Positions 1-45,251 of a stretch of DNA of 45,251 bases are shown in pieces. The position numbers were made by a program, and so were the translations under genes. Every line of letters begins with the position of its first letter. Position 1 is the stretch's first letter. This DNA comes from Marinobacterium sp. Lineage in GTDB: Bacteria; Pseudomonadota; Gammaproteobacteria; Pseudomonadales; Balneatricaceae. The stretch spans positions 1 to 45,251 of the forward strand of contig QKGH01000441.1 of the NCBI GenBank assembly GCA_003250495.1. The letters are read 5' to 3'. Below the pieces are notes generated by a model. That model searched no databases, was not told where the DNA came from, and saw nothing but the letters and a program-made list of their open reading frames with translations.

Positions 1-28
1 GGGGGTATAGGGCGTAGAGGGTGTGACA

Positions 29-496
29 ATGGACCGGCAGCACATTTTTGACAGCTACTGCGACCTGTTCGAGCATCTTACGCCCGAGCGGATAGGCGAG
101 TTTGCCGATCTGGTCAGCCCCAGCGTGCATTTTCGCGGGCCCTTCCATGATGTGCGCGGCGCGGCGAAGATGGCGGCGCTGTTGCAGGGCATATTCGTGC
201 GTTGCCGCGAGCCGCGGGTCTATATGCTCGATCGTAACTGCAGCGACGACTACGCCGTGATGCGCTGGCGTTTCGAAACCACGGTGCCGCTGATGGGCTG
301 GTTCAGTCTCGAAGGGATGACGCGGTTGCAGTTCGACGAATCGGGGCGGATCAGCGAACACCTCGATTTCTGGGATAGCGCGCCGTTCTTTTTACGTCTG
401 CCGATGCTCGGCAAGTTGCTGCAGCGGATCAAGGCGCAGATGCTGAAAGCGTCGCAGCAGCCTCCGCATCAACCGCCGCACCAGCCGCTGCACTAG
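29..496 (+). CDS. NTF2/SnoaL-like protein
   Basis: A 155-residue protein with the look of a SnoaL-like NTF2 fold: an N-terminal helix, the segment VSPSVHFRGPFHDVRG, and a closing strand pattern SEHLDFWDSAPFF. Such small cone-shaped proteins bind or isomerise small ligands, but no substrate can be read here. I chose ATG at 29 because AGAGG lies eight bases upstream; an in-frame GTG at 23 is an alternative. The last residues, about 145-155, are a low-complexity Pro-His-Gln tail (PPHQPPHQPLH) made by a degenerate repeat that continues past the stop codon. Members of this family often sit in photolyase gene clusters in gammaproteobacteria (recalled from the family), and the photolyase is two genes downstream. 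Function unknown. Confidence 0.75.
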   Translation: MDRQHIFDSYCDLFEHLTPERIGEFADLVSPSVHFRGPFHDVRGAAKMAALLQGIFVRCREPRVYMLDRNCSDDYAVMRWRFETTVPLMGWFSLEGMTRLQFDESGRISEHLDFWDSAPFFLRLPMLGKLLQRIKAQMLKASQQPPHQPPHQPLH

Positions 497-679
497 ACCC
501 TGCACCTGCCTCTGCACCCGCCTCTCTGCACCAGCCTTTGCAATTGGCCCGCGGCATTAGCCGCGCGCTGGCGGCGCGATTGCGACCCTTCGCCCAAGTA
601 TCTATATTCACAGCGATGGAACAGGCGCCGTCACCGCTGGCCGACCCGCTCCCTAAGCTTCATATCGGGATCCTCGCAT

Positions 680-1654
680 ATGGCACAGAACACAGAGATC
701 GAGATCGCGCGCAAGATCCCCGTCGGCATCAGCAGTTGTTTGCTGGGCCAGGAGGTGCGCTATAACGGCGGCCATAAGCGCTCCCGCTATTGCCTCGAGG
801 TGTTGGCCGACTGCTTCGCGTTCGAGCCCTTCTGTCCGGAGATGGCGATCGGGCTCGGGGTGCCGCGCGAACCGATCCGGCTCGTCGCCCCGAAGGGCGA
901 GCCAGCGCGGGCGCTGGGCACGGTGAATAACGGCCTGGATGTGACCGACGCCCTGCTCGAGTCGGGCCGCCGGCTGGCGCAGCAGCGCAGCCACCTGCGC
1001 GGTTATATCCTGATGAAGGGCTCGCCCAGCTGCGGCCTGGAACGGGTCAAGGTCTACCACCCCAACGGCATGCCGAACACGGCCAGCAGCGGCGTGTTCG
1101 TGCGCGCGTTACGGGAGGCCAACCCGTTGCTGCCGATGGAGGAGGAGGCGCGCCTCAACGATCCGGTGCTGCGGGAGAACTTCATCGCCCGGGTGTTCGC
1201 CTACGACGACTGGATCGACTCGGTGCACAGCGCACCCAGCTATCACAACCTGATCCGTTTCCACAGTCGACAGAAATATCTGCTGATGGCGCATCACTAT
1301 GAGAGCTACCGCCAGCTTGGACGCCTGTTGGGCCAGGCGCGCCAGTATCCGCTGGGCGTAGCGTTGGAGCGCTATATCACGACGTTCATGGCGGCGATGG
1401 CGCGGCCGGCAACGCGCAAGAGCCACAGCAACGTGCTGCAGCATATCCTCGGCTACCTGAAGCGCGCGATCGATAGCGAGTGCCGGCAGGCGCTGCTGCA
1501 GAGTATCGAGCAATACCGTCGCGGTCTGGTACCGCTGGTGGTGCCGCTGACACTGCTGAAGCATTACCTGCAGCGTTACGGCAGCGATTACATTCGTGCC
1601 CAGAGCTATCTGGATCCCTATCCCCATGAACTGGGGCTGCGTAACGCCCTTTAG
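680..1654 (+). CDS. YbgA-like DUF523-DUF1722 protein
   Basis: A 324-residue two-domain protein. Residues 1-150 match the DUF523 pattern (IPVGISSCLLGQEVRYNGGHKR, then LMKGSPSCGLERVKVY, with paired cysteines). The remainder matches DUF1722, the E. coli YbgA-like domain (FHSRQKYLLMAHHYESYRQLG ... YPHELGLRNAL). The biochemical role of both domains is not established; the conserved cysteines suggest a metal or sulfur site in the first half. The gene ends 10 bases before the photolyase start, the same association as ybgA-phr in enterobacteria, so the two are probably co-transcribed. ATG at 680 gives a full-length N-terminus. Confidence 0.9.
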   Translation: MAQNTEIEIARKIPVGISSCLLGQEVRYNGGHKRSRYCLEVLADCFAFEPFCPEMAIGLGVPREPIRLVAPKGEPARALGTVNNGLDVTDALLESGRRLAQQRSHLRGYILMKGSPSCGLERVKVYHPNGMPNTASSGVFVRALREANPLLPMEEEARLNDPVLRENFIARVFAYDDWIDSVHSAPSYHNLIRFHSRQKYLLMAHHYESYRQLGRLLGQARQYPLGVALERYITTFMAAMARPATRKSHSNVLQHILGYLKRAIDSECRQALLQSIEQYRRGLVPLVVPLTLLKHYLQRYGSDYIRAQSYLDPYPHELGLRNAL

Positions 1655-1664
1655 TCGATCTCCT

Positions 1665-3113
1665 ATGAACGATTCTCAAACTAAGGGCGGCGCGCGCCTG
1701 GTATGGCTGCGCAACGATCTGCGCCTGGCCGACAATCCGGCACTGCTACACGCCTGCAGGGACGAGGCGCCGGTCGTGGTGGTGGTGACCCTGACCCCGC
1801 GCAGCTGGCAGGCGCACGGCGACTCGCCGGCGCGGATGGGATTGTGGCGCGACCAGCTGCGCACGCTGCTCCCGGCGCTAGGGGCGTTGCAGCTGCCGTT
1901 GCGGGTCCTCGAGGTTGGGGACTTCGCCGCCTGTGCCGGCGCGCTGCTACAGCTGGCCCGGGACCTGGGTGCCGCTGAGCTCTGTTTCAACTACGAGTAT
2001 GCGGAGAACGAGCGGCGGCGCGATGCCGCGGTGTGCCGTCTGCTGCAGCAGGCCGGTATCGCGACATCCGCCTTCCACGCCGATCTGATCATCCCGCCGG
2101 GACAGGTGCTGACCGGCGCCGGTGGGCCGTTCAAGGTGTTCACCCCGTTTGCCAACGCCTGGCGCCGGTGCCTGCCCCGGTTCGATACGGCGGTGCTGCC
2201 GCCACCCTCGCCACGTCGCCGGGCGATCTGCGGCAGCGACAGCGTAGCGGACGATCTGGGGTATGCGGCGCTGCGGGAGCGTGCCGGTGCTCCGGCCTAC
2301 CGGGAGGAGCTCTGGCCGGTGGGGGAGGCGGCGGTCAGCGCGCGGCTAAGCCTGTTCGTCGCCGAGCGGGAGCCCGATTATGCGCGGGCGCGGGATTTTC
2401 CCCAGATCGATCCGCAGCAGGAGGCGACCTCGCGTCTGTCGCCCTACCTCAGCATCGGCGCGCTGTCGCCACGGCAGTGTCTGGCGGCCCTGCGCGCGTC
2501 GGGGCAGTCCGCCGACTGGCTTCACTCCAGTTGGCTGAACGAGCTGATCTGGCGCGAGTTCTACCGCCATCTGCTGGTGGCCTTCCCGCGCCTGTCGCGG
2601 CTGGAACCGTTCCGGCCGGAGGTGGAGGCGCGCATTCGCTGGCGCGACGATCCCGTCGCCTTCGCGGCCTGGTGTCGCGGCGAAACCGGTTTTCCAATCG
2701 TCGATGCGGCAATGCGGCAGTTGCTGGCGACGGGGTGGATGCACAACCGCCTGCGCATGGTCGTCGCTTCCTTCCTGACCAAGCTGCTGGGCATCGATTG
2801 GCGCCGGGGGGCTGAATTCTTCATGCAGCACCTGATTGATGCCGACTTCGCTTCCAATCTCGGCGGCTGGCAGTGGTGCGCCTCGGTCGGTGCCGATGCG
2901 GCGCCCTACTTCCGTATCTTCAACCCGCAGGCGCAGGGGGAGAAGTTCGATCCGCAGGGGGCGTTCGTCGCGTACTGGCTGCCCGAGCTGCGTGCTGTGC
3001 CGCCGCGGCAGCGCCAGCGGCCGGGTGCCGGCAGCGATGCCGGACGTCCGCTGCCGATCATCGATTATCGCCAGGCGCGGCAGGCGGCGTTAGCGGGTTA
3101 CCACTCCGGCTAG
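1665..3113 (+). CDS. phrB: deoxyribodipyrimidine photolyase
   Basis: A 482-residue class I CPD photolyase of the usual length, which repairs cyclobutane pyrimidine dimers using FADH- and an antenna cofactor. The N-terminal alpha/beta antenna domain starts RLVWLRNDLRLADNPALLHA. The FAD-binding helical half contains SRLSPYLSIGALSPRQ, WLNELIWREFYRHLL, TGFPIVDAAMRQL, GWMHNRLRMVVASFLTKLL and NLGGWQWCASVGADAAPYF, which hold the FAD contacts and the tryptophan electron chain. I use the ATG at 1665 because it gives the normal start for the family; an in-frame ATG at 1596 lies inside the upstream gene and would add 23 unrelated residues. Probably one transcript with the YbgA-like gene. Confidence 0.97.
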   Translation: MNDSQTKGGARLVWLRNDLRLADNPALLHACRDEAPVVVVVTLTPRSWQAHGDSPARMGLWRDQLRTLLPALGALQLPLRVLEVGDFAACAGALLQLARDLGAAELCFNYEYAENERRRDAAVCRLLQQAGIATSAFHADLIIPPGQVLTGAGGPFKVFTPFANAWRRCLPRFDTAVLPPPSPRRRAICGSDSVADDLGYAALRERAGAPAYREELWPVGEAAVSARLSLFVAEREPDYARARDFPQIDPQQEATSRLSPYLSIGALSPRQCLAALRASGQSADWLHSSWLNELIWREFYRHLLVAFPRLSRLEPFRPEVEARIRWRDDPVAFAAWCRGETGFPIVDAAMRQLLATGWMHNRLRMVVASFLTKLLGIDWRRGAEFFMQHLIDADFASNLGGWQWCASVGADAAPYFRIFNPQAQGEKFDPQGAFVAYWLPELRAVPPRQRQRPGAGSDAGRPLPIIDYRQARQAALAGYHSG

Positions 3114-3194
3114 GCGCTCTGGCGGTCGCCGTGTCCGGCCTGACATCCGGGCGCGAACAGGCTAAGATCGCCCCTTTGTGACGTTGAACCTGCC

Positions 3195-3851
3195 GTGAAC
3201 CGGCAATACCGGGTGAGTAGTTTCCGGGTGAGTAAATCCTATCGTGTACCGACAGCCTGGGCCGAGGTCGAGCTGGAGGTGAAAAAAAGCCGCTTTATCG
3301 CCTGCGGCGCCCCGGTCAGCGACGAGGAGGGGGTGCGGGCGCTGATCGCCGATGCCGTGGCCCGCTATCCGCATGCGACCCATCATTGCAGTGCTTACGT
3401 GCTGGGGATGCCGAGCCGGCCCCAGGCCGCGGGCAGCAACGACGATGGCGAGCCCTCCGGCACCGCCGGACGACCGATGCTTAACCTGTTGCTGGGGCAG
3501 CAGATCGGCGGCTGCGCCGTGGTCGTGACCCGCTATTTCGGCGGCATCAAGCTGGGGGCCGGCGGCCTGGTGCGCGCCTACAGCGGCGCCGTGCGGGAAC
3601 TGATCCAGGCCTGGCCGATGCAGGAGCTCGAGCCGCAGGCGGAGATCCGCCTGGTCTATCCCTATAACCTGCAACCCCAGGTCGATGCGCTGCTGCAGCG
3701 CTTCGGTGCCCAGGTACTGGGCAGCGAATACGGTGTCGACGTGCGCCTGCAGTTGGGCGTGGCGGAGTCGGTGGCCGAGGCCTTCTGCAACGAAGCGCAA
3801 CAGCGGGCGCACCTGGGGATGGCGCATCAACTGCTGATCGCCGAGGAGTGA
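3195..3851 (+). CDS. yigZ: IMPACT/YigZ family protein
   Basis: A 218-residue UPF0029 (YigZ/IMPACT) protein. The N-terminal half carries the family signature: VKKSRFIACGAPVSDEE, ATHHCSAYVLG, SNDDGEPSGTAGRPML and VVVTRYFGGIKLGAGGLVRAYSG. The C-terminal half is the ferredoxin-like DUF1949 region (LVYPYNLQPQVDALLQRFGAQVLGSEY). The eukaryotic relative IMPACT regulates translation through GCN1; the bacterial role is unsettled. The start is GTG at 3195; no strong Shine-Dalgarno sequence is visible, and a later GTG at 3222 is possible. It lies between photolyase and dgt, all on the plus strand. Confidence 0.92.
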   Translation: MNRQYRVSSFRVSKSYRVPTAWAEVELEVKKSRFIACGAPVSDEEGVRALIADAVARYPHATHHCSAYVLGMPSRPQAAGSNDDGEPSGTAGRPMLNLLLGQQIGGCAVVVTRYFGGIKLGAGGLVRAYSGAVRELIQAWPMQELEPQAEIRLVYPYNLQPQVDALLQRFGAQVLGSEYGVDVRLQLGVAESVAEAFCNEAQQRAHLGMAHQLLIAEE

Positions 3852-3941
3852 ACCCTTGGTGCCGGCGCGCTCCGTCCACTCTTTCCAGCCCGACGGATGC
3901 GGTGTAGCGTGTAACCTCCCTGTCCGAGCGAGGAGTCCGAG

Positions 3942-5267
3942 ATGACAATGCAGTGGTCTGAACTGTTGACGACCCGGCGTTACGGCCACGAGTCGATCAC
4001 CGTGGAGGAGGCGGGACGCAGCCACTTCCATAAGGATCACGACCGCATCATCTTCTGCAGTGCCTTTCGCCGCCTGGGCCGTAAGACCCAGGTGCATCCG
4101 ATGGCGCTGAACGACCATATCCACACCCGCCTGACCCACTCGATCGAGGTGGGCAGCCTCGGGCGCAGCCTGGGGATCCGCGTCGGCGAACTGATTGCCG
4201 ACGAGCTGCCGGCCTGGACCACGCCGCACGATATCGGCATGATCGTGCAGTCCGCCTGCCTGGCCCACGATATCGGCAACCCGCCGTTCGGTCATGCCGG
4301 CGAATATGCGATCCGCGACTGGTTTCGCCACCGCGACGGCGACCCGCGTTTCGCGGCGCTCAGCGCCGGCGAACGCCTCGATCTGCAAACCTTCGAGGGC
4401 AACGCCCAGGGCTTTCGCGTCGTCACCTGCATCGAGAACAACCTGTTCGACGGCGGTCTGCGCCTGACCTATCCGACCCTCGGTACCCAGCTGAAATACC
4501 CCTGGACCGCGGCGCAGGGCGGCAAGCGCGGCAAGTTCAGCTGCTTCCTGTCCGAGCTGGAGATCCTGACCCGGCTGGCCGGCGAGCTGGGGCTGATCCC
4601 GTTGGGCGAGAATCGCTGGTGCCGCCATCCGCTGGCCTGGTTGATGGAGGCGGCCGACGATATCTGTTACGCCATCCTCGACCTGGAAGATGCGATAGAG
4701 CTGCACCTGCTCAACTTCGACGAGGTCAAGCCGATCCTGCAGCAGCTGTGCGGCGACCTGGAGTTCGACGATGCGATCTTCTCCAGCCAGGCGTCGGCGC
4801 GACGCAAAATCTCGGCGCTGCGCGGGCGGGCGATGGAGAATATGGTCAACTCGGTGGTGGCTGCCTTCACCGGCCATTATGCGGAGATCATGCAGGGACG
4901 TTACCAGGGCGAGCTGCTGGCCGATGGCGATCCGATGGTGCGTGACGGGCTGGCCCGGGCCAAACAGCTGGCGCGGGAACGGGTGTTTCCCGATACGCGC
5001 AAGGCGGAGCTCGAAGTCGGCGCCTACACCACGCTGGGGGTGCTGCTCGAAGCCTTTATCGAGGCGGTGTGGGAGCAGCACCGGCTGGGGCGGGAGGGGA
5101 TCGGCTATCGCAGCCAGAAGATCCTGAACCTGATGGGGATTCATGCCCCGGCCCCCGGCCGCTCGCTCTACCACAGCTACATGCGTGCGCTGGATTTCAT
5201 CGGCGGTATGACCGATACCTACGCCACCTACCTGGCGCGCCAGATCGGCGGTGGTATCGGCCTGTAA
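3942..5267 (+). CDS. dgt: deoxyguanosinetriphosphate triphosphohydrolase
   Basis: A 441-residue HD-superfamily dNTP triphosphohydrolase that cleaves dGTP (or dNTPs) to the deoxynucleoside and triphosphate. Visible motifs are the N-terminal DHDRIIFCSAFRRLGRKTQVHP, the first metal histidine in HTRLTHSIEV (H66), the HD pair in SACLAHDIGNPPFGHAGE (H109-D110), and the later Asp-rich helix LMEAADDICYAILDLEDA. The length suits the shorter dGTPase-like class more than the 505-residue E. coli Dgt. GAGGAG lies just upstream of ATG 3942; a second in-frame ATG at 3948 is equally usable. The 90 bases before it hold no other gene. Confidence 0.95.
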   Translation: MTMQWSELLTTRRYGHESITVEEAGRSHFHKDHDRIIFCSAFRRLGRKTQVHPMALNDHIHTRLTHSIEVGSLGRSLGIRVGELIADELPAWTTPHDIGMIVQSACLAHDIGNPPFGHAGEYAIRDWFRHRDGDPRFAALSAGERLDLQTFEGNAQGFRVVTCIENNLFDGGLRLTYPTLGTQLKYPWTAAQGGKRGKFSCFLSELEILTRLAGELGLIPLGENRWCRHPLAWLMEAADDICYAILDLEDAIELHLLNFDEVKPILQQLCGDLEFDDAIFSSQASARRKISALRGRAMENMVNSVVAAFTGHYAEIMQGRYQGELLADGDPMVRDGLARAKQLARERVFPDTRKAELEVGAYTTLGVLLEAFIEAVWEQHRLGREGIGYRSQKILNLMGIHAPAPGRSLYHSYMRALDFIGGMTDTYATYLARQIGGGIGL

Positions 5268-5305
5268 CTAACGTTAAGTTGATAAGTGAGTAAAAGGTTA
5301 ATCCT

Positions 5306-5680
5306 ATGGCATCGCTTCAGGACCAACTGAGCCGGTTGGTCTACTCTACCGAACAGGGGCGGGTGTGCCCCGATTGTGGCAAGGCCGTGGAGGCCTGTAT
5401 CTGTGGCGAGCTGGCCGATCAGCAACGCCTGGCCAGCCTGGACGGTGTGGTGCGGATCCGCCGCGAAACCGCCGGGCGCAAGGGCAAGGGGGTGACCACG
5501 ATCAGCGGCGTGCCGCTGGCCGAGGCGGAATTGAAGAACCTGCTGAAGAAACTGAAGCAACGCTGCGGTACCGGCGGGGCACTGAAACAGGGGATACTGG
5601 AGATCCAGGGTGACCACCGCGAGCAGATCAAGAGCCTGCTGGAGAGCGAGGGGTTCAAGGTCAAACTGGCCGGTGGTTGA
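5306..5680 (+). CDS. yciH: SUI1/YciH translation factor
   Basis: A 124-residue bacterial SUI1-domain protein, the relative of eukaryotic eIF1 and E. coli YciH, expected to act on the small ribosomal subunit during initiation. The SUI1 domain covers roughly residues 47-124 (VVRIRRETAGRKGKGVTTISG, LKKRCGTGG-like KLKQRCGTGGALKQG, IEIQGDHR-like LEIQGDHREQIKSLLESEGF). Before it is a four-cysteine patch at C21, C24, C31 and C33, a plausible small zinc knuckle. It sits 38 bases after dgt and may share its transcript. Confidence 0.93.
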   Translation: MASLQDQLSRLVYSTEQGRVCPDCGKAVEACICGELADQQRLASLDGVVRIRRETAGRKGKGVTTISGVPLAEAELKNLLKKLKQRCGTGGALKQGILEIQGDHREQIKSLLESEGFKVKLAGG

Positions 5681-5729
5681 GGCGGTGGGCCCCGCGGTGT
5701 AGCGGGGGGTGAACGTGAAGAGGCCGAAG

Positions 5730-6530
5730 ATGAGGGCGACATCCGCAGGAGTATGGGCACTGACGCTGCTGCTGGGGCTGGCGGCGGCGGGCAACGGCTA
5801 TGCGCAGATCTACCACTATGTCGACGAGCGCGGACGCAAGGTGTACGTCGACAGCCTGAGCCAGATTCCGGCGCAATATCGCGACCAGGTGGAACAGTTG
5901 CGTGAGCCGGCGCCGCAGCGGACGATGCCGTTACCGGCGCCTGGGCCCGAACAGCAGCTGCAGGCGTTGCGTACCGAGCTGGAGCGGATGCTGGCCCAAG
6001 TCGACGCCGCGTTAAAGGAGCTGCAGACCCCGGTGGAGATCCGCGACAACCGGGTGCTGGTGCCGGTTAGGGCGGTGTATGGCAACCGCCATGCCGATAC
6101 CCGGATGTTGCTCGATACCGGCGCCTCGGGCACGGTGTTCCACCGTGACGCGATCGCGCCGCTGCGTGGGGCTACCTATGCCGCGGGGCAGGCGCGCGTG
6201 GCCAGCGGCGAGCGGATCGAGGTGCATGCGATCAACCTCGACCGGATCGAGATCGGTCCCTACCGGATCAAGGCGACCCGGGCGATGGTGCTGGATCATA
6301 GCGGCCGTTCGGAGCATGACGGCCTGCTGGGGATGGATTTCCTGCGCCAGGTGCAGTACCGCATCGATTACGACAACGGGATGATCATTTGGGATCCGGC
6401 CCAGTACCAGGCGCTGCAGACGCAACGCGAGGAGCTGTTGCGCGCGCGGGAGATGGATCTCGGCGCGTTGCAGGAGCAGGCCCGGGGGCGCCAGGCGCCG
6501 CAGGAAAGGGTAGCGTCTCCGGCCCCCTGA
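5730..6530 (+). CDS. exported DUF4124 / retropepsin-like aspartic protease
   Basis: A 266-residue fusion. A signal peptide (hydrophobic core WALTLLLGLAAAG) is followed by a DUF4124 segment (QIYHYVDERGRKVYVDSLSQIP), a short coiled-coil stretch (about 75-105), and a retropepsin-like domain with the active-site motif MLLDTGASGTVF and the second loop ILGMDFL-like DGLLGMDFLRQVQY. Single-domain bacterial retropepsins work as homodimers, so this is probably a periplasmic or membrane-edge peptidase; its target is unknown. I prefer ATG 5730 because AAGAGG lies six bases upstream and the signal then starts properly; in-frame GTG codons at 5709 and 5715 would add up to seven residues. The C-terminus is a charged, disordered-looking tail. 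Confidence 0.85.
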   Translation: MRATSAGVWALTLLLGLAAAGNGYAQIYHYVDERGRKVYVDSLSQIPAQYRDQVEQLREPAPQRTMPLPAPGPEQQLQALRTELERMLAQVDAALKELQTPVEIRDNRVLVPVRAVYGNRHADTRMLLDTGASGTVFHRDAIAPLRGATYAAGQARVASGERIEVHAINLDRIEIGPYRIKATRAMVLDHSGRSEHDGLLGMDFLRQVQYRIDYDNGMIIWDPAQYQALQTQREELLRAREMDLGALQEQARGRQAPQERVASPAP

Positions 6531-7490
6531 TCAGTGCTCCAGCTGGTATTCGGCCAGCTTCAGCTCCAGCGTCGCTTTCAGCAACCGGTAGAGGTGGATC
6601 GCCGCGTCGATCTCCTCCTTGCGGTTGGTCAGACTCTCGATGTTGAGCCCCAATGGCAACCCCAGCGGCAGCACCGCATCGATGATCTGGTCCAGGTTGT
6701 TCTGGCAAACCCGGATCGATTCAGCCAACGGGTTCTCCGCGTCGATGATACGCCAGCGCGTTGCCGGCGGTACTGAAATACCGAGCCACTCCATGAACTC
6801 CAGGGTCTTGGCGCTGCCGCAGGGGGTGAAAGTCAGCACGATGCGGCGCGGGGCGATCTGCTGCTCGCGGCAGCTGCGGGCGTAACTGGCGAGCAGGTCG
6901 ATAGTGGCCTGGGCGTTGTAGACCGCCTGGGATACGAAGAAGTCACAGCCCTGGGACTGTTTGTTCAGTAGGCGCAGATGTTCGTTGCCCTTGCTGGCGT
7001 GGCGCTCGGCGATGGTGACGCCGCCGAGATGGAAGGCGTGTTCATGTTCCGCCAGCGCGATGTAGGCCTCCGGCAGGCTCAGGCGGATATCGCCCTCGGA
7101 GGAGGGGCTGCCCACCAGCACGATGTTGCGCAGGCCGTAGCGTTCCCAGGTGTCATCCAGCCAGGTTTCGAAATCGGCGCGGTCGCGCTGGGCGACGCTC
7201 TTGTAGGTGATCGTTTCATGGCCCGAGCGTTCGCGCAGCAGGCTGGAGTAGTCGCGCGGGTCGCGGGTGCGCATGAACGGGAAGGGGCGCGGGGTGGCGA
7301 CGCGGCTGCTTTCATCCTGGATGTCGTAGACGATCAGGCCGTCGTACTCCAGATTTTCCAGGCGGTCGAGCAGCTTGTCCGCGATCGTCTGCATCTTCTC
7401 GTCGTCAGTGCTCTCCCTGGGCGGCGTGGTGCCAATAAAATAGACGCCGCGGCGACTGTCGGCGAACTTCTCTTTCAGGGTCAGCGTCAT
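6531..7490 (-). CDS. methylenetetrahydrofolate reductase-like protein
   Basis: A 319-residue protein with the TIM-barrel flavoenzyme pattern of the MTHFR family: VYFIGTTPPRES near the start, ENLEYDGLIVYDIQDES, NIVLVGSPSSEGDIRLSLPEAY, CDFFVSQAVYNA and GLPLGLNIESLTNRKEE. It is clearly divergent from MetF and lacks the full FAD/NADH loop set, so the substrate is uncertain; related proteins in Pseudomonas and Marinobacter are annotated only as MTHFR-like. ATG 7490 has GGAAG upstream; an in-frame TTG at 7496 is less likely. A MetR-type box lies in the promoter region, which fits a place in one-carbon or methionine metabolism. The gene ends one base after the convergent aspartic protease gene. Confidence 0.8.
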   Translation of the reverse strand: MTLTLKEKFADSRRGVYFIGTTPPRESTDDEKMQTIADKLLDRLENLEYDGLIVYDIQDESSRVATPRPFPFMRTRDPRDYSSLLRERSGHETITYKSVAQRDRADFETWLDDTWERYGLRNIVLVGSPSSEGDIRLSLPEAYIALAEHEHAFHLGGVTIAERHASKGNEHLRLLNKQSQGCDFFVSQAVYNAQATIDLLASYARSCREQQIAPRRIVLTFTPCGSAKTLEFMEWLGISVPPATRWRIIDAENPLAESIRVCQNNLDQIIDAVLPLGLPLGLNIESLTNRKEEIDAAIHLYRLLKATLELKLAEYQLEH

Positions 7491-7533
7491 GATCAACTTC
7501 CGTTCTTTGCATGGGGTCGTTTAACAGCAGCCT

Positions 7534-7556
7534 AGTATAAACGTGAATCTCATTCA
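7534..7556 (-). promoter_or_regulatory. promoter with MetR-type box for the MTHFR-like gene
   Basis: On the minus strand a -10-like TATACT occupies 7539-7534. Directly upstream, at 7544-7556, is TGAATCTCATTCA, which fits the MetR consensus TGAA-N5-TTCA exactly and is itself an inverted repeat (TGAAT/ATTCA). The box sits about 54 bases before the ATG at 7490 and next to the -35 position. The consensus has only eight fixed bases, so chance occurrence is possible. Confidence 0.4.
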
Positions 7557-7671
7557 GATCTTTTGGTTATAAAATGAAATCTTCTGGGTCCAGGATGAGC
7601 ATCGTTCATAGTGCAGCGTCAGATATATGTTTTCGAATGGATGCATATTTTGCCGGTTGGGGGCGATGAGG

Positions 7672-7702
7672 TTGACGCCAGTTCGATACAAATAATTATA
7701 AT
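7672..7702 (+). promoter_or_regulatory. sigma-70-like promoter of the globin-cyclase gene
   Basis: TTGACG (7672-7677) and a consensus TATAAT (7697-7702) are separated by 19 bases, about 80 bases before the ATG at 7782. The spacer is longer than the usual 17, so the promoter may be weak or activator-dependent. The surrounding 290-base divergent spacer (7491-7781) is AT-rich and has no convincing gene. Confidence 0.45.
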
Positions 7703-7781
7703 CGGGTTAAGACAACTCGAACGCCCCGGCGCGCTGTGGGGCGGCGCGAGCCCAGTTGCTTCCCCCAGCGACGGATATAAC

Positions 7782-8891
7782 ATGGATAAGTGCGTCAGCG
7801 GAGCGTCCGAACCCTACCAGTTTCTGGATCCAGAAGTGGAGCAGCGTTGTCGCTTGTTCCGCATCGATAGCGCCGATATCCGCCTGATCACGAGTATATC
7901 CCCCCAGATCGAAGCCGCCAGCGACCTGATCGTCGAACGCTTCTACGAGCAGCAGACCCAGGTGCCGGAACTGAGCGGCCTGTTCGGGAACCCTGCCAAC
8001 CGCCGGCGTCTACACAAGCTGTTACGCGGTTATATCCTGGAGATGTTCAACGGTCGATACGACCGCGCGTACTTCATCTCGCGCCTGAACCTGGGGCTGA
8101 CCCATAAGCGCCTCGGCGTCGACAGTACCCTGTTTCTGTGTTCCATGCAGCAGCTCAAGGCGCTGGTCTGCGAGTGTCTGCAGCAGTTGCTGCATGATCG
8201 TGAGCGCTGCATCTCGACACTGAGCGCACTGGACAAGGTGTTTGCGCTGGACCTGAGCCTGGTGTTCGACACCTATATCCAGAACCTGCTGGCCGAGATC
8301 CAGAGTGCGCGGCAGAGGGTAGAACAGTTCGAGCTGGATCTGGAGGATCAGATCCGCGCGCGCACCCGCGAGCTCGAGATACTGGCTCGCACCGATCCGC
8401 TGACCGGGTTGCAGAGCGTGCGTTATCTGCACGAGACTCTCTCGATGTACCTCAGCGGAGCGCAGCGGCGGCGCGAGACGCTGTGCGTGGTGTATATGGA
8501 TATCAATGACTTCAAGGCGTTCAACGATAGCGAGGGGCACCATCGCGGCGATCAGGTGCTGTGCTGCGTAGCCGACGCGATCCGGCGGGTATCGCGCGAG
8601 GTGGATGGCTGTTTCCGTTACGGCGGCGACGAGTTTTGCGTGATTCTGCCCGACTGCACCGCGGAGCAGGCGCGTAACATCTACAGCCAGCGGCTCAGCC
8701 AGGCGATCCACGAGGCGGGCGAGCGGATCGCCTTCAGCGTCGGCATCGTCGAGGCGGGGCCGGGCGACTACCGCTCGGCGGAGGCGCTGATCCGGCTGGC
8801 CGACCGCGCCATGTACCAGCAGAAGGCCAGGTACAAGCGCGACAGCGGTGGTCCGGCTCCCCGCGGGGCTGGATCAGATCAGGAACAGTGA
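7782..8891 (+). CDS. globin-coupled diguanylate cyclase
   Basis: A 369-residue haem-sensor cyclase. Residues 20-165 form a globin-coupled sensor domain; H108 in LNLGLTHKRLGVD is the expected proximal haem ligand, and FYEQQ (54-58) lies where the distal residue of DosC-type sensors is found. A linker helix (175-200) leads to a GGDEF domain starting ARTDPLTGL. The active site GGDEF is intact at 281-285, and an RxxD product-inhibition site (REVD, 272-275) lies five residues before it. It should make cyclic di-GMP in response to O2 or another haem ligand, in the cytoplasm. ATG 7782 is preferred, since the in-frame upstream codons encode no known domain. Its 3' end overlaps the convergent mgtE gene by 18 bases. 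Confidence 0.92.
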   Translation: MDKCVSGASEPYQFLDPEVEQRCRLFRIDSADIRLITSISPQIEAASDLIVERFYEQQTQVPELSGLFGNPANRRRLHKLLRGYILEMFNGRYDRAYFISRLNLGLTHKRLGVDSTLFLCSMQQLKALVCECLQQLLHDRERCISTLSALDKVFALDLSLVFDTYIQNLLAEIQSARQRVEQFELDLEDQIRARTRELEILARTDPLTGLQSVRYLHETLSMYLSGAQRRRETLCVVYMDINDFKAFNDSEGHHRGDQVLCCVADAIRRVSREVDGCFRYGGDEFCVILPDCTAEQARNIYSQRLSQAIHEAGERIAFSVGIVEAGPGDYRSAEALIRLADRAMYQQKARYKRDSGGPAPRGAGSDQEQ

Positions 8892-10211
8892 GCCCAGCCC
8901 CAGGAACACGACGAAGCCGACCACATCGGTGACGGTGGTCAGGATCACCGATCCGGACAGCGCCGGGTCGATCTTCAGCCGGTGCAGCAGGACCGGCACC
9001 AGCACGCCGGAGAGCGCCGCGACCGCGATATTGACGACGATGGCCAGCGCGATCACCAGCCCGATCGCCGGGCTGGAGAACCAGAACGCCGCCACCAGCC
9101 CGATCACCAGCGCCCACAGCACGCCGTTCAGGCCGCCGACGCTGAGCTCCTTCTGCAACAGCGGCTTCATGTTGGCGGCGGTGATCTGGCCCAGCGCAAG
9201 GCCACGCACGATCAGGGTCAGGGTCTGGCTGCCGGCGATGCCGCCCATCGAGGCGACCACCGGCATCAGCACCGCCAGCGCCACCACCTGTTGCAGCGTG
9301 CCTTCGAACAGTCCGATCGCCCAGGAGGCGAGGAATGCCGTCAACAGGTTGATGCCGAGCCAGGTGGCGCGCCGTTTCGAGCTGCGCAGCACCGGCGCGA
9401 ACAGGTCCTCATCCTCGTCGAGACCGGCGGAGGCCATGATCTGCCCCTCGTAATGCTCGTGCAGCAGCTCCAGCGCCAGTTTGGTGGTCATCCGCCCCAA
9501 CAGCAGCCCCTTGTCGCTGACCACCGGCAGCGCACTGAGCAGTTCCATCTCGAAACGTTCGGTGGCCTCCAGCAGCGATTCGGTGGCCTGCAGCGGCTCC
9601 AGCTCCTCGTCGAGCAGTTCGACCAGCGACAGATGTTCGGGCTGGCCGAACAGCCGGGTGATCGCCACGGCACCGGCGTAACGCCCGGTGCGGTCCACCA
9701 GCCACAGGCGCTCGGTGAACTCCGGCACTTCGCGGCGCAGCAGGCGGCGGGCATCGCGCACCCGGCTGTTCTGCGGCAGGATCAGCAGCTGGTGGTCGAC
9801 GTAACGGCCGATCTCATACTCGCCGTACTGGGCCGATTGTTCGTAGTGGGCGCGCTGGCGTTCGTCCATGCGGGCCAGGGCGATATCGACCACTTCGCCG
9901 GGCAGCGATTCGGCCAGCTCGATCAGCGTCTCGGCGTCGAGGTCGGAGAGCAGATGGTCGAGATCCTGGCTGTCGAAGCGGCCCAGCAGCGAGGCGCGCG
10001 CCTCGAGACGCATCTCGACCAGCACGTCGACCTGCTGTTCGCGCGGCACCTGCTGCCAGTAGTCGAGACGGGCCTCGAGCGGCAGCGACTCCAGCACCAG
10101 GGCGATCTGTTCCGGTTCCAGCTCCGTGCCGAGCGGTGGCAGCGTGTCGCCGGGGGATTCCTCTTCGCCGCGGATTACCTGTTCGATCTGTTGGCTGATC
10201 TCTTCGCTCAT
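8874..10211 (-). CDS. mgtE: magnesium transporter MgtE
   Basis: A 445-residue Mg2+ channel of the MgtE family. An N-terminal helical domain (residues 30-130, VLESLPLEARLDYWQQVPREQQVDVLVEM) and two CBS repeats (about 135-250) act as a cytoplasmic magnesium gauge. A five-helix membrane domain follows, with the conserved pore segment VLMPVVASMGGIAGSQTLTLIVRGLALGQI. It starts with ATG at 10211, overlapping the stop codon of the upstream yjdF-like gene by four bases (ATGA), so translation is probably coupled. The length is normal and nothing is missing. Confidence 0.96.
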   Translation of the reverse strand: MSEEISQQIEQVIRGEEESPGDTLPPLGTELEPEQIALVLESLPLEARLDYWQQVPREQQVDVLVEMRLEARASLLGRFDSQDLDHLLSDLDAETLIELAESLPGEVVDIALARMDERQRAHYEQSAQYGEYEIGRYVDHQLLILPQNSRVRDARRLLRREVPEFTERLWLVDRTGRYAGAVAITRLFGQPEHLSLVELLDEELEPLQATESLLEATERFEMELLSALPVVSDKGLLLGRMTTKLALELLHEHYEGQIMASAGLDEDEDLFAPVLRSSKRRATWLGINLLTAFLASWAIGLFEGTLQQVVALAVLMPVVASMGGIAGSQTLTLIVRGLALGQITAANMKPLLQKELSVGGLNGVLWALVIGLVAAFWFSSPAIGLVIALAIVVNIAVAALSGVLVPVLLHRLKIDPALSGSVILTTVTDVVGFVVFLGLGSLFLI

Positions 10212-10849
10212 CGTTCTATCGGGGGCTGTGGTGAGGGGCTGATGGACAGGCTCGGAACGTGGAACCGCTGCAGTTGGCGGTCATGGTAACGGCTCAGCGT
10301 GACAAGTGCGAGTAGGGCGCCGAGCAGCGCCATCGCCATGTCGGACTGGGTGTCCCAGACATAGCCCTGGGTGCCGAGGAACGCCTCGGCCGCCTGGCCG
10401 GACAGCAGCGCCACCGCCCACTCGATCAGCTCGTAAAGGGCGCTGATCGCCAGGCAGATGCAGACGACGAAAAACGCGGTCCAGCGCCGGCCGTTGACCA
10501 GGTCGAGGCGGATGATCAGCTCCCGTGCGATCACCGCCGGGACGAACCCCTGGGCCAGATGGCCAACCTTGTCGTAGTTGTTGCGGGTCTGCCCCATCCA
10601 CTCGGCGATAGTGTCGAACAGCGGTACCTCGGCGTAGGTGTAGTGGCCGCCGATCATCAGGATGCCGCAATGCAGCAGGATCAGCCACAGGCATAACGGG
10701 GTCAGCGGAAAACGGCGGCGGCTGAACCAGAGTAGCGGTAGCGCGACCAGCGCCGGCACCACCTCCAGAAACCAGGTCGGCCAGTCCTTGGGGCCCCAGC
10801 CGGACCAGATCAGTAGCAGCGCGAAAATGAGAATCCACAGACGAGGCAT
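10208..10849 (-). CDS. DUF2238 (YjdF-like) membrane protein
   Basis: A 213-residue integral membrane protein with about six hydrophobic segments. It matches the DUF2238/YjdF family (GGHYTYAEVPLFDTIAEWMG, NNYDKVGHLAQGFVPAVIARE, ALYELIEWAVALLSGQ, GTQGYVWDTQSDMAMALLGALLAL). The function of the family is not established. ATG 10849 has a GGAA element upstream and gives a first membrane helix directly; an ORF extension to 10885 would add 12 residues. The overlap with mgtE points to co-expression and possibly a link to ion or envelope homeostasis. Confidence 0.88.
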   Translation of the reverse strand: MPRLWILIFALLLIWSGWGPKDWPTWFLEVVPALVALPLLWFSRRRFPLTPLCLWLILLHCGILMIGGHYTYAEVPLFDTIAEWMGQTRNNYDKVGHLAQGFVPAVIARELIIRLDLVNGRRWTAFFVVCICLAISALYELIEWAVALLSGQAAEAFLGTQGYVWDTQSDMAMALLGALLALVTLSRYHDRQLQRFHVPSLSISPSPQPPIER

Positions 10850-10937
10850 AGGGTTATTCCGGTAGCTGGGTAAGCGCCGCTGCAAAGCCGGCAGCGATCC
10901 CCTATACTGGCCCGCTGCGAACGGAGGATCAACCTGT

Positions 10938-11492
10938 ATGGCACTGAAATCAACGATCTACAAGGCAAACCTGCAGCTGTCCGATCTCGATCGTCACCAC
11001 TATGCCGACTACCCGCTGACACTGGCGCTGCACCCGTCGGAAACCGAGTTGCGGATGATGGTCCGGCTGCTGGCCTTCGCCTGTTACGCCGACGAACGGT
11101 TGGCGTTCACCAAGGGGTTATGTGCCGATGAGGAGCCGGATCTCTGGCAGCACGCGTTGTCCGGCGAGGTGGAGCTGTGGATCGATGTCGGGTTGCCGAG
11201 CGAGAAGCGGATCCGCAAGGCGTGCGGACGGGCGCAACGGGTCGTGGTGCTGGTGTACGGCAGTGAGCGTCAAGTGGAGCCCTGGTGGCGTGGGATTCGC
11301 GCGGAGTTGCGGCGTTTCGACAACCTCGAGATTCGCCGCCTCAGTCCCGAGCAGGGCGAGCAACTGGCGGCGCTGGCGGCCCGGCAGATGGGTCTGCAGT
11401 GCACCCTGCAGGATGGTCAGCTGTGGTTCACCGGCGATCACGGCAGTGCCGAGATCGCCCTCGTTTCCCTCGACCCGGCGCGCGACGCCTAA
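10938..11492 (+). CDS. yaeQ: YaeQ family protein
   Basis: A 184-residue protein closely resembling E. coli YaeQ along its whole length: MALKSTIYKANLQLSDLDRHHY, LALHPSETELRMMVRLLAFACYADERL, GLCADEEPDLW and VELWIDVGLPSEKRIRKAC. The fold is PD-(D/E)XK nuclease-like, but no nuclease activity is firmly known. YaeQ was once proposed to compensate for loss of RfaH, an assignment I would not rely on. It starts at ATG 10938 with GGAGGA upstream, divergent from the yjdF-mgtE pair. Confidence 0.95.
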   Translation: MALKSTIYKANLQLSDLDRHHYADYPLTLALHPSETELRMMVRLLAFACYADERLAFTKGLCADEEPDLWQHALSGEVELWIDVGLPSEKRIRKACGRAQRVVVLVYGSERQVEPWWRGIRAELRRFDNLEIRRLSPEQGEQLAALAARQMGLQCTLQDGQLWFTGDHGSAEIALVSLDPARDA

Positions 11493-11511
11493 CCGGGTTA
11501 CCGGCGCAGGC

Positions 11512-12015
11512 TCAGTAGGCCAGCGCCTTTTGCCAGAACAGGGCGTGCCCGGCGTTCGGATCCAGCTGATAGCCGGCGTAGCCGCAGCGGCGGTAGACCG
11601 CCTGGGCGCGGCCGTTGTTGGACAGAACCTCCAGCGTGATTTTGCAACAGCCGATCCGGCGCGCGATATCCTCCGCCGCCATCAGCAGTCGATCGGCGAT
11701 GCCGTGGCCGCGGAACTGGCTGCGCACGCTGACGTCGTGGATATTCAGCAGCGGCGCGCAGTAGAAGGTGGAAAACCCCTCGAAGGCGTTCAACACCCCC
11801 GCCGGTTCGCCATCCACATAGGCGAGCAGGGTGTAGCTGCCGGGGCGCGAGGCCAGGGCGCGGGGCAGGCGGGCGAGCACATCGGCGGAGAGCGGCTCCC
11901 CACCCCCCATCGGGTCGCTGGCGTAGTCGTTCAACAGCAGACACAGGGCGTCGGCGTGGGCGGGCTGGTTCAGGTCGGCTTCGATCAGTTCTATCTGGTA
12001 GGTTGAGCTTGGCAT
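11512..12015 (-). CDS. GNAT N-acetyltransferase
   Basis: A 167-residue single-domain GNAT enzyme. The acetyl-CoA binding motif is DVSVRSQFRGHGIADRLLMAAEDIA (about residues 93-117), followed by ITLEVLSNNGRAQAVYRRCGYAGYQLD, the usual B-motif end. The N-terminal part (LNQPAHADALCLLLNDYASDPMGGGEPL) resembles GNATs annotated in Pseudomonas and related genera, with unknown acceptor. It converges on yaeQ with a 19-base gap and stands alone. Confidence 0.88.
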   Translation of the reverse strand: MPSSTYQIELIEADLNQPAHADALCLLLNDYASDPMGGGEPLSADVLARLPRALASRPGSYTLLAYVDGEPAGVLNAFEGFSTFYCAPLLNIHDVSVRSQFRGHGIADRLLMAAEDIARRIGCCKITLEVLSNNGRAQAVYRRCGYAGYQLDPNAGHALFWQKALAY

Positions 12016-12506
12016 GGGCAGGGAACGACTCCGTGTTACGAATGGTTTGACCCAGGGGTCAGGATTATCGCTAGGACGTTAACCTCGGCGCCCCGTCGGC
12101 GCAAGTCGAAGGTTAAAACGGCCGTTCGAGCCGGCGTAGTCGGTTCCGCGGCTCTGCCGCGGTAAGTCCTGCACGGAATAGCGCTGTTAACCCTGGCGCG
12201 GGGGATCGTCCTGGCGCGGCATCCGCGCTTCATCCCAGACCGAGCCGGGGCCGCTCCGGTCCGCATCCGCCGCCGCCGCGCGACTCTGGCAGGGAGCTGC
12301 TCCCCGGGCCCCGCGACTTGATGCAGGCGGCAATCCGGGCCTTTACTCGCTGTCGGCACACCGAATCTGAGCCGCGTGGAACGCCGTCATTGCGGCGGTT
12401 TCGGTTTAGTTCCGCGACGGGGCTGCGGCACTGTGTCGCATCCCCAGGCGTGCCGCATATCCCTAGAATGCCTGCCCAAACAAGCATGCCGCAGAAAGGG
12501 ATATAG
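12016..12506. other. gene-free spacer before the copper receptor
   Basis: About 490 bases without a convincing coding frame. It is GC-rich and holds several short inverted repeats: CCGCGG-CTCTG-CCGCGG near 12147-12163, and GGGAGC-T-GCTCCC at 12293-12305. A TAGAAT lies at 12464-12469, about 38 bases before the receptor start, without a clear -35. AAAGGGA before ATG 12507 is the ribosome binding site. I saw no cobalamin or other recognisable riboswitch, and no clear CueR or Fur operator. Confidence 0.5.
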
Positions 12507-14513
12507 ATGAAAAAGCATCGCTACCAGACGCTCGGGATCGCCCTGTTGGGCTGCTCCGTGCCGCTTGCCCAGGCCGAAACCGATCCGCTGACCGTCGAAG
12601 TGCAGAAAGCGCTGCCGGTCTCCGCTACCGTGGTACAGACCGACCTTGAGGCGCAGCCGTCTCCCGCGGCCGATGGCGGCGAAGCGTTGCGCGACCTGAC
12701 CGGCGTGTCCGGCTCCAGGATGGGCGGGCGCGGTATCGACCCGGTTATCCGCGGCCAGAAGCAGAACCAGCTCAATGTGCTGCTGGATGGCGCCTATCTC
12801 TACGGCGGCTGCCCCAACCGCATGGACCCGCCGACCACCTACAGTGCGCTGGAAAGCTATGACCGGGTAACGGTGATCAAGGGCAACCGCAGCGTACTCT
12901 ACGGTCCGGGGGGCAGTGGCGGTACCGTCCTGCTGGAGCGGCAGCGGCCGCAGTTCGATGCCGATAAGAGCTACCGCGGCCAGGTGTCCGCCAGCTACCG
13001 TAGCAACAGCGAAACCACCGGCTTGGCCGCCGATCTGGCCGCCGGCGGCGAGCAGGGCTATGTGCGCTTCATCTCCGAAGCGACCGACGCCGGCAACTAC
13101 GAAGATGGCAACGGCAACGAGCTGAATACCGCCTTCCAGACCAAGAGCAACGCCCTGCTGCTGGGTGCCAAGGTGGGCGAGCGTACCTGGCTGGATGCCA
13201 GCTACGAACAGGTCAACGAGGAGGATGTGCTGTTCCCGGGCGCCGGGATGGACTCCCCCTACAGCGACGCCGAGACCTGGCGTCTGAAGCTCGAACACGA
13301 GACCCTGGGCGGTCCGATCGAGCGGGTCCGCGCCGAGCTTTACCGCTCCGAAGTGGATCACCTGATGGATAACTACACCCTGCGTCCGCTGACCGCACTG
13401 ATGCCGATGGAGGCGCCGACCTCCTCCGATACCACCGGCGGGCGGGTGCAGTTCGACAGCCGCCTCGGCGAAGATCTGCTGAAGTGGGGCTTCGATTATC
13501 AGGAGAACGTGCGCAACGCATCGGCCTATATCGGCGGCACCTCGATGATGGCGGGGCGTATCACCGGTATCCAGTGGCCCGATGTCAGCATCGCCCAGAC
13601 CGGTATGTTCGCCGAACTCGAGCACTACCTCGGCCAGGCCGACCTGCTCAAGGCCGGCCTGCGCTACGACTACGTGGATGTCGAGGCGAGCCGGACCGAT
13701 GAGGCCTTCACCGGCGGTATGTTGGCGGGGACAACGCCGAACGACCTGTATGGCGATAATGCCGACGATGCCACCGATGAGCACAATGTTGGCGGCTTCC
13801 TGAGCTGGACCCACCGCCTGAATGCGCAGTACAAGATCGAAACTACGTTGTCGCGCAGCGTACGTACCGCCGATGCCACCGAGCGCTATATGGCGACCTC
13901 CAGCTGGATCGGCAACCCGTCGCTGGATCCGGAAAAACACCACCAGTTGGAGCTGGTGCTGGCTTCGGAAACCCAGCTGCTGAGCTGGTCGCTGGCCGGT
14001 TACTACAACCGGGTCGACGATTTCATCCTGCGCAGCAACAACCGCTACAGCAACATCGATGCGGCGCTGTACGGGATCGATTTCGAGCTGGCCTGGCAGC
14101 TGAGCCCGAACCTGCAGCTGCGTAACGGTATCTCCTGGATCAAGGGCGATAACCTGGATCAGGACACCGATCTGTCGCAGATTCCGCCGCTGACCGCAAC
14201 CCTGGCACTGGACTACCGTCAGGCCGACTGGCGCCTGGGTGCGGAATGGGAAGTGGCGACGGCACAGCGGGATGTCTGCCTGTCCGGTAGCAGCTGCGCT
14301 GGTCTCGATTACCGCGCCACGCCGGGATACGGCGTCGTCAACCTGAATGGCGGTTACGACCTGACACCGGCGGTCACACTGTCGGCCGGCATCGATAACC
14401 TGTTCGACAAGAGTTACGCCTACCACCTGAACCGGGAAGACGCGCTGGGTAATCTGGCCGCCGTCAACGAACCGGGCCGTACCGGCTGGGTACGCCTGAC
14501 CGCCCGTTTCTGA
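12507..14513 (+). CDS. oprC: TonB-dependent copper receptor (OprC/NosA type)
   Basis: A 668-residue outer-membrane receptor. A signal peptide ends near AQA-E; a TonB-box-like DPLTVEV follows, then a plug domain (GGRGIDPVIRGQKQNQLNVLLDG) and a 22-strand-type barrel ending LTARF with the terminal phenylalanine. Two features place it in the OprC/NosA copper family: the plug motif GGCPNRMDPPTTY, giving CxxxM at C102-M106, and an HxM at H285-M287 (VDHLMDNYTLRP). These correspond to the CxxxM-HxM copper site described for Pseudomonas OprC. It should import copper through TonB-ExbB-ExbD energy. No nos genes or copper regulator lie nearby. It is followed by a strong terminator. Confidence 0.93.
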   Translation: MKKHRYQTLGIALLGCSVPLAQAETDPLTVEVQKALPVSATVVQTDLEAQPSPAADGGEALRDLTGVSGSRMGGRGIDPVIRGQKQNQLNVLLDGAYLYGGCPNRMDPPTTYSALESYDRVTVIKGNRSVLYGPGGSGGTVLLERQRPQFDADKSYRGQVSASYRSNSETTGLAADLAAGGEQGYVRFISEATDAGNYEDGNGNELNTAFQTKSNALLLGAKVGERTWLDASYEQVNEEDVLFPGAGMDSPYSDAETWRLKLEHETLGGPIERVRAELYRSEVDHLMDNYTLRPLTALMPMEAPTSSDTTGGRVQFDSRLGEDLLKWGFDYQENVRNASAYIGGTSMMAGRITGIQWPDVSIAQTGMFAELEHYLGQADLLKAGLRYDYVDVEASRTDEAFTGGMLAGTTPNDLYGDNADDATDEHNVGGFLSWTHRLNAQYKIETTLSRSVRTADATERYMATSSWIGNPSLDPEKHHQLELVLASETQLLSWSLAGYYNRVDDFILRSNNRYSNIDAALYGIDFELAWQLSPNLQLRNGISWIKGDNLDQDTDLSQIPPLTATLALDYRQADWRLGAEWEVATAQRDVCLSGSSCAGLDYRATPGYGVVNLNGGYDLTPAVTLSAGIDNLFDKSYAYHLNREDALGNLAAVNEPGRTGWVRLTARF

Positions 14514-14532
14514 GTTAGACGAGCACCGACCG

Positions 14533-14557
14533 GGGAGCCTTAGCGGCTCCCTTTTTT
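14533..14557 (+). terminator. rho-independent terminator of oprC
   Basis: Perfect seven-base stem GGGAGCC / GGCTCCC with a TTAGC loop and a run of six T. It starts 20 bases after the receptor stop codon. Confidence 0.92.
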
Positions 14558-14595
14558 ATGGGCTGGTTTTTATTGGCTGGTGTTAGCTGCGGCGA

Positions 14596-15654
14596 TCAGA
14601 AGGAGTAGGAGAGCGCGATGGAGCCGAAACGGTGTCCGCCGCCCTGGCCCTCGAACTGCTCGGTGCGGTAGTAGCGCGCCAGCGAAAGTTTCCAGCGCTC
14701 CCAGGTGGCGGCCACGCCCCAGGCGGCGTCGGCGACGAAGGGGTGTTTGTCGACCGAGTGGCTGTCGCGGAAGGTGTTGCCGTCGAGGAAGATGTCGCGG
14801 ACGACCCAGCGTCCGTCCAGCGACAGGAAGGCGTGTACGCCCCACTGGTCGTAGAAACGGGGATCGCCCGCTCCCGGGGTGCTGTTATCGCCGCCGCTAC
14901 GCAGCGCCGAGGTGCCGAAATCCTGCGGCAGGTAGTAGCCGATGCGGTACTCCGCCCCGACATTGGCGTAGGTGGCGACGTTGCCGAGGCTGGCGCCGGC
15001 ATGGGTGATCAGGTCGTGGCCGAGGTTCTCGTACAGGCCGCCGTAGAGCACGCGGCGCTTGTGTTCGTAGAGCAGTTGCAGCCCCGGCTCGTTATGCAGC
15101 TGGTTATCCCAGCCCTTGAAGCGTTCGAAGCCGCGCAGGTCGTGGATCAGGTTCTGGCTCTGTTCCGCCAGCGACCAGGGCCCGACCATGCCCATGTTGA
15201 CCTCGAACGAGTTCTGCTTGTGGCGGGTCTGGGTGTGGTAGCCGAACCCGAGGTAGAGCCAGCCGGCGTAGGGGCGGTCATCGGGGTCCAGCGTGGTGCG
15301 GTCGCGATCGGCCGGGGTATACATCTGCTGGCCCAGGGTCAGGATCAGGCGCCGGTTGGGTTCGTGTTCGAACAGCCCCGGCGACGGATCGAGGGGTGTC
15401 AGCAGGCGGTTGACGTTACGGGCCCAGGGCGGAATCCGCTCATCGTCGATGAAGCTGCCGATGGCGGGGGAAACCCAGGAGACCCGCACGCCGTTGGTGT
15501 ACTGCTGGTCGGTGTTGGCGAACAGGTCGTTTTCCAGGTAGAAGTTCAGCGTCCAGGCCTCATCGGCGTTGGTCGCGGGCTCCGCTGCGGATGACAGCCG
15601 GGCGCCGCCGCATAGCAGCGCGCCCAGCAGTACAGCTGGGGTGTGTTTTGACAT
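14596..15654 (-). CDS. lpxR: lipid A 3'-O-deacylase LpxR-like
   Basis: A 352-residue outer-membrane beta-barrel of the DUF2219/LpxR family. In Salmonella LpxR removes the 3'-acyloxyacyl group of lipid A in a calcium-dependent reaction. A signal peptide (residues 1-23) is followed by NFYLENDLFANTDQQYTNGVRVSW, which carries the Asn-Asp pair (N42-D43) and Thr (T53) of the active site region. Then come LTLGQQMYTPADRD, DDRPYAGWLYLGFGYH, NMGMVGPWSLAEQSQNLIH and the terminal strand SIALSYSF. The gene ends a closely spaced minus-strand group, 30 bases after ydbL, so it may be expressed with an envelope-lipid set. Confidence 0.9.
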   Translation of the reverse strand: MSKHTPAVLLGALLCGGARLSSAAEPATNADEAWTLNFYLENDLFANTDQQYTNGVRVSWVSPAIGSFIDDERIPPWARNVNRLLTPLDPSPGLFEHEPNRRLILTLGQQMYTPADRDRTTLDPDDRPYAGWLYLGFGYHTQTRHKQNSFEVNMGMVGPWSLAEQSQNLIHDLRGFERFKGWDNQLHNEPGLQLLYEHKRRVLYGGLYENLGHDLITHAGASLGNVATYANVGAEYRIGYYLPQDFGTSALRSGGDNSTPGAGDPRFYDQWGVHAFLSLDGRWVVRDIFLDGNTFRDSHSVDKHPFVADAAWGVAATWERWKLSLARYYRTEQFEGQGGGHRFGSIALSYSF

Positions 15655-15684
15655 GATGTTGCTGCGGGCTCTCGTCGGCTGATC

Positions 15685-16020
15685 CTATTTACGCATCCAG
15701 CTGCCATCCGGTCGCTGGATATATTCGCCGGCCGGGGTCATCTGCTGCAGGCGCTCTCCGGTGCGCTGCTCCATGATCTCGGTGGCGACGCCGGCTTTGG
15801 CCGCCTTCTGCAGGTACAGTTCGTGGCGTTTGCCGTTGATCTCCTTCACCAGCGCTTTGGCTGCGGCGCTGGGATTGGCATTGACGGTGCCCAGGTAGCC
15901 GTCGGCCTGCTCGCCGACCTGGCCGCTGGACTTGGCTTCGTCGAGGGTCAGCGCCAGCGCCGGCAGGGCCAGTAACAGGCAACCGGTGGCAATCACTTTG
16001 CTTAATTTGGCGAACATCAT
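15685..16020 (-). CDS. ydbL: YdbL-like DUF1318 periplasmic protein
   Basis: A 111-residue exported protein: a signal peptide (VIATGCLLLALPALA), then LTLDEAKSSGQVGEQADGYLGTV, KALVKEINGKRHELYLQKAAKAG and the ending RPDGSWMRK, all typical of YdbL. The E. coli relative is thought to help YdbH-YnbE assembly. ATG 16020 (or the adjacent ATG 16017) is chosen because GGAGG lies five bases upstream; a longer frame to 16098 would remove the N-terminal signal. It lies 34 bases after ynbE. Confidence 0.92.
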   Translation of the reverse strand: MMFAKLSKVIATGCLLLALPALALTLDEAKSSGQVGEQADGYLGTVNANPSAAAKALVKEINGKRHELYLQKAAKAGVATEIMEQRTGERLQQMTPAGEYIQRPDGSWMRK

Positions 16021-16054
16021 CTTAGCCTCCGCTATGGCTCTATAGGGACGTCGA

Positions 16055-16249
16055 TCAGAACAGGTCGCTGTTCTCTTCCAGCAGGGTATCGATCTCACGG
16101 TCGACCTTGACCAGGATCTCGTGCTTCACCTTGACGTTCAGGTTGATCGTGATCGGTTCCGACGGTGCCGCAATCTGCACGGTGGGGGTGCAGGCGGCAA
16201 GCAATAGGGCGCCCAACAGCAGGCTGGCAACTCCGGTGGTCGTGTTCAT
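16055..16249 (-). CDS. ynbE: YnbE-like small lipoprotein
   Basis: A 64-residue lipoprotein precursor. The lipobox LLAAC puts the modified cysteine at residue 20, and the mature part (PTVQIAAPSEPITINLNVKVKHEILVKVDREIDTLL) is the YnbE pattern. In E. coli YnbE is the outer-membrane partner of YdbH in an intermembrane bridge. GGAG precedes ATG 16249. It sits between ydbH and ydbL, the same order as in enterobacteria. Confidence 0.93.
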   Translation of the reverse strand: MNTTTGVASLLLGALLLAACTPTVQIAAPSEPITINLNVKVKHEILVKVDREIDTLLEENSDLF

Positions 16250-16320
16250 GCGCGTTCTCCCTCATGTCCCGGCTGGTCGCATCAGCATCGCGGGTAACAG
16301 CTGAATGGTTGATGAAGCGT

Positions 16321-18429
16321 TCAGCGCGTCAGTCGACGGTTGACCGAATCGTCGATCTGGCCGGCGAACTGCAGCGACTTCAGTAACATCGGCAGATTCT
16401 CCTCCAGGTTCAGCGTCAGGTCGATGGCGCGGCCCTGTTGCCAGTCCGGATTATGACCCTGGAAGCGACAGCTCAGTTCCAGGTCGCCCTGCTCCGCGTA
16501 GTCTACGTCCACCTGCAGCCGCTCGATCTGCAGGTTGCTCAGCGCCCCCAGCGCCAGTTGCAGGCCGGGGTTGCCGGCGGCGCTCTGCTGTACGGCCGGG
16601 GCCGCGGCATAGCGCAGCCAGCCGCCCCCGTCGTTGTACAACTGTCCGCCGCGGATGCTGAGGGCGCTACCCTCCAGCCGCAGCGGCAAGCTGCCCCGCA
16701 GACGGATATCGCCAGTCAGCCCCGGCTGCTGGTACAGCGCCAGGATCTGGCTCAGGGCGATACCCTCCAACCGCACCGTGCTGTCGAGCCGGGGCGCGGC
16801 GGGATCGAGGGTCAGCGCCGGGAAGCTCACCGCGCCGCCCAGCAGCTCGAGTCTCACCGGCGCGACGCTCAGCGACGAGCGGCCGCGGGCCGGTTGCCGA
16901 AAATTGAAGTCGACCGCGGGGAGTGCCAGGGGCAGGCCGACGTCGATCTGCTCGGCGCCGAGCCGGCCCGCTGCGGCGATGCTGCCGCCGGGGCGTTGCT
17001 GCAGTGTCAGCTGCGCCGAGATGCCGGCGGCCGCCAGCGTATCGGCCCAGCCCAGCGCGCCGTTGCTCAGGGTCACCCGGGTTTGGGCGTCCAGCCCCGC
17101 GCTCTGCTGCTCGAGCCGGCCGTTCAGATTCAGCTGGCCCCGCTTCAGCGTCAGCGCCTTGGGCAGCGTCAGGTCCAGCGCGGGCAGCAGCTTGCGCAAC
17201 AGAGGCTGCAGGCCGGGCAATGCGATTGGCGTGCTGCGCCACTGCAACTGCAAGCGCTCGTCGCGCCACTGCCAGTCGGCGCTGATCGTCGCATCGGGCG
17301 CGCGCATCGCGATCCGGGCCTGTCCCTCGATGGCGGTCTGCGACAACGGCCAGCGCCCCTGCGCGTTCAGCGCCAGCGGGGGCAGGGCGGTGCCGTTCAG
17401 GCGGGCGCTCAGGGCGGGCAGGGTCAGCGCCGCGTCGACGGTCGCCCCCTGCAGTTGCAGCGCCAGCGTCGTTGCCTTTAACGGTTCGATCTGCAGCCCT
17501 GCGGGCAACCATTCCGGCGGCAGGGTGATGCTGCCCCGGTTTTCCAGTTGTCCCTCCAGCGCCTGCAACAGCAGTGCGGGTTGGGGTGGCAATTGCGCGG
17601 GCCAGGCCAGTTGCAGGGTCAGGGCCTGCTCGCCGGCGATGGCAGGCAGGGGGCCGGGTAACAGCGGTGCCAGCCAGGCTAGCAGCGGGGTCGGGGTGAG
17701 TTTGCCGTCCAGCGCCAGCTGCCAGCGTTCGGTGCCGGTCTGCAGTGCGCCGCTGAACTGCGCCAGTGTCTGTGCCTCGCGCGTCAGCTGCAGGCTCAGT
17801 GCCTGCGCGCGGTTGAAGGTCAGGTCCAGATACGCCGGCAGCGTGTCCGTTGCCGGGGGGGCGCCGTCGCTGGCGCTCGCGGCTTCGGGGTGCAGCGTCA
17901 GTGCCAACCGGCTCTGCAGCTGATCGGCGCTGAGATCGACATTCCCGCTGGCTTGCAGCGGGGGTTGTTGCGGTGCGCGATAGGTCAGCTGCAACTGGCC
18001 GATGGCCAGGCGTTCCGAGGGGGCCAAGTCGAACAGCAGGCTGGGTGGCGTGGCGTTCAGATCGAGCCGGGTCTGCGCGGCCTCGTCGAGGCGTTGCTCC
18101 AGGTTTTCCCGGGCATCGATCTGCAGCTGCAGCCGTGGTATGCGCAGTTCGCTGATGCGGCCGCCGGCATACAGCTCCAGCGGATCGAAAAACACGCTGA
18201 TCTGTTGAGCCTGCAGTGCGATGCGTCGCTCGCTACCCTGCTGCACCAGGTTCAGGCGCGGTATGTCGAGGCGGTTCCAACCGGGGTGGCTGAACTCGAT
18301 CTCGGGCTCGGAGAAACCCTGCTCGGCCAACCACTGTCCCAGGACGCGGGCCGCGACATAGGGCAGGGCGAGGTAGCCCAGTAGCAGTGCCAGCAGCAGC
18401 GGTAGCAGTATCCACAGTAGCTTGCGCAT
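16321..18429 (-). CDS. ydbH: YdbH-like AsmA-family intermembrane lipid transport protein
   Basis: A 702-residue protein with one N-terminal membrane anchor (LLWILLPLLLALLLGYLALPYV) and a long beta-rich periplasmic region. It resembles YdbH, one of the three AsmA-like proteins (with TamB and YhdP) that carry phospholipids to the outer membrane. The C-terminal end (LQVDVDYAEQGDLELSCRFQGHNPDWQQGRAIDLTLNLEENLPMLLKSLQFA) matches the conserved YdbH C-terminus that meets YnbE. The middle is rich in Leu, Gln and Pro, typical of a hydrophobic-groove repeat. GGAGG stands before ATG 18429. The length is a little below that of E. coli YdbH (about 880), so some repeat units are missing. Confidence 0.88.
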   Translation of the reverse strand: MRKLLWILLPLLLALLLGYLALPYVAARVLGQWLAEQGFSEPEIEFSHPGWNRLDIPRLNLVQQGSERRIALQAQQISVFFDPLELYAGGRISELRIPRLQLQIDARENLEQRLDEAAQTRLDLNATPPSLLFDLAPSERLAIGQLQLTYRAPQQPPLQASGNVDLSADQLQSRLALTLHPEAASASDGAPPATDTLPAYLDLTFNRAQALSLQLTREAQTLAQFSGALQTGTERWQLALDGKLTPTPLLAWLAPLLPGPLPAIAGEQALTLQLAWPAQLPPQPALLLQALEGQLENRGSITLPPEWLPAGLQIEPLKATTLALQLQGATVDAALTLPALSARLNGTALPPLALNAQGRWPLSQTAIEGQARIAMRAPDATISADWQWRDERLQLQWRSTPIALPGLQPLLRKLLPALDLTLPKALTLKRGQLNLNGRLEQQSAGLDAQTRVTLSNGALGWADTLAAAGISAQLTLQQRPGGSIAAAGRLGAEQIDVGLPLALPAVDFNFRQPARGRSSLSVAPVRLELLGGAVSFPALTLDPAAPRLDSTVRLEGIALSQILALYQQPGLTGDIRLRGSLPLRLEGSALSIRGGQLYNDGGGWLRYAAAPAVQQSAAGNPGLQLALGALSNLQIERLQVDVDYAEQGDLELSCRFQGHNPDWQQGRAIDLTLNLEENLPMLLKSLQFAGQIDDSVNRRLTR

Positions 18430-18459
18430 TATCCTCCCCGCCTGGCAGTGGCCGCTGCG

Positions 18460-19098
18460 TCAGCGCTTGCGCACCACGTTGAGACCGTCGCGCAGGGTCA
18501 GAAAAACGTTTTCGACGTCCGGGTCGGTGGCGATACGGCGATTGGTCTCCACCAGCACGTCGTCGATCTCCGACTCCGGTTGCAGCACCTTGCCGGACCA
18601 GAGCACGTTGTCGAGCACGATCAGGCCGCCGGGCCGGGTCATCTCCTTGACCCGCTCATAGTAGTTAAGGTAGTTGCGCTTGTCGGCATCGATGAAGGTG
18701 AAGTCCAGCTCCATATCGAGCTGCTCCAGAGTATCCAGCGCCTTGCCGAAGATCACCTCGATCTTGTGGCCATGTTCGCTGCGTTCGAAAAACCCCTTGG
18801 CGAATTCGATGGCGCGGGGGTTGGTTTCGCAGCAGATCAGTTTGCCGTCGGCCGGCATCCCCTCGGCGATCGACAGCGCCGAATAGCCGGTGAACATGCC
18901 GATCTCCAGGGCCTGACGCGGCTGTGCCAGCGTCGACAGCAACTTCAGCGTGCGGCCTACCAGGCGGCCGGAAAGTTTCTGCGGCCAGCCCATATTGAGG
19001 TTGGTCTGGTCGATCAGCTCCTGTAGCAGCGGCGGTTCGGCCTGGGTGTGCAGGTAGGCATAATCTTCAACGGCTTCATCAACGAGATATTCAGGCAT
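18460..19098 (-). CDS. class I SAM-dependent O-methyltransferase
   Basis: A 212-residue methyltransferase of the caffeoyl-CoA/catechol O-methyltransferase family. SAM motif I is QALEIGMFTGYSALSIAEGMP; the metal-binding region is FTFIDADKRNYLNYYERV (Asp of FIDAD and downstream residues); GGLIVLDNVLWSGKV supplies the third metal ligand (Asp-Asn). The acceptor is probably a catechol-like or small hydroxylated compound but cannot be named. It starts at ATG 19098 and ends 30 bases before ydbH, so it may be the first gene of that operon. Confidence 0.92.
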   Translation of the reverse strand: MPEYLVDEAVEDYAYLHTQAEPPLLQELIDQTNLNMGWPQKLSGRLVGRTLKLLSTLAQPRQALEIGMFTGYSALSIAEGMPADGKLICCETNPRAIEFAKGFFERSEHGHKIEVIFGKALDTLEQLDMELDFTFIDADKRNYLNYYERVKEMTRPGGLIVLDNVLWSGKVLQPESEIDDVLVETNRRIATDPDVENVFLTLRDGLNVVRKR

Positions 19099-19287
19099 CG
19101 GTTTGGGTATCCGCTAGGGTTCCTTGAGGCTGCGGCGCAGTCGCGAGCCATTTTACCATTTTTGCCCGCGCGGCAACGGCATCAAATATCATCGTGCAGA
19201 GCGATACCGTACAATTGCCGCCTCGAATACCGGCCCGTATCGATCCGGAGCGTGCCGCTTTTATGCTTAGGCGACCTAGGAGGCGTT

Positions 19288-19641
19288 ATGGTTGATCCAC
19301 TCTATATATTTCTCTTCGCCGGACAGGTGTCGATGTCGGCGGCGCTGAGTGCAGGCGCGTTGAACAAGCTGCCGCCGGAGCAGCGTCCGGCCTTCAGCAA
19401 CAGCCGTAACGGCGCGTTGGCCGTGGTGCTGGCGGGTAACCTGGGGGCGATCACGTTCTTGGCGGCGATGGTGTTCGGGGTTCTGAAACTGATCTGGTGG
19501 ATTCCGTTGGCCTGCATGTTTATCAGTTTTCCGGCACTGCACCTGATCCTGTTTCAACGGTTGTTGGGCGATGTGAAAAATCTGGGTTTGATGACCGTTT
19601 TGAGCGTCGTTGCCGTGGCCGCGCTTTATTACTACTGGTGA
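19288..19641 (+). CDS. small membrane protein of unknown function
   Basis: A 117-residue protein with about four hydrophobic segments: PLYIFLFAGQVSMSAALSAGAL, ALAVVLAGNLGAITFLAAMVFGVL, LIWWIPLACMFISFPALHLILF and LMTVLSVVAVAALYYYW. ATG 19288 is supported by TAGGAGG four to eight bases upstream; the frame stays open further upstream but that part is not membrane-like and lies in the divergent promoter area. I do not recognise the family. It is the gene just upstream of ftsA, but 500 bases separate them, so no functional link is shown. Confidence 0.75.
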   Translation: MVDPLYIFLFAGQVSMSAALSAGALNKLPPEQRPAFSNSRNGALAVVLAGNLGAITFLAAMVFGVLKLIWWIPLACMFISFPALHLILFQRLLGDVKNLGLMTVLSVVAVAALYYYW

Positions 19642-19652
19642 GTCGTTTTTAC

Positions 19653-19673
19653 GCCGGGCAGCTCCTGCCCGGC
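19653..19673. other. GC-rich hairpin after the membrane protein gene
   Basis: GCCGGGCAG-CTC-CTGCCCGGC is a perfect nine-base stem with a three-base loop, 11 bases after the stop codon. No T run follows on either strand, so it may be an mRNA 3' stabiliser or a weak terminator. Confidence 0.5.
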
Positions 19674-20158
19674 GGCTTATCAGCAGCGCCTGAAATCCCC
19701 TTGGGACATTAAAAACGGTTGTTTTTTGAACAGTCGAAAAAATCAAAACCCGATATCGATATTTTCTGAAAAATCAATATTAAATATTGATTACTTCCTG
19801 GTTATTCAAAATAAAATATTGATTTATCGTTATTATTCAAAATTAAGTTTTGATTTAAAATGTCGATACGGCAGATGAAAGTTTTTTGATGGCGCTATTT
19901 GAAAGCGGCAAAAGTTTTCACTCCTGCACGCTATAGTTACTTGAAATAGAAGGATATAGGGCTTTAGAACGGCAAATTTCTGCCGATAAAACGCAATATA
20001 GGTCTGTTGATTTTTTGACCAGGCTTACGTAATACTTGGTCTGCGCAGAACGCCTATTTAAAGTCAGAACGATTGGCCTGTATCTTGCTTTTTATACCGT
20101 GGATCTGATTTACGCCGACTCAACCCACCCGGAAGTCACGGGCAATCGGATTACCAGA
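19674..20158. other. AT-rich spacer upstream of ftsA
   Basis: About 485 bases with no convincing gene, strikingly AT-rich against the GC-rich genes on both sides. The first part holds the TTGATT repeat cluster described separately. The part nearer ftsA has several weak promoter-like pairs, for example TTGATT (20007-20012) and TAATAC (20030-20035) 17 bases apart. No Shine-Dalgarno of note precedes ATG 20159, so the start of ftsA rests on homology. Confidence 0.6.
19741..19855. repeat. cluster of TTGATT half-sites and palindromes
   Basis: At 19772-19792 AATCAATATT and AATATTGATT form a 10-base inverted repeat around a single A. AATATTGATT recurs at 19815-19824. GTTTTGATT at 19847-19855 is the exact reverse complement of AATCAAAAC at 19741-19749, so the two ends of the cluster mirror each other. 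ATATCGATAT near 19753-19762 is another palindrome. The arrangement looks like several copies of one operator half-site, or a DNA-bending region. Confidence 0.6.
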
Positions 20159-21433
20159 ATGAGCGTGAACAACATGATAGTGGCTCTCGATATAGGCACC
20201 TCCAAGGTGGCATGCCTGGTTGGAGAAGTGTCGGCGCGAGGCGAACTCGAGGTCGTCGGTTTCGGCGTGCAGCCGTCGCAGGGGTTGAAGCGCGGCGTGG
20301 TCGTCAATATCGATGCGACGGTGCACTCGATTCAGCGCGCGGTCGAGGAGGCGGAGCTGATGGCCGGCTGCAAGGTGCATTCGGTCACCGTGGGGATCGC
20401 CGGCAGCCATATCAGCAGCATGAACTCGCATGGCATCGTCGCGGTGCGCGATCGCGAGGTCAACGATTACGACCTGGAGCGGGTGGTCGATGCGGCGCGG
20501 GCCGTGGCGATACCGGCCGACCAGAAGATCCTGCATATCCTGCCGCAGGAGTACCTGATCGATCAGCAGGAGGGGATCCGCGAGCCGCTGGGAATGTCCG
20601 GCGTGCGCCTGGAGGCGCGCGTGCATCTGGTGACCGGATCGATCAATGCGGTGCAGAACCTCGAGAAGTGTATCCGTCGTTGCGGCCTCGAGGCGGATGC
20701 GGTGGTGCTGGAGCAGTTGGCCTCCAGTCACGCGGTGCTGACCGAGGATGAGAAAGATTTGGGGGTCTGTCTGGTCGACATCGGCGGCGGCACCACCGAC
20801 ATCGCCGTGTTCACCGGTGGTGCGATCCGCCATACCGCGGTGCTGCCGGTGGCGGGCGATCAGGTGACCAACGATATCGCGATGGCGCTGCGGACGCCGT
20901 CGCTGAATGCCGAACAGTTGAAGATCAAATACGCCTGTGCGCTGGCGCAACTGACGCGCCCCGACGAGGTGATCAAGGTGCCGAGCGTCGGCGACCGTCC
21001 CGCCCGCGACCTGTCGCGGCAGGCGCTGGCGGAGGTGGTCGAGGCGCGTTACGCCGAGCTGTTCACGCTGATCCAGGCGGAGCTGCGGCGCTCCGGTTTC
21101 GAGGATCTGATCGCCAGCGGCATCGTGTTGACCGGCGGCACGGCGAAGATGGAGGGCGCGGTCGAGCTGGCCGAGCAGATCTTCAACATGCCGGTGCGGC
21201 TGGCACGCCCGCAGGGCGCCAAGGGGATGGACGAGCTGCTGCGCAACCCGGTGTATGCGACGGGGGTCGGGCTGCTGCACTATGCGCGTAACGCCCTGGG
21301 CAACCTGGAGAGCGAACCGCTGGCGGCACGTAGCGTCGCCGAGCGCGAACCGGGGGGGCGCAGTCGCAGCGCGCTGCCCGACATGTCGCAGCTGTTCGGG
21401 CGGATGAAAGCCTGGTTGCAGGGCAATTTCTGA
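20159..21433 (+). CDS. ftsA: cell division protein FtsA
   Basis: A 424-residue actin-like protein that tethers FtsZ to the inner membrane. The phosphate-1 motif is IVALDIGTSKVACLVGEV; the 1C subdomain follows (GGELEVVGFG-like RGELEVVGFGVQPSQGLKRGVVVNI). Phosphate-2 is LGVCLVDIGGGTTDIAVF, the adenosine motif SGIVLTGGTAKMEG, and the C-terminal amphipathic membrane helix is FGRMKAWLQGNF. ATG 20159 gives MSVNNMIVALD, the family-like start; ATG 20174 is an alternative, and the frame is open to 20036. The usual upstream neighbours ddlB and ftsQ are absent; a small membrane protein and an AT-rich spacer take their place. ftsZ follows after 87 bases. Confidence 0.95.
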   Translation: MSVNNMIVALDIGTSKVACLVGEVSARGELEVVGFGVQPSQGLKRGVVVNIDATVHSIQRAVEEAELMAGCKVHSVTVGIAGSHISSMNSHGIVAVRDREVNDYDLERVVDAARAVAIPADQKILHILPQEYLIDQQEGIREPLGMSGVRLEARVHLVTGSINAVQNLEKCIRRCGLEADAVVLEQLASSHAVLTEDEKDLGVCLVDIGGGTTDIAVFTGGAIRHTAVLPVAGDQVTNDIAMALRTPSLNAEQLKIKYACALAQLTRPDEVIKVPSVGDRPARDLSRQALAEVVEARYAELFTLIQAELRRSGFEDLIASGIVLTGGTAKMEGAVELAEQIFNMPVRLARPQGAKGMDELLRNPVYATGVGLLHYARNALGNLESEPLAARSVAEREPGGRSRSALPDMSQLFGRMKAWLQGNF

Positions 21434-21520
21434 GCCGGAAGGCCGCGGTTGGATAACTGATAGCGATAAAGACACCCGACACAGAATCGGGGCTGATGAG
21501 ACCTGGAAGGAGAGACGGAT

Positions 21521-22717
21521 ATGTTCGAACTGATTGATAGCGTACCGCAAAGTGCAGTTATCAAAGTAGTGGGTGTCGGTGGTGGCGGCGGCAATGCGGT
21601 CGACCATATGGTGAGCTCGTCGGTCGAGGGTGTCGAGTTCATCTGCGCCAATACCGATGCCCAGGCGCTGGGCAAGCTGGCGACGCGCACCGTATTGCAC
21701 ATCGGTGGCGAGCTGACCAAGGGGCTGGGTGCCGGCGCCAACCCGGATGTTGGGCGTTCGGCGGCGATCGAGGATCGCGACCGCATCGCCGAGGCGCTGG
21801 GGGGGGCCGACATGGTGTTCATCACCGCCGGCATGGGTGGCGGTACCGGTACCGGTGCGGCGCCGATCGTCGCCGAAGTCGCCAAGGAGATGGGGATTTT
21901 GACCGTGGCCGTGGTCACCAAGCCGTTCCCGTTCGAAGGGCGCAAGCGGATGAAGGTGGCCGACGAGGGGATCGCCGAGCTGCAGCAGAGCGTCGACTCC
22001 CTGATCATCATCCCGAACGAAAAACTGCTGCCGGTGCTGGGTAAGAACTGTTCGCTGATGAAGGCGTTCAGCACCGCCAACGACGTGCTCAAGGGGGCCG
22101 TGCAGGGGATCGCCGACCTGATCATCCGTCCCGGGATGATCAACGTCGACTTTGCCGACGTGCGTACCGTGATGTCGGAGATGGGCATGGCGATGATGGG
22201 CACCGGTGTTGCCCGTGGCGAAGAGCGGGCCCGGGAGGCCACCGAGGCGGCGATCAACAGCCCGCTGCTGGAGGATGTCGACCTGAAGGGTGCCAGCGGC
22301 ATTCTGGTCAACATCACCGCCGGCATGGATCTGGGGCTGGGTGAGTTCTCCGAGATCGGCGACCTGGTCGAGGAGTACGCCTCCGAGAACGCCACCATCG
22401 TGGTCGGCACCGTCATCGACCCGGATATGAGCGAAGAGTTGAAAGTCACCGTCGTCGCCACCGGCTTGGCCAAGGCGCAGAGCGCAGCGGTGCGGGTGGC
22501 CAACGGCGGCACGACGACCACGACGGCCAGTGCGCGGCCGTCGGCGAGTGCCGTGAGCACCGACTTCAGCCAGCTGGAGCTGCCGACGGTGCTGCGCAAC
22601 CGCCAGGCGGAGGAGCGCAGCACGCGCGAAGCGGAGGCGCCGGCGCTGAAGCGCACCGGTACCGACGATATGGATTTTCTCGATATTCCCGCTTTCCTGC
22701 GGCGCCAGGCGGACTGA
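21521..22717 (+). CDS. ftsZ: cell division protein FtsZ
   Basis: A 398-residue tubulin-like GTPase that forms the division ring. All key parts are intact: [12 protein letters not shown], the tubulin signature [13 protein letters not shown], the T7 loop [15 protein letters not shown] that completes the neighbouring active site, a Thr/Ala-rich linker (about 325-380), and the C-terminal tail [17 protein letters not shown] that binds FtsA and ZipA. The start at 21521 has GGAAGGAGA just upstream. The next gene in ordinary dcw clusters, lpxC, is not here; a terminator and an opposite-strand gene follow. The protein shows no sign of decay, so it is either the main copy in a rearranged cluster or a working second copy. 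Confidence 0.97.
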
Positions 22718-22824
22718 CGCTCCGGGAGTCAAACCCCAGTAAACCTGTCTCCTGGAACCCGCGTCCGGTGAGACAGGAGGCAGCCCGTTAACGGTTGCCG
22801 ACGTTTTAAAAACCGTCCAGGTTT

Positions 22825-22858
22825 CCCGCCTGTTCCTTTGAATCAGGCGGGTTTTTTC
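22825..22858 (+). terminator. rho-independent terminator of ftsZ
   Basis: CCCGCCTG / CAGGCGGG stem with an 11-base loop, then TTTTTTCTT. The right arm contains the reversed stop codon (22843-22845) of the opposite-strand GNAT-C39 gene, so coding sequence and terminator share bases. Confidence 0.9.
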
Positions 22859-24069
22859 TTCTCTTTCCGGCGGCTCGGCTCGCCACGGCTCAACTTCCCT
22901 CGGCTCAACTCTCCACAGCTCAATTCCCCACAGCTCAATTCCCCACGGCTCGACTTCCCAGGGTTCAATTCCCTGCGGCTCAACAGCAGTGTGGCACTCA
23001 AGCGACGGCGGCCGAAGCGGGCCATCGCCTGGAACTCCTGATGGGCGACCGGGACATCGATATAGTCGGTCTCGTTGTGCCAGGGATCGCGCTCGAAATC
23101 GGGATCGCTGAGGTAGACGTAACGCTCGTCGGCACCGGAGATCGTGACCCAATGCGGCGCCTTGTTGCGGTTCAGGCGCCAGGTGCTGATCAGGGTGACG
23201 CCGACAACGCCGTGCTGCAGACGCTCGATCAACGCCGCCAGCGGCAGCTCCGTATCCACCAGTTGGACGCCGGTCTCGGCCAGCTGCTGCAGGAAGTCCC
23301 GGTGCACCAGCTCGATCACCTCCTTCTTGTGCGGATCGCGCACACTGTCGACAAAGGGGGTGCCCGATGCATTGACGTGCAGGCAGACATCGAAGCCCCG
23401 GTTCCAGGCGCTCAGCGCCAGCCCCTGCGGCGAGCAGCCGCCATGCCCCGAGGTCATGTAGATGGTGGTGGATTCGCGCCAGATCCTCAGCTCCTCCTGG
23501 CGGTTCATCGAATAGGTGCCGTCGAGCCGGTTCAGCGCCATCATCAGGCTGGCGGGACCGCAGGTGAACGGCGTGGTCTGTTCGTAGTAGCGGGTGCGCG
23601 GCTGCGGATGGCGGGTGGTGCGCCGCAGCGGCTTCTCCATGCGCCAGGCATCGCTGCCATCCTCGTAATAGGCGCGGATCTGGCCGAAGCGGTGGTAGCC
23701 GCTCCGTTCGTACAGGCCGATCGCCCTGGCGTTGGCGGTACTGACCTCCAGGCGCAGAAAGCCGCAGTCGCGCTCCCGGGCGCGCTGCTCGCACGCCTCC
23801 AGCAACTGTTTCGAGAGCCCGCGGCCGCGGCTGTCCGGAGCGACGGCGATGGAGTAGAGGCGTGCCAGGTTGGTGCCGGAGCGATATAGCAGCAGCGCAT
23901 AGCCCGCGGCCCCGTTGGCCGCGGCGATCAGCAGGTCGGCGTGTTCGGAGCGCAGCAGGTGGCTGAAACTGCGGCGGGAGAGTCGATCGGAGCTAAAGCA
24001 ATCCAGTTCCAGTTGGCACAGGGCATCCAGGTCGGTGCGCTGGGCCGGGCGTATCTGCAAGCTGTCCAT
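22843..24069 (-). CDS. GNAT acetyltransferase fused to a C39-like peptidase
   Basis: A 408-residue fusion. Residues 1-145 are a RimI-like GNAT domain (YSIAVAPDSRGRGLSKQLLEACEQRARE, LEVSTANARAIGLYERSGYHRFG). Residues 158-362 are a C39-like papain-fold peptidase: YYEQTTPFTCGPASLMMALN gives the catalytic cysteine C170, HWVTISGADERYVYLSDPDF gives histidine H306 and probably Asp D322. No signal peptide or membrane segment is seen, so it should be cytoplasmic. Residues 366-400 are pentapeptide repeats (RGELS, CGELS) made by a minisatellite, then a basic KEKKKPA end. The gene is divergent from a RimK-type ligase, with a 174-base shared spacer, an association I recall in other gammaproteobacteria. 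Acetylation plus proteolysis of one peptide substrate is inferred, not shown. Confidence 0.88.
   Translation of the reverse strand: MDSLQIRPAQRTDLDALCQLELDCFSSDRLSRRSFSHLLRSEHADLLIAAANGAAGYALLLYRSGTNLARLYSIAVAPDSRGRGLSKQLLEACEQRARERDCGFLRLEVSTANARAIGLYERSGYHRFGQIRAYYEDGSDAWRMEKPLRRTTRHPQPRTRYYEQTTPFTCGPASLMMALNRLDGTYSMNRQEELRIWRESTTIYMTSGHGGCSPQGLALSAWNRGFDVCLHVNASGTPFVDSVRDPHKKEVIELVHRDFLQQLAETGVQLVDTELPLAALIERLQHGVVGVTLISTWRLNRNKAPHWVTISGADERYVYLSDPDFERDPWHNETDYIDVPVAHQEFQAMARFGRRRLSATLLLSRRELNPGKSSRGELSCGELSCGELSRGKLSRGEPSRRKEKKKPA
22871..22990. repeat. 15-bp minisatellite within the GNAT-C39 gene
   Basis: Eight consecutive 15-base units of the type CAGCTCAATTCCCCA. Units at 22916-22930 and 22931-22945 are identical; the others differ by one to five bases and the outer ones are degenerate. 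On the minus strand the units encode pentapeptides such as RGELS and CGELS. The in-frame unit length means copy number can change without breaking the gene. Confidence 0.9.
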
Positions 24070-24243
24070 GAGTGTTCCGCAGGCGGGGAGATTAAGTCGA
24101 TGCTACACCCGCGCCGGGCGCAAAAGCCATGCTCGGGCGCGCAGCGCCGGAACGGTGAGATCGCCGTTTCGCCAGTAGGCAGCGGGCGGATGGCAGGCGC
24201 ATACTTATGCGCACAACGCATGGCTGGAGACAGCGAGGAAACG

Positions 24244-25734
24244 ATGGGCGGTTTTTATGTGGTGGTGGATGACCTGAAGGACTGGGCACCCTATTTTCCC
24301 AGTAGCGATGTGATCTCGTTCGAACAGTATATGGCGCTACCCGCCCATGCCGGCAAGGGGCGGACGCGGGTGATCAACTGCTGCCGCAACTCCCGGGCGC
24401 TGGGGCGGGGCTACTACTGCTCACTGCTGGCGGCAGCGCGCGGCCACAACGTGATCCCGACGGTGAAGGTGATCAATGACCTGCGCCGCAAGTCGCTCTG
24501 GTCGCTGGAGCTGGAGGGGGTCGAGGCGGCGCTGAACAGGCTGGTACTGGGCGAGGGGGAGCCGGTGCGACAGCTCGATATGAAGATCTTCTTCGGCGAG
24601 TGCGAGATGGCGCAGCTGGCGCCGTTGGCGCGCCAGCTGTTCGAGCGTTTCCCGCTACCGCTGCTGGAGGTGCGCCTGAAGCATGACGCAGACGGCTGGC
24701 AGATCCAGCGCATCCGCCAGGGCGCGCTGCGCGACCTGCACAGCGAGACCGAGCAGGAGCTGTTTGCCCAGGCACTGGACCGTTTCAGCCATCGCATCTG
24801 GCGCAAGCCGCGCAGTCGCAAACACTACCGCTACGAGATGGCGCTGCTGGTCGATCCGGAGGAGAAGCTGCCGCCCAGCGATCGTACCGCCATCGCCCGT
24901 TTCGTGCGCGCCGGCAAGCGCCTGGGGATCAACGTGCAGCTGATCGGCAAGCAGGATTACCAGCGTCTGGCGGAATACGATGCGCTGTTCATCCGCGAGA
25001 CCACGTCGATCGACCATCACACCTACCGCTTTGCGCGCAAGGCCGCGGCCGAAGGGCTGGTGGTGATGGACGACCCGACCTCGATCCTGCGCTGTACCAA
25101 CAAGGTCTACCTGGCGGACCTGCTGCGTACCCATAAGGTGCCGACGCCGAAGACGGTGATCGTCAGCGATGCGCGCCACGAGACGGTGCAGCATATTATT
25201 GCCGAGCTGGGGTTGCCGGTGGTGCTGAAGATTCCCGACGGCTCCTTCTCCCGCGGCGTGATCCGGGTCGAATCGGAGCAGGAGCTGGCACAGGAGCTGA
25301 AGCACCTGCGTCACAGTTCATCGCTGGTGCTGGCGCAGGAGTTCATGTACACCGACTACGACTGGCGCATCGGGGTGCTGAACAACAAACCGATCTACGC
25401 CTGCCGCTATTTCATGGTGCGCGACCACTGGCAGATCTATCGCCATGACGGCGGCGGCAACGAGCCCGCTTCCGGTGGTTTCGACACCCCGGCGATCTGG
25501 GAGGTGCCGCGCAAGGTGCTGGAGGTGGCACTGAAGGCGACCCGGCTGATCGGCGACGGTCTGTATGGCGTCGACATCAAGCAGTCGGGCGAGCGGGTGG
25601 TGGTGATCGAGGTCAACGACAACCCGAGCATCGACTCCGATGTCGAGGATCTGCAGCAGGGTGGCGCGCTCTACCATGAAATCATGGCCGAATTCCTGCG
25701 CCGTATGGAGCTGCAGCGTCAGGTGCGCCTGTAA
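24244..25734 (+). CDS. RimK-family ATP-grasp ligase
   Basis: A 496-residue protein. The N-terminal part (MGGFYVVVDDLKDWAPYFPSSD, INCCRNSRALGRGYYCSLLAAARGHNVIP) is a RimK-like N-terminal domain found with these ligases. The C-terminal ATP-grasp domain (about 300-490) shows FIRETTSIDHHTYRFARKA, DDPTSILRCTNKVYLADLL, LPVVLKIPDGSFSRGVIRVES, LVLAQEFMYTDYDWRIGVLNN and YGVDIKQSGERVVVIEVNDNPSID, with the Glu-Asn metal ligands. It should join an amino acid, such as glutamate, to a carboxylate of a protein or peptide; the acceptor is not known. GAGGAA precedes ATG 24244 by four bases; the frame is open to 23941 without support. Confidence 0.9.
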   Translation: MGGFYVVVDDLKDWAPYFPSSDVISFEQYMALPAHAGKGRTRVINCCRNSRALGRGYYCSLLAAARGHNVIPTVKVINDLRRKSLWSLELEGVEAALNRLVLGEGEPVRQLDMKIFFGECEMAQLAPLARQLFERFPLPLLEVRLKHDADGWQIQRIRQGALRDLHSETEQELFAQALDRFSHRIWRKPRSRKHYRYEMALLVDPEEKLPPSDRTAIARFVRAGKRLGINVQLIGKQDYQRLAEYDALFIRETTSIDHHTYRFARKAAAEGLVVMDDPTSILRCTNKVYLADLLRTHKVPTPKTVIVSDARHETVQHIIAELGLPVVLKIPDGSFSRGVIRVESEQELAQELKHLRHSSSLVLAQEFMYTDYDWRIGVLNNKPIYACRYFMVRDHWQIYRHDGGGNEPASGGFDTPAIWEVPRKVLEVALKATRLIGDGLYGVDIKQSGERVVVIEVNDNPSIDSDVEDLQQGGALYHEIMAEFLRRMELQRQVRL

Positions 25735-25753
25735 TCGCTACCGGCTGATACAC

Positions 25754-27766
25754 TCAAAGTGGCGCTGGCGGGGCGTTCGGTTCGGCCGACTCCCCCAGGC
25801 TCCAGACGCAGACCCGGTTACGTCCCTGACCCTTGGCGTTGTACAGCGCTTCGTCGGCACGGCGCAGGCAGGTGTTGGCGTTGCTGCCATGCAGCGCCGC
25901 CAGACCGATACTGATGGTGACGCTGATGGGGCCGGCGCGGGTGTGGGTCGGGGTCTGCTCCAGCGCGACCCGGATGCGCTCCGCCAGCTGGAGTGCCTCG
26001 GCCATATCGATGTTCTGCAGCAGGATGGCGAACTCCTCCCCGCCCAGGCGCCCGGCACTATCCTGTTGGCGCAGATTGGCACGCAGCAGCTGTGCCACAT
26101 GCTGCAACACCTTGTCCCCCACGGCATGGCCATAGTGGTCGTTGATCTGTTTGAAATGGTCGAGATCCGCCATCATCACCACCCCGGCACGCCCCGGGTG
26201 GTTATGCTGGTAGTGTAGAGCCTGGTTGATCTGGTCCATGAAGCTGCGGCGGTTGGACAGCATGGTTAGCGAATCGGTGGTGGCGAGTTCGGCCAGGTAC
26301 AGCTCATGCTGTTTGCGCTCGGAGATATCCTGGATCATCCAGGCCCGCCCCAGCGGCTGCCGCCCACGGACCATCCCCACCCAACTGATCTCCAGGACCC
26401 GGCCATCCGGCCTGATCACCTCGATGGTCTGGCGCTTCTCGTTGCCGGCGACGGGCGCGGGATCGTGCAGCCAGACGGTGCGCGCAGAACCCAGCAGTTC
26501 GCACAGCTGGCGGTGCGGCAGTCCGAGCAGTTGCCCCGGACTCTCCTCCAGCATCATCAGGGTGCAGAAGTTGAGGTTGACGACCACCACGACGCCCTGT
26601 TCGTCCTCCATCAACACCCCGCCGGGGGCGCGATCCAGCATGGCCGCCATGCGCTCCTGGGTGGCCTGGAGCAGGGTGCTGCGGCGCCGCGACAGCAGCC
26701 AGAGCCGGGTGATCCAGGTGGCGGCCAGCAGCAACAGGATAGTGCCGATCAGATTCTGCTTGTGGCTGTCATCCAGCGCCTGGTGAACCGGAGCCAGCGC
26801 TTTCTCTGTGCTGAGACCGACGCTGACCACGACCGGATAACCCTCGGCCCGCTGCCAGGTGTAAAAACGGGTAATGCCATCGAAGGCGGCCGCTGCATTA
26901 TAGGAGCCCTTGGCCAGCGGCCGGCGCGGCATGAAGGCGCGCGCTTCCTGCACCGCGGTGCCGAGGATGGCATCGAGCTTCTCGGAGCGGGCCAGGTAGC
27001 TGCCGTCGTCGCGCACGATCAGCGCCACATCCTCCGGTTCCGGAAAGATCTTGTGCAGCGCCTCGGACAGGTGCTTCACCGAGACCGAGAGCACGACGAC
27101 GCCGGCAAAGGTTTCGCCCTGGAACAGCGGGCGCGTGAACTGCACCGTCCACAGGTGCGAGATGCGCCCGAACACCGGGTGGCTGACGAACAGCGCGGCG
27201 GATTCCGGCGTGCTGTACAGGTGCGCGAGGAAGTGTTCGCGGTCGGCGATCGAGACCGGTTTGGCGCTGGCCGCAGCGGAGGGCTGTTCCAGGTTGGAGA
27301 AGGTGATTGTGCCCTGGGCGTCGGCGATGGCGACCTGGACCACGGCGCCCTCGGGCAGCACCTTCTGCGCCAGGGTGATGGCGCGATTCAACTCCTGGTT
27401 GGCCAGGAGCAGCCGCTGCTTGGCGCTGCGGGCGCTCTCGGCCTTTTTCGGCTTGGTGTATTCGACCCAGATATCCCCCATCTGCTGGGCGATATAGTCG
27501 ATCTTGTGCATCATCGTTTCGGTCTGCCGGGTCAGCGCCGCGACGGTCTGCTCCGCGCCCTTGCGGACCTGCTGCTCGGCCTGCTGCAACTGGCTCTGGT
27601 GAGCCTGGTTCAGCATCACCCAGTAGGTGGCCAGGCTGGCGATAAACAGGATCCAGAAGGTCAGCGGGCGGACCAGCGCCCGGTACAGCGGAGAGGCCGC
27701 AGGATGGCCGGAAGCCGAACGCTGCCGGCCCTGCAGGGCGTCTTTGCTGCCAGTGTCTAGCTTCAT
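25754..27766 (-). CDS. membrane diguanylate cyclase with Cache-like and PAS domains
   Basis: A 670-residue signalling protein. A membrane helix (36-54) and a second (338-358) bracket a periplasmic Cache-type sensor with the DREHFLAHL and VVVSVGL elements. A PAS domain follows (about 370-485, ending WMIQDISERKQHE), then a GGDEF domain beginning ATTDSLTMLSNRR. The active site GGEEF is intact at 575-579 and an RxxD inhibition site (RQQD, 566-569) lies five residues before it. It should make cyclic di-GMP in response to an external small ligand. Its start codon overlaps the stop of the pseudouridine synthase gene by four bases (27763-27766). Confidence 0.92.
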   Translation of the reverse strand: MKLDTGSKDALQGRQRSASGHPAASPLYRALVRPLTFWILFIASLATYWVMLNQAHQSQLQQAEQQVRKGAEQTVAALTRQTETMMHKIDYIAQQMGDIWVEYTKPKKAESARSAKQRLLLANQELNRAITLAQKVLPEGAVVQVAIADAQGTITFSNLEQPSAAASAKPVSIADREHFLAHLYSTPESAALFVSHPVFGRISHLWTVQFTRPLFQGETFAGVVVLSVSVKHLSEALHKIFPEPEDVALIVRDDGSYLARSEKLDAILGTAVQEARAFMPRRPLAKGSYNAAAAFDGITRFYTWQRAEGYPVVVSVGLSTEKALAPVHQALDDSHKQNLIGTILLLLAATWITRLWLLSRRRSTLLQATQERMAAMLDRAPGGVLMEDEQGVVVVVNLNFCTLMMLEESPGQLLGLPHRQLCELLGSARTVWLHDPAPVAGNEKRQTIEVIRPDGRVLEISWVGMVRGRQPLGRAWMIQDISERKQHELYLAELATTDSLTMLSNRRSFMDQINQALHYQHNHPGRAGVVMMADLDHFKQINDHYGHAVGDKVLQHVAQLLRANLRQQDSAGRLGGEEFAILLQNIDMAEALQLAERIRVALEQTPTHTRAGPISVTISIGLAALHGSNANTCLRRADEALYNAKGQGRNRVCVWSLGESAEPNAPPAPL

Positions 27767-28650
27767 GAGTCCGGTCTTGCCTCTGTGCCCGGGGTTGCGC
27801 CGTCGAGGCCGCTATAGCGGCTATGTTCGCGCAGGAACGCCTCCGACAGCTCGAAGCTGACCGGTTGGCGGCGGATTGGACAGGTAAATTTAAGCAGGGT
27901 GGCAAACAGCTGCAACCCGTCGGCGTTCTTGTTGCCCTGACCGTAGCGCGGGTCGCCGATCAGCGGGTGGCCCAGCTGCTCGAAATGGCGGCGGATCTGG
28001 TGGGTCCGGCCGGTATCGATCGCCACCTCGACGAGGCTGCGGTCGAGGCCGGCGTCATAGCCGATGCGGGTGAAACGGGTGATGGCGGGTTTGCCGTCCA
28101 GCGCGGCATCGATCCGGCCTGACGCCGCCACTTCGCCGCGTACCAGGGCGCGATAGCGTTTTTCGATCTTGCGTTCGCTGAACAGCGCCGATAGCGCCGC
28201 CGCCATGCCCGGCTTGTGCGCGATCAGCATCAGTCCCGCGGTCTCGCGGTCGATACGGTGTACCAGCAGGGCGGGGCGCGGCGGCGTCAGCGTCTGTTCG
28301 GCGATCCGGGTCAGCGCCAGATGGTCGCTGTAGTCGTTACCCTGGGCGACCAGACCGGCGGGTTTGAACCACACCGAATAGCCCCCGGCATCGACCAGGC
28401 ACAGCGGTGCCGTCGGTTTGCGTGCCAGCAGTTCGGCATCGTAAAACAGCTCGATACGGTCGTCGCCCTTGAGCGTTTCCGTGGCCTTGCGCAGGCGCCG
28501 GCGCGAGCGGCCGCGGCTGAGCCAGACGGCGCCCTTGGCCATCGCATCCTTGATCCGCAGCTTGGGCAGTCCGGTTTCGGTGGCGATGAAATCGGTCGCC
28601 TTCTGGTTGGCCTGGTTCGGGGCGATACGGGTATCGAGATGCAGTTTCAC
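27763..28650 (-). CDS. RluA-family pseudouridine synthase
   Basis: A 295-residue enzyme that isomerises uridine in rRNA or tRNA. The catalytic Asp is D134 in LLVHRIDRETAGLMLIAHKP; VWFKPAGLVAQGNDYSD and SLVEVAIDTGRTHQIRRHFEQLGHPLIGDPRYG are the other family blocks. The N-terminal S4-like region (LPKLRIKDAMAKGAVWL) is short and partial. The exact target base cannot be told; Pseudomonas relatives are called RluA-family only. The gene shares ATGA overlaps with tlyA upstream and the cyclase gene downstream, so the three are translated from one message. Confidence 0.92.
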   Translation of the reverse strand: MKLHLDTRIAPNQANQKATDFIATETGLPKLRIKDAMAKGAVWLSRGRSRRRLRKATETLKGDDRIELFYDAELLARKPTAPLCLVDAGGYSVWFKPAGLVAQGNDYSDHLALTRIAEQTLTPPRPALLVHRIDRETAGLMLIAHKPGMAAALSALFSERKIEKRYRALVRGEVAASGRIDAALDGKPAITRFTRIGYDAGLDRSLVEVAIDTGRTHQIRRHFEQLGHPLIGDPRYGQGNKNADGLQLFATLLKFTCPIRRQPVSFELSEAFLREHSRYSGLDGATPGTEARPDS

Positions 28651-29444
28651 GGGCGCTCTTGCTCATTGATAGGGGGCGTCGCGTTGTTGCGCGCCACCAG
28701 CAGAAATTCGTGGTTGCCATCGCCACCGAGGATCGGACTCTCCTGCAGTGCCAATGGTTCCAATCCCAGCGCCTGGCAATGCTGGCGGATGCGCTGGCAG
28801 ACCGCTTCGTACAGCGCTGGGTTGCGCACGATGCCGCCCTTGCCGACATGTTCGGGCCCGACCTCGAACTGTGGTTTGATCAGTGTGAACAGCAGTCCGC
28901 CCTGGCGCAGCAGCGGCGTCAGGGAGTCGAGGATCAGCGTCTGCGAAATAAAGGAAACATCCATTACCGCCAGGTCGAAGCCGCCGCGGTGCGGGGTGTA
29001 ATCGAGCAGTTCGTTGCCGAGGGCGCGGGCGTTGTAGCCCTCCAGGCAGACCACACGGGGGTCCTGGCGCAGCCGCGGCGCGAGCTGGTCGTGGCCCACT
29101 TCGATGCCGACCACCCGGGCCGCACCCTGTTGCAACAGGCAGTCGGTGAAGCCGCCGGTGGACTGGCCGACATCGAGGGCGACCCGTCCCGCCAGGTCGG
29201 GGGCAAAATGCTGCAGGGCCGGTAGCAGTTTCAACGCACCGCGCGAAACGAAGCGGTCCTCCTCCGCCGGCACCAGGTCGATCTCGACCTGCTCCGGCAG
29301 TTTCAGCCCCACCTTGTCGGCCAGTTGCCACGCGCCGCCGGGGTTCGGTCGCACCCTTACCCGTCCGTCACGGATCAGGCGTTGTGCGCGGGCGCGCGAT
29401 TCGCATAGGCCCCTGTGGACCAGCTGGAGATCAAGGCGTTGCAT
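28647..29444 (-). CDS. tlyA: TlyA-family rRNA 2'-O-methyltransferase
   Basis: A 265-residue S4-FtsJ protein; TlyA methylates ribose of cytidine in 16S and 23S rRNA. The S4 domain is MQRLDLQLVHRGLCESRARAQRLI; the methyltransferase half has VSRGALKL, VALDVGQSTGGFTDCLLQQGA (SAM loop), FDLAVMDVSFIS and LFTLIKPQFEVG, giving the K-D-K-E catalytic set. I prefer ATG 29444, which gives the normal start MQRLDLQL with GGAA upstream; an in-frame ATG at 29474 adds ten residues. First gene of the tlyA-rlu-cyclase chain. Confidence 0.93.
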   Translation of the reverse strand: MQRLDLQLVHRGLCESRARAQRLIRDGRVRVRPNPGGAWQLADKVGLKLPEQVEIDLVPAEEDRFVSRGALKLLPALQHFAPDLAGRVALDVGQSTGGFTDCLLQQGAARVVGIEVGHDQLAPRLRQDPRVVCLEGYNARALGNELLDYTPHRGGFDLAVMDVSFISQTLILDSLTPLLRQGGLLFTLIKPQFEVGPEHVGKGGIVRNPALYEAVCQRIRQHCQALGLEPLALQESPILGGDGNHEFLLVARNNATPPINEQERP

Positions 29445-29513
29445 CTCGGTTCCGGAAATCGGCAAAAACTCCATTATACGGGCGGCAGCCGATGCTGTAA
29501 GCAGCTCTGAAAG

Positions 29514-31361
<1,848 letters not shown>

Positions 31362-31481
31362 GACGTCTCGTAGGATTGGATGGAGCAGGGATTATAGTGC
31401 CGGGTCCGGTGCGGTCAATTCACCCTTGGTTTACTAGTCCGCTAGGGTATTAGTCCCGCTGGGAAGGGGATGGGTGGCGCA

Positions 31482-31501
31482 GATTTTTATGCATAAAAAT
31501 C
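31482..31501. promoter_or_regulatory. 20-bp palindrome, candidate activator site
   Basis: GATTTTTATGCATAAAAATC is perfectly self-complementary. Its centre lies about 135 bases upstream of the predicted start of transcription, a normal distance for enhancer sites of XylR/DmpR-type activators. It does not match the TTGATCAATTGATCAA type of site used by DmpR. Confidence 0.55.
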
Positions 31502-31558
31502 GTCGATGGCGAGAAATCTAAAGCGCCCCGGCACCGGGTTTGTGTCGGGATTTAAATA

Positions 31559-31571
31559 TAATGCATTGAAT
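31559..31571 (-). promoter_or_regulatory. IHF-like site
   Basis: TAATGCATTGAAT fits the reverse IHF consensus YAA-N4-TTGATW with one mismatch. It lies between the palindrome and the -24 element in an AT-rich stretch, where DNA bending would bring activator and polymerase together. Confidence 0.4.
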
Positions 31572-31600
31572 ATTAAATAAAAATTTAATAATTGCCGATT

Positions 31601-31616
31601 TGGCACGAAGTTTGTA
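31601..31616 (+). promoter_or_regulatory. sigma-54 promoter of pchACXF
   Basis: TGGCACGAAGTTTGTA carries GG at 31602-31603 and GT at 31614-31615, exactly ten bases apart as the -24/-12 spacing requires. The -12 GC is replaced by GT, the only departure from the conserved core. Start of transcription is expected near 31627, about 150 bases before pchA. Confidence 0.8.
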
Positions 31617-31779
31617 TTGGTTGGCGCTCGGTCGTCACCCGATGGATTCGTCCGTTGGGCAGGCGCCAATACATAGGCATATTTCTACAACAAAAATGCG
31701 GGCCGCCTTCGCGGTAACCCGACGTAGTGGACAAGCGACAGTTGTCCGCCGCCAATGGCCCGTAGCTGGAGATATAACA

Positions 31780-33255
31780 ATGACAGAGACAAGCACTCCT
31801 TATCGGGAGCTGGACCTGCAACCCCTGGCAGGCCAGTGGCGCGCGGGCAGCGACCGCCGTCTCCTCGATGTCTTCGACCCCTTCAACGGTGAGCGTCTGC
31901 TGCAGCTGCAGATGGCCAACCGTGACGATCTCGACCAAGCCTTCAATGCCGCACGCGATGCCCAGGCTGCCTGGGCGGCGATGGGTCCCTCTGCGCGCGC
32001 CGAGGTGATGCTGAACGCGGTGAAGATCTTCGATCAGCGTCAGGATGAGATCATCGACTGGATCGTCCGCGAGTCGGGCAGTACCCGCCTGAAGGCCACC
32101 ATCGAGTGGGGCGCCGCGCGTGCGATCACGCTGGAAGCGGCGAGTCTGCCGAGCCGCGTGCACGGCCGCATCATCGCCTCCGATGTGCCGGGCAAAGAGA
32201 GCCGCGTTTACCGTGGCCCGCTGGGCGTGGTCGGCGTGATCAGCCCGTGGAACTTCCCGCTGCACCTGACCCAGCGCTCCGTTGCGCCGGCGCTGGCGCT
32301 CGGTAACGCCGTGGTGGTGAAACCGGCCAGCGATACCCCGGTCAGCGGCGGTCTGCTGTGCGCACGAATCTTCGAAGAGGCCGGTCTGCCGGCAGGGGTG
32401 TTGAGCGTCGTCGTGGGTGCGGGTTCCGAGATCGGCGATGCGTTCGTCGAGCATCCGGTGCCGTCACTGGTCTCCTTCACCGGTTCCACCCTGGTCGGTC
32501 GCAATATCGGCCGCATCGCCAGCGGCGGTGACTACCTGAAGCATGTGGCGCTGGAGCTGGGCGGTAACAGCCCGTTCGTGGTGCTGGCCGACGCCGATAT
32601 CGAACAGGCGGTCAATGCCGCGGTGGTGGGCAAGTTCCTACACCAGGGCCAGATCTGCATGGCGATCAACCGCATCATCGTCGAGAAGCCGGTGTACCAG
32701 GCGTTTACCGAGCGCTTCGTCGAGCGAGTCAAGGGTCTGGCCTACGGCGACCCGAAACTGGCTGAAACCGTGGTCGGTCCGGTGATCAATGCCCGCCAGC
32801 TGGAAGGGCTGCAGCAGAAGATCGCCAAGGCCAAGGCCGAGGGCGCCAAGGTGCTGCTCGAGGGCGAAGCCCAGGGCAACGTACTGCCGCCGCACGTGTT
32901 TGGTGATGTGACCGCCGACATGGAGATCTCCCGTGAAGAGATCTTCGGACCGCTGGTTGGTATCCAGTGCGCGGACGATGCCGAGCATGCGCTGGCGCTG
33001 GCCAACGATAGCGAATACGGCCTGTCCAGTGCGGTATTTACCGGCGATCTGGAGCGTGGTGCGCAGTTCGCCCAGCGTATCCGTGCCGGTATGACCCACG
33101 TGAACGATATTCCGGTGAACGACGAGGCGCATGCGCCGTTCGGCGGTGAGAAGAACTCCGGTATCGGTCGTTTCAACGGCGACTGGGCGATCGATGAGTT
33201 CACCACCGATCACTGGATCACGCTGCAGCGTACGCCGCGTCCCTATCCGTTCTGA
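31780..33255 (+). CDS. pchA: 4-hydroxybenzaldehyde dehydrogenase (aldehyde dehydrogenase family)
   Basis: A 491-residue NAD(P)+-dependent aldehyde dehydrogenase. The three catalytic residues are N158 in [10 protein letters not shown]259 in [10 protein letters not shown] and C293 in [11 protein letters not shown]. Place and order make it the enzyme that oxidises 4-hydroxybenzaldehyde, the product of the p-cresol flavocytochrome, to 4-hydroxybenzoate, as in the pchACXF cluster of Pseudomonas putida; a benzaldehyde or vanillin dehydrogenase would look much the same. ATG 31780 fits the family start; the frame runs on upstream to 31600 but through the sigma-54 promoter. First gene of the operon, 27 bases before pchC. 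Confidence 0.9.
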
Positions 33256-33282
33256 GTTCCGCGGCAGTCATTGGAGTTATCT

Positions 33283-33609
33283 ATGCTTAAAACAATTAAA
33301 GGGCGTGCACTGCGCGGCGCGCTGATCTGTGCTGTCTCCTCTCTCGGGTTGGTTGCTACCGCTGCGCAGGCGGATGGCGACGGTAAATGGCGTGGCGGCG
33401 AGAACGTCTACGCCAAGGTGTGCAGTCACTGCCACGAAGCGGGCATCGGTCCCGTCATCAAGGGACGTCAGCTCCCGCCTGAGTACATTACGACCATCGC
33501 TCGTCACGGCTTCCGTGCCATGCCGGCGTTCCGTTCCTCCTTCATCGATGACGCTGCGTTGCAGTCTGTCGCTGAGTTCGTCAGCAACAGCGCTGCACCC
33601 AAGGAGTAA
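33283..33609 (+). CDS. pchC: p-cresol methylhydroxylase cytochrome c subunit
   Basis: A 108-residue c-type cytochrome. A Sec signal peptide (RGALICAVSSLGLVATAAQA, residues 11-30) is followed by haem motif CSHCH (C47, C50, H51) and the axial methionine M80 in FRAMPAFRS. It takes electrons from the PchF flavin and passes them to a soluble acceptor. ATG 33283 has GGAG upstream; TTG at 33271 is in frame but is the ribosome site itself. pchX follows after five bases. Confidence 0.93.
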   Translation: MLKTIKGRALRGALICAVSSLGLVATAAQADGDGKWRGGENVYAKVCSHCHEAGIGPVIKGRQLPPEYITTIARHGFRAMPAFRSSFIDDAALQSVAEFVSNSAAPKE

Positions 33610-33614
33610 CCATC

Positions 33615-34304
33615 ATGATGGATCACAAACGCCGTTTCTTTCTTAAAGGCGCGCTGGCGTCCGGTGCCGGCAGTGTCCTGCTCGGCGGCTCCGGCCTGGC
33701 CCAGGCGGCGCTGAACCTCGGCGCGACCGGTGCCGAAGCGGTACCGACCCTGGTCCTGGCCGCCAATGCGGCGGTGGAGGCCAGCTTCGCTGCCGGTGCC
33801 CGCGCGGCCCTGGCCAACGGGGCCCAGCTCGAGCTGCTCCGTAGCGATCGCGAGGCGAACCCGCTGGCACTGCTGCAGCAGGCCGCCGAGCGTGGCGAAC
33901 GCCTGCGTCTGATCGGTCTGGTCGACGATGCCAGCGGCGAGCTGCTGGTGGCCCAGGCCCGCCGTGCCGGTCTGCGCATGAGCTGGCTCGGTCAGCACAG
34001 CGCCGAAGCGGGGGTTAGCCGTCACCAGGTGATCAGCGCCGGTGCTGGCCAGAGTGCGGTACTGACGTTGGGCGAGCAGCTCAAGCAGGAAGCCGCCGGC
34101 TTTGCGCTGCAGGCGCAGCAGCCGTTCGCGGCCGCCCGCGATCTGGAGCTGACGGCGGCCTCCCAGGGTGCGGTCTCCGCGCGTTGGGCGGCCTACCTGG
34201 GCCATGCCCTGGTTGCCCCCCAGGCGCCGGTCGACGCGGCTGCACTGTCCGCCCATAGCGAGCGCCTCGAAGGTCGCTTTGTCTCTTTTGTAATCGAGGT
34301 TTGA
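33615..34304 (+). CDS. pchX: PchX-like twin-arginine-exported protein
   Basis: A 229-residue protein of unknown function, in the place of pchX between pchC and pchF. It begins HKRRFFLKGALASGAGSVLL, a good match to the twin-arginine signal (R6-R7, F9, L10, K11), with a likely cut after AQA at residue 31. The mature part of about 198 residues is Ala/Leu-rich, has no cysteines and no cofactor motif that I recognise. AAGGAG over the end of pchC is its ribosome site. Because PchF has no signal of its own, PchX may carry it across the membrane; that is inference. It could also be an assembly factor for the covalent flavin. Confidence 0.8.
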   Translation: MMDHKRRFFLKGALASGAGSVLLGGSGLAQAALNLGATGAEAVPTLVLAANAAVEASFAAGARAALANGAQLELLRSDREANPLALLQQAAERGERLRLIGLVDDASGELLVAQARRAGLRMSWLGQHSAEAGVSRHQVISAGAGQSAVLTLGEQLKQEAAGFALQAQQPFAAARDLELTAASQGAVSARWAAYLGHALVAPQAPVDAAALSAHSERLEGRFVSFVIEV

Positions 34305-34308
34305 AGCC

Positions 34309-35880
34309 ATGAGTCAACAAACCAATACCGTATTGCCCCAGGGCGTTACCGACGCCGAGTTCCAGGCGGCGCTGAAGAAGTTCCGTGCCCTGATGGGCGA
34401 AGAGAACGTCCTGGTCTCCGCCGACCAGCTGGTCTCCTACACCAAGATCATGATGCCGGGCGACGTGGAGCGTAACACGCCGTCTGCCGCGCTGACCGCT
34501 ACCAGCGTCGAGCAGGTGCAGGGCATCGTGAAGATCTGTAACGAGTACAAGATCCCGGTTTGGACCATCTCCACCGGTAACAACTTCGGGTACGGCAGTG
34601 CCGCACCGGGCCAGCGCGGCCAGGTGGTGCTGGACCTGAAGAAGATGAACAAGATCATCCATATCGATGCGGAGCTGGGTACCGCGCTGGTCGAGCCGGG
34701 CGTGACCTACCAGCAGCTGTACGATTACCTGCAGGAGAACAACATCCCGTTGATGCTGTCCTTCTCGGCACCGTCCGCTATCGCCGGTCCGCTGGGTAAC
34801 ACCATGGACCGTGGCGTGGGTTACACCCCCTACGGCGAGCACTTCCTGATGCAGTGCGGTATGGAGCTGGTACTGGCCAACGGCGAGATCTACCGCACCG
34901 GTATGGGCGGCGTCGAAGGCGACAAGGCCTGGCAGGTGTTCAAGTGGGGTTACGGCCCGACGCTGGACGGGATGTTCACCCAGGCCAACTACGGTATCTG
35001 CACCAAGCTGGGCTTCTGGCTGATGCCGAAACCGCCGGTGTCCAAGCCGATCGAGATCAAGTTCGAAGATGAGACCGATATCGCCGATATCGTCGAGTTC
35101 ATCCGTCCGCTGCGTATCGCCCAGGTGATCCCGAACGCCGTCGTTATCGCCGGTGTGATCTGGGAAGCGGCTACCTGCAACACCACCCGTGCGCAGTACA
35201 TCACCGAGCCGGGCGCCACGCCGGACCACGTGCTGAAGCAGATCCAGAAAGACAAGGATCTCGGGGCGTGGAACGTCTATGCCTGCCTGTACGGTACCCC
35301 GGAACAGGTGGAGGTGAACCTGAACATCGTCCGCGGCGCGCTGAAACAGCTCGGCAAAGGACGCCTGGTCACCGACGAGGAAGCGGCCGGCACCCAGCCG
35401 TTCGACTACCGCGCCAAGCTGATGACCGGCGTGCCGAACCTGCAGGAGTTTGGTCTGTACAACTGGCGTGGGGGTGGCGGTTCCATGTGGTTCGCACCGG
35501 TGAGCCAGGCCCGTGGCTCCGAGTGCGACAAGCAGTACGCCCTGGCCAAGGATATTCTGAACAAGCATGGCCTGGACTACGTCGGCGAGTTTATCGTCGG
35601 CTGGCGCGACATGCACCACGTCATCGACGTGCTGTATGACCGCACCAATGAGGAGGAGCGCAAGCGGGCAGAGGTCTGCTTCGGCGAGCTGCTGGACGAG
35701 TTCCAGAAACGCGGTTATGCCGTTTACCGCGTCAACACTCAGTTCCAGGAGCGCGTGGCACAGAGCTACGGCACCGTGAAGCGCCGGGTTGAACATGCGA
35801 TCAAGCGTGCCCTCGACCCGAACAACATCCTGTCACCGGGTAAATCCGGTATCGACCTGAAGAACGGCTTCGAGCTGTAA
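34309..35880 (+). CDS. pchF: p-cresol methylhydroxylase flavoprotein subunit (4-cresol dehydrogenase)
   Basis: A 523-residue FAD enzyme of the vanillyl-alcohol oxidase family that hydroxylates the methyl group of p-cresol with water, giving 4-hydroxybenzyl alcohol and then 4-hydroxybenzaldehyde. It aligns with P. putida PchF without gaps that shift numbering: Tyr384, the covalent FAD link, is in EFGLYNWRGGGGS; Tyr95 in FGYGSAAPG and Tyr473 in AVYRVNTQF, the phenol-binding tyrosines, are at the same numbers. The FAD domain has PSAIAGPLGNTMDRGVGYTPYGEHF. No signal peptide is present. It is the last gene of the operon, four bases after pchX, and is followed by a strong two-way terminator. Confidence 0.96.
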   Translation: MSQQTNTVLPQGVTDAEFQAALKKFRALMGEENVLVSADQLVSYTKIMMPGDVERNTPSAALTATSVEQVQGIVKICNEYKIPVWTISTGNNFGYGSAAPGQRGQVVLDLKKMNKIIHIDAELGTALVEPGVTYQQLYDYLQENNIPLMLSFSAPSAIAGPLGNTMDRGVGYTPYGEHFLMQCGMELVLANGEIYRTGMGGVEGDKAWQVFKWGYGPTLDGMFTQANYGICTKLGFWLMPKPPVSKPIEIKFEDETDIADIVEFIRPLRIAQVIPNAVVIAGVIWEAATCNTTRAQYITEPGATPDHVLKQIQKDKDLGAWNVYACLYGTPEQVEVNLNIVRGALKQLGKGRLVTDEEAAGTQPFDYRAKLMTGVPNLQEFGLYNWRGGGGSMWFAPVSQARGSECDKQYALAKDILNKHGLDYVGEFIVGWRDMHHVIDVLYDRTNEEERKRAEVCFGELLDEFQKRGYAVYRVNTQFQERVAQSYGTVKRRVEHAIKRALDPNNILSPGKSGIDLKNGFEL

Positions 35881-35963
35881 TTCGGCGATGTCAGGTAGCC
35901 AAACCGCTCCCCTCGGTGCGGCTGCCTGGATCTGCAACGCCCTGTTCTGAGGAGTAGGGCGTT

Positions 35964-36015
35964 GCGTCCAATAAAAAACCCCGGTCACTTCAGGCCGGGG
36001 TTTTTTATTGGACGC
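35964..36015. terminator. bidirectional terminator between pchF and dadR
   Basis: Perfect 21-base arms (35964-35984 and 35995-36015) around a ten-base loop. The inner stem CCCCGG/CCGGGG is flanked by A-rich and T-rich runs that pair with each other, so a GC hairpin followed by six T is read from both strands. It serves pchF (+) and dadR (-). Confidence 0.95.
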
Positions 36016-36033
36016 AGGGAACGGTGCGGTGAA

Positions 36034-36525
36034 TTACTCGGCGCGGGTGATCGGGTCCACTGGCAGCAGGGTCTGCTCCTTGATCTCCTCCATGACGATA
36101 TAGCTCTTGGAGTTCTTCACCCCGGGCAGGGTCAGCAGCATATGGCCGAGCAGCTCGCGGTATTGCGACATATCGTGCAGACGCGCCTTCAGCAGGTAAT
36201 CGGCATCGCCGGAGACCAGGTGGCACTCCAGGATGTAGGGCAGGGTGCTGACCGCCTGGCTGAACTTGTCGAAGGCGTCGGGCGACTGGTAGGAGAGGGC
36301 GATCTCGACGAACACCAGCAGATTGTAATCCAGCATCTCCGGGTTCAGCCGCGCGTGGTAGCCGGTGATGACGCCGTCGCGCTCCAGCCGTTTGACCCGC
36401 TCCATGCAGGGGGTGGTGGAGAGCCCGACCCGATCGGCCAGTTCCGTATAGGAGATACGCCCCTCCTGCTGCAGGATGGTGAGGATGTTGCGATCGATAC
36501 GGTCGAGTTTTCTTTGTTTCTGCAT
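36034..36525 (-). CDS. dadR: Lrp/AsnC-family regulator DadR
   Basis: A 163-residue Lrp-family regulator: an N-terminal helix-turn-helix (LDRIDRNILTILQQEGRISYTELADRVGLSTTPCMERVKRLERDGVI) and a RAM ligand-binding domain (LLVFVEIALSYQSPDAFDKF, CHLVSGDADYLLKARLHDMSQY). It is divergent from dadA, the arrangement of DadR in Pseudomonas, where it activates dadA and dadX in response to alanine. No frame damage is seen, so the regulator survives although dadA is broken. It ends after the two-way terminator shared with pchF. Confidence 0.93.
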   Translation of the reverse strand: MQKQRKLDRIDRNILTILQQEGRISYTELADRVGLSTTPCMERVKRLERDGVITGYHARLNPEMLDYNLLVFVEIALSYQSPDAFDKFSQAVSTLPYILECHLVSGDADYLLKARLHDMSQYRELLGHMLLTLPGVKNSKSYIVMEEIKEQTLLPVDPITRAE

Positions 36526-36627
36526 AACGGGCTCTTTCTGAATTTTTATTCTGGTTTATTTACAAAATAAAACAAAAACTACTATAAAAGTTACAAATAC
36601 GCAAAAAAATAATCTGGCATCTTGTTT

Positions 36628-36665
36628 AGAATGGTTGCTCTTCTTGGTTCTAGCGTAACCATTCT
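36628..36665. promoter_or_regulatory. inverted repeat between dadR and dadA
   Basis: AGAATGGTT (36628-36636) and AACCATTCT (36657-36665) are perfect reverse complements 20 bases apart, with two helical turns between the arm centres roughly matching a dimer of dimers. They lie 18 bases before the dadA start; upstream of them the spacer is AT-rich. A candidate DadR (Lrp-type) operator. Confidence 0.45.
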
Positions 36666-36682
36666 CAATAGGGTGAATCAGA

Positions 36683-37922
36683 ATGCGCGTGATCGTACTC
36701 GGTAGCGGTGTCGTCGGTGTAACCAGTGCCTGGTATCTGGCCAAGGCCGGTCATCAGGTCGTCGTCGTGGATCGACAACCGGGGGCGCTATGCCAATGCC
36801 GGTCAGATCTCGCCGGGATACTCTGCGCCCTGGGCCGCTCCCGGCATACCGTTCAAGGCGGTTAAATGGATGCTACAAGATCTCGCGCCGCTGCGCATCA
36901 GCCCGAAAGTGGATCTGAAAATGGCGCTGTGGATGACACAGCTGGTCAAGAACTGTACCACCAAAGCCTATGCCATCAACAAGAGCCGCATGGTGCGCAT
37001 CGCCGAATACAGCCGCGACTGCTTCATCGAACTGCGCCGCGAGATCGGCATCCAGTACGACGGCCGGGCCCAGGGCACGGTGCAGGTGTTCCGCAGCCAG
37101 AAGCAGGTCGATGCGATGGCGCGCGATATCGAGGTGCTGGCGGAGCTGAACGTGCCCTACGAGGTACTGACCATGGCCGAGGTGTTGACGTATGAGCCGG
37201 GCCTGGCGGGTTCTCAGCACAAGTTTGTCGGCGGCCTGCGCCTGCCGGGCGACGAGACCGGGGACTGCCACCTGTTCACCCGCGCCCTGGCCGAGGAGTG
37301 CCGCAAGCTGGGGGTCGAGTTCCGCTTCAATACGGCGATCGACGCGCTGCTCAGCGAAGGGGAGCAGATCACCGGCGTGCAGTGCGGGGGCGAGCGTCTC
37401 AGCGCCGACCGTTATGTCATGGCGCTGGGCAGCTATGCACCGCAGATGTTGAAGCCGCTGGGGATCAAGCTGCCGGTCTACCCGGTCAAGGGCTACTCGC
37501 TGACCCTGCCGATCGAGGATCCGAGCCGGGCGCCGGAGTCGACGGTGATGGACGAGACCTACAAGGTGGCGGTGACCCGCCTGGGCGATCGTATCCGCGT
37601 CGGCGGTACCGCCGAACTGACCGGGTTCGACCTGTCGCTGGGCGAGGGGCGCCGACGCAACGTCGAGTTCGTCGTCAACGACCTGTTCCCGGGCGGCGGC
37701 GATACCGCCAAGGCGGAGTTCTGGTGCGGTCTGCGCCCGAACACGCCGGACGGTACGCCGGTGATCGGGGCCACCCGTTACAGCAACCTGTTCATCAACG
37801 GCGGTCACGGCACCCTGGGCTGGACCATGTCGCTGGGCTCCGGACGCCTGCTGGCCGACCTGATCAGCGGCCGCACCCCGGATATCGATCCGGACGGTTT
37901 GAGCATCGCGCGTTACCATTAA
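36683..37922 (+). pseudogene. dadA: D-amino acid dehydrogenase small subunit, frameshifted
   Basis: DadA oxidises D-alanine and other D-amino acids to 2-oxo acids with FAD. The start [35 protein letters not shown] (from ATG 36683) is intact in one frame, and [19 protein letters not shown] onward to SIARYH (stop 37922) is intact in another. At about 36788 the family sequence PGAALETS-x-ANAGQ is reduced to PGA plus one base before YANAGQ. Fifteen expected bases are replaced by one, a net loss of 14 that removes ALETS and shifts the frame; the first frame then stops at 36865. ALETS contacts FAD, so bypassing the shift would not restore a normal enzyme. Later starts, such as ATG 36867, would lack the FAD domain. 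An assembly error is possible but a 14-base loss is unusual for one. Confidence 0.85.
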
Positions 37923-38036
37923 CGACACATATCGGCGGAGGGGGTTGGCAGCGGCGCCAAATAGATGGATAGTCGCCCGGCATCCTCCGCAGCAAACACG
38001 AATCAACCCTCAGGTTACAAGACAGGAATTACTGCA

Positions 38037-38426
38037 ATGTCCAACAAGAGCATTATCAGCACCGACAAAGCGCCGGCGGCGATCGGTACCTATTCGCAGG
38101 CGGTGAAGGCGGGTAACACCGTGTACATGTCCGGCCAGATCCCGCTCGATCCGGCCACCATGGAGATGGTGACCGAGTCTTTCGAAGCCCAGGCCGTGCG
38201 CGTGTTCGACAACCTGAAAGCGGTGGCGGAAGCGGCCGGTGGTTCCCTCGCCGACGTGGTCAAGCTGACCATCCTGCTGTCCGACCTGAAATACTTCGGT
38301 GAAGTGAACCTGGTGATGGCGCGTTACTTCAGCGAACCCTATCCGGCTCGTGCCGCATACGCCGTCAAGGCGCTGCCGAAGGATGCCGACATCGAAGTCG
38401 AAGCGATCATGGTGACCGAGGGCTAA
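38037..38426 (+). CDS. ridA: RidA-family deaminase
   Basis: A 129-residue RidA (YjgF) protein that hydrolyses reactive enamine/imine intermediates. It has [61 protein letters not shown], the substrate-binding Arg in [27 protein letters not shown] 38037 gives the family start; the 24 in-frame codons before it encode nothing recognisable. In the Pseudomonas dad locus a RidA gene also lies between dadA and dadX, where it would deal with the imine made by DadA. It follows dadA by 114 bases. Confidence 0.95.
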
Positions 38427-38456
38427 GGCCCTCTACGCGCAAGCGGAGGATGTAGT

Positions 38457-39536
38457 ATGAGCCGTAAACTGCGTGCCGATGTGGATCTGGATGCGATCCG
38501 GCACAATTTTCGTCTGGCCCGCCAGCAGGCGCCTGAAACGCGTGCCGTCGCCATCGTCAAGGCCAACGCCTATGGCCACGGTGCGGTGCGCGTGGCGCAG
38601 GTGCTGGAGGCGGAAGCCGACGCCTTCGGTGTCGCCTGTATCGAAGAGGCGCTGGAGCTGCGCCAGGCGGGGCTGACCCTGCCGGTGATCCTGCTCGAAG
38701 GCTTCTTCGACGCCACCGAACTGCCGCTGATCGAGGAGTACAACTTCTGGCCGGCGGTACATAGCGAACACCAACTGCAGCAGCTGGAGCAGGCGGGCCT
38801 GACCCAGCCCTTCCCGGTGCTGCTGAAGATCGACACCGGCATGCACCGGCTCGGTTTCGCGCCGGAGCAGGTCGCGGCCGTGGTGGAACGGCTGCAGGCG
38901 CTGAGCTGTGTCAGCGAAGTGATCCTGATGACCCACTTCGCCCGCTCCGACGAGCCCCAGGTCGATGCCACCTTGCAGCAGCTGGAGCGCTTCGCCAACG
39001 CCGAAGAGGGGCTGGTACTGAGTGCCTGCCTGAGCAACTCCGCCGCGGTTATGGCCTGGCCCAAGGCGCACCGCAACTGGATCCGCCCCGGCATCGTCCT
39101 GTACGGATCCACGCCGTTCGAGGCGCCGCAGGGGGCCGACCAGCAGCTGATCCCGGCAATGACCCTGTCCACCGAGATCATCGCCATCCGCGACGTGGCG
39201 GTCGGTGAGCCGGTGGGTTACGGCGGCACCTTCGTCTGTCAGCGCCCGACCCGGATCGGCACCATCGCCGTCGGTTATGCCGACGGTTTCCCGCGCCATG
39301 CGCGCAACGGGATGCCGGTGGTGGTCAACGGCCAGCGCGTGCCGGTGGCCGGCCGGGTATCGATGGATATGATGACGATCGATCTGACCGACCTGCCCGA
39401 TGCCAAGATCGGCGACCGGGTGGAGCTGTTCGGGCGGCAGATGCCGGTGGAGGAGACCGCCAAGTGGTGCGACACCATCTCCTACACGCTGATGTCCTGC
39501 CTGACACCGCGCGTGCCGCGCTGCTACTCGGAGTAA
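38457..39536 (+). CDS. dadX: alanine racemase, catabolic type
   Basis: A 359-residue PLP enzyme that interconverts L- and D-alanine. The PLP lysine is K35 in AIVKANAYGHGAV and the second catalytic base Y255 in VGYGGTFVC; CYSNSAAV-like LSACLSNSAAVMAW and GRVSMDMMTIDLTDLP are other family blocks. Position in the dad block makes it the catabolic DadX rather than the biosynthetic Alr. GGAGGA stands just before ATG 38457. With dadA broken, it would supply D-alanine without the usual next step, unless another D-amino acid enzyme exists. Confidence 0.95.
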   Translation: MSRKLRADVDLDAIRHNFRLARQQAPETRAVAIVKANAYGHGAVRVAQVLEAEADAFGVACIEEALELRQAGLTLPVILLEGFFDATELPLIEEYNFWPAVHSEHQLQQLEQAGLTQPFPVLLKIDTGMHRLGFAPEQVAAVVERLQALSCVSEVILMTHFARSDEPQVDATLQQLERFANAEEGLVLSACLSNSAAVMAWPKAHRNWIRPGIVLYGSTPFEAPQGADQQLIPAMTLSTEIIAIRDVAVGEPVGYGGTFVCQRPTRIGTIAVGYADGFPRHARNGMPVVVNGQRVPVAGRVSMDMMTIDLTDLPDAKIGDRVELFGRQMPVEETAKWCDTISYTLMSCLTPRVPRCYSE

Positions 39537-39558
39537 TCGCCCTAACTGGGCCCGCTAA

Positions 39559-39580
39559 CCAGTCCCGCTAACGGAACTGG
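39559..39580. other. imperfect hairpin after dadX
   Basis: CCAGT-C-CCG and CGG-A-ACTGG pair with one mismatch around CTAA, 22 bases after the dadX stop. There is no T run, so it is at best a weak terminator shared by convergent genes. Confidence 0.3.
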
Positions 39581-39605
39581 CTGCGGCGGAGAATGGGCCG
39601 GTGCG

Positions 39606-40406
39606 TTAGCGCCGGTCCAACAGCCGTGCCAGCAGCTTGCGCACCGTGGCCGGCTCGAACGGTTTGTCGGCCAGGGCGTCGACGCCGGCTTGGGTGATCT
39701 GGCTCAGGTGGGCGTCGTTGGCCTCCGAGGTCACCATCAGGATCGGCAGGTGGGCATGCAGCTCGGAGTGGCGGATGAAATCGGCCAGTTCGGCCCCGTT
39801 CACCTCCGGCATGTTGTAGTCGGTCACCACCAGATCCACCTCCTGCTGCTGCAGGCGCTCGATCGCCGCCTTGCCATCCTCCGCCTCGATCAGATGCTTG
39901 ATGCCGAGGTTCTGCAGCACCCGCAGGATATGGCGCCGCGCCAGGCGGCTGTCGTCCACCACCAGCACCCTGATCGTATCGATATCGTACAGCTCCAGCT
40001 CCATCTCCTCCTGGCTCAGCAGGTCCAGCGTGGCGTTCAGCGCCGCCTCCAGGTGCGCGCGGGTAAACGGCTTGGGCAGGATCGCGACGACGCCGGACTG
40101 CTTGAACACCTCGAGCTGGGCGCGGCGGGTCTCGCTGGAGATCAGCAGGAAGGGGAGGTCGCTGAACGCGGGATCGGCGCGCAGCTGCCGCAGCAACTCG
40201 TCGGCCGAACCGTCCTCGTAATAGAAGGCGGAGATCACCAGGTCGGGGCGGGTGCGTTGCAGCGCCTGCAGCGCTTCGGCCCGGGTGCCGACACCGTCGA
40301 CCGCGCTGATCTGCTCCTGTTCGAGCTGGCGGCTGATGATGCGGCGTTGGGTCGCGGAGGGCTCGATCAGCAGGATCTGCAGATCCTGCAGCCGGATTCG
40401 GGACAT
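39606..40406 (-). CDS. double-receiver response regulator protein
   Basis: A 266-residue protein of two receiver domains and no output domain. The second (about 145-262) is complete: D151-D152, phospho-acceptor D196 in LVVTDYNMPEVNG, switch T226 and K248 in ADKPF. The first (10-130) is degenerate: the acceptor site reads VISAFYYEDG with Ala60 for Asp, and only one acidic residue (E15) stands in the pocket, though K112 is kept. So the first domain is a pseudo-receiver. Such stand-alone pairs act as phosphate sinks or modulators of a kinase or motor. No cognate kinase is nearby. Confidence 0.9.
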   Translation of the reverse strand: MSRIRLQDLQILLIEPSATQRRIISRQLEQEQISAVDGVGTRAEALQALQRTRPDLVISAFYYEDGSADELLRQLRADPAFSDLPFLLISSETRRAQLEVFKQSGVVAILPKPFTRAHLEAALNATLDLLSQEEMELELYDIDTIRVLVVDDSRLARRHILRVLQNLGIKHLIEAEDGKAAIERLQQQEVDLVVTDYNMPEVNGAELADFIRHSELHAHLPILMVTSEANDAHLSQITQAGVDALADKPFEPATVRKLLARLLDRR

Positions 40407-40474
40407 CGGAGGTTCCTGGGTTGGGCGCAGGCCCTTAACCTATCCTGAACCCTCGGGGCTTGCAATGGGGGCGC

Positions 40475-41107
40475 TTACGCCGTGACCCAGAGCACGCTCG
40501 CGTCCTGTTCGCTGACCGAAACCAGCGCGTGGCCCATCTCGCAGTCGTAATAGGCGCTGTCGCCGGCGTTGAGCAGGATCGGCTCGTAGAATTCGGTGTA
40601 GAACATCACCTCTCCCTCCAGCACGTAGAGGAACTCCTCGCCGTCATGGCGTACCCAGTCGCCATACTCGTCGAAATGGCGGGCGCGCACGACGGTGCGG
40701 TAGGGGATCATCTTCTTGCTGCTCAGCGTGGTGGCGAGCAGTTCGTGCTCGTAGGTCGGCGTCGGGTGCGGACGGCCCTGGCCGGAGCGGGTGATATCGC
40801 GGCGGCCGCCGCCGGAGCGATCGCGCTGTGGCTGGGTGAACAGCTGCGGGATGTCGATCCCCAACCCCTTGACCAGCTTGGTGACGGCGGAAAAGGTCGG
40901 GGAGATCTGCTCGTTCTCGATCTTCGACAGGGTCGAGCGGGCTAGCCCGGTGCGCTTGCTGGCCTCCTCCAGGGTCAGGTTCTGACTCAGACGGATCTCG
41001 CGTACCCGCTGGCCCAGTTGCAGCGGCTCGACCGTGGCTTCGGTCTGGGAGCGGTTGACCTCCAGCGTGGGGGCTTCGGACTGCAGAAAATGGGGCTGGT
41101 CGGGCAT
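40475..41107 (-). CDS. XRE-family regulator with cupin domain (PauR-like)
   Basis: A 210-residue regulator. Residues 33-90 are a Cro/XRE helix-turn-helix (LGQRVREIRLSQNLTLEEASKRTGLARSTLSKIENEQISPTFSAVTKLVKGL) and 125-208 a cupin (VRHDGEEFLYVLEGEVMFYTEFYEPILLNAGDSAYYDCEMGHALV). This arrangement is shared with PuuR and PauR, which control polyamine and GABA genes. In Pseudomonas aeruginosa a PauR gene sits beside the dad genes, matching this site. An N-terminal tail of 30 residues is not conserved. The ligand is not readable from sequence. Confidence 0.88.
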   Translation of the reverse strand: MPDQPHFLQSEAPTLEVNRSQTEATVEPLQLGQRVREIRLSQNLTLEEASKRTGLARSTLSKIENEQISPTFSAVTKLVKGLGIDIPQLFTQPQRDRSGGGRRDITRSGQGRPHPTPTYEHELLATTLSSKKMIPYRTVVRARHFDEYGDWVRHDGEEFLYVLEGEVMFYTEFYEPILLNAGDSAYYDCEMGHALVSVSEQDASVLWVTA

Positions 41108-41178
41108 CCCGGGTCTCCGTCGTTAGAACCTGTTATCGTCGTGTCCGCAAAGGGCACACCGGGCCGTTGCCGGTGCGC

Positions 41179-41727
41179 TCACCACATCAGATCGTCGGGG
41201 ATCTGGTAGTCGGCGTAGGGATCGTCCTCCGCGGGGGCCGTCTGCTCCGGTACCGGGCGCGGCAGGATAGCCTCGGGCAGGCGGGCCGCGACGCGCTCGG
41301 CGATGGCCGCCGGAATCAGGTAGTACTGCTGGTCGAAGAACGCGATCAGCAGCTGGGCGCGGGCCAACTGGTTCAGTAGTGCCGTGTTGATCCACAGCGA
41401 CTTGACCTTTTTCTCATGCACGAAGTTATAGCGTGTTTCGCCGTCGCGCGGCAGCGCGACCGCATGCTGCTGCAGTAGCTGGCGCACCTCGGCCAGGCTC
41501 GCCTTCTGGGCCTGCTCCTGCTGGCGCTGGCGGTTCAGCTCGCGATCCTTCTCCTGTTTGGCCTGGCGCGCGGCCTCCAGTGCGGCCTGCTGCTCCACGG
41601 CCTGGTCGGTCGATGCGGCGCCCTTGGGCTGCTTGGCTTTTTTGCGTTTTTCCTGCTTGGCCTGCTTGGCCTGGGCCTTGCTGGCAACGCCCGCTTTAAG
41701 AAGTTGTTCCTGGAGTGAGATGGCCAT
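41179..41727 (-). CDS. yaiL: DUF2058 (YaiL-like) protein
   Basis: A 182-residue DUF2058 protein: an N-terminal basic coiled coil rich in Lys, Gln and Ala (AQAKQAKQEKRKKAKQ, residues 18-80), then the conserved part YNFVHEKKVKSLWINTALLNQLARAQLLIAFFDQQYYLIPAAIAERVAAR. It is possibly RNA- or ribosome-associated given its charge; the family has no firm role. ATG 41727 (MAISLQEQLLKAG) is the conserved start; a frame extending to 41808 is not conserved. Confidence 0.9.
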   Translation of the reverse strand: MAISLQEQLLKAGVASKAQAKQAKQEKRKKAKQPKGAASTDQAVEQQAALEAARQAKQEKDRELNRQRQQEQAQKASLAEVRQLLQQHAVALPRDGETRYNFVHEKKVKSLWINTALLNQLARAQLLIAFFDQQYYLIPAAIAERVAARLPEAILPRPVPEQTAPAEDDPYADYQIPDDLMW

Positions 41728-41884
41728 GCTGTTACCCGGTTTTGCCGACGCTCTGGGGGCGAAACTATAGCATAGCCGGCCGGGGCGCAGACAGCGGCCC
41801 TGTGACAAGGTGGCTGAGGCTTAGCATAATAGTGCTAGCGAAACGGCGCCGCGGTGTGCCGCCTACGGTCGAAGGATAAAACCC

Positions 41885-42499
41885 ATGTCATTGATGCTCT
41901 GGTTGTCGCTGTTTCTGGTCTGTCTGATGGGGGCGATGTCGCCGGGGCCGAGTCTCGCCGTGGTGCTGCGCGAAACGGTACTGAACAGCCGGGCGCACGG
42001 TATCGTCGCTGGCCTCAGTCACGCGGTTGGCGTAGGGCTGTGGGCATTTTTGACGGTGCATGGCCTGGCGCTGCTGGTGGCCCAGCAGCAGTTGCTGTTC
42101 AACCTGATCAGTTGGGCCGGTGCCGGCTGGCTGGCGTGGATGGGGATCCAGGCCTGGCGCCATGCCGGGCGGAGCGGGGTGCTCGATGTCGGCGGGCAGG
42201 GGACCCGGTCGCTGTTCAGCGCGGCCCGCGCCGGTGCGCTGATCTCGCTATTGAACCCGAAACTGGCGCTGTTCTTCATCGCGCTGTTCTCCCAGTTCGT
42301 CACCGCCGAGCAGAGTCTGGCGGTACAGTGGACGTTGATCCTGACCGCGGCGCTGGTCGATGGCGCCTGGTATACGCTGGCCGCGCTGTTGCTGTCCCAC
42401 CCCCCGCTGTTACGTGCCCTGCGCCGGCGCAGCGCGCTGGTCGAAAAGCTGACCGGCACCCTGCTGCTGGGGTTGGCTGTGCGCGTGGTGACATTGTAA
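41885..42499 (+). CDS. LysE/RhtB-family amino acid exporter
   Basis: A 204-residue inner-membrane protein with five to six hydrophobic segments. It starts with the family pattern LFLVCLMGAMSPGPSLAVVLRETVLNSRAHGIVAGLSHAVGVGLWAF; later SLLNPKLALFFIALFSQFV is also typical. LysE proteins export amino acids such as homoserine, threonine or lysine. The substrate is not clear here. CGAAGGATAAA before ATG 41885 is a reasonable ribosome site. The 90 bases between it and ycjX contain no terminator that I see. Confidence 0.92.
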   Translation: MSLMLWLSLFLVCLMGAMSPGPSLAVVLRETVLNSRAHGIVAGLSHAVGVGLWAFLTVHGLALLVAQQQLLFNLISWAGAGWLAWMGIQAWRHAGRSGVLDVGGQGTRSLFSAARAGALISLLNPKLALFFIALFSQFVTAEQSLAVQWTLILTAALVDGAWYTLAALLLSHPPLLRALRRRSALVEKLTGTLLLGLAVRVVTL

Positions 42500-42590
42500 C
42501 TATCTGTTTTAGTGATATTTTTTGTCTGTTTAAGCGGCATTTAAGGTCCTCTCTGGCATCCTTGGACCTGACTATCGACGGGATAAACCT

Positions 42591-44027
42591 ATGGGACTGG
42601 GGACCAAGATCAAACGTGTGCTGGGTGAGGAGCGGGTCGACGGCCTGCGTACGCGGGTGCATGAACTGGCCGAACAGAGTACCGAGCGCCACCTGCGGGT
42701 GGCGGTCACCGGGCTGAGCCGGGCCGGTAAAACCGTTTTCATCAGTGCGTTGGTGCATCATCTGCTGCAGGCGCCGCGCAGCCGTTCGCTGCCGTTCTTC
42801 GGCCTGGCGGCCAGCGATCGCATCATCAGCGTCAAGGACCTGAGCGGAGAGTCCGCCTCTCCCTTCCCGCTGGCGTCAGCGCTGGACGGTCTGTGCCAGG
42901 ATCCGCCGCACTGGCCCGCCTCGACCACCGGCCTGTCCGAGGTCCGGCTGGCGATCCGCTACCGCCGCGAGGCGGGGCTGCGGCGCCTGCTGGGGGAGAG
43001 CGGTACGCTGTACCTCGATATCATCGATTACCCCGGCGAATGGCTGCTCGACCTGCCGCTGCTGACGCTGGATTTTCGCCAGTGGTCGCAGCAGCAACAA
43101 CAGTTGTTCGCGCGCGAACCGCGTGCCAGTCTCAGCGCCTCCTGGCGCGAGGCGCTGGCGCAGATCGACTGGAACGCGCCCGCCGATGAGCAGCGGCTGC
43201 AGCAACTCAGCCAGCAGTATGCGCAACTGTTACAGCAGTTCCGGGCCGCCCCCCAGTCGCTCAGCCTGCTGCAGCCGGGGCGCTGCATCCTGCCCGGCGA
43301 GCTGGCCGGCGATCCGCGCCTGGAGCTGTTCCCGCTGTTGCTGGATCAGTTGCCCGAAGCCGCGGCCGCCGGCAGTTTCTATGCGGTGATGGCGGCGCGT
43401 TACGAGCGCTATAAGCGCGAGGTGGTGGCGCCGTTCTACACCCGCCACTTCTCCCGTTTCGACCGCCAGGTGGTGCTGGTCGACTGTCTGAAAACGCTGA
43501 ACCAGGGACAGGCCTGCTTCGACGATATGAAGCAGGCCCTGGGTGCGATCCTGCACAGTTTCAACTACGGACGCTCCGGCTTCCTGCGCCGTCTGTTCAG
43601 CCCCCGCATCGACAAGGTCCTGTTCGCCTCCACCAAGGCCGATCATGTCACCGCCAACCAGCACCATAACCTGGACCGCTTCCTGGAGCTGATCATCGAG
43701 GAGGCGCAGCGCGATATCCGTTTCGAAGGGATAGAAACGCGTTGCATGGCGATCGCTTCGATCCGCTCCACCAGCGCCGCCGAAGCCACCATCGACGGCC
43801 AGACGCTCTCCTGCCTGAAGGGGGTGAGCAAGGAGAGCGGTGAGCCGCTGGCGCTGTTTCCCGGCGAGGTGCCGATCGAATTGCCGGGCGGGCAGGAGTG
43901 GAGCCGGGAACGCTTCCGTTTCATCGATTTCGCGCCGGTGCGGTTGCCGCGCAACGACCTGCAGCCGCGCCACCATATCCGCCTCGACCAGGTGCTGGAG
44001 TATCTGACGGGAGACCTTTTCCAATGA
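42591..44027 (+). CDS. ycjX: YcjX-like GTP-binding protein
   Basis: A 478-residue DUF463/YcjX protein. The P-loop is GLSRAGKT (41-48) in LRVAVTGLSRAGKTVFISALVHHLL; further blocks are LYLDIIDYPGEWLLDLPLL, QVVLVDCLKTLNQG, LFASTKADHVTANQHHNLDRFLE and RFRFIDFAPVRLP. It is a stress-linked GTPase (phage-shock regulon in E. coli) with an undefined role at the membrane. The stop codon overlaps the start of ycjF (ATGA), the usual pairing. Confidence 0.94.
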   Translation: MGLGTKIKRVLGEERVDGLRTRVHELAEQSTERHLRVAVTGLSRAGKTVFISALVHHLLQAPRSRSLPFFGLAASDRIISVKDLSGESASPFPLASALDGLCQDPPHWPASTTGLSEVRLAIRYRREAGLRRLLGESGTLYLDIIDYPGEWLLDLPLLTLDFRQWSQQQQQLFAREPRASLSASWREALAQIDWNAPADEQRLQQLSQQYAQLLQQFRAAPQSLSLLQPGRCILPGELAGDPRLELFPLLLDQLPEAAAAGSFYAVMAARYERYKREVVAPFYTRHFSRFDRQVVLVDCLKTLNQGQACFDDMKQALGAILHSFNYGRSGFLRRLFSPRIDKVLFASTKADHVTANQHHNLDRFLELIIEEAQRDIRFEGIETRCMAIASIRSTSAAEATIDGQTLSCLKGVSKESGEPLALFPGEVPIELPGGQEWSRERFRFIDFAPVRLPRNDLQPRHHIRLDQVLEYLTGDLFQ

Positions 44028-45079
44028 CCGAACAGTGGCAGAAAGCGGTTTTCATCGATCCGGAACAGCTGGAGCCGGGGGCTGCGTCGTTGACCGCGGT
44101 GCCGCCTGCGCGCAATGCCCGCGAGATTCCGCTGGACGCGGTGGTGGAGGTCGGCGACGAGGAGCTTTGGCCCACGTCGGCGGATGTCGGGTCGGCTGTC
44201 GCGCCTGCGCGCAAGCGCTCCGGCTGGCGGCGTCTGCTGACGGGATCGGTGGTGGCGGTGCTGGGTGCCGGCGTCGGCATGGAGCTGTACCGCCTGTTGA
44301 GCTGGGGGTACGGTATCCATCCCGTGCTCGGCACCGGTTTTGGTCTGCTCCTGCTGCTCGCGCTACTGGCCGCCACGGTGCAGGGCTGGCGCAGTCTGAA
44401 GGGGCTGCGCCAGTTGCGCAGTAGCGAGCGGCTGCAGGCGCAGGCGCAACGCTTGCTGGAGCTCAAGACCCAGGGCCAGGCGGGGGCGTTTCTGCAGCGG
44501 CTGGAACAACACTACAGCGGGATGCCGCAGCAGCGGGAGCTGTTGGAGACGCTGCAGCAGATCGACACCTCCTACAGCGACGGCGAGGTGATCCGCTTTC
44601 TGGCGGAGCACGCGCTGGCGGAGCAGGACCTGCGCGCCCGGGCTTGCGTCAAACGCTATAGCGTCGAGTCCGGCGTGATGGTGGCGCTGAGCCCCTGGGC
44701 CAGCTTCGATATGCTGCTGGTGGGTTGGCGCAACCTGCGGATGCTGCGTGAGATCGCCGATATCTACGGTATTGCTCCGGGCGCCGCCGCGCAGTGGGCA
44801 CTGCTGAAGGGGGTGGCGCAGAATATCGCCTTTGCCGGGCTCAGCGAGATGGCCCTGGATGCCGGTGCCGAGGCGCTGGGCAGTTCGCTGGCCACTAAAC
44901 TGTCGGCCCGGGCTGGCCAGGGGCTGGGAGCGGGACTATTTACCGCCCGCACCGGGCAGCAGGGGATTCGCCTGTGCCGGCCCATCCCGCTGACGGCGGA
45001 CCGGAACTCCCTGTTCAGCGCCGTATCCGGCGCGATTCTGGAGCGCCTCGGCAGCACCGATACCGGGTCCGGGCGCTGA
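44024..45079 (+). CDS. ycjF: YcjF-like DUF697 membrane protein
   Basis: A 351-residue TIGR01620/YcjF protein: a charged N-terminal stretch, two membrane helices (about residues 71-92 and 101-121, with AVLGAGVGMELYRLLSW and GFGLLLLLALLAATVQGW), and a C-terminal DUF697 part (SPWASFDMLLVGWRNLRMLREIADIYGI, EALGSSLATKLSARAGQGLGAGLFTARTG). It is the membrane partner of YcjX. ATG 44024 is used because it overlaps the ycjX stop; an upstream in-frame start at 43898 lies inside ycjX. Confidence 0.93.
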   Translation: MTEQWQKAVFIDPEQLEPGAASLTAVPPARNAREIPLDAVVEVGDEELWPTSADVGSAVAPARKRSGWRRLLTGSVVAVLGAGVGMELYRLLSWGYGIHPVLGTGFGLLLLLALLAATVQGWRSLKGLRQLRSSERLQAQAQRLLELKTQGQAGAFLQRLEQHYSGMPQQRELLETLQQIDTSYSDGEVIRFLAEHALAEQDLRARACVKRYSVESGVMVALSPWASFDMLLVGWRNLRMLREIADIYGIAPGAAAQWALLKGVAQNIAFAGLSEMALDAGAEALGSSLATKLSARAGQGLGAGLFTARTGQQGIRLCRPIPLTADRNSLFSAVSGAILERLGSTDTGSGR

Positions 45080-45117
45080 TCGGACGCACCGGCTAAGCGA
45101 CTGTTTTCAACCCCGAT

Positions 45118-45146
45118 TTGCATTCGTCCGGTCAGCTGCTTATACT
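45118..45146 (+). promoter_or_regulatory. sigma-70 promoter, probably of ffs
   Basis: TTGCAT (45118-45123) and TATACT (45141-45146) are 17 bases apart. Transcription would begin near 45153, some 68 bases before the 4.5S RNA match, so a leader would be removed, as RNase P does for E. coli 4.5S RNA. Confidence 0.6.
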
Positions 45147-45220
45147 GCGCGCCTGCTTTACAAGGCGTGCCGCCCTGCGCTGCTAAAGTCGAGTGAAGCA
45201 GTAGGCAACAGCCGCGTTAT

Positions 45221-45251
45221 GGTGGCTCTGCCGGTCCTCTCGCAACGATAA
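45221..45251 (+). ncRNA. ffs: signal recognition particle 4.5S RNA, 5' part only
   Basis: The last 31 bases, GGTGGCTCTGCCGGTC followed by CTCTCGCAACGATAA, closely follow the start of bacterial 4.5S RNA (E. coli begins GGGGGCTCTGTTGGTT, then CTCCCGCAACGCTA). The rest, including the conserved apical GGAAGGAAGCAG region, lies beyond the window. It would pair with Ffh to target membrane proteins. The exact 5' end is uncertain by a few bases. Confidence 0.8.

Follow-up and report, generated by a model that had tools for sequence, protein, structure and literature searches.

In Pseudomonas putida NCIMB 9866 and NCIMB 9869, the pch genes include a small gene, pchX, which lies between pchC and pchF and is not known to have an assigned role. 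The crystals 1dii, 1diq, and 1wve of the enzyme, p-cresol methylhydroxylase (PCMH), hold the flavoprotein PchF together with the cytochrome PchC, and PchX is absent from them. PCMH is placed in the periplasm (Hopper, 1985, as cited in the available part of PMC12724174), Tyr384 of the P. putida PchF is named in a table of PMC7617285, and PchC is needed for the covalent FAD bond according to the title of Kim et al. (1995).

The window analyzed here, a stretch of 45,251 nucleotides from a Marinobacterium sp., carries a locus of this kind (Table 1), in which the genes for an aldehyde dehydrogenase, PchC, PchX, and PchF run in one direction with short gaps. The N-terminus of PchX is MMDHKRRFFLKG (also given as MMDHKRRFFLKGALASGAG), with RRFFLK at residues 6-11 and a possible AQA cleavage site at 29-31; that of PchC, MLKTIKGRALRGALICAVSSLGLVATAAQADG, is a Sec-type signal in which RR is missing; and that of PchF, MSQQTNTVLPQGVTD, has no signal. 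Crystal chain 1dii_C aligns to PchC from residue 33, and 1dii_A matches PchF from residue 1 (E 3.9e-280). A preliminary description of this DNA had assigned a good Tat signal to PchX, a Sec signal to PchC, and none to PchF, and this assignment is confirmed by the sequence, the crystal-chain alignments, and controls. Tyr384, which it names as the covalent flavin site of the Pseudomonas enzyme, is retained in the window PchF, a close match to the PCMH flavoprotein with the Pfam families FAD_binding_4 and FAD-oxidase_C. The window's own assembly has a TatC gene. A sigma-54-type promoter-like site with one mismatch is seen at 31601-31616 of the window, between the genes for the MobR-like regulator and the aldehyde dehydrogenase; with two or fewer mismatches allowed, such sites number 32 in the window against 23 expected, which is weak on its own.

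Table 1. Coordinates of the features of the pch locus within the window.
Feature	Coordinates	Strand	Remarks and basis
pchX, 229 aa, ATG ORF	33615..34304	+	proposed Tat escort of PchF; ORF reading
PchX Tat signal peptide, residues 1-31	33615..33707	+	sequence reading; cleavage after AQA inferred
twin-arginine codons (Arg6-Arg7) of pchX	33630..33635	+	both invariant throughout alignment A1 (59 PchX)
mature PchX, mixed alpha/beta domain	33708..34301	+	AlphaFold2 secondary structure (predicted)
pchF (523 aa), flavoprotein subunit without signal peptide and proposed client	34309..35880	+	ORF, Pfam, crystal-chain match
Tyr384 codon of pchF, equivalent of the covalent FAD site in P. putida PchF	35458..35460	+	
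pchC, cytochrome c subunit, Sec-type signal 33283-33372	33283..33609	+	read from ATG at 33283
aldehyde dehydrogenase, pchA-like, upstream of pchC	31783..33255	+	start picked by eye
sigma-54-type regulator, MobR-like, divergent	29514..31361	-	

We consider it very probable that PchX works like a Tat hitchhiker escort of PchF, a view that draws on comparative genomics, with no binding, localization, or mutant data. PchF would fold and bind FAD in the cytoplasm and would there form a complex with the PchX precursor, both folding and binding being inferred; the Tat signal of PchX, which is evident at the sequence level, would take this complex through the Tat pore, export likewise being inferred. 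PchC would travel separately, unfolded, via Sec and receive its haem outside, and in the periplasm PchC would dock on PchF, the FAD bond to Tyr384 would close, and PchX would leave. The preliminary description had proposed PchX as the Tat carrier on which PchF leaves before it meets PchC, and this is supported by comparative genomics. It had PchF take up FAD in the cytoplasm; judging by the title of Kim et al. (1995), the covalent bond is probably not made there, and FAD would travel non-covalently bound. Since the window PchX has no sequence match to any PDB chain, PchX is not a lasting subunit of the solved enzyme. The same solution, provided by fast-evolving small Tat proteins, may be found throughout the dehydrogenase branch of the VAO/PCMH flavoproteins, and some flavoproteins may dispense with the escort by carrying a Tat signal of their own. 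It is also conceivable, albeit doubtful when taken as a whole, that PchX stands for an undescribed general escort family serving the cytochrome-linked VAO/PCMH flavoproteins and holds the non-covalent FAD-PchF, perhaps at or near the PchC site, and that PchC displaces PchX and then triggers the covalent FAD bond, making quality control and cofactor attachment one relay.

Close relatives were obtained by scanning GTDB genomes with PchF and keeping the best 80 of 190 loci, with identities of 73-89%. A twin-arginine PchX lies directly before PchF in 78 of these 80, and the contigs of the two exceptions (L067 and L076) begin 126 and 178 bases before PchF. Homology alone (phmmer, with the window PchX as query) found 63 of the 78. 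The other 15 are mainly of Comamonas, Malikia, and Vogesella types and were located between pchC and pchF, where the RR motif helped to identify them; the mature parts of these 15 align with the other PchX. The pattern M-x(1-4)-RR-xx-[LIVM]-[KQ] is present in 78/78. In an alignment, A1, of 59 of the 79 PchX, window copy included, only nine columns are invariant, R6 and R7 among them. PchX homologues that commonly lack twin arginines had been named as an observation that would refute the carrier role; this was tested and not met, as RR is found in every close locus with upstream DNA. By a home-made rule, all 79 PchX N-termini are Tat-like, compared with 293 of 15,800 shuffles of the same residues, and the rule also accepts 324 of 8,846 other ORFs with lengths of 100-330 aa. 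Identity to the window over the same 77 loci has a median of 38% (31-61) for PchX and 79% (72-89) for PchF, and the distance from the PchX stop to the PchF start has a median of 16 nt (-4 to 78). Two side observations concern these loci: the pchF frame of Oceanimonas baumannii (L023, 7980-9569) is split into two ORFs in the assembly while pchX is intact, and in three Vogesella loci (L050, L053, and L071) a further small Tat-type protein is encoded approximately 1.55 kb downstream of pchF; its four-cysteine pattern resembles that of a high-potential iron-sulfur protein, and it may accept electrons in the pch system.

No Pfam or NCBIfam model matches the window PchX at E<=1. Models of the Tat signal match PchX sequences of A1 (PF10518 in 19, TIGR02811 in 26, and TIGR01409 in 14 of the 59), and beyond these no family was matched in more than 3 of the 59. 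In the AlphaFold2 model (pLDDT 83.4, pTM 0.78), strands and helices alternate and pLDDT is low around residues 16-38. Foldseek found no match to this model at E<=0.001, and the best VIA match reached Z 5.8 (110 residues, rmsd 3.8); we do not infer a new fold from this. Profile searches of the PDB gave the first 39 residues of a sulfatase as the best match of A1 (E 5.7e-4) and N-terminal parts of exported proteins, including the NapA signal (E 0.045) and MelC (0.075), as the best matches of a second profile, A2; these are mixed with unrelated matches and are suggestive only. A DNA-translated search for PchX in plasmids gave nothing at E<=1e-5, and the word PchX in the searched literature refers to other subjects, judged by title.

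Of 398 Pseudomonadota genomes, 9 have PchF relatives at E<=1e-60 and 11 have A1 profile matches. Only in G000 and G082, the two genomes with a PchF at least 78% identical, do these matches extend over most of the profile length; the other nine cover profile positions 1-66 at most, i.e., the signal. The seven further PchF-like genomes of this set have no A1 match because their partners are too distant for A1. That PchX is simply absent beside distant PchF relatives (31-49%) was considered and rejected on reading the loci: distant cytochrome-adjacent relatives are accompanied by a small ORF whose start is Tat-like or have, in one case (L084), a Tat-like signal and a possible lipobox on the flavoprotein itself.

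A survey of 207 sources (the window, the 80 loci, 113 stretches around PchF-like places, and 13 plasmid regions; loci L081-L106 are outside it) yielded 224 PchF-like ORFs with more than 380 residues matched, 221 of them distinct. The identical pairs are L007/L029, L050/L201, and L053/L202, of which the last two represent the same assemblies in two collections and are counted twice in the 224. Small Tat-type neighbors were first gathered by the home-made rule, but the first automatic scans missed other start choices, proteins longer than 310 aa, KR, and the opposite strand, and were replaced by profiles; the remaining candidates of the neighbor scan are mostly chance ORFs. Comparison of mature-part profiles gives 99% for PchX-S3 and 70% for PchX-S0c (E 4e-5), and the further groups are connected by S0c-S1 (96%), S0c-S0b (95%), S0a-S1 (96%), S0a-S2 (96%), and S1-S2 (98%). 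Direct pairs of PchX with S1 (14%), S0a (9%), S2 (1.6%), and S0b (0.2%) are weak, control profiles (cytochrome c and a PchF segment) all remain below 2%, and A1 against A2 with signals included gives 95.8%. PchX and the small Tat proteins are thus likely to form one predicted family joined through intermediates, which is not certain for the farthest groups.

Signal-less profiles recover 149 family ORFs, of which 148 have RR and one (L152) has KR. This proportion is partly circular because 140 of the 149 were first picked as Tat-positive; the other nine, found by profile alone (8 RR, 1 KR), all pass too, which counts against the refuting observation in the wider family as well. The wider predicted family lies beside distant PchF relatives, most of them cytochrome-linked, and is not peculiar to p-cresol clusters. 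On Sulfuricurvum pSULKU01, for example, a cytochrome c and an FAD oxidoreductase are accompanied by a protein annotated as Tat-signal-containing (TIGR01409 above cut-off). In several places, namely L119, L130, L182, L183, and L184 and also G831 and G723, one PchX-family gene seems to serve two PchF-like flavoproteins.

If PchX is an escort, it should be dispensable for a client that has its own Tat signal, and relatives without PchX should carry their own signal. With a partner defined as a family ORF on the same strand within 2.5 kb of PchF, the 224 PchF-like ORFs comprise 151 with a partner, 11 with their own Tat signal, and none with both. The first expectation holds in 11/11 loci, as no PchX-family ORF was found anywhere in the loci with an own signal; of the relatives to which the second applies, which follows from the hitchhiker logic of the preliminary description, these 11 do carry a signal. 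A hydrophobic uncharged N-terminal stretch is lacking in 150 of the 151 PchF with a partner and present in 9 of the 11 with their own signal. Two of the latter (L110 and L114) begin RRGLIGA..GLASC, which looks like a Tat lipoprotein signal, and these flavoproteins may therefore be membrane-tethered.

Where a cytochrome was scored nearby, 144 PchF-like ORFs have a partner, 9 their own signal, and 24 neither; where none was scored, the numbers are 7, 2, and 38, and among these 38 are L067, L076, and one L124 gene, which are cut by contig ends. The cytochrome of L064 was missed by the scoring rule. The 24 cytochrome-linked ORFs with neither include 10 with a small Tat ORF outside the profiles (L107, L108, L220, L221, L224, L227 (two), L126, L128, and L229), divergent family genes in L138 and L146, unlinked family genes elsewhere in the genomes of L142, L149, and L169, five second flavoproteins of operons (L121, L225, L226, L124, and L125), L190 and L191, where two flavoproteins approximately 9 kb apart share one partner, and L209 and L135, where a doubtful cytochrome is more than 1.1 kb away. 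Fisher's test of cytochrome against partner or own signal, with contig-cut cases excluded, gives p 7e-17 (153/24/9/35), p 1e-16 on the 221 distinct sequences (150/24/9/35), and p 4e-5 after dereplication to 76 rows (32/16/5/23). A pair test that corrects for the tree shows no significant link between cytochrome and Tat route (median p 0.625; 0.5 when curated), and it is underpowered, with only nine supported independent pairs that differ in cytochrome. On a quick tree, the own signals need two changes, each beside partner-bearing rows: one in a 12-row set (SH-aLRT 98) with five partner and four Tat-ORF rows, and the other at L125, whose nearest row, L192, has a partner (SH-aLRT 99). The direction of these changes is inferred, as label counts cannot tell gain from loss. 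The argument from replacement by own signals is stronger than the cytochrome link.

Specificity was addressed with A2 in 199 genomes of one sphingomonad-rich family, with no more than 18 candidates scored per genome. The 51 strong matches (E<=1.3e-7) are spread over 31 genomes, each of them one of the 35 that have PchF, and 49 of the matches lie within 590 bp of a PchF relative. Linked matches are expected because part of A2 comes from the same genomes; the informative part is that the 164 genomes without PchF have no strong match, and hence no unlinked A2 gene, among the candidates scored. The two unlinked strong genes are in G429 and G503, where there are PchF-cytochrome pairs with no linked partner (L142, L149, and L169). 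These unlinked KR family genes (G429:C10:14263-14604 and G503:C97:2920-3291; L233 and L234) adjoin a large ribosomal protein S1-like ORF. Weaker matches (E 4e-6 to 9e-4) are mostly longer frames matched mostly in their first part, as other Tat substrates would be. Four PchF genomes lack a strong match: G505 has an own signal (L115), G416 and G423 have no cytochrome (L127 and L181), and in G460 the locus is at a contig edge (L124).

The partner might instead be exported alone by Tat and assist the assembly or flavinylation of PchF in the periplasm, PchF itself leaving by an unknown route. The folded domain of PchX is, in the model, far larger than a signal carrier needs, and loss of PchX coincides with loss of the tyrosine at the covalent position, as none of the 11 own-signal PchF has it. 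However, the Tyr384 column of the 151 partner-linked flavoproteins contains 87 Tyr, 47 other residues, and 17 gaps, so the partner does not track the covalent bond. BpfA and BpfB alone are active in E. coli, with about 0.4 FAD per complex (PMC12724174, available part), and a flavinylation role gives PchF no exit. The tyrosine evidence, read from an alignment, is mixed but on balance against this explanation, which we regard as unlikely.

Alternatively, the signal of PchC, or of BpfB in the bisphenol F enzyme, might export the pair while PchX does something else. A hydrophobic stretch does precede CXXCH in 171 of the 177 cytochromes adjoining PchF; yet these cytochromes look Sec-exported, with RRx[FL] upstream of CXXCH in 17 of the 177 only. 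Since c-type cytochromes are threaded through unfolded and gain their haem outside, a cytochrome cannot pull a folded flavoprotein. Cytochrome-led export also leaves unexplained the Tat partner and its absence where PchF has its own Tat signal. This route is proposed in print for BpfAB, but the bpf cluster has a small Tat-type ORF (L227, 6979-7548) between the cytochrome and hydrolase genes that is unmentioned in the part of the paper available (PMC12724174), and we hold the explanation to be very improbable. For PinWV, a related flavocytochrome, the accessible portion of a transposon and deletion study names no such partner, and 1,245 of 4,708 genes had no mapped insertion (PMC12607616). Finally, PchX might have no export role and bear its Tat signal incidentally, serving in the periplasm as a binding accessory for p-cresol or a redox accessory for electrons. 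This is hardly tenable: sugar-binding proteins are among its best, though weak, fold matches (top Z 5.8), but VIA Z values under 8 are common between unrelated models, no cofactor motif was seen in PchX, and the complementarity with own Tat signals would be a coincidence.

Export of PchF by the escort PchX, if true, would provide both a function for pchX and an export route for a signal-less periplasmic flavoenzyme, a route that differs from the one in print for a relative, namely the cytochrome's own signal (PMC12724174, in the part available). Small hypothetical genes in many clusters for aromatic and lignin catabolism would likewise gain a function, for example those of pNL1, the bpf-type cluster of Sphingobium yanoikuyae SJTF8, and Roseomonas, and the periplasmic expression of such enzymes may depend on supplying the escort or an own Tat signal. 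In one Roseomonas locus (L232, 8022-8468), a pseudoazurin gene lies slightly downstream of the PchF-cytochrome pair, which fits a copper-protein electron acceptor.

Several known systems exhibit similarities to the proposed one, but there are also differences. The MelC1 caddie protein of Streptomyces tyrosinase is a small Tat-signal escort of a signal-less enzyme to which it delivers copper, and the PchX family matches it through A2 at positions 3-31 only, in the signal part (E 0.075). In PaoABC and HybOC of E. coli, a signal-less cofactor subunit crosses Tat bound to a signal-bearing partner, as proposed for PchF; that partner is a redox subunit of the enzyme (PMC4273604, available part), whereas PchX lacks a recognizable cofactor motif and is absent from the enzyme. 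The gamma subunit (hitchhiker protein) of the FAD glucose dehydrogenase of Burkholderia cepacia and its kin is, like PchX, a small Tat-signal protein without a cofactor, is encoded together with a signal-less FAD enzyme and a c-type cytochrome subunit as in pch, and is said to be required if the FAD subunit is to fold and be secreted (PMC6719666, as far as available). It consists of five alpha-helices and stays in the complex (PMC6719666, same part), unlike PchX, which is modeled as mixed alpha/beta and is absent from the solved PCMH, and its client is a GMC enzyme rather than a VAO/PCMH enzyme. The Pfam and NCBIfam models for gluconate 2-dehydrogenase subunit 3 and the FAD-GDH gamma subunit have no PchX match at E<=1, and membership of PchX in the gamma-subunit family was rejected, as there is no sequence match, the fold is not all-helical, and the client is not of GMC type. 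The PchX of P. putida NCIMB 9866/9869, whose sequence is absent from the collections searched, is no more than a possible homologue of the window PchX. No description of the PchX family was found in the searched literature, at the level of titles and listings, and the family is to this extent undescribed. The general kind, the Tat hitchhiker, is known, and its hallmarks, i.e., a Tat signal on the partner, a client without a signal, and joint encoding of the two, are met by PchX and PchF as far as their sequences can tell.
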